From assembly GCF_024256385.1 (NCBI RefSeq), contig NZ_JAMLFW010000001.1, forward strand, positions 4,340,001 through 4,404,000: DNA of 64,000 nt. The letters are read 5' to 3'. This document shows positions 1 to 64,000 of this stretch, piece after piece. The translations under genes and the position numbers were made by a program. The notes beneath the pieces were generated by a model that searched no databases, had not been told where the DNA came from, and was given only the letters and a program-made list of their open reading frames with translations. Within the stretch, counting starts at the first letter, position 1. Every line of letters begins with the position of its first letter. The stretch is from Anatilimnocola floriformis. Lineage in GTDB: Bacteria > Planctomycetota > Planctomycetia > Pirellulales > Pirellulaceae.

Positions 1-308
1 GGCTGTTTGTCGGTATGCAACAGATTCTCTCGCTCTGGCGCGATCGATTGTGCGCCGAGGCAACGAAGAAATTTCCCGAGAAGGTCACTGCCTTTCGGCC
101 CGAGATGGCCGTGCATGGCAAGTTCGGCGAACCATGCCCTGTCTGCGGCTGTCTCGTTCAACGGATTGTTTATGCCGAGAACGAATGCAACTATTGCCCC
201 CGCTGCCAGACTGGTGGCAAGCTGCTCGCCGATCGCTCGTTGTCGCGGTTGCTCAAGGACGATTGGCCGCGGACGATTGAGGAGTGGGAAGAATGCCGCT
301 CCTCATAG
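1..308 (+). CDS. Fpg/Nei family DNA glycosylase, C-terminal part (cut by window edge)
   Basis: The frame is open from the first base, so the gene begins outside the window. The visible part holds a zinc ribbon of the Fpg type: CPVC and, 16 residues later, CPRCQ, giving C-x2-C-x16-C-x2-C, preceded by the family's typical VHGKFGEP lead-in. In formamidopyrimidine-DNA glycosylase and endonuclease VIII this zinc finger grips DNA around the damaged base during base excision repair. About 33 residues follow the finger, longer than the few residues that usually close Fpg, and are rich in charged residues. The catalytic N-terminal proline and the helix-two-turn-helix are off the window, so Fpg and Nei cannot be told apart here. 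The next gene starts 70 bases downstream on the same strand. Confidence 0.8.
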
Positions 309-378
309 CATCACTTGGGCCTCGCTCATTTTGATAGACTGAGGAACGCCGCTTCCGCAACAATGACGCACAACTCTC

Positions 379-1356
379 GTGAATAAGCCCGCTACTCCCG
401 TTTCGCCGCGCTCGCCAATTCTGCCACTGCTGCGTTTGATGCGTCTGCCGAATGTTTTCACGGCAGTTTCGAATGTGCTGATGGGCTTCGTTTTCGTTCG
501 CCACTCGTTCAGTCCGGCTGGTGCCTTGGCCTGCCTGGTTGCCGCGTCGGCGCTGCTCTACACGGCGGGCATGGTTCTGAATGATGTGTTCGATTTGGAG
601 ATCGACCGCAAAGAACGTCCCAAACGGCCGCTTCCTTCGGGACAATTTTCCTACGGCTTTGCCGCGGGGCTTGGGTTCGTCATGCTCGCGCTGGGAGTCG
701 GTCTAGGCTGGCTGGCGGGGTTTCTATTTCGCGCAGAGACACCCTTTTTTTGGCGGAGCGGTGCGATCGCAACTGCGCTCGCGGCGGCGATTCTGCTCTA
801 CGACGCATTCCTCAAAAAAACGCCACTCGGCCCGCTCGGCATGGGACTCTGTCGCACGCTGAATGTACTACTGGGCATGAGTCTGGCCGGCGCCGTCGTT
901 GGAGACGAGAAAGCCGTTTTGCTCGGTTACACCTTCGCGCAGTGGGCGATTGCGATCGGGCTGGGAATTTACGTCGTGGGTATCACCATCTATGCCAAGT
1001 CGGAAGCCGAAGCCCGCAGTCAGAAGGGACCGCTGCTGTTCGGCGTGTTAGTGATGGCGGCTGGCGTGGTTGTGATGGGACAAGCCGCGCTGCTGACGAA
1101 GTTGCCGTTGCAACCGAACTACATCTATTGGCTGATGCTCGGTTTATTGCTGGCCGCGGTCCTTCGTCGTGCGATCGCAGCGGCCTTCGATGGCTCGGCC
1201 CCCTTGGTGCAAGGCGCGGTGAAACATGCGATCCTGTCGATGATCCTGTTCGATGCTGCCGTCGCGGCCACATCGGGGCCGCTGGTCTGCGCCATCGCGA
1301 TTGTCCTGCTGTTGGGACCTGCCTTGTTGCTCGGCAAATGGGTTTATTCGACATAG
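379..1356 (+). CDS. UbiA family prenyltransferase (EboC-like)
   Basis: A 325-residue polytopic membrane protein starting at GTG. The first aspartate-rich motif of UbiA prenyltransferases is present as NDVFDLEID (N68, D69, D72, D76), followed by the basic stretch RKERPKRPLPSG. The second polar site is represented by YDAFLKK near residue 141 and a CRTLN segment. Members transfer a prenyl chain from an isoprenyl diphosphate to an aromatic or cyclitol-like acceptor in the membrane; the acceptor cannot be read from the sequence. A TIM-barrel sugar isomerase-like gene starts only 27 bases downstream. UbiA plus TIM barrel is also the EboC/EboE pairing of the eustigmatophyte/cyanobacterial ebo operon, but no other ebo gene is seen here. 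Assignment to the superfamily is firm; the pathway is open. Confidence 0.88.
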   Translation: MNKPATPVSPRSPILPLLRLMRLPNVFTAVSNVLMGFVFVRHSFSPAGALACLVAASALLYTAGMVLNDVFDLEIDRKERPKRPLPSGQFSYGFAAGLGFVMLALGVGLGWLAGFLFRAETPFFWRSGAIATALAAAILLYDAFLKKTPLGPLGMGLCRTLNVLLGMSLAGAVVGDEKAVLLGYTFAQWAIAIGLGIYVVGITIYAKSEAEARSQKGPLLFGVLVMAAGVVVMGQAALLTKLPLQPNYIYWLMLGLLLAAVLRRAIAAAFDGSAPLVQGAVKHAILSMILFDAAVAATSGPLVCAIAIVLLLGPALLLGKWVYST

Positions 1357-1383
1357 CTTTTTGCGGGAACGGCGGGTGAGTGC

Positions 1384-2235
1384 ATGCGGCTTGGCTACAA
1401 CACCAACGGCTGGGCGCATCATGACCCGTTCGATGCCATCGACCTGATCGCCGAGCTCGGCTACCGCAGCGTGGCCATCACGCTCGACTACGGCCCACTC
1501 AATCCGTTCGCCGCTGATTGGCCGTCGAACTTACAACGATTGCGGCGGAAGTTGAAAGAACGTCAACTGCGATCAGTCATCGAAACCGGCGCCCGCTATC
1601 TGCTCGATCCCCGTCGTAAACACCAGCCGACATTACTGGCCGTCGATGATGGCGGTCAAACTCAGCGAATTGACTTCTTACTGCGTTCCCTGCGCGCGGC
1701 CGCTGAACTCGAGAGCGATTGCGTGTCGCTTTGGTCGGGAACTCCGGCAGACAAAGATCAGGCCGATGACGAGCAGTTGCTCGAACGCTTGGCCAGCGGC
1801 TTGCAGCCGTTGCTGCGCGAAGCCGAATCTCTCGGCACACCGATCGGTTTTGAGCCGGAGCCCGGCATGTTCATCGATTCGATGAGCCGTTTTCAACGGC
1901 TGCTGCAGTGGATCGATTCGCCGCAATTGAAATTGACGCTCGACCTCGGCCATTTGTATTGCCAGGGCGAAGTGCCGATTGCCGATTACATCAGCCGCTG
2001 GAGCTCGCGGATCGTCAACGTGCACATCGAAGACATGCGGGCCGGTGTGCACGAGCATCTGATGTTCGGCGAAGGCGAGATGGAGTTTCCGCCGATCATC
2101 GCCGCCCTCGGTGAGGCGAACTATCACGGTGGCGTGCATGTCGAGCTCAGCCGGCACAGCCATCTCGCTCCCACGGCAGCCGCTCAGTCGTTCGCCTTTC
2201 TCCATCCGCTCGTTAAACCTTACGCAATCGGTTAG
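1384..2235 (+). CDS. Sugar phosphate isomerase/epimerase-like TIM barrel protein
   Basis: A 283-residue protein of the xylose isomerase-like / AP endonuclease 2 TIM-barrel superfamily. Candidate metal ligands are at the expected strand ends: E157 in GFEPEPG, D187 and H190 in LDLGH, H214 in VNVHIED, and E254 in VHVELSRHSH. No signal peptide or membrane segment is seen, so it is probably cytoplasmic. It begins 27 bases after the UbiA gene and is almost certainly co-transcribed with it, so it may make or modify the polar acceptor or act on the prenylated product; that link is inferred from position only. It resembles the EboE side of EboC/EboE pairs but is shorter than the cyanobacterial proteins I recall. 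The substrate is unknown. Confidence 0.8.
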   Translation: MRLGYNTNGWAHHDPFDAIDLIAELGYRSVAITLDYGPLNPFAADWPSNLQRLRRKLKERQLRSVIETGARYLLDPRRKHQPTLLAVDDGGQTQRIDFLLRSLRAAAELESDCVSLWSGTPADKDQADDEQLLERLASGLQPLLREAESLGTPIGFEPEPGMFIDSMSRFQRLLQWIDSPQLKLTLDLGHLYCQGEVPIADYISRWSSRIVNVHIEDMRAGVHEHLMFGEGEMEFPPIIAALGEANYHGGVHVELSRHSHLAPTAAAQSFAFLHPLVKPYAIG

Positions 2236-2415
2236 CGAAAGTCGCGCAGCGATAGCAGCTGAATCGCGATCCTGAAAAACGCTGCTTTCTCCCCGTCCCC
2301 GCCGCCGATCCTATTCAACGGACGAGAAAATTGCGTCTCGGCGTCGGGATTCCGCCGCGAACACATCGCACAGTCGCTGGGGAACAAGGCCGTTCCAGGC
2401 AATAGGGAGCGGGCC

Positions 2416-3093
2416 GTGAGTTATCGACGTTATCTAGTGGCCGGCGGCGTGATCGCTGGCGGCGCTGCCTTGGCCTGGCCTTTCCGCCACCCGCAGCAGC
2501 AACGGCCCGCGCCGCAAGCGCTCGCGGTCAACCACGAAGTCCCCGGCGTGACCTGGTCGACGCCGCAGGATCTGACGCATCAGGTCCATTCGCAGCCCGG
2601 GATTTCACCAGTTCCAGAACTGCCGCCAGTCACGAATGCCATGGGCACTTCGCCGGGAATCCCGGGGCGTCTCACACGACCAGCCACGTACCAAACCGTT
2701 CCCGCCAACGGCGCGCCACTCGAGTCGCTGCCCGCTCCGCCTCTTTTGCCAATGGCATATGAGTCGTTGCTGGTTCCGGTCGGCAGTGAGCCTCCCGCTC
2801 CGAAAACGCAACCCGCGACCGCGAATCTGCCGGTCCACGAACCGCTCCTCCCGTCAGCCGATGAAGTCGCCGCAGCCAAGGAAGCCCAAGTGAGACCTGG
2901 GCCACTGTGGCGGAAGCATCGCATCGTGGAAGGCGACAACCTGGCAGCCCTCGCGATCCGTTATCTCGGCGATGCCTCCCGCGCCGGTGAGATACACGTG
3001 GCCAACATCGATCGGCTGATGAGCCCAGATATTCTGCCGCTCGGTGTAACGCTGCTAATCCCGCCGCGCGTTTCGAGCGAGGCACTGCCCTAG
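2416..3093 (+). CDS. LysM domain protein with N-terminal membrane anchor
   Basis: A 225-residue protein starting at GTG with an upstream AGGGAG. Residues 5-24 form one hydrophobic segment (VAGGVIAGGAALAWPF) without a clear signal peptidase site, suggesting an anchor. A proline-rich low-complexity region fills about residues 25-165. A single LysM domain closes the protein: HRIVEGDNLAALAIRYLGD, then VANIDRLMSPDILPLGVTLLIPP. LysM domains bind N-acetylglucosamine-containing glycans, usually peptidoglycan, so a cell envelope role is likely. The following gene converges from the other strand across a strong hairpin. No enzymatic domain is visible. Confidence 0.8.
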   Translation: MSYRRYLVAGGVIAGGAALAWPFRHPQQQRPAPQALAVNHEVPGVTWSTPQDLTHQVHSQPGISPVPELPPVTNAMGTSPGIPGRLTRPATYQTVPANGAPLESLPAPPLLPMAYESLLVPVGSEPPAPKTQPATANLPVHEPLLPSADEVAAAKEAQVRPGPLWRKHRIVEGDNLAALAIRYLGDASRAGEIHVANIDRLMSPDILPLGVTLLIPPRVSSEALP

Positions 3094-3098
3094 CCCGA

Positions 3099-3133
3099 GG
3101 CGGGAACGAGCGTTACTCCGCGCTGTTCCCGCC
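3099..3133. terminator. Bidirectional terminator-like hairpin
   Basis: Arms GGCGGGAAC (3099-3107) and GTTCCCGCC (3125-3133) pair perfectly, and the loop holds a second nested pair AGCG/CGCT. It lies between the convergent LysM and VWA genes. There is no U-run, so intrinsic termination is not certain. Confidence 0.6.
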
Positions 3134-3138
3134 TGCAT

Positions 3139-5544
3139 CTACACCAAGCCCAACTTCTTTCTCAAAAGCCATTCGCTCGCAAGCAAGCTGACGAACACGA
3201 TCGGCAGCCAGGGCAGATTCCATAGCGGCTCTGGCGGCAGCGACTCGACACGCACATGCCGCCCCGGCGGCAGCGCGGCGAGCAACTTGCCGGCGTCATT
3301 CACACGATAGAACTGCCCCTCGCTGGCCTTCGCTGCTGCTTGCAGATCGGCGGCCTTCATTTGCACTTCGGCCAGTTCGCCCGGTGGCGATTGCACGCGA
3401 AACTCGCGACTTGGGGGCCGACCAGGAAAGACCGGCGCGGCAATCCACGCCCGATATCGGCCCGGCGGCAAAGTGTCGATCACGGCTTCAAACAAGCCAC
3501 GATTGAGTGCATCCCGCCGGAGTCTTACGCTGCGTCTCTGTCCGGCTTCGTGCTGAACGATGCACAGCACGCCATCGTCTTCGGTCGGCGCGGCGCGCTC
3601 ATCCAGGAAGCGGGCGCGCAGGCGAATGGCTTCGCCCTGTTGATACTCATCGCGGTCCGCCGTCAGCTCGACGCCATCTGCTTCGCCGAGCAATTTCGAT
3701 CGGCTGAGATAACGAATCGTTTGAATCCAATAGCGAGCAAAATACATATCCCCCGCGCGGAACCGCCAGCGGTACGTTTCGTCGGTTGCATGAAAGACAA
3801 CCTTTCCCGCGCCGTGGAACTGCAGTGTGATGATCGGCAGCGGTTGATTGTCGAGACCTCGCAGCTCCGGATGTTCGGCCAGCACGCGCACGCCGGGCCG
3901 CAGGTCGTTGATCCGGGCAAACCACCGTAACTGCGGCAGCGTTTCATTCCAGAGCTTAAGCGTGTCGGCCGGCGAATCGGTCAACTGCAGCGCGGGACTG
4001 TTCTGACCCAGCGGCGTGAGTCGCGGGCGGAAGCCGTTCTTGATGATCGTGTCGCTGTCGGGAACCGTGAACGAATCGACATTCGCCGGAAAGAGCGCGG
4101 CGAGAGGCGAATCGCGATAGGCCAGCGGCAGATACTTCGGCCCGGCCATCATGATCAAACCGCCGCCACGAACATTGACGAATTCATAGATGTTCTCGAG
4201 CACGGAGTTCGTCAGCAGCGCCGGATTTACATCGCCGAGAATCAGCACGTCGTACTTGAAAAGTTCTTCGCGACTGACAGGAAAAACCGCCTTCGCCGAC
4301 TTATCGGTCTCGGCAAACTCCACGTCGGCTTCCTGCAGCACTGACCGAAAGCCCCGCTCTTCACCTTCCTGGCCAGGACGATTCAGCTCCCGCTCCAGCA
4401 CGTTCTTCAGATAACGAAATTCGTAGTTCGGATACGACTGGGCATACAGCACGCGGAGCTTTTCTTCGCGCACTGCCACGCGCCGCGAGAGCTTGTTATT
4501 TGTCGTATTCATCTCGCGCGGTTGCGGCTCGACCTGCACGACGTAATCAAAGTCACCCTGCTCGGCTGGCCGCGTGCGAAGTCGCACCACTTGCGATGCC
4601 TCGTCGCCGGTGACCTTCAGCGTTTGCTCGGCGAGCGGTTCGGACTGACCATCGCGGAACAAACTTACCTTGGCATTGCCGCTGTAGCCGCGCGAGGACA
4701 AGCGAAATTCGAAATTGATCGCATCGCCGAGAAATACCGCCTCATCAGCGAGCAGATCGGCCAATTGCAGATCGATCGGAGGCCGTTCGTTGCCGATGCC
4801 GATGAAGTAGAGCGGGATCGATTTGCGACGAGCATACGCGGCGGCATCTTGCAGCGAGCTTCCTTCCGTCGTGATCCCATCGGTCAACATCACGATGGCT
4901 GCCGTCGGTCGGCCACGCTGCGTTTCGATGACTTCCCGCAAGCTATCGCCGAGTCGACTGGCCGGCAGTTTCGCTTCGATGGCGTTCACGTTTTGCACGA
5001 GTGATGTCGCTTTCGTCTCCAATGTTCGGCCCGGCTCCGACATGCGAACAACCTTGAGGCGATAGCGCGATTCGAGTTCCTTCAGCAGTTTCTCGTTGCT
5101 CTCGAGTAGCAGCGTCTTCGCAATGTTGAGTCGCGTGAGTTCGTCGAATTTCAAAGCTTTCAGCCGCGCCGCGAGATTCGCGCGCAGCGACGCATCTTCC
5201 AGTTCATCCGCGAGCGCCATGCTGCCAGAATCGTCGATGACGACAACCAAATCCGGCAGGTCGGTTCGATGCTGCTGCCAGGTCCAACCCAGCAGCATCC
5301 AGGCGAGGACCATCAACATCAGCACGCGAATCGACGCAAGCACGGTCTTGCCGAGCCTACCTGCTGATTCGCGCTCGCGAATGTAAATCGTGACGACAAA
5401 TGCGATGCCGCCGATCAGAATCGTCCAAAAAAGCCACGCCGGCCACGGCCAGGTGGAGTCGAGCGTGTTTTCGAGTGCCTGCGAACCGGCGGGGCGATCG
5501 CCTTGAAGCAGTCGGAGTACGAATTGTTTGAGCGAGTCGTTCAT
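3139..5544 (-). CDS. Large VWA-domain membrane protein, last gene of a MoxR/Bat-type operon
   Basis: Taking the ATG at 5544 gives 801 residues; this start overlaps the stop of the upstream gene as ATGA, so it is preferred to a frame extending eight codons further. Two transmembrane segments near the N-terminus (about residues 35-57 and 70-92) precede a von Willebrand A domain with the MIDAS motif DDSGSM. A middle region resembles the class I glutamine amidotransferase-like fold often found in these proteins (YDVLILGDVNP, GGGLIMMAGP). A final transmembrane helix lies next to the C-terminus (WLPIVFVSLLASEWLL). Translational coupling to the BatA-like gene indicates that the two proteins act together at the membrane. 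The substrate of the system is unknown. Confidence 0.85.
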   Translation of the reverse strand: MNDSLKQFVLRLLQGDRPAGSQALENTLDSTWPWPAWLFWTILIGGIAFVVTIYIRERESAGRLGKTVLASIRVLMLMVLAWMLLGWTWQQHRTDLPDLVVVIDDSGSMALADELEDASLRANLAARLKALKFDELTRLNIAKTLLLESNEKLLKELESRYRLKVVRMSEPGRTLETKATSLVQNVNAIEAKLPASRLGDSLREVIETQRGRPTAAIVMLTDGITTEGSSLQDAAAYARRKSIPLYFIGIGNERPPIDLQLADLLADEAVFLGDAINFEFRLSSRGYSGNAKVSLFRDGQSEPLAEQTLKVTGDEASQVVRLRTRPAEQGDFDYVVQVEPQPREMNTTNNKLSRRVAVREEKLRVLYAQSYPNYEFRYLKNVLERELNRPGQEGEERGFRSVLQEADVEFAETDKSAKAVFPVSREELFKYDVLILGDVNPALLTNSVLENIYEFVNVRGGGLIMMAGPKYLPLAYRDSPLAALFPANVDSFTVPDSDTIIKNGFRPRLTPLGQNSPALQLTDSPADTLKLWNETLPQLRWFARINDLRPGVRVLAEHPELRGLDNQPLPIITLQFHGAGKVVFHATDETYRWRFRAGDMYFARYWIQTIRYLSRSKLLGEADGVELTADRDEYQQGEAIRLRARFLDERAAPTEDDGVLCIVQHEAGQRRSVRLRRDALNRGLFEAVIDTLPPGRYRAWIAAPVFPGRPPSREFRVQSPPGELAEVQMKAADLQAAAKASEGQFYRVNDAGKLLAALPPGRHVRVESLPPEPLWNLPWLPIVFVSLLASEWLLRKKLGLV

Positions 5545-7730
5545 CGGACACCTCGCCCGAGATGCCACGCCACGAATGACTCTGCCATGAGCAAGCCGAA
5601 GACGCCGAGGAGCAATTCACGAAACCACGATTTGGGTGGACCAAATTGGCCCCCCGCAACCGACGCCTGCGTCGCCGCGCTCGCTCGCAGCGACTCGGGC
5701 AAGGCATCGACGTCGAGCCGTTGCAGATTGCTTTCGCGCGTGTCGGGATTTACTACGAACGTGGCCAACTTTGGTTCGCCCGTTTCTGTAGAGTGAATCG
5801 TGTAAATGCCGCTGCGACTCTGCCCCGGGACCGACCAATGCGTCTGTCCCTGTTCATCCGTTACGGCCAGGCGATCTTCGCTGCCATCCGGCTTTTTCAA
5901 GACCACCACGGGCTTCGGCAGCACGTTGCCCATGAAACCCTGCACCGGCTGGCTGATCTCCGCGGTTCGATCGCGTTCATCATTGGCGGCAATGAACGCA
6001 GCCGTCTCCTGCATCAGCGGCGGGAAGCTGGGCCAGGTCGACAGCGATGACCAAGGTCGCGGCGGATCAACGGTTCGATCGACCGACAACGGCGAAGCAG
6101 CCAGCGCGAGCAGCAAACAACGGCCGCGACCGTATTCATGCTCGACGAGCACAGGATCGCCGCTGGAAAGAGCCAGCGCGGTGTTCGCATCTTTGACGGG
6201 AGTGAGTTGGTGATAAGTCCACACCGGTGTCGTCAGCAAGCCCGAACGTTGGTGGCCGCGAAAGGCCGCGATGAGCGGATGCTTGTACTGCAATGGATCA
6301 ATGCGCAGTTCGTTGCCGCGTTTCACGTCGCCGATCTTTGCCGGCAACAGCGATTTGTCGCCGGCGAGCGCATCGTTGTAGCTCATCGCTTGAATCTGAT
6401 CACCGAGGATCACCAGCAGATTTCCACCGCGCTCGACGTATTGCCGCAGGACGAGCCCTTCGTTTTGACTGAGGCGGCCGACGTTGCAAAGAGTAATCAG
6501 ATCGTAGCGCTGCAGGTCCCCTTCAATCAGCTCACTCTCGGTCGCACGGCGGACATCAATGCGAGCTTGATCCTGCTGCGGCCGCAGCGCGAGCATCAAG
6601 TGATCGGCTTCGCCATGGCGGCCTTCGATGCAAAGCACCGACAGCGCCCGGCGAACGTTCACCCACCGCCAACGATGATTGTCGACTGGCAATTGATCGT
6701 CGAGCAGCACTGCTGCGACCACATGCTGACCGGCAGCATCGATCCGCTGATTAAACGATACGCTCGCTCGCCCGTTCGCAGGCAAGTCAGCGCGCTGCTC
6801 ATTCACACGTTGACCATCGACAAACAGCGCGACGGTCAACCGCTGGGGACTCATCGAATTTGGAACACCGCCCGTTTCACTTTTCAAATCAACGCGAAAC
6901 GTGGTCGCATCGTTGAGCGTAACCCACGGCGACTCTGCCACGAGTTCAGTAATCGCCTGGTTCGGCGCGTCTGCCTGGCCGACGTCGACCAGCGAGACGC
7001 TGATCCCCTTTTTCTCCCAATCAGCCAGCCGTTGCAGGCTCTCGGTCGTGCTGATCTCGGCCCACGTATTCTTACCGAGGTCGGTGAAGATCATGACTCG
7101 CCGCTGCGGCAGCACGCCGTGCTTTTTCTCTGCTTCGGCCAGCGTTTGCTCGATCGTCTGTAGCGCGCTCGTAAGATTCGCCACGCCATGCGTCAGCTGC
7201 AGCGCGGCCAACTCTTGCTTCACATCGTTGGCTTCAAAAGCAGGATCGCCAATGATCGTTTGCGTCGGCTGCGCCATGAGCAGGAGCGAATAACCGGTCC
7301 CTTGCGGATTGCCGTCGATCACTTCACTGGCCAGACGCCGGGCTTCGTCGAAACGCGAGATACCCGCATGACGATAATCCATCGAAAACGAGCCGTCGAT
7401 CACGAGCAGGCAATGGCCTCGGTCATTCAATCCCTGGCCGGTCAAACCGCGCCAGATCGCCGAGCCGATTTGCTGCGGATTCGACAACGCGAGCGCGAGG
7501 ACAATCGGAATCGCCACGCGCAGAGCAAGAAGCAGCCATTGCTCGAACTTGATCCGCCGCGAGTGCTTCTGCATCGCAGCGAGGAGAAACTTCATCGCGG
7601 CCCAGCGAGTTTCGCGAAACTGCCGACGCGTCCATAGGTGGATCAACAGTGGCAACGCGGCAGCAGCAGCCCACCACAGCATAATGCTGGAGCCGAATTG
7701 CCAAATCGCGAGTAAGTGAGCTGCGAGCAT
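5541..7730 (-). CDS. BatA-domain and VWA-domain membrane protein
   Basis: A 729-residue protein. Residues about 13-90 form the BatA / aerotolerance regulator N-terminal domain with two hydrophobic helices around the positively charged link (HLWTRRQFRETRW). A VWA domain follows with a DxSxS metal site (D112, S114, S116 in IDGSFSM). A middle region reads like a GATase1-like domain (ERGGNLLVILGDQ), then beta-sandwich segments, and one C-terminal transmembrane helix (about 700-722). Genes of this type go with MoxR ATPases and DUF58 proteins and are thought to assemble or chaperone metal-dependent or cell-envelope complexes. The expected upstream partner DUF58 is separated from it by an inverted-repeat nuclease element ending only about 11 bases before this start codon. 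Confidence 0.87.
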   Translation of the reverse strand: MLAAHLLAIWQFGSSIMLWWAAAAALPLLIHLWTRRQFRETRWAAMKFLLAAMQKHSRRIKFEQWLLLALRVAIPIVLALALSNPQQIGSAIWRGLTGQGLNDRGHCLLVIDGSFSMDYRHAGISRFDEARRLASEVIDGNPQGTGYSLLLMAQPTQTIIGDPAFEANDVKQELAALQLTHGVANLTSALQTIEQTLAEAEKKHGVLPQRRVMIFTDLGKNTWAEISTTESLQRLADWEKKGISVSLVDVGQADAPNQAITELVAESPWVTLNDATTFRVDLKSETGGVPNSMSPQRLTVALFVDGQRVNEQRADLPANGRASVSFNQRIDAAGQHVVAAVLLDDQLPVDNHRWRWVNVRRALSVLCIEGRHGEADHLMLALRPQQDQARIDVRRATESELIEGDLQRYDLITLCNVGRLSQNEGLVLRQYVERGGNLLVILGDQIQAMSYNDALAGDKSLLPAKIGDVKRGNELRIDPLQYKHPLIAAFRGHQRSGLLTTPVWTYHQLTPVKDANTALALSSGDPVLVEHEYGRGRCLLLALAASPLSVDRTVDPPRPWSSLSTWPSFPPLMQETAAFIAANDERDRTAEISQPVQGFMGNVLPKPVVVLKKPDGSEDRLAVTDEQGQTHWSVPGQSRSGIYTIHSTETGEPKLATFVVNPDTRESNLQRLDVDALPESLRASAATQASVAGGQFGPPKSWFRELLLGVFGLLMAESFVAWHLGRGVR

Positions 7731-7739
7731 TCTTCGTTT

Positions 7740-8168
7740 TTACTCCCTCTCCTCGGTACTCCGGGGAGAGGGTTGGGGTGAGGGGCTAGAGCTGCGCGGA
7801 ACCTTTGCCGTCCGTTCGACGCACTTGCTCCAAACCACTTCTAAAAATCCTTCCAGCGATTCGTCAACGTCATGATTTCCAAATCTCAGCACGCATAACC
7901 CTTGCGATTCAAACCAGACAACTCGCGCTGCATCGTACTCTTCCTTGCCGATATGCGTTTTGCCATCGAGCTCGACGATCAGTTTAGCCTCAGCACAATA
8001 AAAGTCGGCGATGAAGTTCCCCATTGCGTACTGTCGGCGAAATTTAAATCCCTTGAGTTTGCGATCGCGAAGTGCATCCCAAACCATTGCTTCAGCGTTG
8101 TTCGGTTGTTGGCGCATCTCACGAGAACGCTCGATGAACAGCGGTGACCGATTTCGGTGGATCGTCAT
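7740..8168 (-). CDS. DUF559 domain endonuclease (Vsr-like fold)
   Basis: A 142-residue protein of the DUF559 family, related to very short patch repair endonucleases and the restriction endonuclease-like PD-(D/E)xK fold. Conserved features: the helix AEAMVWDALRDRKLKG, the strand KFRRQYAMGNFIADF with D55, and the core VELDGKTH (E66, D68, H72), then VLRFGNHDV. D55, E66 and D68 are the likely metal-binding catalytic residues. About the last 17 residues (SSSPSPQPSPRSTEERE) are encoded by the left inverted repeat and are probably not part of the fold. The ATG at 8168 lies 36 bases inside the right repeat. Related genes are widespread; whether this one moves its own repeats, acts in repair, or is only a passenger is not known. 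Confidence 0.85.
   Translation of the reverse strand: MTIHRNRSPLFIERSREMRQQPNNAEAMVWDALRDRKLKGFKFRRQYAMGNFIADFYCAEAKLIVELDGKTHIGKEEYDAARVVWFESQGLCVLRFGNHDVDESLEGFLEVVWSKCVERTAKVPRSSSPSPQPSPRSTEERE
7742..7788 (+). repeat. Terminal inverted repeat, left copy
   Basis: A 47-bp repeat with an internal hairpin (CCCTCTCC near 7745 pairing with GGAGAGGG near 7764-7771) followed by a G-rich tail GGTGAGGGGCTA. It is the inverse of 8204-8250 with two mismatches. On the minus strand it encodes the last codons of the nuclease (SPSPQPSPRSTEERE), so the protein's tail is repeat-derived. Confidence 0.9.
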
Positions 8169-8203
8169 GGATGCGTCTCATTATCGAAAATCTGCCCCGA
8201 GGT

Positions 8204-8250
8204 TAGCCCCTCACCCCGGCCCTCTCCCCGGAGTACCGAGGAGAGGGAGT
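8204..8250 (-). repeat. Terminal inverted repeat, right copy
   Basis: Inverse of the 7742-7788 repeat with 45 of 47 bases matching (CCGG where the other copy has CCAA). It contains the same hairpin, with GGTACTCC-type loop sequence. It lies upstream of the nuclease start and 33 bases downstream of the DUF58 stop codon. Confidence 0.9.
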
Positions 8251-9141
8251 GAACTGCTCGCGGCGCGAGCCTTTGTATTTGACTAACTCATTTTCATCCG
8301 GCGCGAAACCAATACCTTCGCCAGCAACTGATCAAATGGCGTCGACGTATCGGCCAAGACGTAATCAATCTGCTGTTTCCGGCAACCGAGTTCTAATTGC
8401 TCGCGATAGGAATTGAACTCGTGCAAATATGCTTGCCGCAAAAGTTCGGGTTCGGCAAAAACTTCCGGCAGCGATTCCAATCCGTTGAATTTGGTTGGGC
8501 CTTTGAAAGGGAAGGTCAGCTCAGCTGGATCGAGGACGTGAAAGACGATGACATCGTGCCGGCGATGACGGCAGTGACGCAGACCGGCGAGGAGACTGGC
8601 AGGATCGTCCAGCAAATCGCTGATCACTACCACGACGCCTCGCTTGTTTAATCGCTCAGCCAGTTCGTGCAGAATCGGCCCTGCCGATGTTTTTGGTCCC
8701 GGCTGTGATTTTTCCAGGACTTGAATGATCTGCTGCAAGTGCGAGGGACCACCACTGGCGCGGATCATCGCGCGCAGTTGTGAGTCGAACGTTGTGAGAC
8801 CGACGGAATCTTGTTGTTGCAGCACCAGCCAAGCGATGGCAGTGGCAAGGAGTTGGGCGTACTCCGCTTTTGAAAGCGCAGTACCACTGCTTTGATAGGT
8901 CATGCTCTCGCTGGTGTCGACGACGAGATGGCAGAGAAGATTGGTCTCGTCTTCGTATTGCTTGAGATAGAACTTGTCGGTTCGGCCGAAGACTTTCCAA
9001 TCCAGATGGCGCAGATCGTCTCCCTGCGAGTACTCGCGGTGTTCCGCGAACTCGATCGAAAAACCATGCCGCGGGCTAGGGTGCTGGCCGGCGATGTAGC
9101 CCTCGACGACGTGCCGGGCTCGCAACCGCAGGCCGCGCAGT

Positions 9142-10194
<1,053 letters not shown>

Positions 10195-10556
10195 GTTTTT
10201 TACGCTGAAGAGAACGACGAGCAACAGCCTACATCTTACCTCAGTCGCATGGCTGCTTGTGATGCGGATACTGTTCGACCACTGCGGGCGGCGGTTTTAG
10301 TTGATGCCGCTCTTCTGGCCATCGTCGCGAGTGCCTCAACCCTAACGGCGGGCGAAAGAACTATTGAAGACGAGAAGTCAGCCAGCCACAGTACACCTGC
10401 CTGCGACGCACCCCGCAGAATCGTTACAGCCGGCACAATCGATACAATCGCGCCGCACATTCCGAGAAATCTGCGTAACCGCATAAATCGGCGGAATCGA
10501 ATTAACCAGCCCTAAGCATACTGGCAGCCATATCACGCACTTTGTGAGGCCCCGTC
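10195..10556. other. Intergenic region between MoxR operon and acyltransferase
   Basis: A 362-bp divergent region that must hold the promoters of the MoxR operon (-) and the acyltransferase (+). An 82-codon minus frame (10236-10484) starts with a hydrophobic stretch but has low-complexity content and no recognisable family; I do not call it. No RNA gene seen. Confidence 0.5.
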
Positions 10557-11750
10557 ATGTCTGCAAAAACTGCTGCCAGTTCTGCCACGGTCGTCGAACG
10601 ACAATCCTTCTATCGCCCCGAGCTCGACGGGCTGCGATTCCTCAGTTTTCTAGCCGTGTTCGTCAGTCATGCTTACCTGATTCATCCGCGGATGTTTGCG
10701 GGAGCGGGGCCGATCGGAACAGAATTGGGCCGCTGGGCACTCGCGGCAGGGCATTGCGGTTATGCCGCCGTGGCGGTGTTCTTTGTACTCAGTTCGTATC
10801 TGATTACCGAACTGCTGTTGCGAGAAAATGAGCGGAACGGCAAGATCGACGTGCCGGCCTTTTATGCGCGGCGGGCTTTGCGCATCTGGCCGTTGTATTT
10901 CTTCTTTTTGATTCTCACGCTTTTGCTGGAACCGCGGCTCGGAATGCCGGGCATTCCGGCGGCCGATGCTCCTTGGTATCTCGCCTTCCTCGGCAACTGG
11001 CAGATTGTGTGGAACGGTCAGATTCCGCGCTCGGCGGCGCAGATCTTGTGGACCGTGGCGATCGAAGAGCAGTTCTATTTGTTCTGGCCATTGCTGGTGG
11101 TGCTTGTCTCGCCAAAGCGGCTCGGCTGGATGTGTGCGCTGTTGCTCGTGCTGGGACAAGTCTCGCGGCTGGCGCTCGTGGCCAGCGGTGCGCCCTTCTA
11201 TGCAATTCACTTTCACACCTGCGTGCAGTTCGACGCCATTGCGTGGGGCGGTCTGCTCGCGGTCGCGGTTCGCAACGGCGCGTTTGCCAACTGGCCACGC
11301 CTCGCACGGCAAGCAATGTTCGGTGGCGGTGTTGTCCTAGCGGTTGCCACGCAACTGTTGCTCGCCGAGGACAAACCATTCGCAGCCTGGCCGGTGGCGG
11401 CTTATCCACTGTTCGCCATTGCGGCGCTGTTGGTGGTGGCGGGAGCGATGCGAAATGGCAACGAGTCGAGCCTGCTAATTCATCCTTGGCTCGTGCGTTT
11501 GGGAAAGATTTCTTACGGCCTCTACATCTGGCATCTGCTGGCCATCGTTCTCATCTACAAGTTCGGCTGGTGCCGACCGCAAAGCGTGTGGACGAGCTTC
11601 TACGCGTTGCCGGTAACGATCGGCTTGGCGGAACTTTCGTACCAATGGATCGAGCGGCCGTTCCTGCGCTGGAAGGAACAGTTCTCGCGCGCCACAGTAT
11701 CGACAACGACGCCAATTGACGCTGCAAAACCGGTCATTGCTGAGACATAG
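10557..11750 (+). CDS. Acyltransferase 3 family membrane protein (OafA-like)
   Basis: A 397-residue polytopic membrane protein of the acyltransferase 3 family. The N-terminal motif YRPELDGLRFLSFLAVFVSH has the conserved R/ELDGLR and H38 that mark the active site region, and AVFFVLSSYLITELLL is the second family motif. About ten hydrophobic segments follow, ending with YQWIERPFLRWKE, the usual C-terminal membrane motif (E-RPF). Members O-acetylate or otherwise acylate surface sugars and peptidoglycan using an acyl donor from the cytoplasm. No SGNH domain is fused. It stands alone, so the acceptor is unknown. Confidence 0.92.
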   Translation: MSAKTAASSATVVERQSFYRPELDGLRFLSFLAVFVSHAYLIHPRMFAGAGPIGTELGRWALAAGHCGYAAVAVFFVLSSYLITELLLRENERNGKIDVPAFYARRALRIWPLYFFFLILTLLLEPRLGMPGIPAADAPWYLAFLGNWQIVWNGQIPRSAAQILWTVAIEEQFYLFWPLLVVLVSPKRLGWMCALLLVLGQVSRLALVASGAPFYAIHFHTCVQFDAIAWGGLLAVAVRNGAFANWPRLARQAMFGGGVVLAVATQLLLAEDKPFAAWPVAAYPLFAIAALLVVAGAMRNGNESSLLIHPWLVRLGKISYGLYIWHLLAIVLIYKFGWCRPQSVWTSFYALPVTIGLAELSYQWIERPFLRWKEQFSRATVSTTTPIDAAKPVIAET

Positions 11751-12013
11751 TATCAGTTGCGCTAGGATTCTTGTGATTGCGCGTCGGCAACCACCTTTGC
11801 CAGCTTGACGCATTTTCTAAGCAGGCCTAGGATTCCGGCAAAGCTCTGACGTTGACCCGTCAAAGCCTTGGCAAATGCGGTTTTGATCGCCTGTTTTTCC
11901 CGCCCGCTGCTTACGCTGGCGAGCAAAATTGCCGATCAACCGATGTAATCACTGCCTCGATTTCACTTAGTGAATCGCCGAATTTTCAATAAGTCAGCAG
12001 GAGAGTTTGAGTC

Positions 12014-12292
12014 ATGACCCACGTTGTCTGCGCCGCGTGCTTCGGCTGCAAATACACCGACTGCGTCGTTGTCTGCCCGGTCGAATGTTTCTACGAAGCC
12101 GATCAGATCCTCTACATTCATCCCGATGAATGCATCGACTGTGAAGCCTGCGTTCCCGAGTGCCCCGTCGAAGCCATCTTCCACCAGGACAACGTTCCGG
12201 AAGATCAAAAGGACTTCATCGCACTGAACGCCGAACAGGCCCCGCTCTGCCCGTCGATCACCGAAAAGAAAGAACCGCTGGGCGAACACTAA
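12014..12292 (+). CDS. fdxA: 7Fe-type ferredoxin (3Fe-4S / 4Fe-4S)
   Basis: A 92-residue ferredoxin close to the Azotobacter FdI/FdxA type. Cysteines at 9, 17, 21, 25, 40, 43, 46 and 50 match the spacing of one 3Fe-4S and one 4Fe-4S cluster; [16 protein letters not shown] and [19 protein letters not shown] are the signatures. C6 and C12 are additional. It is a small soluble electron carrier. A good ribosome binding site (AGGAG) lies eight bases before the ATG. The gene stands alone, followed by a hairpin. Confidence 0.93.
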
Positions 12293-12314
12293 TTCGCACC
12301 CTGCGTGACTAACG

Positions 12315-12335
12315 CCACCGCCCTTGCGGCGGTGG
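12315..12335 (+). terminator. Hairpin after the ferredoxin gene
   Basis: Arms CCACCGCC (12315-12322) and GGCGGTGG (12328-12335) around a five-base loop, 22 bases after the ferredoxin stop. No U-run follows, so it may act only as a 3' end stabiliser. Confidence 0.55.
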
Positions 12336-12382
12336 TGCACAGGCTTCTGCACTACTCGGCCAATCCGCAGCCGAACTCTCTT

Positions 12383-12450
12383 CTAGTGCGCTCCAGCGAC
12401 GCCTTGCCAAAAGACGTCCTTCTCATGAATGAACCCGCTGGTGCAAGCCC
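12383..12450 (-). pseudogene. Relic of a helicase-type gene 3' end
   Basis: On the minus strand this stretch reads SGFIHEKDVF, the same as the last residues of the SF2 helicase that ends at 13021, then diverges to WQGVAGAH and a TAG stop. Over 31 bases (12409-12439 against 13026-13056) there is one mismatch; beyond it similarity continues with a one-base deletion and changes mainly in third codon positions (CTT/CTC, GCA/GCT). That pattern points to decayed coding homology rather than chance. It could equally be a dispersed repeat that supplies C-termini. Confidence 0.5.
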
Positions 12451-12473
12451 CCAGTGGAACCTGCGGTGCGCAA

Positions 12474-13020
12474 TGCTTCACGACAATCCGTATGAATCAC
12501 CTGCAACTGCGCAGCACAAAGCGGGCAATTCCGACTACCGCCGGTTTTCCAATCTCAATCACGCTGGCGCGCCGCTCGCAGTCGTGTTTGTTGCCATGTC
12601 GTGGAAGCCAATGGCCAACCTTCCCCCGGGTCGGCCACGACTTTCGTGATACTCGCTGGCATCGCCCAAATTGCTGGTCTTATTTACGCGATAAACGTTC
12701 CCGTGCTGTGGATAGAGATCGGGCCAACGCTCCGCTACCGAACCCTCACGCGCACTCACGAGTTTGATTGGGCAGGCGTGAAGCGAGTTTGGTTCGATCA
12801 GAAAATTTCGAGCGTTAACCTCGCTCCGCTTTTTCCTGCGACCTCTGCCGTTCATCACTTCTTGGTAATTCAGATCAACGACTACAAGGATCTACGCGTA
12901 TTAGTTAGAGAAGACGCGCGAGCTAGTGTGCACGACATCTTGAAAACACACAGGAACTTTCGCGATAGTCCTTACGACGAAGATGCTCCGCCACAGGACG
13001 ACGATTCGTCGGGGCCGTGA
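12474..13020 (+). pseudogene. Small membrane protein gene, probably frameshifted
   Basis: The 5' part (ATG at 12474) encodes MLHDNPYESPATAQ, a typical planctomycete N-terminus for small membrane proteins, but this frame stops at 12649. A second frame, open from 12496 and usable from a GTG at 12601, encodes a transmembrane segment (TTFVILAGIAQIAGLIYAI) and a PH-like beta-rich domain (WIEIGPTLRYRTLTRTHEFD, WAGVKRVWFD) with an acidic tail ending at 13020. The two halves look like one gene broken by a frameshift near 12600-12645. If the shift is a sequencing error, the gene would be about 180 residues. If not, only the downstream 139-residue product could be made. Its end abuts the helicase stop codon on the other strand. 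Confidence 0.5.
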
Positions 13021-16000
13021 TTACAAAAAGACATCCTTCTCATGAATGAACCCGCTCGGAGCGAGTCCTTGTTGCCGGGCTGACTGCAACAGATCTTCGC
13101 CGCTGCCGCGCAAGGCAAAAATCGCCTCGCCGGGACTCACGTGTTGGTTCCAATAGCGCTCGTAAATGGCAACCAGTTCTTTATTGCGCGCCAGGACACT
13201 TGGCACGGCGTGCAACATTGCTTGTTCGCGCTGCCGCCGCTGAAAGTATTGGCCGACAATCGATGGCAACAATCGCGATAACCAAGTCGCCTCCACGCGA
13301 TCGATCTGCCGCGGTATGACGTAGCGCGGTTCATGCAGCGGGCCGAGCGCTTCGTGCAACGCTTGTGTGAACAGTCGGCTGTCTTCTTCATTGGCTTCTT
13401 CGAGAAAGACCCGCACATAACCGCCAACGCGCTCTACGGCTTGCGGCGTGGAAGCAATCACTGGATCGGTAAAGAGGCGAGCCTCGACGAGTGAGTTGAG
13501 CACGGCCAGGCCGATGGTTTGCGCGAGCGACTGTGTGGTCCACGGTTGCTTAGAACCTTTGAACGGCGGGAACTCATCGCTGCCGGGCTCTTTCGAGAGT
13601 TTGACTTCGAGGGTTCGCAGCGGTTGATTGCGATATGGCTTGCCGACTTGCCAGAGGTTGCGACAAGTCTGCCGCCGCGCGGCGCGCTCGAGCATTTCTG
13701 CATTCAAAAGCGACGTGGATCCTTCGAGACCTTCGGGCCGCAACTGCGTGAACGCCGGATGCACATGCCCGACACCTTTCTCGACCGCGCCGTCGTCGGT
13801 CACCCCGTAGAGTCGCTGATGCTTGAGTCGAAAACGGCGATAGTCGTCGAGCCCCTTGCTGAACTCCGGCGCGAGACACACGACATCCCAGTTGTTCGCC
13901 ACCTTCAGCGGTTCAGCAGGATCGAGACGAATCGAGCGGCCGCGCAATTGATTCACCGTCATCGACGTCGTGACGGTGGTGAGATCGATCAAGCAGTTGA
14001 TCTTGTTTGCATCCCAACCTTCACCGAGCAAGCCGCGGGTGCCGACCAGGCAGCGCGAAATGCCGCGCTGAAACATTTCGGTGATCATCTCGACATAGAC
14101 TCGCGGCGTCCAATCCTTGCCGCGCCCGCGCAGCGCATGAAAGCCTTCTTCCTCGCCGAGTTCCAGTTCCACCTGATACTTTTCTTTGTCGAGCCAGGCT
14201 TCGCAGGCGATTTTCAAATCGAGCCCGATGTCGTCATCAACGAGCACGCTGGAACCGGTCAGCAGCACCGGATTGAGCGCATCGGTCGCTGGATCTTTCG
14301 TGAGCGACTTGAAAGCCGCAATCGCGCCGCCGGCTTCGGCGTCGAGCAGATTGTCAACGCTGCCCGCCGTGGCCGAGGTCTTTTCGTAATCGGCGATCAC
14401 GACAGCACGGAGTTTATCTCCGAGCAGTTGATGTTCTGTTTTCAAAATGATCGGGATCGCAGCGCACTTGGCCTTCGAATAAGCCATCACACGGCCGACG
14501 GGCGACGCACACGGCTGCCAACCAGTGTCGGTAATTTGAATGCCGAGCATGCGGAGACGCTGAATGATCTGCTGGGCCAGCGCGTGATCACGAGTGTCCT
14601 TCGATCGCCGCAGCCGATGGCGAACATAGCGATCCAAGACGGGCGCGAGCCATTCCATCTCGGGAACTTCCTCGGGCGAGACATCCTCTTCTGGCAACGG
14701 CACATCTTGCGGCAGGGCGATTCGTCGCCGCAGCAGGAAGATGCGGGCTGCCCAAGCCAGATCGGGATCGCGTTTGGCAAAGGCATTCCAGTCCTTGGCG
14801 ACGCCGGTGGGAAGTCGCTTTTCGACCAGGATGCGCAGCAGCCATTCGGGGAGAGATTCGCGCGCGGGTGGTTGCGGTGTGGCGTCGGTTTTAGCGGCGG
14901 GAGATTTGACGGAAATGAAGTCTTCGTCTGGGGGCTCTTCTTCCGTGTCAGTTGATTCGTTTTCGGTGTCGGGGTCTGGTGGCAGTTCCCCCTGGCTTAC
15001 GCCACGGGCTGTGACATTCTCGCTGGCGCTTCGGGTTGATTTTTCTTCGGCGACAACGGTCGAATCGCTCGTGTCGAGCGGCAGGCAGAGTTCTTCGACG
15101 ATGGTGTGCAGTTGCTCGTCGGCGTTGGCGATGAAGGAGAGTTCATCGGGTGCGGGACGAACGAAGTAAGCAAGATCTTGGTAAGGGGCGAGGAAGCCGT
15201 CCTTCACCACGGCGGGCACGGGGACTTCGTAATCGATCTCGCCGAGGTAGCGATCGTAGCGCTGCACGTCGGCGGGCAACTTGCCGTCGCGATCCGGGGG
15301 CGTGGCGGTGAGAGCAATGACGATGGGGCCGGCGAGCAAGTCTTGGGCGGCTTCGAGCACGCGGCCCCAGTGGCCGAGCAAGTGATGACATTCGTCGACA
15401 ATCACCAGGCCAATGCCCTGATCGCGCAGCCGGGCGAGCGTGTCGAGCGCCGAGACGTGCAAGGTTTGCAGCGCATCGCCGGCGATGGCCATCGCGTCAC
15501 GAGCTTGCTTGCGATAGGCGCCGAGACGTTGATCGTAGTAGTCGCGGTTGTGCTTCTTCAGATCGGCCAGCCAATAGCGGGCTTCTTCGGGCGTTTGTGC
15601 TTGTGCTGATCCGATCAGCCGCTCAAGCCACAGATTGCGGGCCTGTTCATCGAGATCGTCACTGCCGCGGCCGGGCATGGTGAGAGCCTGATACGTCAGG
15701 CTCGTGAGCAGCGCGGGCTTCTCCGACGACGTGCTGATCCAGTCGCTCGGCACGTCGCCCGCGTCGTAGGCGAACTGATCGATCTTGGCGGCCCATTGAG
15801 CCTGGATGGCCGAATTGGGCGAGAGAACGACGGCTGGCTGACGAACGCATTCGGCCCACAGATACAGGCCGAGAATCGTTTTGCCGGAGCCGGGAGGCGC
15901 GACGATGTGCAGCTGCTTCGCACCATCGGCCAGCTTTTGCTCAGCGATTTTCACGACAGCGGCCTGCGAAGGGCGCAGCTGGCCGCGAAAGCTGAGGGGC

Positions 16001-16032
16001 GGAAAGTTATCGCTGCGTGGTCGCAGATTCAT
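13021..16032 (-). CDS. Large SF2 DEAD/DEAH-box helicase
   Basis: A 1003-residue superfamily 2 helicase. The RecA-like first domain has Walker A APPGSGKT (45-52), motif II DECH (213-216) and motif III TATPP (243-247). An acidic, low-complexity linker (about 325-390, DTENESTDTEEEPPDEDF) separates it from the second domain, where CLVGTRGLLGEGWD and QLRGRSIRLD are motifs V and VI. The C-terminal 250 residues match no domain I can name. The ResIII-like N-terminus is that of restriction or repair helicases, but no nuclease or methylase gene is adjacent. It is a single gene; the function (repair, RNA or defence) is open. Confidence 0.85.
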   Translation of the reverse strand: MNLRPRSDNFPPLSFRGQLRPSQAAVVKIAEQKLADGAKQLHIVAPPGSGKTILGLYLWAECVRQPAVVLSPNSAIQAQWAAKIDQFAYDAGDVPSDWISTSSEKPALLTSLTYQALTMPGRGSDDLDEQARNLWLERLIGSAQAQTPEEARYWLADLKKHNRDYYDQRLGAYRKQARDAMAIAGDALQTLHVSALDTLARLRDQGIGLVIVDECHHLLGHWGRVLEAAQDLLAGPIVIALTATPPDRDGKLPADVQRYDRYLGEIDYEVPVPAVVKDGFLAPYQDLAYFVRPAPDELSFIANADEQLHTIVEELCLPLDTSDSTVVAEEKSTRSASENVTARGVSQGELPPDPDTENESTDTEEEPPDEDFISVKSPAAKTDATPQPPARESLPEWLLRILVEKRLPTGVAKDWNAFAKRDPDLAWAARIFLLRRRIALPQDVPLPEEDVSPEEVPEMEWLAPVLDRYVRHRLRRSKDTRDHALAQQIIQRLRMLGIQITDTGWQPCASPVGRVMAYSKAKCAAIPIILKTEHQLLGDKLRAVVIADYEKTSATAGSVDNLLDAEAGGAIAAFKSLTKDPATDALNPVLLTGSSVLVDDDIGLDLKIACEAWLDKEKYQVELELGEEEGFHALRGRGKDWTPRVYVEMITEMFQRGISRCLVGTRGLLGEGWDANKINCLIDLTTVTTSMTVNQLRGRSIRLDPAEPLKVANNWDVVCLAPEFSKGLDDYRRFRLKHQRLYGVTDDGAVEKGVGHVHPAFTQLRPEGLEGSTSLLNAEMLERAARRQTCRNLWQVGKPYRNQPLRTLEVKLSKEPGSDEFPPFKGSKQPWTTQSLAQTIGLAVLNSLVEARLFTDPVIASTPQAVERVGGYVRVFLEEANEEDSRLFTQALHEALGPLHEPRYVIPRQIDRVEATWLSRLLPSIVGQYFQRRQREQAMLHAVPSVLARNKELVAIYERYWNQHVSPGEAIFALRGSGEDLLQSARQQGLAPSGFIHEKDVFL

Positions 16033-16096
16033 GCCAGAAATCTACCACACCGGGCGAAACTCGCCACGGCCAGTAGTTTTCGGCGGGCAATCGCAA

Positions 16097-17770
16097 CTAC
16101 TCACCCTTGCGGAACTTCTCGAAGTACTGCTTCGTGTGATCGCGCTGTTCACGCGGAAGATTCACTTCCTCAAGCGCGTCGGCATCGCGGGCCGTAGCCG
16201 CTTCGAGTTCGGCCTTGGCTTCTTTCAGCGTTTGGCCCTTGATGTTTTTGCCGCCGGCGTCACCGGTGCGGACCGATTCGCCCTTCTGCGTTTGTCCGGC
16301 AACTTGCGTGTCGAAGGTGTTCGTCTTCACTTCTTCTTCCGGACGATCGCCCGAGCCTTTGCCGCGACCCATGCCTTGGCCGGGACGCTTCCCCTTGCCT
16401 TGCATGCTCGACCGCATGTTGCCCTGCATCTCGCCGTCCTTGCCTTTTCCTTCCTTACCTTCCTTGCCATTCATCTGGTTCTTCGACTCGGCCAGTTGGT
16501 CGAGCACTTCGTCGAGGTTTTCGATCTGGTCGAGTTGTTCCTGGGCTTCTTTCATCGCCTTGGCGAGTTGGTCGAGCTTTTCGCCGGCTTCTTTCGGATC
16601 GCCACCCTTCTTCATGCACTCGGCGCACTGCCCCATTTTCTGAGCGAGTTGCTCGAGCATTTGCTCGGCCTTCTTGCCCTCTTTGTTCATCTGGTCGAGC
16701 TTCTCTTGCAGCTTGGCAGCTCCTTCGCGGTCACCCTTTTCCAGCTTCTTGGCAATCTCTTGCTCGAGCTTTTCGCGGGCTTCCTTCTGATCGGCTGCCA
16801 TCTGCTGCAGCTTCTCTTTCATCTCGTTCATCTGCTTGGCGATCTGTTCTTTGTCCTTCTCGTTGAGGTTGCCAGCCTTCACATCGTCTTTGAGTTTTTC
16901 GAGGGCTTTCTTCGCTTCTTGAAAATCACCCTTCTTCAGCGCGTCGGCGAGCTTGTCGGCCGGACCTTTTTCGATCTTACCCAGGCCGTTGAGCTGCTTC
17001 TTCATTTCCTGAGCGCCGGCCATTTCCTTTTGCTTCTGCTGAACATCCTTGACCATGTCGTTCAGCTTGACCTGCACCTGTTTCTTATCGAGGTTGCTTT
17101 CCTTCGACAGCTCTTCGAGCTTCTTGGCGATTTCCTTCAGCGCTTCTTCGTTCTTGAGCTCTTCTGGAGTCTTGACCTTGTTGTCTTCTTTGCGAACTGC
17201 GTTCTTAAACTTCACGGCCTGCTTCTTGATCGCGTCGGCGAGTTCTTTGGGAGTTTGCGTGCCGGCCACCGCTTTGTTTTCGAGCGAAGCATTGGGCAGG
17301 AACAACAAACCGGCAATCACTGCGGTTGGGATGATCGGCAGGGCGAATCGCCACGTCGGTTGAATCTTGAACTGTTCGCGGACATCGATCCGTTCAACTT
17401 TGCGAATCGCATCGGCAACCAAAGCCTGGCCGACCTCGGTCTTCATTTCATCTTGATTCAGCGCGAGCGTGCTGCTGACGCGCTCCTTCAAACCAAACCG
17501 GCGGTCGAGCTCGATGGCGGCATCAATCGAAGTACGGCGCACGAGATAGGTCCACACGCCGGCAATCAACAAACCCGCGGCAACGCTGCTGCCGAGCCAG
17601 CTGTAGTTCCAAACGTCGGCTTTGACGGGCATGACCCAAATTTTGGGAATGGCCAGACCGATCGCCGCGAGAAGCAGCGTGGCGAAGAGGGACCAAACGA
17701 CGATCGACAGAAACTGCTGACCAATCAGGCGTCGCTGAGCCCGATTCACTTGCCGTTTGATCTCTTCCAT
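16097..17770 (-). CDS. Membrane protein with long coiled coil, unknown function
   Basis: A 557-residue protein not assigned to a named family. Two hydrophobic segments lie at about residues 19-45 and 58-80, followed by a conserved-looking stretch AAIELDRRFGLKERVSSTLAL, and a third hydrophobic segment at about 145-160. From about residue 175 to 430 the protein is a highly charged lysine/glutamate-rich coiled coil, then a glycine- and lysine-rich segment (GMGRGKGSGDRPEEE) and a short helical tail. Similar architectures are common in planctomycetes. It is 64 bases beyond the helicase start but transcribed from its own promoter region. An envelope-associated structural role is plausible, not shown. 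Confidence 0.7.
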   Translation of the reverse strand: MEEIKRQVNRAQRRLIGQQFLSIVVWSLFATLLLAAIGLAIPKIWVMPVKADVWNYSWLGSSVAAGLLIAGVWTYLVRRTSIDAAIELDRRFGLKERVSSTLALNQDEMKTEVGQALVADAIRKVERIDVREQFKIQPTWRFALPIIPTAVIAGLLFLPNASLENKAVAGTQTPKELADAIKKQAVKFKNAVRKEDNKVKTPEELKNEEALKEIAKKLEELSKESNLDKKQVQVKLNDMVKDVQQKQKEMAGAQEMKKQLNGLGKIEKGPADKLADALKKGDFQEAKKALEKLKDDVKAGNLNEKDKEQIAKQMNEMKEKLQQMAADQKEAREKLEQEIAKKLEKGDREGAAKLQEKLDQMNKEGKKAEQMLEQLAQKMGQCAECMKKGGDPKEAGEKLDQLAKAMKEAQEQLDQIENLDEVLDQLAESKNQMNGKEGKEGKGKDGEMQGNMRSSMQGKGKRPGQGMGRGKGSGDRPEEEVKTNTFDTQVAGQTQKGESVRTGDAGGKNIKGQTLKEAKAELEAATARDADALEEVNLPREQRDHTKQYFEKFRKGE

Positions 17771-18195
17771 GGCGAAGACCTCGCGTTGAAAAGTAGTCTA
17801 TCGTGCGTGCGCTCCGCCTGAACCGCGAATGATAGCTATTCGCAACCAGCCAAAGCGTATTGCGGTATTATAGGAGTGGCTCGGGGGAAAGCTCCAGCAG
17901 GATTTACCCCCGGAGCGGTGGATTTGTTGCGTTTGAATGTTTTTGACCGCTGCGTGCGCAGGGAAACTACACCCTACGAACTAGACGTTGCAACCTGCCC
18001 ACCTGTTTCGTGATATCGCTCCTCATCTCGCAAATCGTCGACACAATCGGCACCTGCCTGCAGCGTTTTGGCAGCAGAACAGGTTGCTTTTTCGCCTCAG
18101 GTTGCCAATTTGCGTGGTAGGTTTCTAGTGTGCCGTAATCCGCCTGCATTCAGGCCGGAAAGTTTGCCTCCTGCGTATTCGCAGCGATAAATCCC
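17771..18195. other. Intergenic region with imperfect inverted repeat
   Basis: A 425-bp divergent region. An imperfect inverted repeat (CTCGGGGGAAA at 17879 against TTTACCCCCGGAG ending near 17915) is the only structure I see. No gene or RNA is supported; it should hold promoters for both flanking genes. Confidence 0.4.
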
Positions 18196-20928
18196 GTGAA
18201 AACCCAACTCCACATCGCGAAGCTTGCCGGCGTGCTGACCGCCACGGCCCTTTGCGCGCTGGGTGGGTGTGCGATTCCGGCCTTTGATCGCACCGGCGAA
18301 CGCGTTTTTGCCGGTACGACGCAGCTGGCGAGTGTGAAAGACTGCCCGCTGCTGGCCCATCATCAACAACCGGCGCCAGGCCCGGCACCCGTGGTTCCGC
18401 CTGCGGGAGGCCTCGTGGTTGGCCCGGCTGGCTGTGGTCAGCCGCCGCCGCTGGTAGTTGCTCCGCCTCCGCCGCCGGCCATCATTGCCGTGCCGATGAC
18501 GCCGGCCGCTTGCGCCGCTCCGGTTCCCACGCCGCGACCTTGCCAGGTTCAGCCGACACCGCTGCCGGTGCAACAGTGCGCAGCGCCGCTCCCCGCCAAT
18601 AGCTGCGACAACGGCCCGCAACTCAAAATCACTCCCAACCGCATCGTCGCCCCCGTCGGCAGCGAAGTCGTCCTGACGGCAGGCATCTGCGGCACCGACG
18701 GCTACCTCGTCATGCGGCAGCCCATCGAATGGATGCTCGCGCAAGACGGCGCCGGACAGATCGTCGCCATCGGACAAGAAAGCCCGCACCACGCTTCGTA
18801 CTTTCTGCGCAACTCGCCGCAGAAAGTCACACCGCAATACGCCCTAGCGCACACCTCGACCATTTCGCAATGCGTTGACCGCGGCACGAAAGACCCAAGT
18901 GACGACATTCAACTGCAAAAAGGTCAAAGCTGGATCAGCGTGACGTCGCCGAAGGAAGGCGCTTCGTACGTCACAGTCTGGTCGCCGAAGGAACACAACT
19001 TCGACCGCCGTCGTGCTCAAGCCACCATCTATTGGGTCGATGCCGTTTGGAATTTCCCGCCGTGCGCCGTCGCTACGATTGGCAGTCGTACGGGACATCA
19101 GTTGCGAACCGTCGTCAAACGTTCGGGCGGTCCAGCCGTCGCCGGTTGGATCGTGCGTTATGAAGTGCTCGACGGCCCGGAAGCCAACTTCGGCGGCGGC
19201 AACGCTCGCGTTGTTGATGTACGCACCGACTCAAACGGAGTCGCCGTAGCCGATCTCATGCCGCGAACGAACTCAGCGGGCATCACTACGGTGCGAGTGC
19301 AAATTCTGCGTCCCGCCAGCGGCGATCTGCCCGACATGATCGTCGGTCAAAGCACCACTAGCGTGAGTTGGTCGGCGCCGGGCTTGAGTGTTTCCGCCGT
19401 GGGTCCGACGACGATTCCTGGCGATGGTTTGCTCAGCTACGAAGTCGCCGTCAACAACACGGGCGACCAGGCTACGCAGGGTGTCGTCCTGAAATTCACA
19501 CCACCGTCGAATGTGACCGTGCTGAATAGCAGCCCGTCGGCAGAAATGTATGGCAACCGCTTGGAATGGCGTATCGGCGATCTGCAAGCTCGCGGTCGGG
19601 CCTCGGTGAAAGTGAATTGCCGGGCCGCCGTCGATGGCGATCTGCGTTCGACCTTCATGGCAGTGACCAGCGATGGCAACTTGAAAGCCGAAGGAACTGC
19701 AGCAACGCGGGTCTTCCGCCAGGCACTCGCGGTGCGGATGAATGGGCCCGATGCCGTTGAAGTCGGCAAGCGAGCCACCTTCCAAATCGAAATCACGAAC
19801 ACTGGCAGCGAAGTGCTGCGGAATGTCACGCTCACCGACCGCTTCCCCGCCGAACTCGTTCACGCCGACGGCCAATCGAGCCCGATCGTGAAGACCATCG
19901 GCGATATCCAGCCCGGCCAAAAGATCAGTTCACCGGCCGTGACGTTCATCGTCACTCGCCCCGGCCAGCATTCGCATCGACTCGACGTCACCGCCGATGG
20001 CAATCAATCGGCTACGGCCCGCGGCGTCGTCACGGGCATTCAATCGCAAATTCAACCGGCGCGTTTACAGCTACGCTTGTCGCAACCGCAGCAAGTGAAA
20101 GTTGGTGAAACGGGCGAACTCATTGCCGAAGTGACCAACGTCGGCGGTTCGCTCGCTCGCAACGCAAAGCTCAGCATCAGCTACAGCCCGAACTTTGCCG
20201 CCGATCGCGCGACGCCCGGCCATCAGGTGGATGAAGCTCGCCGCACGTTGACTTGGACCATCGATCAACTCGCGGCCGGCGCAGTGCAGAGTCGTCAGTT
20301 GAATCTGCGCGGTGTCGCCGCCGATGACCGAGCCTTTGCTCAGATCACAGTCACGCCCGAGAATGGCCAGCCAGAAACGCGGCAGGTGAATATCACGATC
20401 ACCGGCGGCGGTCGCGCTGCTCCGGTGCCGGTACCGATGCCAATGCCGATGGGCGAAAGCCCGATGCCGATGCCACAAGTGCCGCAACCGCGTGTAGATA
20501 CCCCGCGTCAACCACCACGCGAGACAACCTTACCAGCCGGCAACCTCGAAGTATCGCTCAGCCAATCGGCGAATCCGATTCCGCAAGGCGGCACGACGCG
20601 CTACCTAGTTCGCATCAAGAACGACGCCAGCGGCGCGGATGATAATTTGCAGATCACACTCGTCCTGCCGGACGGCTTGAAATTCAAACGACTTGTCAGC
20701 GGCGATCAAAAAATCTTTCAACTGCAAGATGCCACGGCTGGCGTGGTCACGCTCACGCCGATCGCGCTGGTCCGTGCTCGCGAAGAACTGCCGACACTGC
20801 AGATCGAAGTGGAAGGAGCCAAGCCCGGCATGCATACGTTCCAGGTCGAGCTCCGCAGCAAGCGCAACACCAAGCCGATCACCCGCGAACGCACGACCAC
20901 CGTCAACATGCCCTCGGCCCCGCGCTAA
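18196..20928 (+). CDS. DUF11 repeat lipoprotein
   Basis: A 910-residue exported protein starting at GTG. A hydrophobic signal ends in a lipobox (LGGC at about residue 25), so it is probably a lipoprotein. A proline-rich spacer (about 50-135) is followed by a conserved region, then at least four DUF11-type beta domains (for example LSYEVAVNNTGDQATQGVVL, ATFQIEITNTGSEVLRNVTL, ETGELIAEVTNVGGSLARNA, TTRYLVRIKNDASGADDNLQ). A second proline/methionine-rich linker lies before the last repeat. DUF11 domains are found in large extracellular and wall proteins, where they act as spacers or adhesive modules. The gene stands alone and ends at a 14-base palindrome. Confidence 0.85.
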   Translation: MKTQLHIAKLAGVLTATALCALGGCAIPAFDRTGERVFAGTTQLASVKDCPLLAHHQQPAPGPAPVVPPAGGLVVGPAGCGQPPPLVVAPPPPPAIIAVPMTPAACAAPVPTPRPCQVQPTPLPVQQCAAPLPANSCDNGPQLKITPNRIVAPVGSEVVLTAGICGTDGYLVMRQPIEWMLAQDGAGQIVAIGQESPHHASYFLRNSPQKVTPQYALAHTSTISQCVDRGTKDPSDDIQLQKGQSWISVTSPKEGASYVTVWSPKEHNFDRRRAQATIYWVDAVWNFPPCAVATIGSRTGHQLRTVVKRSGGPAVAGWIVRYEVLDGPEANFGGGNARVVDVRTDSNGVAVADLMPRTNSAGITTVRVQILRPASGDLPDMIVGQSTTSVSWSAPGLSVSAVGPTTIPGDGLLSYEVAVNNTGDQATQGVVLKFTPPSNVTVLNSSPSAEMYGNRLEWRIGDLQARGRASVKVNCRAAVDGDLRSTFMAVTSDGNLKAEGTAATRVFRQALAVRMNGPDAVEVGKRATFQIEITNTGSEVLRNVTLTDRFPAELVHADGQSSPIVKTIGDIQPGQKISSPAVTFIVTRPGQHSHRLDVTADGNQSATARGVVTGIQSQIQPARLQLRLSQPQQVKVGETGELIAEVTNVGGSLARNAKLSISYSPNFAADRATPGHQVDEARRTLTWTIDQLAAGAVQSRQLNLRGVAADDRAFAQITVTPENGQPETRQVNITITGGGRAAPVPVPMPMPMGESPMPMPQVPQPRVDTPRQPPRETTLPAGNLEVSLSQSANPIPQGGTTRYLVRIKNDASGADDNLQITLVLPDGLKFKRLVSGDQKIFQLQDATAGVVTLTPIALVRAREELPTLQIEVEGAKPGMHTFQVELRSKRNTKPITRERTTTVNMPSAPR

Positions 20929-20930
20929 GC

Positions 20931-20944
20931 CAGGCCGCGGCCTG
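20931..20944. repeat. 14-bp palindrome
   Basis: The perfect palindrome CAGGCCGCGGCCTG sits between the DUF11 gene stop and the purU start. It could act as a weak transcription end or a protein binding site; no U-run. Confidence 0.4.
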
Positions 20945-20960
20945 TAGAATTACTCTCCTT

Positions 20961-21815
20961 ATGCAAATCGTCGTTACTGCCGTCGGCCCCGACAACGTTC
21001 GCTTGGCCGATCCGATCATTCACTACCTGACCGGTCAGGGCGCGAATATCGCCGAGATCCAGATGTACGACCACGACGAAGAAGCCCTCTTCGCGATGAT
21101 GGTGCGCGTGCATCTGCCCAAAGCCAAGCTGAGCGAAATTCGTTCCGCCTTAGAAGCGATTGGCGGTGAAACAAAATTAAGCGTCCGCGTGTGGTCGCCG
21201 GAAGAACGAGCCGCCAAGCCGCGCCTCGCGATCTGCGTTACTTATCGCACCGAACCACCGCTGGCGCTCTTGCGCGCCGTGCGCGACGGCGTGATCAAAG
21301 CGGAAGTCGCCGTGATGATCGGCAATCGCGCGAACTGCCGAGGCATTGCCGAGCAATTCAATGTGCCGTGGGAAAGCATCGGCGAAAGCGATGGCCGGGC
21401 CAACGACGATCAGATGATCGGTGTGCTCGATCGCTACAACGTCGATTACGTGATTCTCGCTCGTTACATGCGCGTGCTACCAGCCGGCAGTTGCTGGAAG
21501 TACGCCGGCGGCCGAATCATTAATTTGCATCACGGCCTGCTGCCGAGCTTTCCAGGTCTGCGGCCGTATCACGATGCCTATGCAGGCCGGATGCTGACTT
21601 ACGGCGCGACTTGCCACTTCATCGTCCCCGAACTCGACGCCGGCAATCAAACGATTCATCAATCGACATTCACCGTGCCGCACGGCATGAAGCTCGACGA
21701 AATCGTCCGCATCGGCCAAGAGGACAACGAACCACGTTGCCTCGTCGAAGGCGTGCGCCGCGTTGTCGATCGCGAAGTGCAACTTCATTTCCACCGCGTG
21801 ATTGCCCGGCAGTAA
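20961..21815 (+). CDS. purU: Formyltetrahydrofolate deformylase
   Basis: A 284-residue enzyme that hydrolyses 10-formyl-tetrahydrofolate to tetrahydrofolate and formate. An N-terminal ACT domain (about 1-80, GPDNVRLADPIIHYLTGQGAN) precedes a formyltransferase domain. The catalytic triad of this fold is present: N188 and H190 in IINLHHGLLPSFPG and D226 in PELDAGNQTI. The usual HHSFLPAF motif is changed to HHGLLPSF, a mild variation. It lies 32 bases after the DUF11 gene with a palindrome between, so it may have its own promoter. The role is one-carbon balance and formate supply for purine synthesis. Confidence 0.9.
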   Translation: MQIVVTAVGPDNVRLADPIIHYLTGQGANIAEIQMYDHDEEALFAMMVRVHLPKAKLSEIRSALEAIGGETKLSVRVWSPEERAAKPRLAICVTYRTEPPLALLRAVRDGVIKAEVAVMIGNRANCRGIAEQFNVPWESIGESDGRANDDQMIGVLDRYNVDYVILARYMRVLPAGSCWKYAGGRIINLHHGLLPSFPGLRPYHDAYAGRMLTYGATCHFIVPELDAGNQTIHQSTFTVPHGMKLDEIVRIGQEDNEPRCLVEGVRRVVDREVQLHFHRVIARQ

Positions 21816-21897
21816 ATTCCGCGCACTGTCACTGCGTGATATAAAGGACGCGACCTAATTCCCTTTTGGAATCGATCGCGCTGGAGCTGCTCGCGCT

Positions 21898-22680
21898 GTG
21901 TTACTCGTTGAACCCAATCGCACTCCCTGGGATTTGAATTTTTCGATCCTCGGTTTCCCTGTGCGCGTTCATCCGCTCTTCTGGCTGATGTGCTTGTTGA
22001 TGGGGCGCGACTACGACGCCAAGGGCATCTTGATTGTCACGGCGGTCTTCTTCGTCTCGATTTTAGTCCATGAACTGGGCCATGCCCTGATGATCCGCCG
22101 CTTCGGCCGCGAGGCGCATGTGGTCCTTTACATGATGGGCGGCTTGGCCATCGAAGGCTCGGGCAATCCGTACGCCTCGTCGTACAATCCGCGCGGCGAA
22201 CGGCGGACTGCGCAGGAGCAGATTTACATTTCGCTGGCCGGTCCGGCGGCGGGTTTTATTCTTGCTGCGCTGGCGGTTATTTTCGCCAAAGGGATCGGCG
22301 GCGAAGTGGTGCAAACCTGGTACTACAAAATCATTCCAACCTTCGACATTCGCGTTGGCCCGCAGATCAGCCCACAACTTGCCATGGTGCTCGACATTCT
22401 GCTGTACGTGAATATTTTCTGGGGCGTTGTGAATCTACTTCCTGTCTATCCACTCGATGGCGGGCAAGTGGCGATGCAACTCTGCATGCTGCAGGATCCT
22501 TACGGCGGGCTCGTACGTGGATTGCAACTCAGCATCGGAGCTGGCATCGTAGCTGTAATCTTCTTCCTCGCCGTGATGGGCCAGGGCGGTTTGTTCCCTG
22601 CCATGCTCTTCGGTTCACTCACCGTTTCGAATTACATGGCGTTGCAGCAGATTCAAGGTGGCGGCGGCGGTTATCGCTAA
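21898..22680 (+). CDS. M50 family site-2-type metalloprotease
   Basis: A 260-residue membrane protein starting at GTG. The zinc site is in a transmembrane helix as HELGH (H58, E59, H62); the third ligand is D187 in NLLPVYPLDGGQ. Four to six hydrophobic segments are seen and no PDZ or CBS domain, so it is a minimal family member. Such proteases cut substrates within the membrane, often anti-sigma factors. No anti-sigma or sigma gene is adjacent, so the substrate is unknown. A perfect hairpin follows the stop codon. Confidence 0.9.
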   Translation: MLLVEPNRTPWDLNFSILGFPVRVHPLFWLMCLLMGRDYDAKGILIVTAVFFVSILVHELGHALMIRRFGREAHVVLYMMGGLAIEGSGNPYASSYNPRGERRTAQEQIYISLAGPAAGFILAALAVIFAKGIGGEVVQTWYYKIIPTFDIRVGPQISPQLAMVLDILLYVNIFWGVVNLLPVYPLDGGQVAMQLCMLQDPYGGLVRGLQLSIGAGIVAVIFFLAVMGQGGLFPAMLFGSLTVSNYMALQQIQGGGGGYR

Positions 22681-22684
22681 CGTG

Positions 22685-22705
22685 GCAAGTCACGCGGTGA
22701 CTTGC
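22685..22705 (+). terminator. Perfect 9-bp hairpin after the protease gene
   Basis: GCAAGTCAC and GTGACTTGC (22685-22693 and 22697-22705) pair around the loop GCG, five bases after the M50 stop codon. It lies within 30 bases of the nitronate monooxygenase start. There is no U-run. Confidence 0.55.
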
Positions 22706-22731
22706 AGCGCGCGATCGGCGATAATGCGGAA

Positions 22732-23775
22732 ATGAATATCGCCGACTTGTTTCAGATCGAGTTCCCGGTTATTCAGGCCCCGATGGCGGGATCGCAGGGA
22801 GTTGCCCTCGCCGCAGCAGTCTCAAGCGCCGGAGGGCTCAGCTCATTCCCGGCCGCGATGTTCACGCCCGATGGTCTGCGCGGTGAGCTGGCAAAACTCC
22901 GTCAGCAAACCGACAAGCCGTTCAACGCCAACTTCTTTTGCCATGAGCCGCCGACGCCTGATGCCGAGCGCGAGCGAGCGTGGCGACACGTGCTGTTGCC
23001 GTTCTATCGCGAGTATGGAATCGATCCTGAGGGAACCTTCACGACGGCCAGTCGCGCGCCGTTCAGCGCCGAGATGGCGGATGTGCTCGATGAATTCCGC
23101 CCAGCCGTGGTGAGCTTTCACTTCGGCCTGCCTGCGCCGGAACTCTTGGCGCGAGTGAAAAAGGCCGGCGCGAAAATCATCAGCTCAGCAACCATGGTGG
23201 CCGAAGCGACTTGGCTCGAGCAGCACGGCGTCGACGCGATCATCGCACAAGGTGCCGAGGCAGGCGGCCATCGCGGCATGTTCCTGACGAGCGACATCAC
23301 GACACAAGTTGGCACGTTCGCACTCGTGCCGCAAATCGTGCGCGCCGTGAAGGTGCCTGTCATCGCGGCTGGCGGCATCGCCGATGCTGCGGGAGTTGCC
23401 GCCGCGCGCGAGCTTGGCGCAGCCGGTGTTCAGGTCGGCACGGCGTATCTGTTTTGCCCCGAAGCAACCACTGCCCCGCTGCATCGCACTGCCTTGCAAA
23501 GCGAAACGGCGGGGCATACCGCGCTGATGAATGTTTTCACGGGCAGACCAGCGCGCGGCATCATCAGCCGCCTGCCGCGCGAGATCGGCCCGATGAACGC
23601 GGCCGCCCCGGATTTTCCGCTGGCAGCCGCGGCACTCTCACCGTTGCGCGCTGCCGCTGAAGCGCAAGGCAAGCCTGATTTTTCGCCACTGTGGGCCGGA
23701 CAAAATGCTCGCAGCTGCCGAGTTGTTTCGGCGTATGAATTGACACGAGAGTTGGCGTCGGGCTGGAATATGTAG
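22732..23775 (+). CDS. Nitronate monooxygenase family protein
   Basis: A 348-residue FMN-dependent TIM-barrel enzyme of the nitronate monooxygenase (2-nitropropane dioxygenase) family, taking the ATG at 22732 rather than an upstream TTG. Motifs: the N-terminal FPVIQAPMAGSQG, IAQGAEAGGHRG in the FMN phosphate region (G and H residues), VPVIAAGGIADAAGVAAA, and GAAGVQVGTAYLFC. The histidine in GGHRG is the catalytic base of class I enzymes. These enzymes oxidise alkyl nitronates such as propionate 3-nitronate, protecting against them. It follows the M50 gene by 51 bases, with a hairpin between. Confidence 0.88.
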   Translation: MNIADLFQIEFPVIQAPMAGSQGVALAAAVSSAGGLSSFPAAMFTPDGLRGELAKLRQQTDKPFNANFFCHEPPTPDAERERAWRHVLLPFYREYGIDPEGTFTTASRAPFSAEMADVLDEFRPAVVSFHFGLPAPELLARVKKAGAKIISSATMVAEATWLEQHGVDAIIAQGAEAGGHRGMFLTSDITTQVGTFALVPQIVRAVKVPVIAAGGIADAAGVAAARELGAAGVQVGTAYLFCPEATTAPLHRTALQSETAGHTALMNVFTGRPARGIISRLPREIGPMNAAAPDFPLAAAALSPLRAAAEAQGKPDFSPLWAGQNARSCRVVSAYELTRELASGWNM

Positions 23776-23806
23776 AAATCGTTGGCGCTGACATCAATCG
23801 CACAAC

Positions 23807-25093
23807 CTACTTTTTCCCAATGCAAAACAAATGCTTCTCGCCGCGAAGGAAGATTTGTCCCTGCGAGATCGCGAGTGAGGCGAAGCAACGTTCGCCGCAG
23901 GGGTTTTCTGCGACAACGTCGAGCTTCTCGCCCGGCTTGATCACTTTCGTCAGACCATCATCGGCGAGCAGGTAGGCGAGACCGTTCGCCGTCACCAGTG
24001 AATTGTTAAAACCCTTGCCGAGCCGCTCCTGCCACAAACGCTCTCCATCGGCAGTGAGAAAACAGTTCGCCGTGCCGCGGTCATCGGCCACCATCAAGTA
24101 ATCGCCCACGACGACCGGCGAGGGGACGTAGCACTTGGCATTCGTGGCATGCCAGGCGACGTGTGTTTCGGTGACGTTGCCGCGGCCGTCGGGGCGGATG
24201 CCCATGACGTGATACGTCGGAAAACCAGCGGCCATGAAAAGCAACTTGCCGTCGAAAACCATCGACGCCACGAACTGCTCCGTCGGCCCTTCGATCTTCC
24301 AATGTTCCGTGCCGTCGCGGGGGTTCAAGCTGATGATGTGCTTGCTGCCGGAAAGGATCATCTGCGTGCGGCCATCGATCTCGCGAATCAGCGGCGTCAC
24401 GTAGCTCCGAATGCCGTTGGCCCGCGGTTGCTTCCAGGCCACTTTGCCGGTCTCTTGCTCAAGCGCGACGATATAGCTCTTGCCGTCGTGATCGCCGTTC
24501 ACAATCACATTGTTTTCGAACAACACTGGGCTCGAGCAAAATCCATGCGCGCTAACGAACTCGCCAGGCCGTTCAATCCACTTCTGATTCCCCTCAAAGT
24601 CATATGCGGCGACCACCATCTTGCCGGGCGTGATTGGCCGCGGCGCACCACCGACATTCGGCGCGGGTACAGTGCTGCCGTCGACCTCGAGAAACGAAAC
24701 GAACACCAGTTTGCCATCCGTCACCGGCGTGCTCGACGCAAAACTATTCAGCGCGTGTTTGCTTTCCAGCGGCGCCGTGAAGACGGTCTTCTGCCAGAGG
24801 ATTTTGCCGCTCGTACGATCGAGACAAAGGACCACTCGTTCCTTGGTATCGTTCACGCACGCGACGAGAAAAATCCGGTCGCCCCAAATGACTGGCTGAG
24901 CATGCCCGATACCCGGAATCGGCGTTTGCCAGGCGATGTTCTCGCCCGTCGTCGCATTCCAGTGCGTCGGCACATTCTCTTCGAGGCTCGTACCATCGCC
25001 GCGCGGGCCGCGCCAGCCCGGCCAGTTCTCGCCGGCGGCAGCTGCCGCGGAAAATGTCCAAGCAAAAACCAAGACCAGCAGCAACCGGCGCAT
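23807..25093 (-). CDS. Exported PQQ-like beta-propeller protein
   Basis: A 428-residue protein with a signal peptide (MRRLLLVLVFAWTFSAAAAA) and about seven PQQ-like propeller repeats, for example CLDRTSGKILWQ, AYDFEGNQKWIERPG, ALEQETGKVAWKQPRA, SLNPRDGTEHWKIEG and LTADGERLWQERLG. The N-terminal WPGWRGPRGDG stretch is frequent in planctomycete propeller proteins. No calcium/PQQ-binding catalytic residues can be assigned, so a binding or scaffold role is more likely than dehydrogenase activity. The ATG at 25093 is preferred because it begins the signal peptide; an upstream frame of seven codons adds nothing. It converges with the nitronate monooxygenase gene. Confidence 0.85.
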   Translation of the reverse strand: MRRLLLVLVFAWTFSAAAAAGENWPGWRGPRGDGTSLEENVPTHWNATTGENIAWQTPIPGIGHAQPVIWGDRIFLVACVNDTKERVVLCLDRTSGKILWQKTVFTAPLESKHALNSFASSTPVTDGKLVFVSFLEVDGSTVPAPNVGGAPRPITPGKMVVAAYDFEGNQKWIERPGEFVSAHGFCSSPVLFENNVIVNGDHDGKSYIVALEQETGKVAWKQPRANGIRSYVTPLIREIDGRTQMILSGSKHIISLNPRDGTEHWKIEGPTEQFVASMVFDGKLLFMAAGFPTYHVMGIRPDGRGNVTETHVAWHATNAKCYVPSPVVVGDYLMVADDRGTANCFLTADGERLWQERLGKGFNNSLVTANGLAYLLADDGLTKVIKPGEKLDVVAENPCGERCFASLAISQGQIFLRGEKHLFCIGKK

Positions 25094-25213
25094 AAAACCT
25101 CCGACCAGCGTCAAGCACGCATCGATATGCGTGAATGATACTTATTGAACGCAGTGTTGTCTCGCGCGCAGCGCAGAGAACGGGCGAAGCAAAGGATGCC
25201 GAGCGGTTGTGAG

Positions 25214-25624
25214 TTATTCCGCTGACGGCGGCGGGGTGAGCAATTGCGAAAGCTTGATCGCTTCGAGTTGGTGGCGGGTGTTCGTCGTTACCTGCTGAAA
25301 GGCATCGCGCAGCTGCGCTTGCGAGTCGTCGGTCACGCCGTCCCCCAATTCCAGGGTGGAATCGTACGGGCCTTCAATCGCTTCGATGACTTCGAGCAGC
25401 GAGATTTGATCGGCGGGGCGAACCAAGGCATAGCCACCGTCGACTCCGCGAGTGGAGCGGAGGATGCCGTGGGTAACCAAGTTGCGAAGAATTTGCAGCA
25501 GGAACCGTTCCGGCATCTTGCCGGTCGACGCCAAATGGCTGCAGGGAACGGGCCCTTCGGCCTGCAACTGAGCAAGTTGCAGGGTGGCTCGAACCGCATA
25601 GGCGACGGTGCGTGAAAGTTTCAT
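25214..25624 (-). CDS. Rrf2 family transcriptional regulator without Fe-S cysteines
   Basis: A 136-residue Rrf2-family winged-helix protein: MKLSRTVAYAVRATLQLAQL at the N-terminus, then the recognition region PERFLLQILRNLVTHGILRSTRGVDGGYALVRP and ISLLEVIEAIEGP. Classical IscR/NsrR members bind an Fe-S cluster with three cysteines (C-x5-C-x7-C) in the loop after this; here there is no cysteine in the whole protein, so it cannot sense through such a cluster. A ferritin-like gene lies divergently 650 bases away. A 16-bp inverted repeat upstream could be its operator. Confidence 0.9.
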   Translation of the reverse strand: MKLSRTVAYAVRATLQLAQLQAEGPVPCSHLASTGKMPERFLLQILRNLVTHGILRSTRGVDGGYALVRPADQISLLEVIEAIEGPYDSTLELGDGVTDDSQAQLRDAFQQVTTNTRHQLEAIKLSQLLTPPPSAE

Positions 25625-26271
25625 GGGCAGTCCATCTTGGCTGCAGGAGCTCTTGCGAGCCGGGGGCCATTGGAACCAGCGAGCTTCAAGTCCGCCTGAA
25701 GCACTTCCTCTAATCAGCGATCACTGATTTACATACTTCAAATGTTCAAGGGTTTGAACAAACTGCTAACCAAACTGTGCATCCGGTTAACAAAATCATA
25801 CAGGAAGCGAAGCCAAGTGTAACGGCAACCACGCTGTTGTCAACCAAATCACTTGCTGTTAGCGACTTTACGAAACGGGCTTTACGCACAGGACAACTGG
25901 CATTTGAGAGCCTCGGCTCGACGCTCCCCTGAAGGCGGCATGGCGGGGTTGCCAGCAGCAGTTGCTGATACCGCGTATCGCGTCCAACCAGCCCGTTTGA
26001 TGAGATGAAATCTCGACATCGGCGATTCGTAAGATATTTCAGCAAAAAGAGTTACTGCAAGGCTGGACAGACTGCCGAAGGTCTGTAAGATTCCCGACAG
26101 ATGAGTTTTCCAGGGGCAACCGCCAGCCAATCTTAGCGACCGATCGCCAGCTATCGCCCTTCGTTCCTGCCAGCAATCGGTGTGTCGGTTGCGGCCAGTT
26201 GTTGCCACAGCGTCTTCGCAGCGATTTCACAGGCAGCAGTTTTAAATCTCCAAGAAAGAGGGGTTTTCGCC
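25625..26271. other. Intergenic region between Rrf2 and ferritin-like genes
   Basis: About 650 bases with no supported gene. It contains the inverted repeat GTTCAA-GGGT-TTGAAC at 25745-25760 and AT-richer flanks. Longer open frames are low-scoring and lack recognisable products. Confidence 0.5.
25745..25760. promoter_or_regulatory. Candidate operator upstream of Rrf2
   Basis: GTTCAA (25745-25750) and TTGAAC (25755-25760) form perfect arms around GGGT, about 120 bases before the Rrf2 start codon. Rrf2 proteins bind dyad sites as dimers, so autoregulation is plausible; this is inference from position and symmetry. Confidence 0.35.
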
Positions 26272-26727
26272 ATGGATAAGAATCAAGTGATCGATAAGTT
26301 GAACGACTGCCTGCGCCATGAATGGACCGGGGTCGCTCAGTACGCTCAGGCCGGCTTCGTTGTTTCGGGCCTGTGGCGGGACGTTTATTCCGAGATGTTC
26401 TACGACAGCGCCAAGGAATCGTTCGGTCACGCCAAGAAGGTGGGCGAGAAGATTGTCGCCCTCGGTGGCGTGCCGACCGTCGAGCGCAACAACATCAAGC
26501 AGAGCGACGACCTGCTGGAACTCCTCAACGCCGCCCTCGAGTTCGAATCGAAGGCCGTGAAGTGCTATCTCGAAGCGCTGGCCGCCGCCGAGGGTGACCG
26601 GGCACTCGTTATCTTCCTCGAAGACATCCTCAAGGATGAACAAGACGGCGTGGATGAATTGACCCGCATCCTCCGCAACCCATCGGCCGTCGCTGCCTCG
26701 ACCGGCTCGAAGACGAAGGCAGGCTAG
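26272..26727 (+). CDS. Ferritin-like / bacterioferritin-type protein
   Basis: A 151-residue four-helix protein starting at ATG 26272 after the purine-rich AAGAAAGAGGGG. HEWTGVAQYAQAGFVVSG starts helix A; E17, E49 and H53 (KESFGHA), E90/E92 and E123 (KDEQDGVDEL) occupy the positions expected of a di-iron ferroxidase site. The last histidine of bacterioferritin (ExxH) is not seen: the position after KDEQ is G. The C-terminal 15 residues are a polar tail. The likely role is iron storage or oxidative stress protection. A strong terminator follows. Confidence 0.85.
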   Translation: MDKNQVIDKLNDCLRHEWTGVAQYAQAGFVVSGLWRDVYSEMFYDSAKESFGHAKKVGEKIVALGGVPTVERNNIKQSDDLLELLNAALEFESKAVKCYLEALAAAEGDRALVIFLEDILKDEQDGVDELTRILRNPSAVAASTGSKTKAG

Positions 26728-26749
26728 TTGCCGCCCTCGACAAGTCACG

Positions 26750-26773
26750 CCCCCGGGCCCGCCCCGGGGGTTT
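26750..26773 (+). terminator. Terminator after the ferritin-like gene
   Basis: CCCCCGGG (26750-26757) and CCCGGGGG (26763-26770) pair around CCCGC and are followed by TTT, 23 bases after the stop codon. Confidence 0.7.
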
Positions 26774-27117
26774 ACCGGCTTTTGCACTACTCAGCTACAC
26801 GAGTAGTGAGCGCAGTTCTCGCACTAGTCTGACCGGGTGGCCTTCATCATCGCCCCCGCTCCCTGCATAGCACTTGTCGCTTTTCTTGGCGAATAATGGG
26901 TGCTCCCGTTTAGCATTTGACGGAATTCTCTTGTAAGAACCGCCGAACCGCCCGGTAAGTCTCTCTGTCAGGTGGGACGGTTCAGCAACTCAAGCTCAGC
27001 TAATTTAGCTTTAGCCCATAGACCTGAGCCCGCCCGCAGCAATGCAGAAAACTTGCACAATCCTCCGCCCGTTCAGATTGAGCCCTGTTCAGATTTGAGA
27101 AGAAAAGGAACCCAGCC
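26774..27117. other. Intergenic region upstream of the SDR gene
   Basis: About 340 bases without a supported gene. It ends in the purine-rich leader AGAAGAAAAGGAAC before the SDR ATG, which can serve as ribosome binding site. Confidence 0.5.
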
Positions 27118-27867
27118 ATGTCCCAGAAACTTGCCGGCAAAGTCGCTCTCGTCACCGGTGGTTCACGCGGCATTGGCGCTGCGACTGCCAAGGCCCTCGC
27201 AGCCCAAGGCGCGAATGTCGCCATCAGCTATTCGGCTTCACCAGCCAAGGCCGAGGCAGTTGTCAAGGAACTGACTTCCCTCGGCGTGAAGGCTGCGGCC
27301 TTTCAAGCCGACCAGGCCGATGCCGCCCAGGTGACCAAGCTCGTTCATCAAGTCCGCGAAAAGTTCGGCCAACTCGATATTCTGGTCAACAACGCAGGCG
27401 TCTTCGAAGCCGGCTCGGTCGGCGATCCGAATGCGGATCTGAAAAAGCTCGAGCGTGAATTCGCGATCAATGTCGGCGGAGTTGTTGCCGCGGTTCGAGC
27501 AGCCGCACCGTTGCTGCCCGAAGGTGGCCGCATCATCAACATCGGTTCTGTCATCGCGTCGCGCGTTGGCTTTCCAGGATATGCCGGTTACGGTGCGACC
27601 AAGGCCGCCGTGGTTGGTTACTCCAAAGGCTGGGCCCGCGACCTCGGCACCCGAGGCATCACGGTGAATGTCGTTCAACCTGGCCCGATCAACACCGATA
27701 TGAATCCCGAGACAAGCGACTTCGCCGAAGTGCAAAAGTCGACTACCGCCCTCGGCCGCTATGGCCAACCGCATGAGCTCGCGGCGGCGGTGGCTTTTCT
27801 CGCGAGTCCCGATGCGTCGTTTATCACCGGCGCCGTGCTCGATGTCGACGGCGGTTATCTGGCTTGA
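27118..27867 (+). CDS. SDR family oxidoreductase (FabG-like)
   Basis: A 249-residue classical short-chain dehydrogenase/reductase. The cofactor site is TGGSRGIG (13-20), the structural motif NNAG (91-94), and the catalytic set S144, Y158 and K162 (YGATK). The basic residue in GGSRGIG suggests NADP(H). The C-terminal PEDL-type segment is ITGAVLDVDGGY. The substrate cannot be assigned; 3-oxoacyl-ACP reductase-like or glucose dehydrogenase-like activity is possible. A hairpin between it and the next gene suggests separate transcription units. Confidence 0.92.
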   Translation: MSQKLAGKVALVTGGSRGIGAATAKALAAQGANVAISYSASPAKAEAVVKELTSLGVKAAAFQADQADAAQVTKLVHQVREKFGQLDILVNNAGVFEAGSVGDPNADLKKLEREFAINVGGVVAAVRAAAPLLPEGGRIINIGSVIASRVGFPGYAGYGATKAAVVGYSKGWARDLGTRGITVNVVQPGPINTDMNPETSDFAEVQKSTTALGRYGQPHELAAAVAFLASPDASFITGAVLDVDGGYLA

Positions 27868-27890
27868 TCGTTGGAACAGCAGTTGCTGCT

Positions 27891-27914
27891 GCCAGCCGTA
27901 ACCAATCGGCTGGC
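27891..27914 (+). terminator. Terminator-like hairpin after the SDR gene
   Basis: GCCAGCCG and CGGCTGGC (27891-27898 and 27907-27914) pair around an eight-base loop, 24 bases after the stop; the downstream sequence is only moderately T-rich. Confidence 0.5.
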
Positions 27915-27946
27915 AACTTCCTTTCGCTAACCACTGAAGCAGCAAC

Positions 27947-29158
27947 GTGAAACTCCGCTCGGGCCGCCCCTATTGGCTGGATGTCGTTCATATAGACGCC
28001 AGCGAACCCACTTACCCGCCCCTCGCCGGCGACGCTCTTTGTGAAGTTGTCGTGCTCGGAGGCGGCATTACCGGCGCGCTCGTGGCCTGGCAGTTGGTGA
28101 AGCGCGGCATCGATGTGCTGCTGATCGATCAGCGCGACTTCGGCCAGGGGAGCACTGCCGCGAGCACCGGCTTGCTGCAATATGAAGTTGATACGCCGCT
28201 CGTCGATTTGATCCGGCAGGTTGGCCGCGAACACGCCGTTCACGCGTATCGTCGCGGTCTGCGAGCCATTGATGAAATCGAACAGCTGACGGTGGAGCTC
28301 GGCGATCCATGTGGTTTCACTCGCCAGGAAAGTTTGTATTTCGCGAGCAGCGTCTTCCACTACCGGCAGTTGAAACGGGAATTTGATTGCCGACGAGAAT
28401 TCGGCTTCGAAGTGGACTGGCTGTCGCGACAACAGCTGCGCGATGTTTCCAGTCTGCGTTCCTCCGGCGCAATCCGCTCTTATGGTGATGGGCAAATCGA
28501 CCCGTACCAATTCACACGCCGCTTGATCCGCAACGCAACTGCCCAGGGTTGCCGCGCGCACAGCGGCACTAAGGTGCTGGACGTAAAGGAGTTCGCGAGT
28601 GAAGTGCGAGTGCACACCGAAAGTGGAGTGATCACTGCAGATAAAGTCGTTTTCGCGACAGGCTACGCAACCAGGCCTTTTCTCGAGGGCGAAGAGGCGG
28701 GCTCGCTGCACAGCACTTACGCGCTGGTGAGCGAACCCGAGAGCGATTTCCCCGGATGGCCGAAGCAAAGCCTGATTTGGGAAACGGCTCGTCCTTATTT
28801 CTACGCCCGCCAGACCGCGGATGGCCGAGCGATCATCGGTGGCGAAGATACTTCGTTCTCGACCGATCATCGGCGCGATTCGCTGGTCGAACGCAAGATC
28901 AAGAAACTGGAACGCCGCTTCCATCGCCTCTTTCCGGAGGCGCGCTTCGCCGTGGCCTACGCCTGGGGTGGCACGTTTGCCGAAACGAAGGACGGCCTCG
29001 CCTATATCGGTTCGCCCACCGATCGGCCGCGCGCGTACTTTGCCCTTGGCTACGGCGGCAATGGCATTACTTACAGTGTGATCGCAGCGCAGCTGATCGC
29101 TGATATGCACACCGGCATTCCGAATCCAGACGCCGAGGTCTTTCGATTTGGCAGATGA
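27947..29158 (+). CDS. FAD-dependent oxidoreductase (DAO family)
   Basis: A 403-residue protein starting at GTG. The FAD-binding Rossmann motif is VVVLGGGITGALVAWQL (34-50), with the acidic end of the second strand LLIDQRDFGQGSTAASTG matching the DAO family (D-amino acid oxidase, glycine oxidase, sarcosine oxidase). A C-terminal GYGGNGITYSVIAA segment closes the FAD site. No signal peptide or membrane helix is visible. A Nudix gene follows 63 bases downstream on the same strand. The amine or acid substrate is unknown. Confidence 0.9.
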   Translation: MKLRSGRPYWLDVVHIDASEPTYPPLAGDALCEVVVLGGGITGALVAWQLVKRGIDVLLIDQRDFGQGSTAASTGLLQYEVDTPLVDLIRQVGREHAVHAYRRGLRAIDEIEQLTVELGDPCGFTRQESLYFASSVFHYRQLKREFDCRREFGFEVDWLSRQQLRDVSSLRSSGAIRSYGDGQIDPYQFTRRLIRNATAQGCRAHSGTKVLDVKEFASEVRVHTESGVITADKVVFATGYATRPFLEGEEAGSLHSTYALVSEPESDFPGWPKQSLIWETARPYFYARQTADGRAIIGGEDTSFSTDHRRDSLVERKIKKLERRFHRLFPEARFAVAYAWGGTFAETKDGLAYIGSPTDRPRAYFALGYGGNGITYSVIAAQLIADMHTGIPNPDAEVFRFGR

Positions 29159-29221
29159 TTGGGCAGCCGCTAATTTGATGGTCAGTCGGTTGAACGATCA
29201 CTCCTCGAGACGCACTTTACA

Positions 29222-29689
29222 ATGCCGCGAAACAGCGCCGGACTTCTCTTGTACCGAATGCGCGACGGCGCGCTCGAAGTGCTGCTCGTGCATCCGGGCG
29301 GCCCGTTTTTCAAAAACAAAGAGGAGGGAGCTTGGACAATTCCCAAGGGTGAAATCAACGACGGCGAAGATGTGCTCGCCGCTGCCTGCCGTGAATTTGC
29401 CGAAGAAACAGGACTGCAACCAGCAGGTGATTTTCTGAGTCTCGCGAAAATCAAACAAAAGAGCGGCAAGGTCGTACACGCCTGGTCGGTTGCCGGCGAA
29501 TTTGATCCTACTCAGTTAGTGAGCAACACGTTCCAGATCGAATGGCCACCGAAGTCCGGCAAACAAATGGAGTTCCCCGAGGTCGATCGGGCAGGGTGGT
29601 TCCCACTTGCCGAGGCCCGATTGAAAATGAACCCCGCCCAAGTTGCGTGGCTCGACGAGTTATCTAAAAAAATCTCGCCGGCAACATAA
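29222..29689 (+). CDS. NUDIX hydrolase
   Basis: A 155-residue Nudix protein. The Nudix box is complete: G43-x5-E49-x7-R57-E58-F59-A60-E61-E62-T63-G64-L65, covering the metal-binding glutamates. N-terminal sequence SAGLLLYRMRDGALEVLLVH and the WTIPKGEINDGE core resemble enzymes that act on nucleotide diphosphates or dinucleoside polyphosphates. The serine hydrolase gene begins 14 bases after its stop, so the FAD oxidoreductase, Nudix and serine hydrolase genes may be one transcript. The substrate is not predicted. Confidence 0.92.
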   Translation: MPRNSAGLLLYRMRDGALEVLLVHPGGPFFKNKEEGAWTIPKGEINDGEDVLAAACREFAEETGLQPAGDFLSLAKIKQKSGKVVHAWSVAGEFDPTQLVSNTFQIEWPPKSGKQMEFPEVDRAGWFPLAEARLKMNPAQVAWLDELSKKISPAT

Positions 29690-29703
29690 TCAGGAGCATT
29701 GGT

Positions 29704-30801
29704 ATGCAGCGTCGCACTTTTCTCCAAGCCGCAGCCGGAATCGCCTTCGCCACGAAACTAGCGGTCGCCGTACAGGCCAGCCGCTGGGAGACGGCAGCCG
29801 AAGTGCTGAATCAGGCCAGCGACAGCAAGCAGATCGAATCGTCGGTCCTCTACGTACGCCAGGGCGATGAGGAGTTCTCGCGCGCATTCGGACAGGCCAA
29901 GACCGCCAATGCAATGTTTTTGCTCGGCAGCATTTCGAAGCCAATCAGCGTCGCGGCCGTGATGACGTTGTATGACCGTGGCGAGTTCAAACTCGCTGAC
30001 CCCATCAAGAAGTTTTTGCCGGCCTTCAAAGGAGATGGGCGCGACGCGGCGACAATTCAGCATTTGCTCACACACACTTCGGGCCTGCCCGATCAAGTGG
30101 CCAACAATGCCGAGTTGCGAAAGAAGCACGCGACGCTCGGCAAGTTTGCTGAAGAGACGCTTCGCACGCCGCTCGAATTCGCCGCGGGAAGCAAGTATCA
30201 GTATTCCAGTATGGGAATCCTACTGGCTACGCGGATCGCCGAAGTGATCAGTCAGACCGATATTATTTCATTGGTTGAACGCTCGATCATTCGCCCGCTC
30301 GGCATGCAGCATTCCGCGCAGGGCATCGGCAAATTTGCAATCACCGATTTGGTGCCGTGTCAGATGGAAGGAGCGGCACCGGAATCTGGCGGCGGCGATC
30401 CGTCAGCGAAGGCTTGGAACTGGAACAGTCCGTATTGGAGAAAGCTCGGCGCTCCCTGGGGTGGCACGCATTGTTCTGCCGCGGACGTCGGTCGCTTCCT
30501 GGCCGAGTTTCTCAATGAGCGAGGCGCTGCGATCAAACCGGCGACCGCGCGGATGATGATCCAGAATCACAACCCTGCTGGCTTTACAGCGCGCGGCTTG
30601 GGATTTCACGTCGGCAAAGAAGCGGGGAGCCCTGGCTGCTCCGAAAAAGTATTCGGCCATACCGGCTCGACGGGTACATTGGCGTGGGCCGATCCTGGCA
30701 CCAAGACGATCTGCGTCGTCCTCACATCGCTGCCGCGGCGTGGGGCGCTCAAGCATCCGCGCGAAGCCGCGGCCGAGAAGGTTGCCGCGGCAAAGACTTA
30801 G
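29704..30801 (+). CDS. Serine hydrolase of beta-lactamase family, Tat-type signal
   Basis: A 365-residue protein with AGGAG just upstream of the ATG. The N-terminus MQRRTFLQAAAGIAF is a twin-arginine export signal, so it works outside the cytoplasm. The class C/EstB-type motifs are S76-x-x-K79 in GSISKP, then Y167-S-S169 where the family has Y-x-N (the asparagine is replaced by serine), and HTG at 319-321 for the KTG box. The replaced asparagine may change substrate range. Members are esterases, D-peptidases or beta-lactamase-like hydrolases. It is the last gene of a possible three-gene unit. Confidence 0.87.
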   Translation: MQRRTFLQAAAGIAFATKLAVAVQASRWETAAEVLNQASDSKQIESSVLYVRQGDEEFSRAFGQAKTANAMFLLGSISKPISVAAVMTLYDRGEFKLADPIKKFLPAFKGDGRDAATIQHLLTHTSGLPDQVANNAELRKKHATLGKFAEETLRTPLEFAAGSKYQYSSMGILLATRIAEVISQTDIISLVERSIIRPLGMQHSAQGIGKFAITDLVPCQMEGAAPESGGGDPSAKAWNWNSPYWRKLGAPWGGTHCSAADVGRFLAEFLNERGAAIKPATARMMIQNHNPAGFTARGLGFHVGKEAGSPGCSEKVFGHTGSTGTLAWADPGTKTICVVLTSLPRRGALKHPREAAAEKVAAAKT

Positions 30802-30814
30802 CAATCTTGAGATC

Positions 30815-31624
30815 TTAAAACGCTGCTACATGGCAACGAAAAGGAAAGGCCGACAGCAAGTCATCTTGAATGCGGGCCGCATCCTCTAATCGCTCATCAT
30901 TCATGCGCGGCAAGAGTGAGGCGAGATTGTCGCCGGCGTCAATAATTCTCGGCCGGGGCGGCGCCGATTGAAATGCCGAAAAGTAATCGAGAAATTTGTA
31001 CTGCGGCAATTTCTCGCGATTGCAATTGGGAGTTCGAATCCAGCAGCTAGGAATTCCCAGAGCATCGGCGACAACTAAGCCATGCAATGCCGAGGAAGCG
31101 ATATTTTCGCAACTGGCCACCAGATCGATGGTGTCCTGAATTTCGCCACAAGGATCGATCATCACGATCTCGGACGAACTCTTCGCGATTTCCAGCAGCT
31201 CGCGGTTGCGGGCCTCGCTCCAGTGCGGCCAGATGCCCAGTTTGTAGCGGGGTTTGCTAACCGGACGGTAAAAATGACCACACAATAGCGCCGGATCGCC
31301 AGTGGCAGCCGTGCTGCGTGCCGGCACATCGAGGCTAGCGAGCGTCAGTTCTCCCCGGGCTGCTACAATGTTGGCGCGTGGAAATTGCAGAGGTGAAACA
31401 CCCGTAAGTCGCCCTGCCCCCCAGATTACACCTCGGTAATCTAGCCAGGCCCGGTCTGGCCACAGCCAGGGCTCCAAATTACTACCAATTGACAGTAAAT
31501 CGCTTTTTTCGATGGGAGCCCAGGTAACAATCCGCCCAGTGATTGCCTTTACCAAAGCGGGACCTAGCTTATCGCCGAAGTTACCCGTACCGCGACCGCC
31601 TTGCCACCAGTACATGCGAATCAT
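30815..31624 (-). CDS. Polysaccharide pyruvyl transferase family protein
   Basis: A 269-residue protein, taking ATG 31624 (MIRMYWWQGGRGTGNFGDKL); a longer frame reads through a palindromic region and lacks family residues. The family core is visible: GNFGDKLGPALV at the N-terminus, VIWGAGRL, the glycine/aspartate GDPALLCG and, near the C-terminus, IASSALHGLVVADALGIPSCWI, matching the conserved SxxxHG of polysaccharide pyruvyl transferases. These enzymes add pyruvate ketals to surface sugars, though many in the family have other sugar-related roles. It converges with the serine hydrolase gene, 13 bases apart, and has no glycosyltransferase neighbour. Confidence 0.85.
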   Translation of the reverse strand: MIRMYWWQGGRGTGNFGDKLGPALVKAITGRIVTWAPIEKSDLLSIGSNLEPWLWPDRAWLDYRGVIWGAGRLTGVSPLQFPRANIVAARGELTLASLDVPARSTAATGDPALLCGHFYRPVSKPRYKLGIWPHWSEARNRELLEIAKSSSEIVMIDPCGEIQDTIDLVASCENIASSALHGLVVADALGIPSCWIRTPNCNREKLPQYKFLDYFSAFQSAPPRPRIIDAGDNLASLLPRMNDERLEDAARIQDDLLSAFPFRCHVAAF

Positions 31625-31648
31625 TAGTTGCGCCCCTATGACAACCTT

Positions 31649-31697
31649 TGTCACCTGCCTTCCGTGCAAGCAAGAATTCTTGCCAATGCAGGTGACA
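31649..31697. promoter_or_regulatory. Nested dyad in the divergent region before the ECF sigma gene
   Basis: Outer arms TGTCACCTGC (31649-31658) and GCAGGTGACA (31688-31697) are perfectly complementary. A second palindrome GCAAGAATTCTTGC (31670-31683) lies in the loop, offset by three bases from the outer centre. The structure sits about 95 bases before the sigma factor start and 25-73 bases before the pyruvyl transferase start, so it could be an operator for either or both. Confidence 0.4.
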
Positions 31698-31790
31698 CGA
31701 GCTGCCGTGTGCAATACGTTGTTCCATATCTCTAGTCGCGAAAACTGATTAAGAGCGGGCTAATTCTTATCAGCAAAATTAGGCACATTC

Positions 31791-32384
31791 ATGTCAAATG
31801 AAATTCCTGAATCCAACTCACCCGAATTGGATATCGAATTTGCGCAGCTGATTGAGCTGGTGCGCAAAGGGAATCTGCAAGCTGCCGAGACGCTCGTCGA
31901 AAAATATAGTCGCGATGTGCAGCGTTTCGTTCGCCGCTCATTGCATCACAAGTTGCGATCCAAATTCGACTCGATCGACTTTGTGCAGGTAGTATGGGCA
32001 TCGTTTTTTCGCTGCCCTGAGAAGCTACACGATATGGTGAAGTCGGAGCAACTCATTGCGTATCTCGCCACACTTGCCAAGTTTAAAGTATTGGCAGAAG
32101 TACGCCGCCGATTGCAGACGGAGAAACACAACGTCGACCGCGAAGAGCTGACGGGAGGAGACGGCCCTTCGCGCGAAATGATGGGAAATACACCCACGCC
32201 AAGTGCCGTAGCCATTGCCAAGGAACGCTGGGACCAACTGCTGGCCAATGAAACCGACCAGGTGCGACGGATCGTTGAACTGCGATTGCAAGGGACGACC
32301 TACACCGAGATCGCCACGCAACTCTCGATCCACGAACGAACAGCGCGGAAGACGATCAAACGCTTACTGAGCCAGGCCGCCTAG
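31791..32384 (+). CDS. ECF-type RNA polymerase sigma factor
   Basis: A 197-residue ECF sigma factor. Region 2 is seen in the N-terminal half (LIELVRKGNLQAAETLVEKY, SRDVQRFVRRSLHHKLRSKF with DFVQVVWASFF), a linker around residues 105-140 and region 4 with helix-turn-helix at the end (TYTEIATQLSIHERTARKTI). No anti-sigma gene is next to it; instead a Ser/Thr kinase with TPR follows 46 bases downstream, the arrangement known for planctomycete kinase-linked ECF groups. Phosphorylation may control it. Confidence 0.93.
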   Translation: MSNEIPESNSPELDIEFAQLIELVRKGNLQAAETLVEKYSRDVQRFVRRSLHHKLRSKFDSIDFVQVVWASFFRCPEKLHDMVKSEQLIAYLATLAKFKVLAEVRRRLQTEKHNVDREELTGGDGPSREMMGNTPTPSAVAIAKERWDQLLANETDQVRRIVELRLQGTTYTEIATQLSIHERTARKTIKRLLSQAA

Positions 32385-32430
32385 TTCCCGCGCGCGTTCG
32401 CAGGTAATCGCCCAGAGGGGGCACCTCTCC

Positions 32431-34434
32431 ATGACGCACAACGAGCCCGCCGATAATAAGCTGCGCGTGTTGGTTGACGAAGTCATGGACGCTTGGCGTT
32501 CAGGTTCAAAGCCCGATGCCCTGGCCATTCTGAAAAAGTATCCCCAGCTGCACGAGCGCCATTCGCTGTGCGTCGACCTGGCCTACGAAGAATTCTGCTT
32601 GCGAGAGGAAGCGGGCGAGACGGTCGACCAGAAAGAGTTTTGCGATCGTTTCACGACCGTGCACAACTCACTTTTCCGCATGCTCACCATGCACAATGTG
32701 TTGCATAGCATCTCGCTCGGCGTGCCCAAACCAAAATCGACGAATTGGCCGGAGGCGGGCACCACCTGGTGCGGTTGGAAACTGCTCGAGGAACTGGGCC
32801 GCGGTGGATTCTCACGCGTATTTCTGGCAGAGGAACCGGCGCTCGGCAATCGTAGTGTCGTCGTGAAGTGTTCCACTTCGGGACCCGGCGAAGCCTTTCT
32901 GCTGGGCAAGCTCGAACATCCGCACATCATGCCGATTCACTCGATCCAGCATGACGAGCAGCGGGGCTTGGTCGGCATTTGCATGCCATTTCATGGCCGG
33001 GCCACGCTGGCCGAAGCAATTGATCAACTGCAGAGCACCACCGCCTTTCAAATGCCTGCCAGTGATTCGCTCCTGGCCGCAAAGAAGAAGACCAAGGACA
33101 AACTCGCTTACTCAGTCGCCGTTGCCGGAGTCATGGAAAAGCTCGCGCGGGGCGTGGCGGCTGCTCACGAAGCGAAAGTGCTCCACGGCGATATCAAGCC
33201 CTCGAATATCATCCTGTCGTTTGACGACGAACCACTGCTGATGGATTTCAACCTGTCTACCGACGGGGAAGAAGGAGCTTTGCGGATCGGAGGGACGCCC
33301 CCCTACATGGCTCCTGAACGTCTGCCCAAATTAGCCCAGGCCGACGCGGCTACAGCTGGCGAACAAGGCTATCGCAGCGACATTTTTTCCTTAGGGGTCG
33401 TCTTCGCCGAACTTCTCTACGGCACGATTCCGTTTGAGTTTGAAGTCGAAGATTTGCTGGTCCGCTACGAGCCTGCGACGCCGCGCGCGACACAGTTGAA
33501 TCTAGCCGGCTTCGCCGTCCCTGCGCTACTGAAGACCATCATCGACAAGGCAATCGCGCTCAATCCTAAGGATCGATTTGCAACTGCCGAGGAGATGGCC
33601 GATGCCCTGGCTGCCTTCGTCCATCAATACGAACGCAGGAAGACACTGATTCGTCTTGCCTGGATTGTTTGCATCGTTGGAGTGCTGCTGACTGGCTGGG
33701 GGATTGCAGCTCAGATGCTGAAGCCTAGCCCGCAGCGACTGCTGCTGAATGAGGCAAATCGCTTTCTCTCGCAGCGTGAATATAGCCGTGCGGAAGAGCG
33801 ATTTTACAAACTGCACCAAATGCTCCCCCGGCATGAATGGCAAGCCGAGCGAGGCTGGTGCTATGCCGGCATGGGCAAGTACGAGACTGCGAAGTCCTTC
33901 TTCTTGCAAGCGCAGCCCAACTCAGATCCCACCGGCGCGCTGTGGTACAATATCGGCTTGTGCGACTTGTTCCGCGGCGCACCGCATCCGGCCGTCGACT
34001 CTCTTTCCCGAGCGATCAAGCTCGATCCTTCTTATCGGCCTGCGTATTGGCACCGAGCCATCGGGAAGCTTAGGCGAGCCCAAATCGACGGTGCGAAACT
34101 CCCGCCCGATATTTTTGACGACATCGAATTTGCTCTCGACGGTCAGCAGATTTCTCCGTATCTCTACTACGATGCTGCGAACCTTTATGGATTTGCCTTG
34201 GAAAAATCGCCTGATCAGTCAACGAAGTTACGACCGCGGTGCGAGTGGTGTATCCGCAAAGCACTTGAAGCAGGCGTGCCGCCAAAACAGTTCGCAAACG
34301 TAAGGTTCCAGAGTTTCGACATCGAGGCGCTTACTCCTCAACCGTTGCCGCTCAGTGTCGAGCCTTCCGCAAAGATTGAGGCGTTCCGGCCTCTCCCGTT
34401 CAACCTTCAGGCCGCGCTCTCTGCGGCTCATTGA
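32431..34434 (+). CDS. Ser/Thr protein kinase with C-terminal TPR-like domain
   Basis: A 667-residue protein. The N-terminal 110 residues form an extra helical region seen in kinases next to ECF genes. The kinase domain has a glycine loop GRGGFS (123-128), K146 (VVVK), HGDIKPSN (252-259) instead of HRDLKPxN, DFN (272-274) instead of DFG, and APE (294-296). D254 and D272 remain, so activity is possible but HRD and DFG are both altered. A transmembrane helix (about 408-432) splits off a C-terminal TPR region with LNEANRFLSQREYSRAEERF and DSLSRAIKLDPSYRPAYWHR. The gene pairs with the sigma factor. Confidence 0.9.
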   Translation: MTHNEPADNKLRVLVDEVMDAWRSGSKPDALAILKKYPQLHERHSLCVDLAYEEFCLREEAGETVDQKEFCDRFTTVHNSLFRMLTMHNVLHSISLGVPKPKSTNWPEAGTTWCGWKLLEELGRGGFSRVFLAEEPALGNRSVVVKCSTSGPGEAFLLGKLEHPHIMPIHSIQHDEQRGLVGICMPFHGRATLAEAIDQLQSTTAFQMPASDSLLAAKKKTKDKLAYSVAVAGVMEKLARGVAAAHEAKVLHGDIKPSNIILSFDDEPLLMDFNLSTDGEEGALRIGGTPPYMAPERLPKLAQADAATAGEQGYRSDIFSLGVVFAELLYGTIPFEFEVEDLLVRYEPATPRATQLNLAGFAVPALLKTIIDKAIALNPKDRFATAEEMADALAAFVHQYERRKTLIRLAWIVCIVGVLLTGWGIAAQMLKPSPQRLLLNEANRFLSQREYSRAEERFYKLHQMLPRHEWQAERGWCYAGMGKYETAKSFFLQAQPNSDPTGALWYNIGLCDLFRGAPHPAVDSLSRAIKLDPSYRPAYWHRAIGKLRRAQIDGAKLPPDIFDDIEFALDGQQISPYLYYDAANLYGFALEKSPDQSTKLRPRCEWCIRKALEAGVPPKQFANVRFQSFDIEALTPQPLPLSVEPSAKIEAFRPLPFNLQAALSAAH

Positions 34435-34609
34435 AGCAAATTGCTTAGCTAATTTGCTTTGCCCACCTATTTTGCGTGTGCCCGCCAGCCCGCTTTTCTC
34501 TTTGCTGCGCGACTTCCTACCTGGACAGACGTTTCCAGGGCCGGATTTCACCGTGCAGGGCGTTCCGTGATGGGAATTCCGCGCCTGGGTCTGTCAAAAG
34601 GAGTTGGCA

Positions 34610-35110
34610 ATGTTCTCTTTGAATTTTCTTAATCGCCGTCACCGACAATCTCCCCCCTCGCGCAATCGGCCGTTGCAATTCGACAGCTTGGAAGAGCGTG
34701 ATCTGCTGACCGTGCCCGATCCGATCGATCCGCCGCCGGAAGATCCACCAGCCCAATATTCGCCGGTTCAAACCGTAGTCGATGAGGGCGAGGTCTCCAC
34801 CCCGCCGCAGAACTCGCCGTCGCAAATGATGACGCCGTCGCAGGCGCAAGGTGCCCCGGTCCTGCAGTACTTAGGCTGGGAAATGGACGGCAGCACTTGC
34901 ATTATTTATGGCTACGTCGCTGATGATCAGCCGCTCACTCAAATCAACGTAAACATCGCGGGGCTTTATTCAGGAACCTGCGATGTCACCTGGTATGGCT
35001 ATTTCTCGATGAGTTTCACGGATGCCAACTGCCCGAGCGGCACCGTATTCGCGCAGGCTCGCGACGCCGATGGCTTGTATTCGAACATCGAATCGACCGA
35101 AATCAGCTAA
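34610..35110 (+). CDS. Small protein with planctomycete LE-type N-terminal motif
   Basis: A 166-residue protein from ATG 34610, six bases after AAAAGGAG; a TTG two codons earlier is unneeded. The N-terminus is basic, followed by LQFDSLEERDLLT, which resembles the LExR-type motif that opens many exported planctomycete proteins. A proline/glutamate-rich linker then gives way to a beta-rich domain (VLQYLGWEMDGSTCIIYGYV) with four cysteines that could pair in two disulfides. It is not a named family to my knowledge. It lies 175 bases after the kinase; shared expression with the sigma factor and kinase is possible. Confidence 0.65.
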   Translation: MFSLNFLNRRHRQSPPSRNRPLQFDSLEERDLLTVPDPIDPPPEDPPAQYSPVQTVVDEGEVSTPPQNSPSQMMTPSQAQGAPVLQYLGWEMDGSTCIIYGYVADDQPLTQINVNIAGLYSGTCDVTWYGYFSMSFTDANCPSGTVFAQARDADGLYSNIESTEIS

Positions 35111-35121
35111 GCGCCACGGTT

Positions 35122-35159
35122 AAAAAAACTGCCGCCACGGCTTACGGCTGAGGCGGCAC
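35122..35159 (-). terminator. Rho-independent terminator on minus strand
   Basis: On the minus strand TGCCGCC ... GGCGGCA form a stem around 15 bases, followed by seven T residues (complement of 35122-35128). It overlaps the stop region of the HTH regulator gene and ends its transcript between the two convergent genes. Confidence 0.8.
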
Positions 35160-35657
35160 TTTTTCCTTCAACCGCTTGGCCATCTTGATCCACGAATCGA
35201 CCAGCGTTTCGAGCGTGGCTTCATCGCGCTCTTCCTTATCGCTGTGCTGCATCTCAGCCAGGCGTTCCAGCACAAATTCCACTTGAGCCTTGGAAAATGC
35301 AGTGGTGACCAACGCCATTTTGGCGAGCGCAATTTCACGGGCCTGCCGCAGAAATCGCATTCCCGAAACGCCCGGCGCGCCTGCCGTGGCTACGGCCACC
35401 AGTTCCAAGGGCTGTAACTGCACAAAGCCCAGGCTGTTGGATGGCAAACAATAGCCACCCCCTTTTTCGCCCTGGGCGATCGGAATGCCCGCGTCGCGCA
35501 GCAACTGGATATCTCGAAAGATTGTCCGGCGCGATACTTCGAATCGCTTGGCTAATTGCGCGCTCGAACGAGCCTCGCTCTCTTGCAGCAGAAACATCAT
35601 CTGCAACAAGCGCTTGACCCGCCTGCCATTTTCTTCGTCGTGACTATTACGAACCAT
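35142..35657 (-). CDS. HTH_11-type transcriptional regulator
   Basis: A 171-residue protein, taking ATG 35657; a longer frame adds a tail of unlike composition. The N-terminal winged helix is of the DeoR/HTH_11 class: RRVKRLLQMMFLLQESE, SSAQLAKRFEVSRRTIFRDI, QLLRDAGIPIAQGEKGGGYC. No sugar-binding DeoR domain or WYL domain follows; the remaining 100 residues are helical (ALAKMALVTTAFSKAQVEFV) and not assigned. It has a strong terminator, and an AT-rich 20-bp dyad lies 104 bases upstream of the start. Effector and targets are unknown. Confidence 0.85.
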   Translation of the reverse strand: MVRNSHDEENGRRVKRLLQMMFLLQESEARSSAQLAKRFEVSRRTIFRDIQLLRDAGIPIAQGEKGGGYCLPSNSLGFVQLQPLELVAVATAGAPGVSGMRFLRQAREIALAKMALVTTAFSKAQVEFVLERLAEMQHSDKEERDEATLETLVDSWIKMAKRLKEKVPPQP

Positions 35658-35760
35658 TTTTCGTGCCCCGCGAAAGCAGGGGTCCCGGGGAGGGGATGGA
35701 CCCTGCGCATACGATGTCCCTTCCACTCAGTTGCATTCGGGGCGGGAAAGCGGGCGAGAA

Positions 35761-35780
35761 ATTTTGGAAAATTCCAAAAT
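35761..35780. promoter_or_regulatory. AT-rich dyad upstream of the HTH regulator
   Basis: ATTTTGGAA and TTCCAAAAT are perfect inverted arms with a two-base centre, 104 bases before the HTH_11 start. It is the most symmetric site in the region and a good candidate for autoregulation. Confidence 0.5.
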
Positions 35781-35887
35781 GGCCCAGAAACCTAGCGATA
35801 CGCTGGTAATTCAGCGACTTGACGCACATTTCGCGGCAAATTTGACGCTATTCGGAAGGTTTGCGGACTTTTTGTCAGGCTCTTTGT

Positions 35888-35917
35888 AGTGGTGACAATT
35901 GCCGGCAAGTGGTGACA
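35888..35917 (+). repeat. Two direct repeats AGTGGTGACA
   Basis: Two exact copies of AGTGGTGACA begin at 35888 and 35908, 20 bases apart (about two helical turns), between the HTH regulator and the aminotransferase gene. They could form a tandem binding site; no function shown. Confidence 0.4.
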
Positions 35918-35956
35918 GATTTTGGCCCGCCATCTGAAAATCATGGGAAGGAACGA

Positions 35957-37117
35957 TTAAGTCGCTGGTTTGGGTTCCTTGCCCAACAATTCCCGTAGGG
36001 CCGGCAACAGTTTGTCGACCTGCGACTGCTCGTTGTAAAGATGGCAGGAGACGCGGATGTATCTCCCCCCGTTCCATTCGACGACCGGAATTTCGATGTG
36101 AAATTGCTGCCACAAGTTTTCTTGCAGCGGTTGCCGCGAACCAGGGGGCAGCGGTACATGGGCCATCGAACAGTACCAGGCGGGATCATCGGGGATGATG
36201 GGTTCGAGGCCGGTGAGCTCGCAGAGTTTCTCGCGTGCGTAGCGTGCGAGGCTGTGTGCGTGCGCGCGGAAGGTCTTCAAGCCAATGCTTTCGATGAAAT
36301 CGATCGCCGCGGGGATGGCCAGAATCGCGGCATAGTCGCGTGTGCCGCTCCACAGAAATTCGTCGGCCCAGTTATTGAGCTTCGTGGGTGGCAAGCGGCC
36401 CCAGCTCAAATAGGGTGGACGAATATTCGGCTGGTGAACTGGTGCTGCATACAAAAAGCCGGTGCCGAACGGCGCGCTCAGCCACTTGTGACAACTGGCC
36501 GTGTAAAAATCGCAGCCGAGCGCATCGAGGGCTACATCCTCCTGCACGAGCGCATGCGGCCCGTCGATGCAAGTCGCAATGCCGCGCTCGCGAGCAGCCG
36601 CGCAGACTTCCTTCACCGGCAGAGTCACCGCCGTCGGCGAGGTGATGTGGCTAATGACGATCAATTTCGTGCGGGGCGTGACGGCAGACATGATCCGGTC
36701 AACCGTTTCTGCCGCAGTCGTAAATGGCAGTGGCAGCTCCACGGTTTTGCGTTGTGCACCGACCAAACCGCAAGCTCGGTCCCAGATCCGCTCGACCGCG
36801 CCGTACTCGTGATTGGTCAGCAGCACTTCGTCGCCAGCGCTCAGCCGAAATGAATCAGCCACGATATTCATACCGACCGTGGCATTGTCGACGAAAATCA
36901 GATTCGCCGCCGTCGTGCCGACGAACTTGGCCAGACGATCGCGAACCGCAAACCAGGCCGGCTCGAGCTGCCGCAGGAAAAAGTCCATCGGCTGTTCGTC
37001 GAGTTTGTGCTGCCATTCGAGCCGGGCCTGCTGCACCGGAATCGGCGGCGGGCCGAACGAGCCGTGATTGAGATAGATCGTGTCCGGGCGGAGACGCCAG
37101 TGTTGTTGCCAGTTCAT
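35957..37117 (-). CDS. Class V PLP-dependent aminotransferase
   Basis: A 386-residue enzyme of the aminotransferase class V / isopenicillin-N epimerase-like group, starting at ATG 37117; an upstream extension has no family sequence. The N-terminus YLNHGSFGPPP is typical. The PLP pocket has IDGPHAL with D185 and the Schiff-base lysine K211 in ASCHKWLSAPFGTGFLY. The C-terminal R (GGRYIRVSCHLYN) should bind the substrate carboxylate. Members include cysteine desulfurase-like and epimerase-like enzymes; no sulfur-transfer partner is adjacent, so the reaction is open. A single-gene unit. Confidence 0.9.
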   Translation of the reverse strand: MNWQQHWRLRPDTIYLNHGSFGPPPIPVQQARLEWQHKLDEQPMDFFLRQLEPAWFAVRDRLAKFVGTTAANLIFVDNATVGMNIVADSFRLSAGDEVLLTNHEYGAVERIWDRACGLVGAQRKTVELPLPFTTAAETVDRIMSAVTPRTKLIVISHITSPTAVTLPVKEVCAAARERGIATCIDGPHALVQEDVALDALGCDFYTASCHKWLSAPFGTGFLYAAPVHQPNIRPPYLSWGRLPPTKLNNWADEFLWSGTRDYAAILAIPAAIDFIESIGLKTFRAHAHSLARYAREKLCELTGLEPIIPDDPAWYCSMAHVPLPPGSRQPLQENLWQQFHIEIPVVEWNGGRYIRVSCHLYNEQSQVDKLLPALRELLGKEPKPAT

Positions 37118-37218
37118 GAGGATCGTCGGTCGGCCTGGGATCGATAAAGCGAGTTGCGAGACAAGTGCTGCGGTCAGGAGCCTACAGCGAGTTACTCGGT
37201 TTGACGAGTAGATCCAAT

Positions 37219-37250
37219 AAAAAAGCCGACGGTGATTGCTCACCGCCGGC
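37219..37250 (-). terminator. Rho-independent terminator for the DksA-type gene
   Basis: On the minus strand GCCGGCGGTGA and TCACCGTCGGC pair around GCAA with one G-T wobble, followed by six T (complement of 37219-37224). It lies 36 bases beyond the DksA-type stop. Confidence 0.85.
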
Positions 37251-37285
37251 CGGAATGAAGATCGATTGTCGTCGCTTGCGACGTC

Positions 37286-37723
37286 TTACATTTCGCTCAT
37301 GTACGAAGCCTTGGGCCGTTCGGTCGGTTCGGGCAAGTCGTACTTATCCCAAGCCGAGCCGGCGCGACGATCGCTCTGGCGTTCGGCTTTGCGGGCGCAC
37401 TCGATGCACTCGGCGACGTAGGGCACCGCGCGGAGGCGCTCGATGCCTATTGGCCCGTTGCACGAATCGCACTTGCCGTAACGGCCTTCTTCAACGCGCT
37501 CGAGGGCAGAGTCGATTTGCTTGAGTTCGCGACTCTCGAAATCGGCTAGTTGCGAGCGGATCGCGGCGTGTTCGCTGTCGACGCTGAAGTCGACTTCGTC
37601 ACCAACCGTGGCTTGGTTCTGGTCGCGGAGCTCGTTGACTTCGCCGGCCAGGTAGCTGCGGAGAGCCTGGCGGCGCTTCATCAAGCGGTCTTTCATCATG
37701 CTGACAAATTCACTGCGTTTCAT
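37286..37723 (-). CDS. TraR/DksA family C4-type zinc-finger protein
   Basis: A 145-residue protein of the DksA/TraR family. The N-terminal half is a coiled coil (MKRSEFVSMMKDRLMKRRQA to SRELKQIDSALERVEEGRYG). The C4 zinc finger has C85, C88, C106 and C109 (KCDSCNGPIG and ECIECARK), and the family tail follows. The acidic tip residues D-A in the coiled coil of E. coli DksA are not clearly present. Such proteins bind the RNA polymerase secondary channel and modify initiation. A strong terminator follows the gene. Confidence 0.9.
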   Translation of the reverse strand: MKRSEFVSMMKDRLMKRRQALRSYLAGEVNELRDQNQATVGDEVDFSVDSEHAAIRSQLADFESRELKQIDSALERVEEGRYGKCDSCNGPIGIERLRAVPYVAECIECARKAERQSDRRAGSAWDKYDLPEPTERPKASYMSEM

Positions 37724-38113
37724 ATTCGATCATCTCCCTGATCGAGATCGCTGCTTGCCGACCCAGATCAAAAATGGCTGACTCCCGTTGCTTTGACTAT
37801 CTCCTTGCAATTGATGGGCCACATCCTCGCGTCCCGTTTGTCCATCAGACCTACGCAATAGTAGGGGCGTCGGTTCGGTGGACTAGTCGCCGGCATGCGG
37901 AATGCGGTTACGCGCGATTCGGCATTGTTAAGGCGAATTCCGGCAACCTTTTGCGGTTGCGAGCGAATGCTGTAGCCAGCCGCAAAAAGAGGCACTTGCG
38001 CGGCGGTTCAACCGTGTTTGTCCAGCTCCAATCCGCTTACTTCGTGCGTGGCTCGGTAGCGAGTAGAATGGCGATAACCTCGCCAATCCTCACCACGCGT
38101 ATCCGTTCCCGCC
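37724..38113. other. Intergenic region between DksA-type gene and membrane protein
   Basis: A 390-bp divergent region without supported gene; frames across it have random composition. No RNA gene seen. Confidence 0.5.
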
Positions 38114-38677
38114 ATGCCTGGCTCGCTTCTTACCCAATGGACCATTCGGCTGGCCCTCGCCTGCCTCGTGGTTTATTTCGCTGCGCTGCTGTGCAATTCT
38201 GCCCCCCGCGCCGGCAAGATCGAGACACTGGCGAGTCGTAAAAAGTTCGCTTGGTTGCGCTGGATTTGGACGGCGGGCTGCCTGCTCTTTATCGCTCACG
38301 TGGCTTGCGCGTTTCAGTTCACACACCACTGGAGCCACACGCACGCCTGGGAGCACACTGCCGCCGAAACCAAGCGGATGATGGGTTTCGCCTTCGGCAA
38401 CGGCATCTATGTGAGCTATTGCTTTTTGCTGCTGTGGGTAGCCGATGTCGCACTGCAATGGCTGAACGTTGCGCGGCCAGCCTGGCTGCTGACGGCTGCC
38501 TATCTATTCATGTTTTTTATCGCGTTCAACGGCGCGATCATCTTTGAAGATGGGCCGACGCGACCCGTGGGAATCGTCGTTTGCGCGGTCGTCCTGCTGC
38601 CGATTGCGGCTTGGTTTGTGTGGAAGCAAGTCGCTAGCCACAAGCCAGCCCTGCCCGCGACGGAGGTGGAAGCATGA
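38114..38677 (+). CDS. Five-helix membrane protein, unknown function
   Basis: A 187-residue integral membrane protein with about five hydrophobic segments (around 10-28, 50-68, 94-118, 122-142 and 152-172). A His-rich stretch between helices two and three (TGCLLF, FTHHWSHTHAWEH) could bind a metal or heme; H72 to H82 is the notable cluster. Its stop overlaps the start of the following glycosyltransferase gene (ATGA), so the two are translationally coupled. I do not recognise a family. A role connected with the glycosyltransferase is inferred only from coupling. Confidence 0.7.
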   Translation: MPGSLLTQWTIRLALACLVVYFAALLCNSAPRAGKIETLASRKKFAWLRWIWTAGCLLFIAHVACAFQFTHHWSHTHAWEHTAAETKRMMGFAFGNGIYVSYCFLLLWVADVALQWLNVARPAWLLTAAYLFMFFIAFNGAIIFEDGPTRPVGIVVCAVVLLPIAAWFVWKQVASHKPALPATEVEA

Positions 38678-40026
38678 CGCCACGGCGAATTGCCTACTTC
38701 ACCTCGGGAGCAGCCGGCATGTATTGCGGCAGTTGCCTGAACGACAACGCGCTGGCCCGCGAACTTCTGTCGCTTGGTCACGACGTGCAGTTGATTCCCT
38801 TCTACACGCCGATCCGGACCGACGACACCGATCTGACCATCGATCAGGTCTTCTTCGGCGGCATCAATGTCTATTTGCAACAGAAGGCGCCGGTCTTTCG
38901 CTGGGTGCCGCGCTGGCTCGACCGTTGGATCGATCAGCCCTGGATCATCAACCTCGCGACCAAGCTCGGCGGCAAGCTCGACTATCAAAAGCTCGGCGGC
39001 CTGGCCGTTTCGATGCTCCGCGGCGAAGCGGGTTTTCAAAGCAAAGAGGTCCATCGGCTGATCGACTATCTCGTCGGCGAAAATCAGCCAGAGATCTGCA
39101 TCTTCAGCAACGTGCTGACGGCGGGCTGCGTGCCGGAGTTGAAAAAGAAGTTGCCGGTGAGAGTATTCGTCGTGCTACAGGGCGACGACATCTTCCTGCG
39201 CGAAATGAACCCCGCCGATCAGAAGCAAGCCATTGCCGAAATTCAGCGGCTGGCTCAGTCGATCGATGGCTTTCTGACGCACAGCGCCTTCTACGCCGAT
39301 TCGATGTCCAAATTCCTCGGCATCGAGCGAAGCAAAATCCATCAGCTGCCGCTCGGCATTCGCGGCGAAGACTTCGTCGAGAGTGCTGGTGTTTCGCGCG
39401 ATCAACAGCGGCCGCCAACCATTGGTTACCTTGCTCGATTGGCGCCGGAGAAGGGCTTGCACGTGCTCGCCGAAGCTTGGACTCGGCTGCGCAAGATGCC
39501 GGGAACCGAGCAGACGAAATTGAAGATCGCCGGTTGGATGGGTGCGCAGAATCGCGACTATGCCGGTTCGATTTTCCAAGCCCTGAACAAGCAAGGGCTG
39601 GCCGGCGAATTTGAATACCTGGGCGAAGTCGATCGGGCCGGAAAGCTCGCGCTATTGCGCTCGATCGATGTGCTTTCGGTGCCGACCGTTTATCAGGATC
39701 CCAAAGGGCTGTTCATTCTCGAAGCACTTGCCTCGGGAGTGCCCGTTGTGCAGCCCGATCACGGCGCGTTCCCCGAAATGCTCGGCGAACTCGGCGGCGG
39801 TTTGTTGCATCGACCCGAAGATACGCACCACCTGGCCGCGCGACTGCATGAGATTCTGACGAATCCTGAATTGCGGCGAGAACTACGCGAACGAGGCCAA
39901 GCCGCAGTGCTGACGCAGCGGACGAACCATGTCGCCGCGGAGGCCTTGATGCGAATTATTGAGCGAGAGGTAACTCTTACTTCTTCAACTCAATCGGCAG
40001 CTGATCGATCTTCGCCGCAAGAATGA
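38674..40026 (+). CDS. Family 4 glycosyltransferase
   Basis: A 450-residue GT-B glycosyltransferase. The acceptor-side N-terminus is RIAYFTSGAAGMYCGSCLND; the GT4 C-terminal domain has IGYLARLAPEKGLHVLAEAW and the donor-binding stretch VPTVYQDPKGLFILEALASGVPVVQPDHG with the conserved E-x7-E. The cysteine-containing GMYCGSC is unusual and shared with a subgroup of planctomycete GT4 proteins I have seen. It is coupled to the upstream membrane gene. Its last 50 bases overlap the convergent pterin dehydratase gene. The sugar and acceptor are unknown. Confidence 0.9.
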   Translation: MTPRRIAYFTSGAAGMYCGSCLNDNALARELLSLGHDVQLIPFYTPIRTDDTDLTIDQVFFGGINVYLQQKAPVFRWVPRWLDRWIDQPWIINLATKLGGKLDYQKLGGLAVSMLRGEAGFQSKEVHRLIDYLVGENQPEICIFSNVLTAGCVPELKKKLPVRVFVVLQGDDIFLREMNPADQKQAIAEIQRLAQSIDGFLTHSAFYADSMSKFLGIERSKIHQLPLGIRGEDFVESAGVSRDQQRPPTIGYLARLAPEKGLHVLAEAWTRLRKMPGTEQTKLKIAGWMGAQNRDYAGSIFQALNKQGLAGEFEYLGEVDRAGKLALLRSIDVLSVPTVYQDPKGLFILEALASGVPVVQPDHGAFPEMLGELGGGLLHRPEDTHHLAARLHEILTNPELRRELRERGQAAVLTQRTNHVAAEALMRIIEREVTLTSSTQSAADRSSPQE

Positions 40027-40339
40027 AATCGTTCTCGCTCAAGCCGCCGATGGCATGCGTGTAGATTTCAATCCAGACTTTGCGATACCCCTCGAGATGC
40101 AAGTCGGGGTGATGCTGATCTTCTTCGGCAACGCGGGCCACTTCCTGAAAGAAGCGAATGGCGGCCATGAAGTGCTTCAGCGTCCAATCCTTGCGGATCC
40201 GCTGCCCACCATGCGTCATCTGCCAGCCTGGCAGTTTTGCAAGCTGTTCCTGCGCGGCTTCTCGCGAGTAAGGTTCGACGCCTCCCTCGCACGGTTTGCA
40301 CTTCTTTTGCGTCAGTTCCGCGACTGTTTGCGTAGCCAT
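39977..40339 (-). CDS. 4a-hydroxytetrahydrobiopterin dehydratase (pterin-4a-carbinolamine dehydratase)
   Basis: A 120-residue PCD/DCoH family protein. The pterin-binding signature is H76-H77-P78 (EEDQHHPDL), Y85 (GYRKVWIEIYTH), H94 and GGL at 98-100, with D104. The N-terminal CKPC pair is common in bacterial members. The enzyme dehydrates the 4a-carbinolamine formed by aromatic amino acid hydroxylases; no such hydroxylase is in the window, so it may have another role, as proposed for many bacterial homologues. The last 50 bases overlap the glycosyltransferase end on the other strand. Confidence 0.92.
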   Translation of the reverse strand: MATQTVAELTQKKCKPCEGGVEPYSREAAQEQLAKLPGWQMTHGGQRIRKDWTLKHFMAAIRFFQEVARVAEEDQHHPDLHLEGYRKVWIEIYTHAIGGLSENDFILAAKIDQLPIELKK

Positions 40340-40403
40340 GATGCAGTCCTCCTTATGAGTACATTATTCCCGCCGCTAGCCTCATCGCGATAGCCATCAA
40401 CGC

Positions 40404-40436
40404 AAAAAGCGAGCCGAAGATCACTCCTCGGCTCGC
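40404..40436 (-). terminator. Terminator for the cadherin-like gene
   Basis: On the minus strand GCGAGCCGA and TCGGCTCGC form a stem around ten bases, followed by TTTTT (complement of 40404-40408), 40 bases after the stop codon of the repeat protein. Confidence 0.8.
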
Positions 40437-40475
40437 CTATCGTTTTCAAACTACGAACTGCAAACTCCAAACAGA

Positions 40476-43400
40476 CTACGCCCACAAGTTATCGCGAAGA
40501 ACGCAATCAAAGGCCCCTTCATGCGAGTGATCGGCATCGCCGAGCACCAGTTGCGGCGATTCCGCCGGCGCGGCTTCGACCACCAGCGTGACCGCGGCCA
40601 GCGCGCTTTGGACCTTGCCATCGTTCACCCAGTACAGGAACGAATCAGTGCCGACGTAGCCCGACTCAGGTGTATAGGTGAAGCTGCCATCGGTATTCAG
40701 CACCACACTGCCGTGCTGCGGATTGCTGAACAGCGTGGCCAGCATCGTGTCGCCTTGCGCATCGTGATCGTTGATGAGCACGCCGTTCGCCGCATCGACA
40801 GTCGACTCGGTGTCAGCCGAGACCACGTAGTGGTCGTTGTGCACGTTCGACCGCGTGTTCCCCGGCGCTTCGATCGCCGGCGTGACCGCGATGCTCGCAT
40901 GGGCCACATTGCTGTTCGCCATTCCGTCGTTCAGCTGATAGATGAACTCATCGGGTCCGGTGTAACCGGCGTTGGGCGTGTAGGTGAACGAGCCATCTTC
41001 CGCGATCGTCAGCGTGCCGTGCGCCGGTCCTTGCAACAGGATCGTCGTTAGCGGTGCGCTATCGATGTCGGTGTCGTTGGCTTGGACGCCCGTAGCCGCG
41101 GTGGTGGTCAACGTGCCGCCCGCGGCCACAGTAAAAGAATCGTCACCTGCATTCGGTGCGTCGTTCACTGTTTGAACCACGATCGACGCCGTTCCTTCGG
41201 TGGCTTCGCCCGCTTCGTTGATGGCGCGATAAGTGAAGGAATCGTTGCCGTTGTAGTTGGCATCGGGCGTGTACTTGAACGAACCGTCGGACTGCATGAC
41301 TAACTGTCCATGCTGCGGAGGCGTGACAACCTCAGCCGTCATTGCCGTTCCCTGCGGATCGAAATCGTTCGCCAGCACGCCCCACGCAGCCGAAATGTCG
41401 AGGACCATGTCCTCGGCCACGTTGTAAGCATCGGCATGCACAATCGGCGGTTGAATGACGTCGTTCACCGTGATGGTAACGACGGCTGTCGCCGCATCGG
41501 TGCCATCTTCTGCAGCGTACGTGAAGGTGTCGGTTCCCGCAAAGCCCGCGTTCGGCGTGTAGAGGAACGAGCCATCGCTGTTCAGCGTCAGCGTGCCGTT
41601 GGTCGGCCCAGTGACGATGCTTGCGGTCAACGCATCGCCATCGATGTCGCTGTCGTTCGCCAGCACGCCGGCCGGGTCGATTTGCAGCGGCGTGTTTTCA
41701 TCGGTCGTGTAAGCATCGTCCTCGGCGAACGGCTTGTCGTTTTCGGGAGTGACGGTGATGGTCACTGTCGTCTCCGTGCCGGCCAATTCGCCATCGCTGG
41801 CGATGTAGGTGAACGAATCTTCGCCGTTGAAATCCGCATTCGGCGTGTAGGTGAACGTCCCATCGGCGGCCAGTTCGACTGTGCCATTCGTCGGCCCCGT
41901 GCCGAGCGTGACGGTCAGCGGCGAGCTGTCGGAATCGGTGTCGTTGGCGAGCACGCCACCTTCATCAACGGTCAGGACGCCATCCTCGCCGATTTCATAA
42001 CTGTCGGCGACACTCACGGGCGCGTCGTTGACGGGAGTGACGTTAATCGTGACGGTTGTTTCCTCGCCCGCCAGTTCGCCATCGCTGGCGATGTAGGTGA
42101 ACGAGTCCTCGCCCGAGAAGTTCGCATTCGGCGTGTAAACAAACGTGCCGTTGCTGTTGAGTTCCAGCGTACCGTTCGTGGGACCGGTGCCGAGCGTGAC
42201 TGTCAGCGGCGAGCTATCGACATCGCTGTCGTTGCCGAGCACGCCAACTTCGGCGACCGTGAGAACGTCATCTTCGGCCACTTCGTAGCTATCGGCCTGG
42301 CTGACCGGTGCATCGTTCACCGGCGAAACGGTGATCGTCACGCTGGCGACATCGCTGGTAAATTCGCCGTCGGAAACGGTGTAGCTGAATCCATCCACGC
42401 CGTTGAAGTCAGCAGCCGGCGTGTAATGCAGCTTGCCGTCGCTGCCGAGTTCCACCGAGCCGTGCTGCGGCGGGCTGACCAGCGTGGTGGTCAAGTTCGT
42501 GCTATCAGGATCAACGTCGTTGAGAATCACGCCCGGAATATCGACGAGCAGTTCGGTGTCTTCGGGCGTCGTGTATTCGTCGTTGACCGCGACCGGCGGA
42601 TCATTGATCGGCGCGATGTTGATCGTCACGCTCGCCACATCGCTGGTCGTCGTGCCGTCGCTCACCTGGTAGCTAAAGCCATCCACGCCATTGAAGTCGG
42701 CGGCCGGCGTGTAAGTGAACGAGCCATCGGCGTTCATCACCACCGTGCCGTGAAGCGGCTGCGCGACGATCGTCGGCGTGAGCGTATCGCCATCGATGTC
42801 GCTGTCGTTCGCGAGCACGCCGTTGGCGTCGATGGTGAGAACCTCGTCCTCATTCATCGAGTATTCGTCGTTGCCAGCCACCGGCGCGTCGTTGACCGGG
42901 TTCACCATGATGGTGACCGTGGCCACTTCGCTGTTGTCCGTGCCGTCGTTCACCAGGTAGCTGAAACCATCGATGCCGTTGTAGTTGGCTTCGGCTTGGT
43001 AGTTGAACGTGCCGTCCGGATTGAAGGTCACCGTGCCGTGCATCGGCTGGCTGGCGAGTTGCGGAGTGAGCGTCGAACCTTCAACGTCGGTATCGTTCGC
43101 CATGACGCTGGTCGTCACGTTCAACGGTTGATCTTCATCGACTGAGAACGAATCGTTGACAGCCACCGGCACGTCATTCACTGCCGCGATCGTCAATTTG
43201 ACGGTGGCTTCGTTGCCAGGACCGATGTTGTTCGTGGCGCGATAGGTGAACGTCACTTCGCCGGAGAAATTCGCTTCCGGCGTGTACACAAAACCGCCAT
43301 CCGATTCGAGCGTCAGTTGACCGCTCGACGGGCCGCTGACGAGCGCCACGGTCGATCCGACCGCCGAACCATCGTTGGCCAGCACGCCGGTTACGCCCGG

Positions 43401-43862
43401 GATGAGCAGCGATTCGTCTTCGTTCAGCGAGAAGACATCGTCGACCGAAACCGGCGCGGTCCCTTCGCTCACATCGATCGTCACCGCGGCCAGGTTGCTA
43501 AACCCGGCGCCGTCGTTCGCCGAATAGACAAAGCTATCCTGGCCGGAGAAACCACTGTTCGGCGTGTAGATGAACGAGCCGTTGGTGTTGAACGTGAGTG
43601 TGCCGTTGGCCGGCCCGGTGAAGAGCGACGCCGACAGCGGCAGGCCATTGCCAATGTCGTTGGCGAGCACGCCGGGTGTGCCCATGTTTAGCGGTTCATC
43701 GATGCCGGTATGAAATGCATCATTGACGGCGGCCAGTGTGGTCAAAGCCAGACGGTTCTCGAGTGATTCGAGGCGGAGAAAATTCCGGCGGTTCACATCC
43801 TGACCGTTGCGGCGTGAATCGCGTTGCTTCTTGGCAATCTTGGACTTCAAAACCTTGTTCAT
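40476..43862 (-). CDS. Giant exported protein with 11 cadherin-like / Ig-like repeats
   Basis: A 1128-residue protein. The basic N-terminus ends in NFLRLESLENRLALTT, the LExR-type motif of exported planctomycete proteins. Eleven tandem domains of about 92 residues follow; each starts like VAVNDxYxxxEDxxL, has GVLANDxD, then GTVxxxxDGTFTYTPxxxFxGxDSFTYxxxDG. They resemble the cadherin-like/Big_9 (VCBS-type) family. Asp-rich loops in each could bind calcium. Domains six and seven are almost identical and look like a recent duplication. The C-terminus (LVLGDADHSHEGAFDCVLRD) holds no dockerin or sorting motif I recognise. Such proteins are surface adhesins or matrix parts. Confidence 0.9.
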   Translation of the reverse strand: MNKVLKSKIAKKQRDSRRNGQDVNRRNFLRLESLENRLALTTLAAVNDAFHTGIDEPLNMGTPGVLANDIGNGLPLSASLFTGPANGTLTFNTNGSFIYTPNSGFSGQDSFVYSANDGAGFSNLAAVTIDVSEGTAPVSVDDVFSLNEDESLLIPGVTGVLANDGSAVGSTVALVSGPSSGQLTLESDGGFVYTPEANFSGEVTFTYRATNNIGPGNEATVKLTIAAVNDVPVAVNDSFSVDEDQPLNVTTSVMANDTDVEGSTLTPQLASQPMHGTVTFNPDGTFNYQAEANYNGIDGFSYLVNDGTDNSEVATVTIMVNPVNDAPVAGNDEYSMNEDEVLTIDANGVLANDSDIDGDTLTPTIVAQPLHGTVVMNADGSFTYTPAADFNGVDGFSYQVSDGTTTSDVASVTINIAPINDPPVAVNDEYTTPEDTELLVDIPGVILNDVDPDSTNLTTTLVSPPQHGSVELGSDGKLHYTPAADFNGVDGFSYTVSDGEFTSDVASVTITVSPVNDAPVSQADSYEVAEDDVLTVAEVGVLGNDSDVDSSPLTVTLGTGPTNGTLELNSNGTFVYTPNANFSGEDSFTYIASDGELAGEETTVTINVTPVNDAPVSVADSYEIGEDGVLTVDEGGVLANDTDSDSSPLTVTLGTGPTNGTVELAADGTFTYTPNADFNGEDSFTYIASDGELAGTETTVTITVTPENDKPFAEDDAYTTDENTPLQIDPAGVLANDSDIDGDALTASIVTGPTNGTLTLNSDGSFLYTPNAGFAGTDTFTYAAEDGTDAATAVVTITVNDVIQPPIVHADAYNVAEDMVLDISAAWGVLANDFDPQGTAMTAEVVTPPQHGQLVMQSDGSFKYTPDANYNGNDSFTYRAINEAGEATEGTASIVVQTVNDAPNAGDDSFTVAAGGTLTTTAATGVQANDTDIDSAPLTTILLQGPAHGTLTIAEDGSFTYTPNAGYTGPDEFIYQLNDGMANSNVAHASIAVTPAIEAPGNTRSNVHNDHYVVSADTESTVDAANGVLINDHDAQGDTMLATLFSNPQHGSVVLNTDGSFTYTPESGYVGTDSFLYWVNDGKVQSALAAVTLVVEAAPAESPQLVLGDADHSHEGAFDCVLRDNLWA

Positions 43863-44121
43863 TCAGACGTTCCTTGAAAAGAGGCGAGCCGATGTCGCCT
43901 GATGACGAACCCTCTTCGCCTGGCAGAACGGGAGCGAGCTGATGCGCGCACGGTGATGCATCGAGAACGCGCGCGGCAATGGCCCGGGCTCCGCCCAAGC
44001 TGACGAAGTGCTGGCGATCTGCCGCAGGCAATGGCACTGCTGGCGATCGTCAATGAGTGGTTCGCGTCCGTGCGCTGACTAACTGCTGCGGCTTTGAATT
44101 CCCTGCGCTGCAGTCGTGTCG

Positions 44122-44141
44122 GCAATACCCGCTGGTATTGC
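44122..44141. promoter_or_regulatory. Hairpin upstream of the cadherin-like gene
   Basis: Perfect eight-base arms (GCAATACC / GGTATTGC) around CGCT, 260 bases before the cadherin-like start. Possible operator or attenuator; inference only. Confidence 0.35.
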
Positions 44142-44403
44142 AGGCCTCATCGTTCCGCACCGAAAGAGTTGCGGCGAAGCCTGTGCAGTTCTACGTAACG
44201 AGTTCGCTAGTGGCAACCATTTGCCAAGAAACTTCTCAAGAATGATTCATTGCTGTTGCTCGCAGATGGCAGCCTGCGCACTCGCTGCCGTGGTTCGGCC
44301 GAACCGCATTGCCCACACTTTGGCGTGGGCGATTAAGCGAAACAACTAGCGCAGCAGAGCCTACAAAGCGGATCAATGCAGATGAGTTGATGCCGTTTTT
44401 GGT

Positions 44404-44445
44404 TCCCTCTCCTCGGTACTCCGGGGAGAGGGTTAGGGTGAGGGG
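44404..44445 (+). repeat. Repeat copy, left member of pair
   Basis: Matches the left repeat of the DUF559 element at 7744-7786 almost base for base (TTAGGGTG where the other has TTGGGGTG), with the same hairpin. Confidence 0.85.
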
Positions 44446-44478
44446 TTCATTTGGGTACCCGCGTCGGCATTAGCTTCC

Positions 44479-44527
44479 AGCCCCTCACCCCTGCGCTCTC
44501 CCCGTGAGTACACGAGGCGAGGGAGTA
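44479..44527 (-). repeat. Repeat copy, right member of pair
   Basis: Inverse orientation. The start AGCCCCTCACCCC and the end GAGGGAGTA agree with 8204-8250, but the hairpin arm is altered (CCGTGAGTACACGAGGCG), showing decay. Confidence 0.8.
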
Positions 44528-44554
44528 AGAAGGGCCGGCCTACTCACTCTCACC

Positions 44555-46072
44555 CTACGATTCATCCGCCGCGGCAGCGCTCGCCCGGATGTATCCAGGC
44601 CGCAGCATGCCTAGCAACGCATCGCGAATTTCTCGAACCTTGAAGGGATACTTCAGCAGCAACCGTCGCGCGGTGAGTTGCGCTCCCTTGACGATGTCGA
44701 CCTGTCGCGGATCGGCGAAGATCATCGCCGGAATCTGCTTCGTGTGCTCGATGCTGCCGAAGCGATTGAAGACATCGAGCGCGTCTTCGCCCAGTTCGAG
44801 CGCCGAGAACAACACGCAATCGGCGGGCGCCGGTTCGTACTCGGTGAAGCGGGCGAGCGCTCGCACGGGATCGCTGATGACCAGCACTTTGTAGCCGTGC
44901 TTTTTCAGCTTCTCGCGCAGCAGGTCCTGCATCTTGATGTTCGACTCGATCAGCATCACCGTCTTGCCCGAGCCTTCGTGGTCGGAGTCGATCACCATGG
45001 GCGCGCCCGGCTTGGCGGGCCCTGCTTCGGCGGTGACTTCCTGATCTCCTTCACCCGCTTCCATCTTGGCCAGCACGCGTTTCGCTTCGTCGTGCATTTC
45101 TGCCGCCGAGCTAAAACGCTTCTCCGGCATCATCTCGAGCGCTTTACTGACAAACGCGAGCAACCGCTTGGGGCAACTCGGCAACAGCTGCGAGAGGGGC
45201 TTGATGTTTTGATAACGCTGCACGCTCAACCGTTGCGTGCGGTCTTTTGTTTCTGGCAGGGGCGGTTCACCGCCGACCATGTTGTACAAAATGCAGCCAG
45301 CAAAAAAGAGATCGCTGCGTGGATCGTTGTTGCGTGCGCCCGAAGCTCGCTCCAGACCGGCATAATCGATTGTGCGCGGATTGCCGATGTCGCCTTCGCC
45401 GAGCGCGTTTTCTTTTTGCAACCCAGCGAGGCCGAAGTCCACCAGTTTCGCTCGGCCACGACTGGTAATCAGCACGTTCGACGTCTTCAAATCGCGATGC
45501 GTCATGCCGTTCTGAAAGGCATAATCCAGGCCGGCAATGATGTCGACGGCGAGACGCATTGAATCGAGCGGCGAGAGAGTTTTGCGGACCTTGAGAAACT
45601 CGCGCAGGTTCCGCCCTTCGACAAATTCCATCGTCATGAACGGCGACGGCTTTTCGGCGACCTCGTAGATCGGCACGATGTTGGGATGGCGCAGCTTGGC
45701 GCCGATCTGGCCTTCGCGAACAAACTGCTCGGTCATCCCCGGTTCGACGCGGAACCGCTTGCGGAGCGCTTTGAGCGCGACGACGCGACCCGTCTTGATG
45801 TTTACCGCGCGATAGACGCGGGCAAAGGTACCGGTGCCCACCAGATACAGCACCTTGCAGTCGCCGTAGAAGTAGCCCCCCTTTTCACCCTTCAGCAAGC
45901 GATCGAGCTGATAGTTGGTGAGGAACTCACGGCGCGTGAGGAGGCTGGTGAACTGGTCAATCGTAACTTCGCGAGTGCCTAGCTCCGCCCAAACAGAATC
46001 CAGTTGGTGGGAATCCATCAAGGCGGAATCGGTAATACGCTGTGCTAGTTGTTCAGCGGTAACGCCGGACAT
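44555..46072 (-). CDS. Ser/Thr kinase fused to a degenerate receiver domain
   Basis: A 505-residue protein from ATG 46072. The first 70 residues are an N-terminal helical extension. The kinase domain (about 70-335) has all key motifs: GTGTFARV (79-86), K101, E120, HRDLKTSN (192-199) and DFG (212-214), so activity is expected. After an alanine/glutamate linker, residues 370-490 fold like a response regulator receiver: TVMLIESNIKMQDLLREKL and VLVISDPVRALARFTEYEP. The acidic pair is E375-S376 and the acceptor position is S423 in VLFSALEL, so the phosphorylatable aspartate is missing. It may be a signal-binding or partner-binding pseudo-receiver. No membrane helix. Confidence 0.88.
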   Translation of the reverse strand: MSGVTAEQLAQRITDSALMDSHQLDSVWAELGTREVTIDQFTSLLTRREFLTNYQLDRLLKGEKGGYFYGDCKVLYLVGTGTFARVYRAVNIKTGRVVALKALRKRFRVEPGMTEQFVREGQIGAKLRHPNIVPIYEVAEKPSPFMTMEFVEGRNLREFLKVRKTLSPLDSMRLAVDIIAGLDYAFQNGMTHRDLKTSNVLITSRGRAKLVDFGLAGLQKENALGEGDIGNPRTIDYAGLERASGARNNDPRSDLFFAGCILYNMVGGEPPLPETKDRTQRLSVQRYQNIKPLSQLLPSCPKRLLAFVSKALEMMPEKRFSSAAEMHDEAKRVLAKMEAGEGDQEVTAEAGPAKPGAPMVIDSDHEGSGKTVMLIESNIKMQDLLREKLKKHGYKVLVISDPVRALARFTEYEPAPADCVLFSALELGEDALDVFNRFGSIEHTKQIPAMIFADPRQVDIVKGAQLTARRLLLKYPFKVREIRDALLGMLRPGYIRASAAAADES

Positions 46073-46291
46073 TGTCGAACCTTCTGGCCTCTGATCCCTA
46101 TCCAAGCCATGCTATTTCAAGGCTCGGACTCCCGCAATGGCTTGGGGATTTTGCCGATTTTTCCGGGGCGGCATTCCGTTTGCTTTGGCTCGCTGTAGTT
46201 CCGCCTTCAGGCGAGTCTTCGAAATTCGACTTCTGGATCAACGAAGACCGGCCGCCGGAACATCCACCACGCCCTGCCCAAGGTTGCCCCC

Positions 46292-47002
46292 ATGAACATC
46301 CTGGTGATCGATATCGGCGGTACGAACGTCAAAGTCTGGACGACCGGCGCCGAAGAGCGTCAGAAGTTTCCGTCCGGCAAAACGCTGACGCCCGAGAAGA
46401 TGGTCGAAGGCGTGCGCAATATCACGGCCGATTGGAAATACGAGCGAGTCTCGCTCGGCTACCCCGGCGACATTATCAATGGTCACCCGGCCACGGAACC
46501 CTGTGCCCTCGACAAAGGCTGGGTTGGCTTTGACTACGGCAGTGCGTTTGGCTGCCCAGTGCGGATCATGAACGACGCTTGTATGCAAGCGCTCGGCAGC
46601 TACGAAGGTGGCCGGATGCTTTACCTGGGCTTCGGCACCAACCTGGGAACTGCGTTCGTCATCGATGGCAGGGTAATTCCGCTCGCGCTCGGTCATTTGA
46701 AATTCACCAGCGGCGAATCGTTCAACGAATTGCTTTGCCGCAAAGGCTTGGAGCTGAACGGCGCGAAACGCTGGCGAAAGGCCGTGGGCATCGCGGCCGA
46801 AATTTGGAAAGTTGCCTTCCTAGCCGACTATGTCGTCCTCGGCGGCGGCAATGCGAAGAAGCTGGAAGAGATGCCCGAAGGTTGCCGTCGCGGCGGCAAT
46901 CACAACGCCTACTTCGGCGGCATCCGCATGTGGGAAGACGCGACCGCGTCGGTAGAACGCGGGTTGTCGATTTATCCGGAACGCTTCCGGGTGAGCGGGT
47001 AG
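46292..47002 (+). CDS. ROK family / polyphosphate glucokinase-like protein
   Basis: A 236-residue protein with the ASKHA ATP phosphate loop DIGGTNVK (7-14) and a catalytic-region aspartate in IMNDACMQALGSYEG. LYLGFGTNLGTAFV matches the second phosphate motif (GTGxG-type GxGTxLG), and VVLGGGNAKKL closes the nucleotide site. The classical ROK zinc-binding CxCGxxGC is not present. It is near ROK proteins related to polyphosphate glucokinase, so it may phosphorylate glucose or another sugar. It stands alone between divergent and unrelated genes. Confidence 0.85.
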   Translation: MNILVIDIGGTNVKVWTTGAEERQKFPSGKTLTPEKMVEGVRNITADWKYERVSLGYPGDIINGHPATEPCALDKGWVGFDYGSAFGCPVRIMNDACMQALGSYEGGRMLYLGFGTNLGTAFVIDGRVIPLALGHLKFTSGESFNELLCRKGLELNGAKRWRKAVGIAAEIWKVAFLADYVVLGGGNAKKLEEMPEGCRRGGNHNAYFGGIRMWEDATASVERGLSIYPERFRVSG

Positions 47003-47042
47003 TACTCGATTTCGGTAGCACCGCAGGTGCGACCTTTAATGG

Positions 47043-47074
47043 CCAGGGGAGCAGCCCCTGGTGGCTGACTTTTT
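47043..47074 (+). terminator. Terminator-like hairpin after the ROK gene
   Basis: CCAGGGG and CCCCTGG (47043-47049, 47055-47061) around AGCAG, and TTTTT at 47070-47074. A second small hairpin (GCACC/GGTGC) is just upstream. Confidence 0.6.
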
Positions 47075-47520
47075 CCGGACCAAAGTTGTCCATCGTAGCC
47101 GTCTAATAAGTAGCTGCTGTCTACCTCGACTCTGGGTCACCCTCCGTGGTCTTAGAGCTAGTGGCGCCTGCGCACTTCTGAAGAAATGCGCAGAGTATTG
47201 TCAGATGGTTGCAAAGTGTTGTGTGGAAAATGGCGAGGTGTTGTATGTGTTGTTGCTCGAAGTTACTCGATAGATATCACTATTTGCCTTCAAAACATTT
47301 GCCACCAAGGAGTTGCCGCTACATCCTCATCGCCAAGCTCTGGAACTCGGTGTTGTGAGGTTTTTCAGCCTATTTCGCGCAAGTTCCGTGGCAGCAACGG
47401 CTTGCTCGCAACTGAAAACCCTTCACCACTGTTGTGAACCCACAGTGCCGCGATGTCAGTTCGAAAGCGTTGGCGTTGTGCAGGGAGCTTTCTTAGAATG
47501 CCGCGAAACCGGAGGGTGTC
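47075..47520. other. Intergenic region before the beta-helix gene
   Basis: About 450 bases with no supported gene; it is rich in short TGTTG runs around 47205-47260, and carries the upstream region of the beta-helix gene. Confidence 0.45.
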
Positions 47521-50250
47521 ATGAATCGCGCTGCGTTCTGCCTGATTGCGTTGTTATTGCTCGCCGATTCCGCCGTGAGTGTCGGAGCCGAATTCGCTTC
47601 GCACGCTCCCACGCGGCCGTTGCCGGCGGCCAGCGATCGGACTCGTGACGAAGGGCCAGGCAAGTTCGTCGACGCGGCGAAAGGGGACGACGCTGCGGCG
47701 GGAACCGAAACTGCTCCCTGGAAGACGCTGCAACATGCAGTGCGGCAACTCAAGCCCGGCGACACACTTTATCTGCGCGGCGGACGGTACTACGAGCATG
47801 TGATCGTCGAACTGCAAGGAACAGCAGCGCAGCCGATCACGATTCGGAGTTACCCGAATGAACTCGCCACGATCGACGGTGGACTGCGGGAGTTTTTTGA
47901 ATCGCCAGCGATGGCTTGGGAAACAGTCGAGGGTGGCGCTAAGGGTGAGTATCAATCTTCGAAGAAATATTCGGGCTTAACCACGCGGGCCGAGACCACC
48001 AATGTGCTCGGGCACTTCGGCGATTCGCTGTTGCCGTTGCAGGGCTATCGTTTACTCGGCGATTTGCGGTCGGAAAATTCTTTTTGGAATGTCGACAACA
48101 AAGTCGGCAGCGAGTCGTTTGTTTATTGTGGGCCCGGCTTGTGGTTCAATCGCGAGACCGAGCGAATTCATTGTCGGCTGGCTCACACACAGCTCAAAGG
48201 TCTTGGCGAGGACAACTATACGGGCGAAACGGATCCGCGGAAGTTGCCGCTGATTGTCGCTGCCGGCTGGGATCATGCGCCGCTGACGCTGAAGGATTGT
48301 CAGCATGTGAATCTGCTCGATCTCTCGCTGTGTGGTTCGGTCAAAGGGGCTCTCGAAATTGAGCACTGCCAGGCGGTGCAACTGAACGGCGTGTTTGCCT
48401 TCGGTGGCAACGAAACTATTCGCGTGGGCGAGACACAAGGTCTGCAACTGCGCGACTGTGCCGTGCGCGGCAACGCCGCGTCGTGGATGTTTCGCGGCAG
48501 TTTGAAATATCGAGCGCTCGAGTCCCGGCTGTTCTCAGCCAACCGTTGGCAGCCGACGGGAAATGACAATCGAGGTATTTGGTTTGAGCACTGCGAGTTC
48601 ACCGACAGCGTCGATGGGATTTTTCTGGGCAATGTCGAGACGTGGGTTTTTCAACGCAATCTGGTCGACAATATCAGCGACGACGGTTTGTTTCTGACCA
48701 GCGGCACGGCGTTCGATGGGAGCGTCGTTGGCGGCTATAGCCTGGTTGATCAGAATCGCTTTTCGCGGATCCTCACCACGTTTGCCTTCGGCGTCGGACA
48801 TGGCCGGCAGAAGGTGCTGCCGGAAAACAAACAGCAAACGGGTGGTGCGATCACGATTCGCAACAACGTGTTCGACTTCCGCCGGCCGGTGCATTATCGT
48901 TGGCCGAACGGACCTGATGATAAGCAGGAACTCGACAGCTACGGCCGGTTTGCCAGTGATCACGGCAGTCCAACGTGGGAGCCGATCGAGGTTGAGAACA
49001 ACACGATCATCGCAGGAGATCCGCCGCGCTACGATTATCTAACCGACGGCTTGGGACGCGCCGTAACCGGCGGGACGAAGCGGCGGGTGGTGAATAACAT
49101 CGTCTGCCAATTGCGAGGCGTGGTCGGGTCTACGCTTCCCGATGTAGGCGCAAATTATGAAGCCAGTCACAACCTGGCTTGGAGCCTGACCGATGGCGAC
49201 AAACTGGCGGCGGCGTTTGAAAAATATCGCAAGTCGCCCGCGTTTGCGAAGACTTCTTGGACCACGGGCGATCTGTATGCGGATCCGCAGTTCGTCAGTT
49301 TTTCCGCTGATTGGCGGGAGATTGCTGATGTGCGACTGCGGGCCGACAGCCCGGCGGCCGAGAGCGGCTGGATGATGCATTTGCACGCTGCTCCGCAGGA
49401 AAAAGGTGCAAAAGACTTCATGGCCGGCAAGCCCTATCGAGGTGCGCTGCCGCCGAATGAAGCGGCTTGGCCCGTCGGTGTACGGGGAAGATTCAATGTG
49501 GTGGGAGAAACGCTGGCGGTAAAAGATTGGTTGCCGATCTCTGCGCCGAAGACTTCCTCCGCAGCAAAACCAGAAGGCGTAGACAAACAGCCGCGTGTGA
49601 AACTCGCGCTCGTCATTCAAGGTTATCCAGCCTTCGACGCGCCGCTGCTGGAATACGCGCTGCGCAAGCAAGGGACGCGCGTGACGGGAATTGAGAAGAC
49701 TTGGGTTTCACCAGCAGAGTTCAAGAAGTACGACCTGATTGCTTTCGATGGCAGTCTGACGCGGGCGAAGATCACGCCGGCGGCATTTTCGCAGGATGAT
49801 TTGAAAATCATCGAAGCGTATGTGCGTGAAGGCGGTGTGCTGCTATTGATGCGCGATCGGCTGGATCTTTTTGCGGCGCCGGAAGCCAAGGCTTGGTTAG
49901 GCGAGCAGATGAGGCTCGTGAAAAATGCGAAGGCCACTGAGTATGAAGTGCTGCAGCCGAAGCACCCGTGGGTTGCTCATTTGGATTCCGAAGTTGCGCC
50001 GGCGCTGCTGACGGCAACGAACAACGTGCCGCTTTCAGCAGAAGCCGGCGAGCGGTTGATCGGCAGCGGCCAGACGCAGTCGCTGTTGCATCGGCAAACG
50101 ATCGGCAAGGGCGCGATCATTTATGTCGGCTTAAGTCCTGCTGCGGCGCTTCCAAGTGGTCGCGCCAAGGAAACAGTCGAGCGCGAAGCGGAATATGAAT
50201 CGCAGTACAAAATACTCGCGGCGATTTCGAAAGAGCCGCTGGCGCAGTGA
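47521..50250 (+). CDS. Exported right-handed beta-helix protein with C-terminal GATase-like domain
   Basis: A 909-residue protein with a signal peptide (MNRAAFCLIALLLLADSAVSVGA). GDTLYLRGGRYYEHVIVELQG is the typical start of a parallel beta-helix (pectate lyase-like DUF1565 type); the helix rungs extend to about residue 560 (KGALEIEHCQAVQLNGVFAF, IWFEHCEFTDSVDGIFLG, FQRNLVDNISDDGLF). Residues about 690-900 form a second domain resembling the ThuA/GATase1 fold (LALVIQGYPAFDAPLLEYAL, VREGGVLLLMRD). Catalytic residues of the beta-helix are not assigned. Likely acts on or binds extracellular polysaccharide; the fusion partner function is inferred. Confidence 0.82.
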   Translation: MNRAAFCLIALLLLADSAVSVGAEFASHAPTRPLPAASDRTRDEGPGKFVDAAKGDDAAAGTETAPWKTLQHAVRQLKPGDTLYLRGGRYYEHVIVELQGTAAQPITIRSYPNELATIDGGLREFFESPAMAWETVEGGAKGEYQSSKKYSGLTTRAETTNVLGHFGDSLLPLQGYRLLGDLRSENSFWNVDNKVGSESFVYCGPGLWFNRETERIHCRLAHTQLKGLGEDNYTGETDPRKLPLIVAAGWDHAPLTLKDCQHVNLLDLSLCGSVKGALEIEHCQAVQLNGVFAFGGNETIRVGETQGLQLRDCAVRGNAASWMFRGSLKYRALESRLFSANRWQPTGNDNRGIWFEHCEFTDSVDGIFLGNVETWVFQRNLVDNISDDGLFLTSGTAFDGSVVGGYSLVDQNRFSRILTTFAFGVGHGRQKVLPENKQQTGGAITIRNNVFDFRRPVHYRWPNGPDDKQELDSYGRFASDHGSPTWEPIEVENNTIIAGDPPRYDYLTDGLGRAVTGGTKRRVVNNIVCQLRGVVGSTLPDVGANYEASHNLAWSLTDGDKLAAAFEKYRKSPAFAKTSWTTGDLYADPQFVSFSADWREIADVRLRADSPAAESGWMMHLHAAPQEKGAKDFMAGKPYRGALPPNEAAWPVGVRGRFNVVGETLAVKDWLPISAPKTSSAAKPEGVDKQPRVKLALVIQGYPAFDAPLLEYALRKQGTRVTGIEKTWVSPAEFKKYDLIAFDGSLTRAKITPAAFSQDDLKIIEAYVREGGVLLLMRDRLDLFAAPEAKAWLGEQMRLVKNAKATEYEVLQPKHPWVAHLDSEVAPALLTATNNVPLSAEAGERLIGSGQTQSLLHRQTIGKGAIIYVGLSPAAALPSGRAKETVEREAEYESQYKILAAISKEPLAQ

Positions 50251-50251
50251 C

Positions 50252-50896
50252 TTAGAACTCGCGGGCGGTTGCAGAAGTTTGTGGTTGCGCCGGCGATGGC
50301 TGTTCTTCCACGACAGGCTGAGGAGCTGGCGCAGTGGCAAACGGCGTATTGCGGAGAAGCGGCGAATTCACGGGCGGTAGCACAGGGTGCTGAGCGAGCG
50401 GAGGATCATAAACCGGATGCGATTCCCAAGTGTTGTCATCGATCTGAACTTGCCGCGTGCCGATGGGCTGGCGGACCTGCGGGTAGGTTCGATAACCGTA
50501 GATATCGCCCGGCACGTAAGGCCAAGGCGTGAAGACCGGGCTCGTACTGAAGGTAGCAACACGGCGGCCGAATCGACCGGTTGTCGCATAACCGAACGAA
50601 GTGCCGTAAGCGTAGGCGGCATCCCACGGCACGACGCCATACGGGGAGTAACCACCGTAGTAATAAATCGTCTCGCCGCGCGTGGTCGGCAAACCGGCGG
50701 CAGCGCGGGCGGCGTCGTTGGCGCCGATCTGGGCCTGCAGGTTGGCTTGGCGACGTTCCTCCGCCAATTGATAGGCATCGACGCCGGCTTGAATGCCGTC
50801 GTAACGGCGGGTTGTTTCCTGAGCTTTCGTCCAGGTTGGCTGAACGAAGGTACCGGCAGAAACTACGGCAAGCGAGAAAAGAATGGGCAAACGCAT
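50252..50896 (-). CDS. Exported Pro/Tyr-rich protein, unknown function
   Basis: A 214-residue protein from ATG 50896, preceded by AAAGGAACGGAG; an ATG nine codons earlier is possible. A signal peptide (MRLPILFSLAVVSAGTFVQP) is followed by a helical segment with AYQLAEERRQANLQAQIGAN, then a Tyr/Gly/Pro-rich region (YYYGGYSPYGVVPWDAAYAY) and a proline-rich tail. No family is recognised. It converges with the beta-helix gene, one base apart, and diverges from a ferredoxin gene 194 bases away. Probably an envelope or secreted protein. Confidence 0.7.
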   Translation of the reverse strand: MRLPILFSLAVVSAGTFVQPTWTKAQETTRRYDGIQAGVDAYQLAEERRQANLQAQIGANDAARAAAGLPTTRGETIYYYGGYSPYGVVPWDAAYAYGTSFGYATTGRFGRRVATFSTSPVFTPWPYVPGDIYGYRTYPQVRQPIGTRQVQIDDNTWESHPVYDPPLAQHPVLPPVNSPLLRNTPFATAPAPQPVVEEQPSPAQPQTSATAREF

Positions 50897-51090
50897 GACT
50901 TTAAACTCCGTTCCTTTCGCCATTGTATCCGAACCGGCAAGACCGTCGCAAAGATTGTCGGTTCGTAAAGCCGATAGTGGCAGTTGGCGAATCAACGGCC
51001 GCAGCCTATAATCCCACTGGGCTGGCTTGTGAAATTTGTCACAACCTCCCCCAACACCTTGCCTGACAAGACCTTTGCAGGATTTTCGTT

Positions 51091-51483
51091 ATGGCCAAAC
51101 AGGGCCCTCGTAAGAAGCTGCCGAAAGAGCTCGCGGTTATCACGGCTGATAACTGCACGGGCTGCGAATCGTGCCTGGAAGTCTGCCCGGTCGATTGCAT
51201 TACGCTCATCGAGCTCAATCACGGCGTGAAGGGGAACCAAGCCTTCTGCCAGATCGATCTGGAGCGGTGCGTAGGCTGCGAAGTTTGCGTGCACATTCCC
51301 GGCAAAAAGACGAATCCTTACGACCTGAAGGTTTGTCCCTGGGATGCCATCGAAATGGTACCTACCGAGCAAGTCGCCATTCACGTCGCCCAATCGGGCG
51401 GTCCGCGCGATTACATCGTCTCCAACTGGGATCGGTTGGTTGGTACGGCGCAGCACTTGGCTGAATTGAAGGCCAGTTCGTAG
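51091..51483 (+). CDS. 2[4Fe-4S] ferredoxin with insertion in the second cluster site
   Basis: A 130-residue ferredoxin-like protein. The first site is C22-x2-C25-x2-C28-x3-C32 followed by PVD. The second is C60-x2-C63-x2-C66 and then C82-P, so 15 residues (VHIPGKKTNPYDLKV) separate the third and fourth cysteine where three are usual. Insertions in the second site occur in some ferredoxins, but usually after the second cysteine. An N-terminal basic stretch (MAKQGPRKKLPKEL) and a C-terminal 40-residue tail flank the core. It is an electron carrier of unknown partner; it stands alone. Confidence 0.88.
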   Translation: MAKQGPRKKLPKELAVITADNCTGCESCLEVCPVDCITLIELNHGVKGNQAFCQIDLERCVGCEVCVHIPGKKTNPYDLKVCPWDAIEMVPTEQVAIHVAQSGGPRDYIVSNWDRLVGTAQHLAELKASS

Positions 51484-51700
51484 TCAGGTTTAAATCTACG
51501 CTGGCTGGTGAAATCGACGCCGACGTTCCGCTCGGCATTGCTCGCGCGACAACGATTGCTAGATAGAGCAATCGTTTCTAACAAAAACTTGACTCTTGCG
51601 CGCCGAACCAATAGCCTGATACGCATGCGAATCAGTTGATTCGACCCAATCGACGATTCCGCGTACCCGCCTTTCCTTCCCCGCCGTATCGGAGGCTCCC

Positions 51701-54052
51701 ATGCCTCGCTGCTGCTGGTTGCTTTCATGGATGCTATTGGCTGCCACTGCGGCCTCGTCGGCAGTTAGCGCCGCGGATATTGCGCCGCTGCATCAGCGCA
51801 TCGATCAACTGTTCGATCAGAACGCCGTTGGGCCGGTCGCTGAAGTTTGCAGCGACGCCGATTTTGTGCGGCGGGTCTGGCTCGATCTGGCCGGCATGAT
51901 TCCGACGGCGGAAGAGACGCGAACGTTTCTCGCCGATCATGATGCCGCGAAGCGGCAGAAGATGATCGACCGGCTACTGGCCAGTCCGCAATTCAGCCGG
52001 CACATGACGCTGCTGCTCGACGCGACGATCAATGAGCGTCGGCCCGATAAGGGAATCACCACGGCGGATTGGCAAGGCTATTTGTATCAAGCAGTGTCAG
52101 CCGGCAAGCCGCTCGATCAGCTCTTTCGCGACATCATCGCAGCCGACGGCGTCGAGGAAAAACAACGGCCCGCCGCGAAGTTCATGCTCGATCGCGATTG
52201 CGAACCAAATGTCGTCACGCGTGACGTGGGCCGCTTGGTTTTCGGCATGGATCTGCAATGCGCGCAATGCCACGACCATCCGCTGGTCGATGACTATCTG
52301 CAGGCCGATTACTACGGCTTGTATGCTCTGGTGATGCGGAGCAGTGTCTTTGCCGATCCGAAGAATAAGAATTCGCGGCAGGTCGGCGAAACAGCCGACG
52401 GCGAAGCGAGTTTCAAATCGGTCTTCACCGGCAACACCGGCGACAAAGTTCAGCCGCGCACGCCGAAGTGGCTCGGCCTCGTCGAGCCGGTCGCGAAGAA
52501 GGGGGAAGAGTACGTCAGCAAACCAACGAGAGATGTGCGCGGCGTGCCGAAGCTCAGCCGTCGGCAACTGCTCGCCGATTCGTTCGAGACGTCGCTCATC
52601 TTTCGCCGCAATCTGGCTAACCGCATTTGGTATCAGGTGATGGGCCGCGGGCTGGTTCATCCCGTCGATGCGCATCATCCCGCTAATCCACCGGCGAATC
52701 CGCAAGTCTTGTCGCTGCTGGCGGCGGAGCTTCCCGAGCTGAAATACGACCTGCGGGCGATGTTGCGAGAGATCTTGCTGACGAATGCCTATCAGCGAAG
52801 CTGCGAACTCGCGGCGCCGCAGAACCCTGACATCGCTGCCATCGACGCGGAGTTGCAGCAGCTCGAAACGACGCGCGGTTCGCTTGTCATGACGCGCGAT
52901 CAGCAAAAAGCGAAGTGGGATGAGGCCCTCGCCAAACTGAAAGAGTCAAAACAAAAGCTGGCCGATGCGGCCAAGACGCTTGCGCCGCTGCAAACCGCGC
53001 TGACGGCCGCTCAAGGCGAAGTGACGAAAGCTCAAGCTGCGGTGAAAACGGCGGAAGCCGAAGTTGAGAAAAAGAAGCCGCAAACGGCCGCCGTTGCAGA
53101 GGCTGCCGCGAAGGCGAAAGCTGCAGCGGAGTTAATTAAAGAAGACAAGGCTCTTGCGGAGATTGCCGCCAAGCTCGGCGAAAAAGCTGCAACCGTTGCT
53201 GACGCCGAAAAGGCGACGGCGAAGAAATTAGAAGCACTTGCTGCCGCCGTCTCTCCGCTCACTGCCAAAGAGAAAGAAGCTCAAACCGCGCTCGACCAAG
53301 AAGCCGCGGCATTTCCTCCACCGACTCAGATCGTTGAACTCGAATCCGCCGAGCGAACGGCGAACCTGGAGTTCAACAACGGCCTCTATGATCTCGCCGA
53401 TCTGGAAGCTCGGGTGACGTTAACGAAGTTGCTCAAGCAGCACGCGGAGTTGCAGAAAACGGATGCGGCGGGGGCCGAGCGATTGTGGAATCAACTACGC
53501 GAGGAACTTTCAAATCGAGGCCAAGTCGCCCTTCTCAAGCCGTTGTCGGCCGAGCAGTTTGCTTTGAGCACAATGCAGGCCGCGGGATTGATTGCAGTAC
53601 AACAAACAACGGCGGAAACATCGGTGGCGAAAGTCGAAGAATGGAAAAACGCCAGCGATGCCGACAAACCAGCCGTCATGCGGAAACTTAGCGAGCCCAA
53701 GGTGTTCGATGGGTTGAAGGGAAACCTCGCCGAGTTCGTGCGACTTTACGGTGGTTTGCCGGGACAAGATTATCAAGCCACCGTCAATCAGGCTCTCTTC
53801 TTCGGCAACGGTAGCGTGCTCGAAACATGGCTCAAACCAACGCCGGGAAATCTAGTAACGCGGTTGCAAGCAAAAACAGAACCCGCCGAAACCGCGGATG
53901 AAATGTATCACGCCATCCTCAACCGCCCCGCGACCGCCGAAGAACAAACGGCTGTCACCGATTTCCTGAAAGACCGCACCGACCGACCCGTGGCCATCGC
54001 CGAACTCGTGTGGGCACTGCTTGCCAGCGCCGAGTTTCGCTTCAACCACTAA
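51701..54052 (+). CDS. DUF1549/DUF1553 cytochrome-like protein with coiled-coil insertion
   Basis: A 783-residue exported planctomycete protein with a signal peptide (MPRCCWLLSWMLLAATAASS). The DUF1549 domain (about 30-270) has DFVRRVWLDLAGMIPTAEET and the c-type heme motif CAQCH (C187, C190, H191). DUF1553 begins with LSRRQLLADSFETSLIFRRN and ends with YHAILNRPATAEEQTAVTDF; between them lies an alanine/lysine-rich coiled coil of about 250 residues (about 365-620). Such proteins are found with DUF1501 proteins and are thought to act in surface polymer degradation. The DUF1501 gene follows 60 bases downstream. Confidence 0.88.
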   Translation: MPRCCWLLSWMLLAATAASSAVSAADIAPLHQRIDQLFDQNAVGPVAEVCSDADFVRRVWLDLAGMIPTAEETRTFLADHDAAKRQKMIDRLLASPQFSRHMTLLLDATINERRPDKGITTADWQGYLYQAVSAGKPLDQLFRDIIAADGVEEKQRPAAKFMLDRDCEPNVVTRDVGRLVFGMDLQCAQCHDHPLVDDYLQADYYGLYALVMRSSVFADPKNKNSRQVGETADGEASFKSVFTGNTGDKVQPRTPKWLGLVEPVAKKGEEYVSKPTRDVRGVPKLSRRQLLADSFETSLIFRRNLANRIWYQVMGRGLVHPVDAHHPANPPANPQVLSLLAAELPELKYDLRAMLREILLTNAYQRSCELAAPQNPDIAAIDAELQQLETTRGSLVMTRDQQKAKWDEALAKLKESKQKLADAAKTLAPLQTALTAAQGEVTKAQAAVKTAEAEVEKKKPQTAAVAEAAAKAKAAAELIKEDKALAEIAAKLGEKAATVADAEKATAKKLEALAAAVSPLTAKEKEAQTALDQEAAAFPPPTQIVELESAERTANLEFNNGLYDLADLEARVTLTKLLKQHAELQKTDAAGAERLWNQLREELSNRGQVALLKPLSAEQFALSTMQAAGLIAVQQTTAETSVAKVEEWKNASDADKPAVMRKLSEPKVFDGLKGNLAEFVRLYGGLPGQDYQATVNQALFFGNGSVLETWLKPTPGNLVTRLQAKTEPAETADEMYHAILNRPATAEEQTAVTDFLKDRTDRPVAIAELVWALLASAEFRFNH

Positions 54053-54112
54053 CGGTCTCCTGTCTCAAAACTCAAAACCCAAAACTCAGAACTACTTCTC
54101 CCGGAGCCTCCC

Positions 54113-55402
54113 ATGCGATGCAACTATGCCTGCGGCACGGCGGATCACGTTGCCGTTTCGCGCCGTGGATTTCTGCAAGCGGCAGCGACGTTCGGCGGCG
54201 TGGCGGCGGGAACGTGGGGAAGTGGCTTGGTGCAGCCGGCGATTGCCGGGCAACTCGCTTCATCGCAAAAGCGGATCCTCAACATCTTTTTGCACGGCGG
54301 CGTGAGTCAGCTGGAATCGTGGGATCCGAAGCCGAACACTGACACCGGCGGTCCCTTTCGGCCCATCGCCACTTCGGTCCCCGGCACGCAGATTTGCGAA
54401 CTCCTGCCGCACACCGCCAAGGTCATGCACCATCTGGCCATCGTTCGCGGCGTGAACACCAAAAACGGCGACCACGGCAAAGGGCAGATCGAAATGTCGA
54501 CCGGCCGGAATCGCATTCCGGGTACGGAATATCCGCACTTCGGCGCCGTGAGCGCGAAGGTTCTCACGCCAGAGCAATTTCCGTTGCCGGGCCATGTGCT
54601 GGTTCACGGTGGTGGCAACGGCAGCAGCCCGAGCGCCTATCTGGGGCCAAAGTTCGCGAGCGTTTCGCTTTCGGATGGCAAAGCGCCGCAATACTCAGAG
54701 CGTCTCGCCAGTGTCACGGAAGAAGCCGAATCCCGCCGCAATCAGTTTCGGCAGTTGGCCAGCGATCGCTTTGCTGGCCGACGACGAACGGCCGATACCG
54801 ATGCTTATACGTCATCGTACGAACAAGCCCGGCAGTTGATGCAACGGCGCGATGTGTTTGACGTTTCGAAAGAATCCGACAAAGACAAAGAACGCTACGG
54901 CAAGCATGAGTTCGGAACGCACATGTTACTTGCGCGCAGACTGCTCGAGCAGGGCGTGCCGTTTGTGCAGGTGAATCATTCGAACTACGACACGCACTTC
55001 GAGAACTTCGATTTTCACATCGAGCAGCTCGGCGAATTCGATCAGCCCTTTGCGACGCTTGTCGGCGATTTGCATGAGCGGGGTTTGCTGAAAGATACGC
55101 TGATCGTGGTGATGAGCGAATTTGGCCGCACGCCGAAGATCAACAAGAACTACGGCCGCGATCACTGGGGAACTGCCTGGAGCGTGTGCCTCGGCGGCGC
55201 CGGCATTCAGCCCGGCGCGGTGATCGGCAAGACCAACGACAACGGCACGGCAGTGACCGATCGCGAAGTCGATCACGGCCATCTGTTTCATACATATTTG
55301 CGAGCCGTCGGCGTCGATTCGAAACTAGAGTTCAACATCGGCGGTCGCAAATTCCCGATCGCCGATCCGGCGAAGAGCGCGATCACGGAGCTCCTCGCAT
55401 GA
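54113..55402 (+). CDS. DUF1501 domain protein, Tat-exported
   Basis: A 429-residue protein with a twin-arginine signal (SRRGFLQAAATFGGVAAG). The DUF1501 core is visible: ILNIFLHGGVSQLESWDPKP near the N-terminus, LGPKFASVSLSDG and, toward the C-terminus, VVMSEFGRTPKIN and GRDHWGTAWSVCLGGAGI. DUF1501 is related to the alkaline phosphatase/sulfatase fold; the residues D and H that could bind metal are in HGGV and GRDHW. It is preceded by the DUF1549 gene and overlaps the WD40 gene by ATGA, forming an operon. Confidence 0.93.
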   Translation: MRCNYACGTADHVAVSRRGFLQAAATFGGVAAGTWGSGLVQPAIAGQLASSQKRILNIFLHGGVSQLESWDPKPNTDTGGPFRPIATSVPGTQICELLPHTAKVMHHLAIVRGVNTKNGDHGKGQIEMSTGRNRIPGTEYPHFGAVSAKVLTPEQFPLPGHVLVHGGGNGSSPSAYLGPKFASVSLSDGKAPQYSERLASVTEEAESRRNQFRQLASDRFAGRRRTADTDAYTSSYEQARQLMQRRDVFDVSKESDKDKERYGKHEFGTHMLLARRLLEQGVPFVQVNHSNYDTHFENFDFHIEQLGEFDQPFATLVGDLHERGLLKDTLIVVMSEFGRTPKINKNYGRDHWGTAWSVCLGGAGIQPGAVIGKTNDNGTAVTDREVDHGHLFHTYLRAVGVDSKLEFNIGGRKFPIADPAKSAITELLA

Positions 55403-56427
55403 GCCAAGCCGACGAGAAAAAAGAAGAGCCGAAAGTCGATCCTGCCGCGACTCACGAAAAGGCGAAGTGGAAACACAGTCGGCCGCTCACCGCCTGTCGG
55501 TTCGATCCTACGGGAAAATACGTGTTCACCGGCGCGGAAGACAACACCATCCAGCGTTGGGATCTAGCCGACGGCAAGATGACACCTTTTGCGGCACACG
55601 AAAGTTGGGTGCGGGCAATCGGCTTTTCGCACGACGGCCAACAGATGATTTCGGGCGGTTACGACGGTCGGCTGATCTGGTGGGAAACGGCGGCGGAAAA
55701 ACCGGAGCCGATCCGCAAAATCGAATCGGCGCATAACGGCTGGCTGCGCGCGATCGCGGTGAGTCCGAGCGGCCAACAAATTGCCACCTGCGGCAACGAC
55801 AAACTGATCAAGCTCTGGGATATCGCCGATGGCAAACTGCAAGGCGAGCTCGCGGGGCATGAGTCGCACGTTTACAACGTTGCCTTTCATCCCACACAGC
55901 CGCTGCTCGTGAGTTGCGATCTCAAGGGAGTCGTCAAACAGTGGGATCTGACCGAAAAGAAGTTCGTGAAGGACTTCGCCGGCGCGACGGCTCTCTATAA
56001 GTACGACACGACTTTCCGGGCCGACATCGGTGGCGCCCGGAGCATTGCCTTTTCGACGGATGGCAAACTGCTGGCCCTCGGCGGAATCACGAACGTCTCG
56101 AATGCCTTCGCCGGCATCGGTAACGCCGCGATCGTTGCGTTTGACTGGGAAACGGGCCAAGTCACGAAAACGCATGTCCCCAAAGAAGCCGTCAACGGCA
56201 CGGCTTGGGGCGTGCAGCATCATCCGGATGGTTACTGGATAGGACTTGCCGGCGGTGGTGGTGGCGGGTTCCTGTACTTCTGGAAGCATGACGCCGTGAA
56301 TGAGTTCTTCAAGCTGAAGCTTCCCGACAATGGGCGAGATTTGCACATGCACGCTGACTTGCGGCAACTCGCAGTTGCTCATTCGGACCTTCACATCCGC
56401 TTGTTCGCCATGTATAAGAAAGCCTGA
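55399..56427 (+). CDS. WD40 repeat protein
   Basis: A 342-residue protein starting at an ATG that overlaps the DUF1501 stop. About six WD40 repeats are visible, for example [20 protein letters not shown] ending in [37 protein letters not shown] and [20 protein letters not shown]. There is no signal peptide, so the protein is probably cytoplasmic unless the N-terminal acidic/lysine-rich stretch hides another route. WD40 proteins scaffold protein complexes. Position at the end of the DUF1549-DUF1501 unit is a recurrent planctomycete pattern. Confidence 0.9.
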
Positions 56428-56608
56428 CGTTTTATGTGGCCGCTGTTTGTCTTGGCAGGCGCCCTACTCTCTCAGGGCCAGCTTCTGCCAGCGCAATCTC
56501 TCCCTCCGCAGCGGCTGGAATTCATCCAACCTTGATTTGAGCGTTGCTCCGTCCATCGTCAGAATGGGCAGCAAACGCAGGCTGCGATTTTTTGAGAGAG
56601 GTATCCCA

Positions 56609-57574
56609 ATGAAGTCACGCGGATTCACGCTGGTGGAACTGCTCGTGGTCATCGCCATTATTGGCGTCTTGGTGGCGCTCTTGCTGCCCGCCGTTCAAGC
56701 GGCTCGCGAAGCCGCACGGCGGATGAGTTGCCAGAACAATCTCAAGCAGTTGTCGCTGGCGCTGCAGAACCATGAGGACGTTTACAAGAGACTGCCTGAA
56801 GGCCTGCGCCAAGAAGCGAGTCCTTATCGCGGCTACACCTTCTTCACGAAGCTCCTCCCTTATTTCGAACAAAAGGGACTTGGTGATAAGTGGGATTTCA
56901 CCAACCTGGGAAACAACACGACGAACGGCTACACCGCGACCAAGCTCAAGTCGCTGATGTGCCCGACGGATGTATTTCAATCCCTAGTGTTCACCGTTCC
57001 TGTCAGCTCGAGTTCCGGCGTCGCCTACGCGGGTGACTATTCGGTGACGAGCTACGTTGGCAATTTTGGCGAGGTGAGCTATCACCCCACGACGTCACCC
57101 CTCGGCCCCTGCAAGGCAAATGGCGTGCTGTTTTTCACCGGGCCAGCCGGTGCACCGGCTGTCAATCAAGAAGCAGTCGGACTCAAGGACATTACCGACG
57201 GCACGAGCAACACGATCATGATGGGTGAGCGCTATCACCTCGATAAAAACTTCGACACGATCACAGCATCCAGCCGCAGCGACCTGCTGATGCACCAGTG
57301 GTCGATGTGGGCCTGGTCAGGCGGTTTCAAGGGCTCCGGCCATGTGCTTGCCAGCGCAGCCGTGCCAATCAACAACCGCGTGACGCTGCCGCTGGGCTCT
57401 GGCTTCGGTCCGCAGGATCGACGGATTGCCGGTTACAGCAGCGGTCATCCTGGCGGCGCCAACATGACGCTCTGCGACGGCAGCGTGCGATTTTTGCGAG
57501 ATAGCATTTCCCAGGTCACACTCGTCGCCCTTAGTTCGCGCGACAGCGGCGATGTGATTGCCGAAGATTTCTAA
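56609..57574 (+). CDS. DUF1559 domain type IV pilin-like protein
   Basis: A 321-residue protein with a class III prepilin signal: [20 protein letters not shown], cut after G5 by prepilin peptidase. The N-terminal helix is followed by [20 protein letters not shown], the planctomycete DUF1559 signature, and the C-terminal H/DG motif [14 protein letters not shown] good ribosome binding site (GAGAGAGG) precedes the ATG. It is a pseudopilin of a type II secretion or pilus-like system; many paralogues exist in these genomes. The next gene, 28 bases downstream, encodes a small lipoprotein, a pairing often seen. Confidence 0.92.
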
Positions 57575-57602
57575 GAGTCCAAAATTCGAATTCCTGATTG
57601 CC

Positions 57603-58034
57603 ATGCAAAAGTACTTTGCCGCTTTGCTCGCACTGATTGCGATTGGCTTGTCCACAGGCTGCAACAAGTCGCCTTATAAAACGACGCTCGCCGCTGGCAT
57701 CGTCACCCAGAACGGCCAGCCCCTGCCGGGCGTAGAAGTGCAGTTCTGTCCCGATCCAGAAGCCCTCACGAAGGGGCCATCAGCGCTGGGTGAAACCGAC
57801 GAACAAGGAAAGTTCGTCCTGCGCTACGCCGTCCCTGGCGCGAACCAATCCAAAGAAGGAGCCGTTGTCGGCAAGCACAAGGTGACGCTGGCCGACCTGC
57901 GGCAAAAGCCCGCGCCGCAAGGCTATCCGCCCAATCCCAGCCGGGTTCCGAAGATTTACGGCAGCGTGCAAACCACGCCCCTCAAGCTGGAAGTGGTCGA
58001 AGGGGGCGGCGAAATCGCCATTGAGGTTAAGTAG
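57603..58034 (+). CDS. Small lipoprotein with carboxypeptidase regulatory-like domain
   Basis: A 143-residue lipoprotein from ATG 57603: the lipobox is LSTGC with C20. The rest is a beta-sandwich of the carboxypeptidase regulatory-like type: AAGIVTQNGQPLPGVEVQFC, DEQGKFVLRYAVPGANQS, HKVTLADL and LKLEVVEGGGEIAIEV. It follows the DUF1559 gene and is probably co-transcribed; such lipoproteins are common partners of DUF1559 proteins. It converges with the VapC-like gene, 20 bases apart. Its role is unknown. Confidence 0.85.
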   Translation: MQKYFAALLALIAIGLSTGCNKSPYKTTLAAGIVTQNGQPLPGVEVQFCPDPEALTKGPSALGETDEQGKFVLRYAVPGANQSKEGAVVGKHKVTLADLRQKPAPQGYPPNPSRVPKIYGSVQTTPLKLEVVEGGGEIAIEVK

Positions 58035-58054
58035 CGGCCTACCTCAGCAGGTGA

Positions 58055-58444
58055 CTACCACTGCTCCCATTTCAAGTTGCTGATATGCCGAAAATGTTGG
58101 TCACGCGACACAAGTATCAAATTGTGTTGGAGAGCGACTGCTGCGATCCAAATATCGTTTTCGGGTATGGGATTTCCTGTTGTTCGCAAATCGTGCTTGA
58201 TTCGCCCATAGTAATCAGCGGTCTCTGCGTCGCACGGCAGGACCTCAATTGTGTCGGCAAATGCTCTGACTTGGGCTAGATTTTGCTCAACCTTGGCTGA
58301 GTGATATGCCCCGTACTGGAGTTCCCCGATTGCGACAACGGGCGCCACCACCCCTGTCGTCACCGCGAGTCTGGCGATCACCTGAGAATCGCTCTTGAAA
58401 ACCGCGACAATGATATTCGTGTCGAGCAAATGACTACCACTCAT
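58055..58444 (-). CDS. VapC-like PIN domain toxin
   Basis: A 129-residue PIN-domain protein (ATG 58444; an ATG two codons earlier is possible). Acidic active-site residues are D8 (LLDTN), E41 (VVAIGELQYG), D97 (ENDIWIAA) and D115 (LVSRDQHF), the set of Mg-dependent ribonucleases of VapBC toxin-antitoxin systems. Its start overlaps the end of the antitoxin-like gene by about 11 bases, the normal order antitoxin then toxin. The target RNA is unknown; VapC toxins often cut tRNA. Confidence 0.88.
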   Translation of the reverse strand: MSGSHLLDTNIIVAVFKSDSQVIARLAVTTGVVAPVVAIGELQYGAYHSAKVEQNLAQVRAFADTIEVLPCDAETADYYGRIKHDLRTTGNPIPENDIWIAAVALQHNLILVSRDQHFRHISNLKWEQW

Positions 58445-58661
58445 CTGCATCGATCCTCTCGCAGCCTTGTTCAATAGCTGCCGACATCTGGCTCAGATCT
58501 GCCGTTTCGATCGCACCTGCAAATCGCAGGAGTTCGGAGCCGGGGGTAGCCATTGGCTGCTCTCGCAGTCGTCTGGCGAAGGCCAAAACCTCCCGCTGCT
58601 GAACAAGAGGGAGCTCGTTCAGACAAGCCACCAATTGTCGTTCGATTGCCGCATCCACCAT
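58434..58661 (-). CDS. VapB-like antitoxin
   Basis: A 75-residue protein from ATG 58661, eight bases after GGAGA; a longer frame starting near 58754 lacks such a site. The N-terminal half is helical (ERQLVACLNELPLVQQREVL), similar to the small antitoxins that pair with PIN toxins, and the acidic C-terminus (AIEQGCERIDADEW) could bind the toxin. No ribbon-helix-helix or AbrB fold is obvious. It is directly upstream of and overlapping the toxin gene, which is the main reason for the call. Confidence 0.7.
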   Translation of the reverse strand: MVDAAIERQLVACLNELPLVQQREVLAFARRLREQPMATPGSELLRFAGAIETADLSQMSAAIEQGCERIDADEW

Positions 58662-58890
58662 CTGAATTTCTCCGGAGCTATCACCGCAATCAATTCTAAC
58701 ACGGCGAAACTGACAGGCGAATGGATCGCAACCCGCTGTTGCCAATTGCTGCAACCAAGTAACATTAAGGGTTCGTTCCGGCTTGTCAGTCCGCGGTTTT
58801 TGGGAGCCTGAGTAAGATCCTCCGCTGAGCGTGGCCGGAGCCGCTGTGCCGCCTAAAAACTGCGCAGCCCGCCGCCGAGATTACTGCGCA

Positions 58891-61800
58891 ATGTCTCTCC
58901 GCCGCACTCCCGTTTACGATCAACTTGAAAACCTCCTCGCCGACCGCGTCCTGATTCTCGACGGCGCGATGGGCTCGATGATTCAGCGCTATAAGCTGAC
59001 CGAGGAGCAGGTCCGCGGCGACCGCTTTGCCGAGCATGACAAAGCCAAGCATCTCAAAAATTTCTCCGATTTGCTGTGCCTGACGCATCCGGACAAAATC
59101 ACGTCGATCCACAAGCAATACCTGGAAGCCGGCGCCGACATCATCGAGACCAACACCTTCGGCGCGAGCCTGGTGGGGATGGAAGATTTTGCTCTGCCGA
59201 ACGAACTCGTGCGCGAGATCAACCTGGCCGCAGCGAAATGCGCGCGGGCTGCGGCGGAGGCCTACAGCACTAAGGATAAACCGCGTTTTGTTGCTGGTTC
59301 GATCGGTCCAACCGCCAAGCAGATGGCGATCTCGACCAAGGTCGACGATCCCGCCTACCGCAACGCCGAGTTCGACCAGATGGTCGATTCCTACTACGAC
59401 CAGGTCGAAGCCCTGGTCGATGGCGGCGTCGATTTGCTTCTGCCCGAAACGGTCATCGACACACTCAATCTCAAGGCGTGCTTGTTTGCGATCGAAAAGG
59501 TCTTCGCGAAAAAAGGCTTTCGGATTCCCGTCATTGCCTCAGGCACGTTCAGCGATGCGGGTGTGACGTTTGTCTCAGCCCAAAATGTCGAAGCCTTTTG
59601 GAACAGCGTCTCGCACGTGCCGTTGCTCGCGGTCGGCATGAACTGTGCGCTCGGCCCGCAAACGATGCGGCCGCACATCGAAGAAATGTCGAAGGTCGCC
59701 GGCACGCACATCAGCTGCTATCCCAACGCTGGTTTGCCGAACGAAATGGGGCAGTACGACCTCGATCCGCCGCAGATGGCAAATCTAGTAGGCGAGTTCG
59801 TCGAGAACGGCTGGATCAATATCCTCGGCGGTTGCTGCGGCACGACGCCGCCGCACATCGGTGCGATGGCCGAACGGGTCCGCCGGATGAAGCCGCATCA
59901 GGTGAAGCAGCCCGAGCGCTGGTTGCGCTTGGCGGGCACGCAGGCATTCACGCAGCGGCCCGATAGCAACTTCACGATGATCGGCGAACGGACGAACGTC
60001 ACCGGCTCGAAGGCCTTTGCACGTTTGATTCGCGACGGCAAGTTCGAAGAAGCCGTCGACGTTGCACGGCAGCAAGTCCTCGGCGGCGCGACGGTTATCG
60101 ATATCAACATGGACGACGCGCTGCTCGACGGCGAAGCGGCCATGACGAAGTTCCTGCGCTTGATCGCCGGCGATGGCGATGTTTCCAAAGTGCCGGTGAT
60201 GATCGACAGCAGCAAGTGGTCGGTCATCGAAGCGGGCCTGCGAGCGACCCAAGGCAAGAGCATCGTCAATTCGATCAGCCTCAAGGACGGCGAGGAAGAA
60301 TTCCTCCGCCGTGGGCAACTCGTCCGCAACTACGGCGCGGCCTGCGTCGTCATGGCCTTCGATGAGCAAGGTCAGGCAGTGGAGATCGACGAGAAAGTTC
60401 GCATCTGCAAGCGAGCGTATGACCTGCTGACCAGCAAACTCGATTTTCCGCCGGAAGACATCATCTTCGATCCCAACATCCTCACCGTTGCGACGGGGAT
60501 GGAGGAGCACAACAACTACGCGGTCAACTTTATCGAAGCTACGCGGATCATCAAGCAAGTTTGCCCCGGCGCGAAAGTCAGCGGCGGCGTAAGCAACGTC
60601 AGCTTCTCTTTCCGTGGCAACGACATTGTCCGCGAAGCGATCCACAGCGCGTTTTTGTATCATGCGATCCGCGCCGGTCTCGACATGGGCATCGTCAACG
60701 CGGGGCAACTCGCGGTGTACGAAGAGGTTCCAAAAGAACTCCTCACGCGCGTCGAAGACGTCATTCTCAATCGTCGCCCCGATGCTACCGAACGGCTGAT
60801 TCAACTGGCTGAAACGGTGAAGGGCAAAGGCAAAGCCGCCGCCACCGAAGACCTCAGCTGGCGTGAAGGGACCGTGCAAGAACGGTTGAAGCACGCGTTG
60901 ATCAAAGGGCACGATAAGTTCATCGAGCAGGATACCGAAGAAGCCCGGCAGCACTACGATCGCTGCTTGCGAATCATCGAAGGGCCGCTGATGGACGGCA
61001 TGAGTGTCGTCGGCGACCTTTTCGGCGCGGGAAAGATGTTCCTGCCGCAGGTCGTCAAAAGCGCTCGCGTCATGAAGAAAGCGGTTGGCTATCTCCTCCC
61101 CTTCATGGAAGAAGAGAAAAAATCGGCCGGCCTCGAGCAGCAGAGCTTCCGCGGCAAAATGTTGATAGCCACAGTGAAGGGCGACGTGCACGACATCGGC
61201 AAGAACATAGTCGCCGTTGTGCTCGGCTGCAATAACTACCAGGTGATCGACCTGGGAGTGATGGTCCCCGCCGAGAAGATTCTCGATACGGCAATCAAGG
61301 AAAGCTGCGACATCATCGGCCTGTCGGGCCTGATCACTCCTAGCCTTGATGAAATGACCTACGTTGCTCGCGAAATGCAACGCCGCGGCATGACCCTGCC
61401 GCTGTTAATCGGCGGCGCGACGACCAGCGCCAAACACACTGCCGTGAAGATTGCAACGCAGTACGGCCAGCCCGTTGTGCATGTGCTCGATGCCTCGCGC
61501 TCGGTCGGCGTGGTCGAGCGTTTGCTCAATCCCGATTCGCGGCCCGCCATCGAAGCCGAAAATAAAGAGCTGCAACGGCAACTGGTGCAGTCGTATTCCA
61601 ATCGTCAGCAAAAACTGGTGACCCTGGCTGAAGCCCGCGAAAAGAAATTCGCCACTGATTGGCAAACCGTGCGCATCGACAAACCGGCGTTCACGGGAGC
61701 GAGGGTGCTGCGCGATATTCCGCTTGAAAAGATCGTGCCCTATATCGATTGGTCGCCGTTCTTTCAGACCTGGGAACTGAAGGGGAAGTATCCGCGGATC

Positions 61801-62592
61801 TTCCAGGATCTGAACGTCGGCAAGGAAGCGAAGAAGCTCTTCGACGATGCCCAGCAGTTGCTGCAGCAGATCATTGCCAACAAGCAGTTGACCGCGAACG
61901 CGGTGTACGGCTTTTGGCCAGCGGCAAGCGACGGCGACGACATCATCCTGTATACGGACGAATCGCGGCAAAGCGAACTCATGCGGTTTCACACGCTCCG
62001 CCAACAATGGCAACGCCAAGGGCAGGAATGTTACCGCGCGCTGGCCGATTACATCGCACCGGTTGGCCGCGGTCGCGAGGACTATCTCGGTGCCTTTGCC
62101 GTCACGGCGGGCCTCGGCTGCGACGAACTGTCGGCTGAGTTTTTGAAGAAGTATGACGATTACAGCTCGATCAACGTCAAAGCCCTTGCCGATCGCTTGG
62201 CCGAGGCCCTGGCAGAGATGATGCACGAACAAGCCCGGCAGGACTGGGGCTACGAGCAAGTCGGCTCGTTGAAAAATGACGAGCTCATTGAAGAAAACTA
62301 TCGCGGCATTCGTCCTGCGGCCGGCTACCCTTCGCAGCCCGATCACACCGAGAAGCGGGCACTCTTTGATCTGCTAAACGCCGAGCAGAATGCGGGCGTC
62401 AAACTGACGGAGTCGTTTGCCATGTGGCCGGCTGCCAGCGTGAGCGGACTTTACTTCGGCCACCCCGAATCCCGCTATTTTGCGCTCGACCGCATCACGC
62501 GCGAACAAGTCGAAGATTATGCCCGCCGCAAGCGAATGACCTTACTTGAAGTCGAACGTTGGCTCGCGCCTAACCTAGGGTATGACCCTTAG
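58891..62592 (+). CDS. metH: Methionine synthase, cobalamin-dependent
   Basis: A 1233-residue cobalamin-dependent methionine synthase, close to the E. coli 1227. Domain order: homocysteine-binding (about 5-335; [10 protein letters not shown] has the zinc cysteines), pterin-binding (about 350-640; [17 protein letters not shown]), cobalamin-binding with cap (about 650-890; DVHDIG gives D765, H767 and G770, equal to the lower-ligand histidine loop), and AdoMet-activation domain (about 905-1233; [15 protein letters not shown]). It transfers the methyl group of 5-methyl-THF to homocysteine. The start is the ATG at 58891; an upstream in-frame extension lacks family sequence. I saw no cobalamin or SAH riboswitch before it. 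Confidence 0.96.
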
Positions 62593-62655
62593 GTTATTAT
62601 GGTCCCTTCGCCGGCAGCCTTCCTCGCCGCGATTCCTTCCTTTGCATGATGTTTC

Positions 62656-63708
62656 ATGAATTTCCTTCCGCTGCTGGATTGCCTTCCTTTGGGCCTGATC
62701 GACATTCTGGGTCAAAAGCTCGAAGCTTCTGACCTGGCCGTGGTGGGCCTGCTCATCTTGCTGGAAGGCGTGCTGTCGATCGACAACGCGCTCGTGCTCG
62801 GCCTGCTGGCCAAACGCTTGCCGGCCCATCAACGGTCGCGGGCCCTGAGCTACGGCTTGATCGGCGCATTCGTGTTTCGCGTGATCGCCATCTGCACTGC
62901 GAGCTTGCTGTTGCAGTTGCCATTTGTGAAGTTCATCGGCGGAGCTTATCTCGTTTACATCGCGGTCAAGCATCTGTTTTTCGAAGGGAAGCAGGAAGGC
63001 GAAGACGAAGTCAAACTCGACGAGCATGGCCACCCGATCGTGACGGAAGAAGATACTTCGACGGGCAAGACGTTCGTCGGCGCAGCATTCTGGCCGACTG
63101 TTCTAGTCATCGAACTGACCGATATCGCGTTTGCGGTCGACTCCATCCTGGCGGCCATGGCGCTCGCGGGTGGTCATGTCGAAAAGCTGTGGGTCGTTAT
63201 CACGGGCGGCATCATCGGCGTGGTGTTGATGCGCTTCGCGGCGGCGATCTTCATCAAGCTGCTGGAGAAATTCCCGCGGTTCGAAACGTCGGCGTATCTA
63301 CTGGTCGTCGTCATCGGCATCAAACTGCTCGCCGACTGGACTGCTAACAGCGACTGGAGCTTTGACAAGCATTTCGCCGACAAGTGGATCGGTGGCGCGA
63401 AGCCGACCTTTGTCGCCATTGAAAAATCTCGACGCGAAACAACGCACAACTACGAGCATTGGTTGGAGCAGAGCTATCCGCTGCACATCGTGCCGGAAGA
63501 GAAGCGGATCGAGCTCGAAATCGATGCGGCCAAAGCCAAGGACGAGAAGAAAGTGCCCGACCTGGAGAAGAAACTAGCGGACTTTCGCGAGAAGCACATC
63601 CCGCACTTGCTCGATTTCCACGATCTCCGTCGGCCAGAATGCTCGTCATTCTGGCTCATCATGGTCTTGTGCTTCTGCTTCGGGTTTTTGCCCGGTAAGA
63701 AGCACTAG
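62656..63708 (+). CDS. TerC family integral membrane protein
   Basis: A 350-residue TerC/Alx family protein with about seven to nine hydrophobic segments. The family motifs are LLEGVLSIDNALVLGLLAKR near the N-terminus and IELTDIAFAVDSILAAMAL in the middle, with acidic residues that are thought to carry metal ions. A charged loop with a His/Glu stretch (GKQEGEDEVKLDEHGHPIV) and a C-terminal soluble helical segment are extras. TerC-like proteins are linked to manganese or calcium export and tellurite resistance. It follows metH by 63 bases with its own start. Confidence 0.9.
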   Translation: MNFLPLLDCLPLGLIDILGQKLEASDLAVVGLLILLEGVLSIDNALVLGLLAKRLPAHQRSRALSYGLIGAFVFRVIAICTASLLLQLPFVKFIGGAYLVYIAVKHLFFEGKQEGEDEVKLDEHGHPIVTEEDTSTGKTFVGAAFWPTVLVIELTDIAFAVDSILAAMALAGGHVEKLWVVITGGIIGVVLMRFAAAIFIKLLEKFPRFETSAYLLVVVIGIKLLADWTANSDWSFDKHFADKWIGGAKPTFVAIEKSRRETTHNYEHWLEQSYPLHIVPEEKRIELEIDAAKAKDEKKVPDLEKKLADFREKHIPHLLDFHDLRRPECSSFWLIMVLCFCFGFLPGKKH

Positions 63709-63720
63709 CAACTGGTCAGG

Positions 63721-64000
63721 CTATTCCTGCTGTTGCTGCTGAGTGCTCCGCAGATCCCGTTCACGCTGTGCGGCCAGCTCAGCAAAGTACAGGTCGGTTG
63801 CGTAAGTCTGCGGATTGACGACAGGCCCCATGCTGCTTTGCTCGGCTGGGGTCTCACTGCTACGCAGCGCAGACACCGTTTCGAGCGTCACGGATTCAGG
63901 CGCCGTGAGGGGAGGGACGGGATTCTCGTTCAGGTAGTTAATGATCGGAATCGCATCGAACGCCGTGATCTGGTTGTCGCTGTTCACGTCGAGATAGGGC
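63721..64000 (-). CDS. Dockerin-ended protein, C-terminal part (cut by window edge)
   Basis: Frame open to the window end. The visible part starts inside a dockerin type I repeat: YLDVNSDNQITAFDAIPIIN, with the calcium-loop pattern D-x-N-x-D-N-x-I-T-A-x-D. A proline/serine/threonine-rich stretch and a Gln-rich end (RSTQQQQQE) follow. In planctomycetes such a dockerin-like segment closes large exported proteins whose N-terminus has an LExR motif. The 5' part and the rest of the domain set lie outside the window. It ends 12 bases after the TerC stop, convergent. Confidence 0.85.
   Translation of the reverse strand, partial: PYLDVNSDNQITAFDAIPIINYLNENPVPPLTAPESVTLETVSALRSSETPAEQSSMGPVVNPQTYATDLYFAELAAQRERDLRSTQQQQQE

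Follow-up and report, generated by a model that had tools for sequence, protein, structure and literature searches.

Among the described systems closest to the locus analysed here are the REP elements with their RAYT enzymes and the BoxC/PIT (TMECO) repeats. In the RAYT/REP arrangement the gene of a small Y1/HUH protein lies between repeats, and many short gene-free pairs and single copies accompany it. PMC4666352 dates the discovery of BoxC in Escherichia coli to the 1990s and describes BoxC/PIT as a G/C-rich intrastrand triplex motif, counting 3610 copies across 262 proteobacterial genomes: 23 in MG1655, 29 in strain 55989, one in IHE3034 and none in Salmonella. Close inverted pairs of BoxC are frequent, five of them in MG1655. 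The triplex was formed in vitro; as of 2015 a stable triplex in vivo was without support, and neither transposase nor integrase remnants were reported near the repeats (PMC4666352). DUF559 and YcjD are not mentioned in that paper.

The DUF559 family (PF04480) is widespread, and Pfam still gives its function as unknown. YcjD, its E. coli member, was earlier assigned to the PD-(D/E)XK superfamily, Vsr being a neighbour by profile (PMC1189080), a DUF559 gene has been named as a member of the EDxHD family (PMC9403480), and the Caulobacter DUF559 protein VsrA is a proposed T:G mismatch endonuclease, whose action in a methyltransferase mutant sets off the SOS response (PMC12907096). In experimental evolution of Legionella pneumophila, a segment with a transposase and DUF559, present in three copies, was named as a recombination hotspot (PMC12308824). 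We found no link between DUF559 and BoxC-type repeats in the open-licence literature, which does not prove that none has been made. The findings presented below lead us to propose that compact DUF559 proteins are probably the dedicated enzymes of BoxC/PIT-type palindromic repeats, much as RAYTs are of REPs.

The window, that is, the whole 64-kb stretch of Anatilimnocola floriformis DNA under analysis, carries a DUF559 gene between two arms of such a repeat (see the table). A sequence-only reading had described these arms as 47-bp inverted repeats with two differences. The inversion stands, and length and match need correction: the arms are 50 nt each, 94% complementary and spaced by 415 nt. 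Both are hairpins, with DNA-fold z-scores of -4.35 and -2.98 (each against 200 shuffles), as that reading had claimed of the repeat ends; it was equally right that one repeat encodes the last 15 or so DUF559 residues and that the unit lies between DUF58 and BatA genes near MoxR, which the ORFs and Pfam matches of the neighbours confirm. Its view of the repeats as the gene's own holds for enclosure and fails for exclusivity, since the repeat pattern has 170 matches genome-wide. A core pattern, GGGGAGAGGGNNGGGGTGAGGGG, allowed up to three mismatches, has four matches in the window and a mean of 0.00 in 100 shuffles.

Features of the DUF559 unit and its surroundings in the window
Feature	Position	Strand	Basis
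DUF559 (PF04480) compact nuclease gene, 142 aa	7740..8168	-	ORF list, Pfam profile, structure model
First repeat arm, holding the DUF559 stop and about 15 last codons	7739..7788	+	sequence, inverted-repeat search
Second arm, inverted, upstream of the DUF559 start	8204..8253	-	inverted-repeat search
Hairpin of first arm: stem of 12 bp, 7745-7756 pairing with 7761-7772; TACT loop	7745..7772	+	sequence, DNA fold
Third purine block GGGGTGAGGGG, 3'-stem-like, facing the gene	7775..7785	+	sequence
Second arm: 3' stem and third block	8207..8229	-	pattern match
Gene-free close inverted pair of the window repeat, REPIN-like, approximate ends	44405..44525	.	pattern match
DUF58, upstream neighbour, context outside the unit	8283..9185	-	ORF, Pfam
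BatA/VWA protein, downstream neighbour, context outside the unit	5541..7730	-	ORF, Pfam
MoxR-type AAA protein, neighbour	9142-10224		ORF, Pfam

The repeat consists of a hairpin followed by a purine block that nearly copies its 3' stem. This pyrimidine-purine-purine anatomy, hairpin plus third purine block, is that of BoxC/PIT/TMECO; the window arms differ in having longer loops. The published BoxC pattern, CCCTCNCCC-N3-6-GGGNGAGGG-N3-GGGNGAGGG (PMC4666352), has no strict match in the window, and a long-loop form defined in this analysis is found at 7745 and 44405 (+) and at 8247 (-). Matching the long-loop form alone, the window arms share the anatomy of the class and not the strict definition of BoxC.

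The window protein matches PF04480 (E 1.4e-34; 118.6 bits against a cut-off of 20.6) as its only Pfam domain, and the Y1/HUH transposase domain PF01797 is absent from it. When a structure model built from 52 aligned sequences (mean pLDDT 89.4) was searched with Foldseek, the best PDB match was 3hrl, the NGO0050 protein of Neisseria gonorrhoeae, at E 3.4e-8, the sole match below 0.001; further matches were I-Bth0305I (1.1e-3), mitoribosomal proteins (from 1.3e-3), PvuRts1I (6.8e-3) and Vsr (1vsr, 0.046). Sequence-profile searches of the PDB returned 3hrl at 1.7e-34 (41% identity to the window protein) and 3r3p at 2e-5. Residues E26, W30, R44, Q46, D55, H72, D79, R82 and R95 are invariant in the 52 sequences; E26, D55, H72 and D79 among them, candidates for the catalytic E-D-x-H-D residues, stand in a predicted fold similar to that of I-Bth0305I. 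The mitoribosomal matches belong to Toxoplasma and Tetrahymena and possibly reflect a Vsr-like fold of RAP-type domains.

The catalytic domain of the EDxHD enzyme I-Bth0305I resembles the window protein by sequence (2e-5) and by predicted fold; the window DUF559 differs in being free-standing, intergenic and flanked by repeats and in lacking the extended DNA-binding region described for I-Bth0305I (PMC3943268). Vsr is a fold match and VsrA a DUF559 protein; however, the role proposed for VsrA is in mismatch repair, and the available text of PMC12907096 draws no connection with repeats. YcjD and NGO0050 are compact DUF559 proteins like that of the window, with repeats of the window kind near both genes, the differences being that inverted arms are missing at the two E. 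coli loci and that the copies around the Neisseria gene are direct (arm score, as defined below, 15). The resemblance to RAYT/REP lies in the arrangement: the gene of a small enzyme is framed by repeats, and many short pairs and single copies occur without it. What differs is the enzyme, which is of the Vsr/PD-(D/E)XK type instead of Y1/HUH, and the kind of repeat. The sequence-only reading had likewise told the enzyme's fold from that of RAYTs, and the separation holds for enzyme and repeat: PF04480 is the only domain, and the DUF559-repeat pattern is found at none of 22 Y1_Tnp (RAYT-type) loci, 10 from A. floriformis and 12 from relatives.

The pattern GGGGAGAGGN{2,6}GGGTGAGGGG accounts for the 170 matches in the 8.93 Mb of the A. 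floriformis genome; its backward-read version has none in the same 8.93 Mb. A profile search finds three DUF559 genes in this genome, all enclosed by repeats of the window class; the third is decayed, with an internal stop, and is flanked on each side by a close repeat pair. Spacing and orientation were analysed for 100 of the 170 sites, all on contig C1. Among these, the 18 pairs of neighbours within 150 nt have one and the same orientation, so that gene-free REPIN-like pairs of constant orientation, a feature of RAYT/REP, are present for the window repeat. Neighbours at 151-3000 nt comprise two +/-, three -/+, two +/+ and two -/- pairs, and both +/- pairs enclose DUF559 genes. It had been anticipated that repeats equally common far from any DUF559 gene, in the absence of filled/empty pairs, would speak against a mobile unit. 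On this point the outcome is mixed: most copies do lie far from DUF559 genes, as expected of non-autonomous copies, whereas both gene-size +/- pairs in the sample of 100 hold DUF559 and one filled/empty pair of block size was found (see below). The 10 Y1_Tnp matches of A. floriformis (L053-L062) all have spanning inverted repeats unlike the DUF559 repeat, which makes it seem that several enzyme/repeat pairs are housed in one genome. Spanning inverted repeats occur at 2 of the 12 Y1_Tnp loci of relatives; as a control for the DUF559 repeat, the Y1_Tnp loci are strong for A. floriformis only, the relatives having from zero to a few repeat copies. A RAYT as mover of the repeat was considered and rejected on the absence of the strict pattern from all 22 loci.

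Enclosure of DUF559 genes by inverted copies extends far beyond this genome. We took 80 of 493 confirmed DUF559 candidates in named genomes, 75 of which had sufficient flank, and scored the left flank against the reverse-complemented right flank, counting scores of at least 16 as positive. By this arm score 53 of the 75 loci are positive (two of them, L086 and L089, being near-duplicates), compared with 4 of 970 positions shifted within these loci; a score of at least 30 is reached by 25 of 75 loci and by none of the 970. Other ORFs of 100-400 aa in these loci reach 16 in 3 of 244 cases. DUF559 genes are thus enclosed by inverted copies beyond chance, a further feature of the RAYT/REP type, and, going by record titles, positive loci span at least seven phyla: Planctomycetota, Pseudomonadota, Chloroflexota, Bacteroidota, Cyanobacteriota (L128), Myxococcota (L118) and WOR-3 (L093). 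Of the 75 DUF559 genes, 56 have a pyrimidine-purine-purine block no more than 300 nt away, as do 12 of 461 control positions and none of 75 shuffles; the strict BoxC pattern is near 8 of 75 genes (1 of 461 controls) and the long-loop form near 24 (2 of 461).

The unit varies within this set. The remaining 22 of the 75 loci score below 16, and some arms (L112, L118 and L128, for instance) are long and lack the three-block form. When copies on both sides were called by the block finder, 26 of 75 loci had feet inward, 8 outward and 16 the same direction, in classes that overlap; the outward and same-direction copies indicate a heterogeneous unit. In 35 of the 53 positive loci the frame terminates within or past the right arm, an upper figure for repeat-encoded tails because some frames run far past the arm. 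Among seven loci from a plasmid collection, one, in Sinorhizobium meliloti Ak57, reaches the arm score (104), and the others score 15 (N. gonorrhoeae), 14 and 14 (Azospirillum), 10.5 (Sinorhizobium M103) and 10 and 9 (E. coli); five of the seven have three-block motifs on one or both sides, and both E. coli loci lack them, the copy there carrying a mismatch in its stem. The gonococcal DUF559 gene (L223, NZ_CP119142.1) is flanked by repeat copies in direct orientation. An identity of the Sinorhizobium repeats with RIME elements, for which we found no support in print, is not claimed.

Within the planctomycetes, a spanning inverted pair was seen by eye near the gene (left arm within 200 nt, right within 300 nt) at 14 of 22 single-domain DUF559 loci (L012-L035 minus L030 and L031, which are cut by contig ends), and at none of four loci of multidomain DUF559 proteins (L037-L040). 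In a stricter pass, 28 ORF rows had an arm score of at least 18 and 14 fell below; six of these 14 are readings of one tandem array in genome G020. One further ORF was too short, and two loci yielded no ORF. At locus L243 (G020:C5:329442-339537), some 9 kb contain five DUF559 ORFs with interspersed matches to the repeat pattern, which suggests a larger unit repeated in tandem; the arm test found no close arms there.

Gene and repeat also go together across genomes. In 393 Planctomycetota genomes we compared DUF559 calls at E <= 1e-20 with matches to GGGAGAGGN{2,8}GGTGAGGG, the backward version of which gives stray single matches in some genomes, at most three per genome. At least one copy is present in 66 of 95 DUF559-positive and 62 of 298 DUF559-negative genomes, and at least 10 copies in 31 of 95 against 19 of 298; six of these 19 have a DUF559-bearing congener in the sample. 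Among 98 nearer relatives the repeat is present in 20 of 25 with DUF559 and 14 of 73 without. The statistics of all these comparisons ignore phylogeny. When only Y1_Tnp-positive nearer relatives are considered, the figures are 20 of 25 and 13 of 47. The E. coli genome among 14 control genomes gave no PF04480 match, though the MG1655 derivative has ycjD; the control strain may lack ycjD, or the first-pass scan may miss the gene.

Arm sequence tends to follow protein similarity. For between-genome planctomycete pairs, arm similarity correlates with protein identity with a Mantel r of 0.346 (27 loci; none of 2000 permutations as high), in a run that left out eight single-domain loci (L014, L015, L020, L027, L028, L030, L031 and L035) and included two hand-set rows (L011 and L034). 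A rerun in which the eight loci were given and the hand-set rows removed gave a weaker correlation in the same direction (r 0.237; 27 loci; 2 of 2000 permutations). In 19 of 22 contrasts, and in 16 of 18 in the rerun, a gene's arm resembles the arm of its closest protein relative from a different genome more than it does the arm of another DUF559 gene of its own genome; the contrasts share loci and are hence non-independent. The clade with the protein signature FRRE-P..YT-DFCC (L011, L032, L033, L034, L242, L246 and L247) has, by eye, an extra G in the arm blocks in all seven genomes, one with a mismatch. The two intact genes and the decayed third of A. floriformis thus carry different repeat subtypes.

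The E. coli gene ycjD lies between sapF and fabI, is present in a derivative of K-12 MG1655, and has a reading frame that terminates in a decayed repeat copy. Copy no. 9 of the published BoxC table has coordinates that we take to fall at ycjD/fabI. The ycjD-fabI stretch of the MG1655 derivative holds CCCTCGCCCCTCTGGGGAGAGGGTTAGGGTGAGGGG, the exact letters of that entry (Table 1 of PMC4666352). Neither of two E. coli DUF559 loci has inverted arms reaching a score of 16 (9 and 10). At least 80% of ycjD plus repeat is covered at one place in 3363 of 5426 E. coli genomes. Copy counts come from 60 rows spaced evenly over 5399 records; two of the 60 (113 and 232 kb) were excluded as plasmids. The ycjD-positive strains (n = 37) have 13-30 repeat places (median 21) and ycjD-negative strains (n = 21) have 1-20 (median 4; 11 with four or fewer), a comparison confounded by lineage. 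Strains NY1601 (20 copies) and 21AH057 (18) have many repeats without ycjD. According to PMC12817139 the gene follows phylogroup: it is reported from A, B1, C and a further two sequence types, with other lineages having eefRABCD at that position. Upstream of fabI in the three ycjD-less strains examined, efflux-operon genes (RND adaptor, TetR regulator) replace ycjD; together with the reported eefRABCD (PMC12817139) they point to allele replacement, and E. coli was accordingly rejected as a clean empty site.

Elsewhere, the search for places with and without the unit gave a partial answer. The best DUF58 homologues of four relatives, 84% (G001), 58% (G038), 54% (G020) and 48% (G026) identical, stand at loci without DUF559, orthology being unproven for G020 and G026, and the G001 and G038 genomes have no DUF559 match anywhere; the gene is therefore not a shared fixture of this place, as it would be had all relatives carried it here. 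In the sister species G001 (L143), the interval between DUF58 and BatA is taken up by some 380 nt of different sequence that seems to contain a small ORF. That sequence disqualifies G001 as an exact empty site of the window unit, and for the second A. floriformis unit (L002) one flank alone matched in G001. One gene-free A. floriformis pair stands opposite a shorter intergenic stretch of G001, with divergence too high for a base-exact junction; another examined against G001 sits at a synteny break. Some copies are old, given that the single copy at L256:536 is matched by a counterpart in G001. The complete unit of Sinorhizobium sp. K101, gene plus two repeat pairs, lies between flanks that nearly adjoin in Shinella (BLAST: K101 8-2118 and 2852-4236 against Shinella 8-2118 and 2099-3479; 81.5% and 77.4% identity). 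The empty/filled pair that had been called for thus exists at block size; no base-exact empty site was found in the loci compared (A. floriformis/G001, Sinorhizobium/Shinella and E. coli). The sequence-only reading of a mobile or repeat-maintaining nuclease unit is partly supported: enclosure and the four relatives' places without DUF559 make it look like such a unit, of which movement and nuclease action on the hairpin ends are the putative part.

Enclosure, co-occurrence, partial specificity between arm and protein, and phyletic breadth amount to an association between compact DUF559 genes and the repeat. Could the genome simply be so rich in repeats, with 170 pattern copies in 8.93 Mb, that copies fall beside any gene? 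The controls (4 positives among 970 shifted positions and 3 among 244 other ORFs) contradict this and leave it next to no probability. More serious is the thought that DUF559 is mere cargo caught between copies that a RAYT, another transposase or host recombination moves. Repeats do occur in DUF559-less genomes, and among DUF559-negative relatives Y1_Tnp accompanies them (13 of 47, versus 1 of 26 without Y1_Tnp). Yet no other gene-size +/- pair exists among the 100 sites analysed, other ORFs rarely have arms, the Y1_Tnp loci lack the pattern, the DUF559 family is enclosed in seven phyla, and the arms follow protein similarity; we therefore regard the cargo explanation as unlikely.

DUF559 might alternatively act as a Vsr-like or structure-resolving nuclease near repeats that stall forks or are prone to mismatches, without spreading them. 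The activity proposed for VsrA (PMC12907096) and the presence of Vsr among the fold matches agree with such a role; a repair enzyme, however, would need no bracketing by the repeat, and its arms would not be expected to diverge along with the protein, so that this reading appears distinctly unlikely. It is still less plausible, indeed quite improbable, that we are dealing with a plain homing endonuclease engaged in intergenic homing, for which the repeats are merely a preferred target or scar. Similarity to I-Bth0305I, by profile and by Foldseek, and the EDxHD assignment of a DUF559 gene (PMC9403480) fit this scenario, but a target site alone does not explain gene-free pairs whose orientation is constant in 18 of 18 cases among the 100 sites.

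The tendency of DUF559 genes to sit between repeat copies suggests the nuclease as the missing partner that spreads or maintains the repeat. That it acts on the repeat is inferred from the association, the partial specificity, the breadth, the fold and the analogy with RAYT/REP. In our reading, the nuclease gene with repeat copies on both sides would be the autonomous unit, of which short inverted pairs and single copies would be the non-autonomous offspring. The nuclease would recognize the folded repeat when it becomes single-stranded, at a replication fork or during transcription, and would nick or cut there. Hydrolytic nucleases alone do not transpose DNA, a fact that counts against our main reading. 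As Vsr/PD-(D/E)XK-type enzymes hydrolyse DNA without rejoining it, copies would have to spread in a homing-like manner through host break repair or replication restart, rather than by strand transfer. This passage from cutting to spreading is put forward as a proposal and is the weakest step. With some reserve, we entertain the idea of a second, non-homologous route to the REP/RAYT lifestyle, in which a single-domain Vsr/homing-type hydrolytic nuclease recognizes a hairpin-plus-third-block (potential triplex) repeat and disperses it by the break repair that it provokes.

If the proposal is true, the BoxC/PIT-type repeats seen in E. coli, Neisseria, rhizobia, planctomycetes and elsewhere would form one class of nuclease-driven selfish repeats, a function would be suggested for DUF559, and REP-type parasitism would extend to a second enzyme fold. 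With a candidate enzyme that has a solved relative (3hrl) and is present in the MG1655 derivative, the origin of BoxC-type repeats becomes testable. As to the gene-free pairs of A. floriformis, one form, 136 nt from core to core, recurs at several places (L190, L194-L196, L199-L201) with near-identical inner and outer sequence, resembling a young MITE; shorter gene-free pairs are similar in length and divergent in inner sequence.
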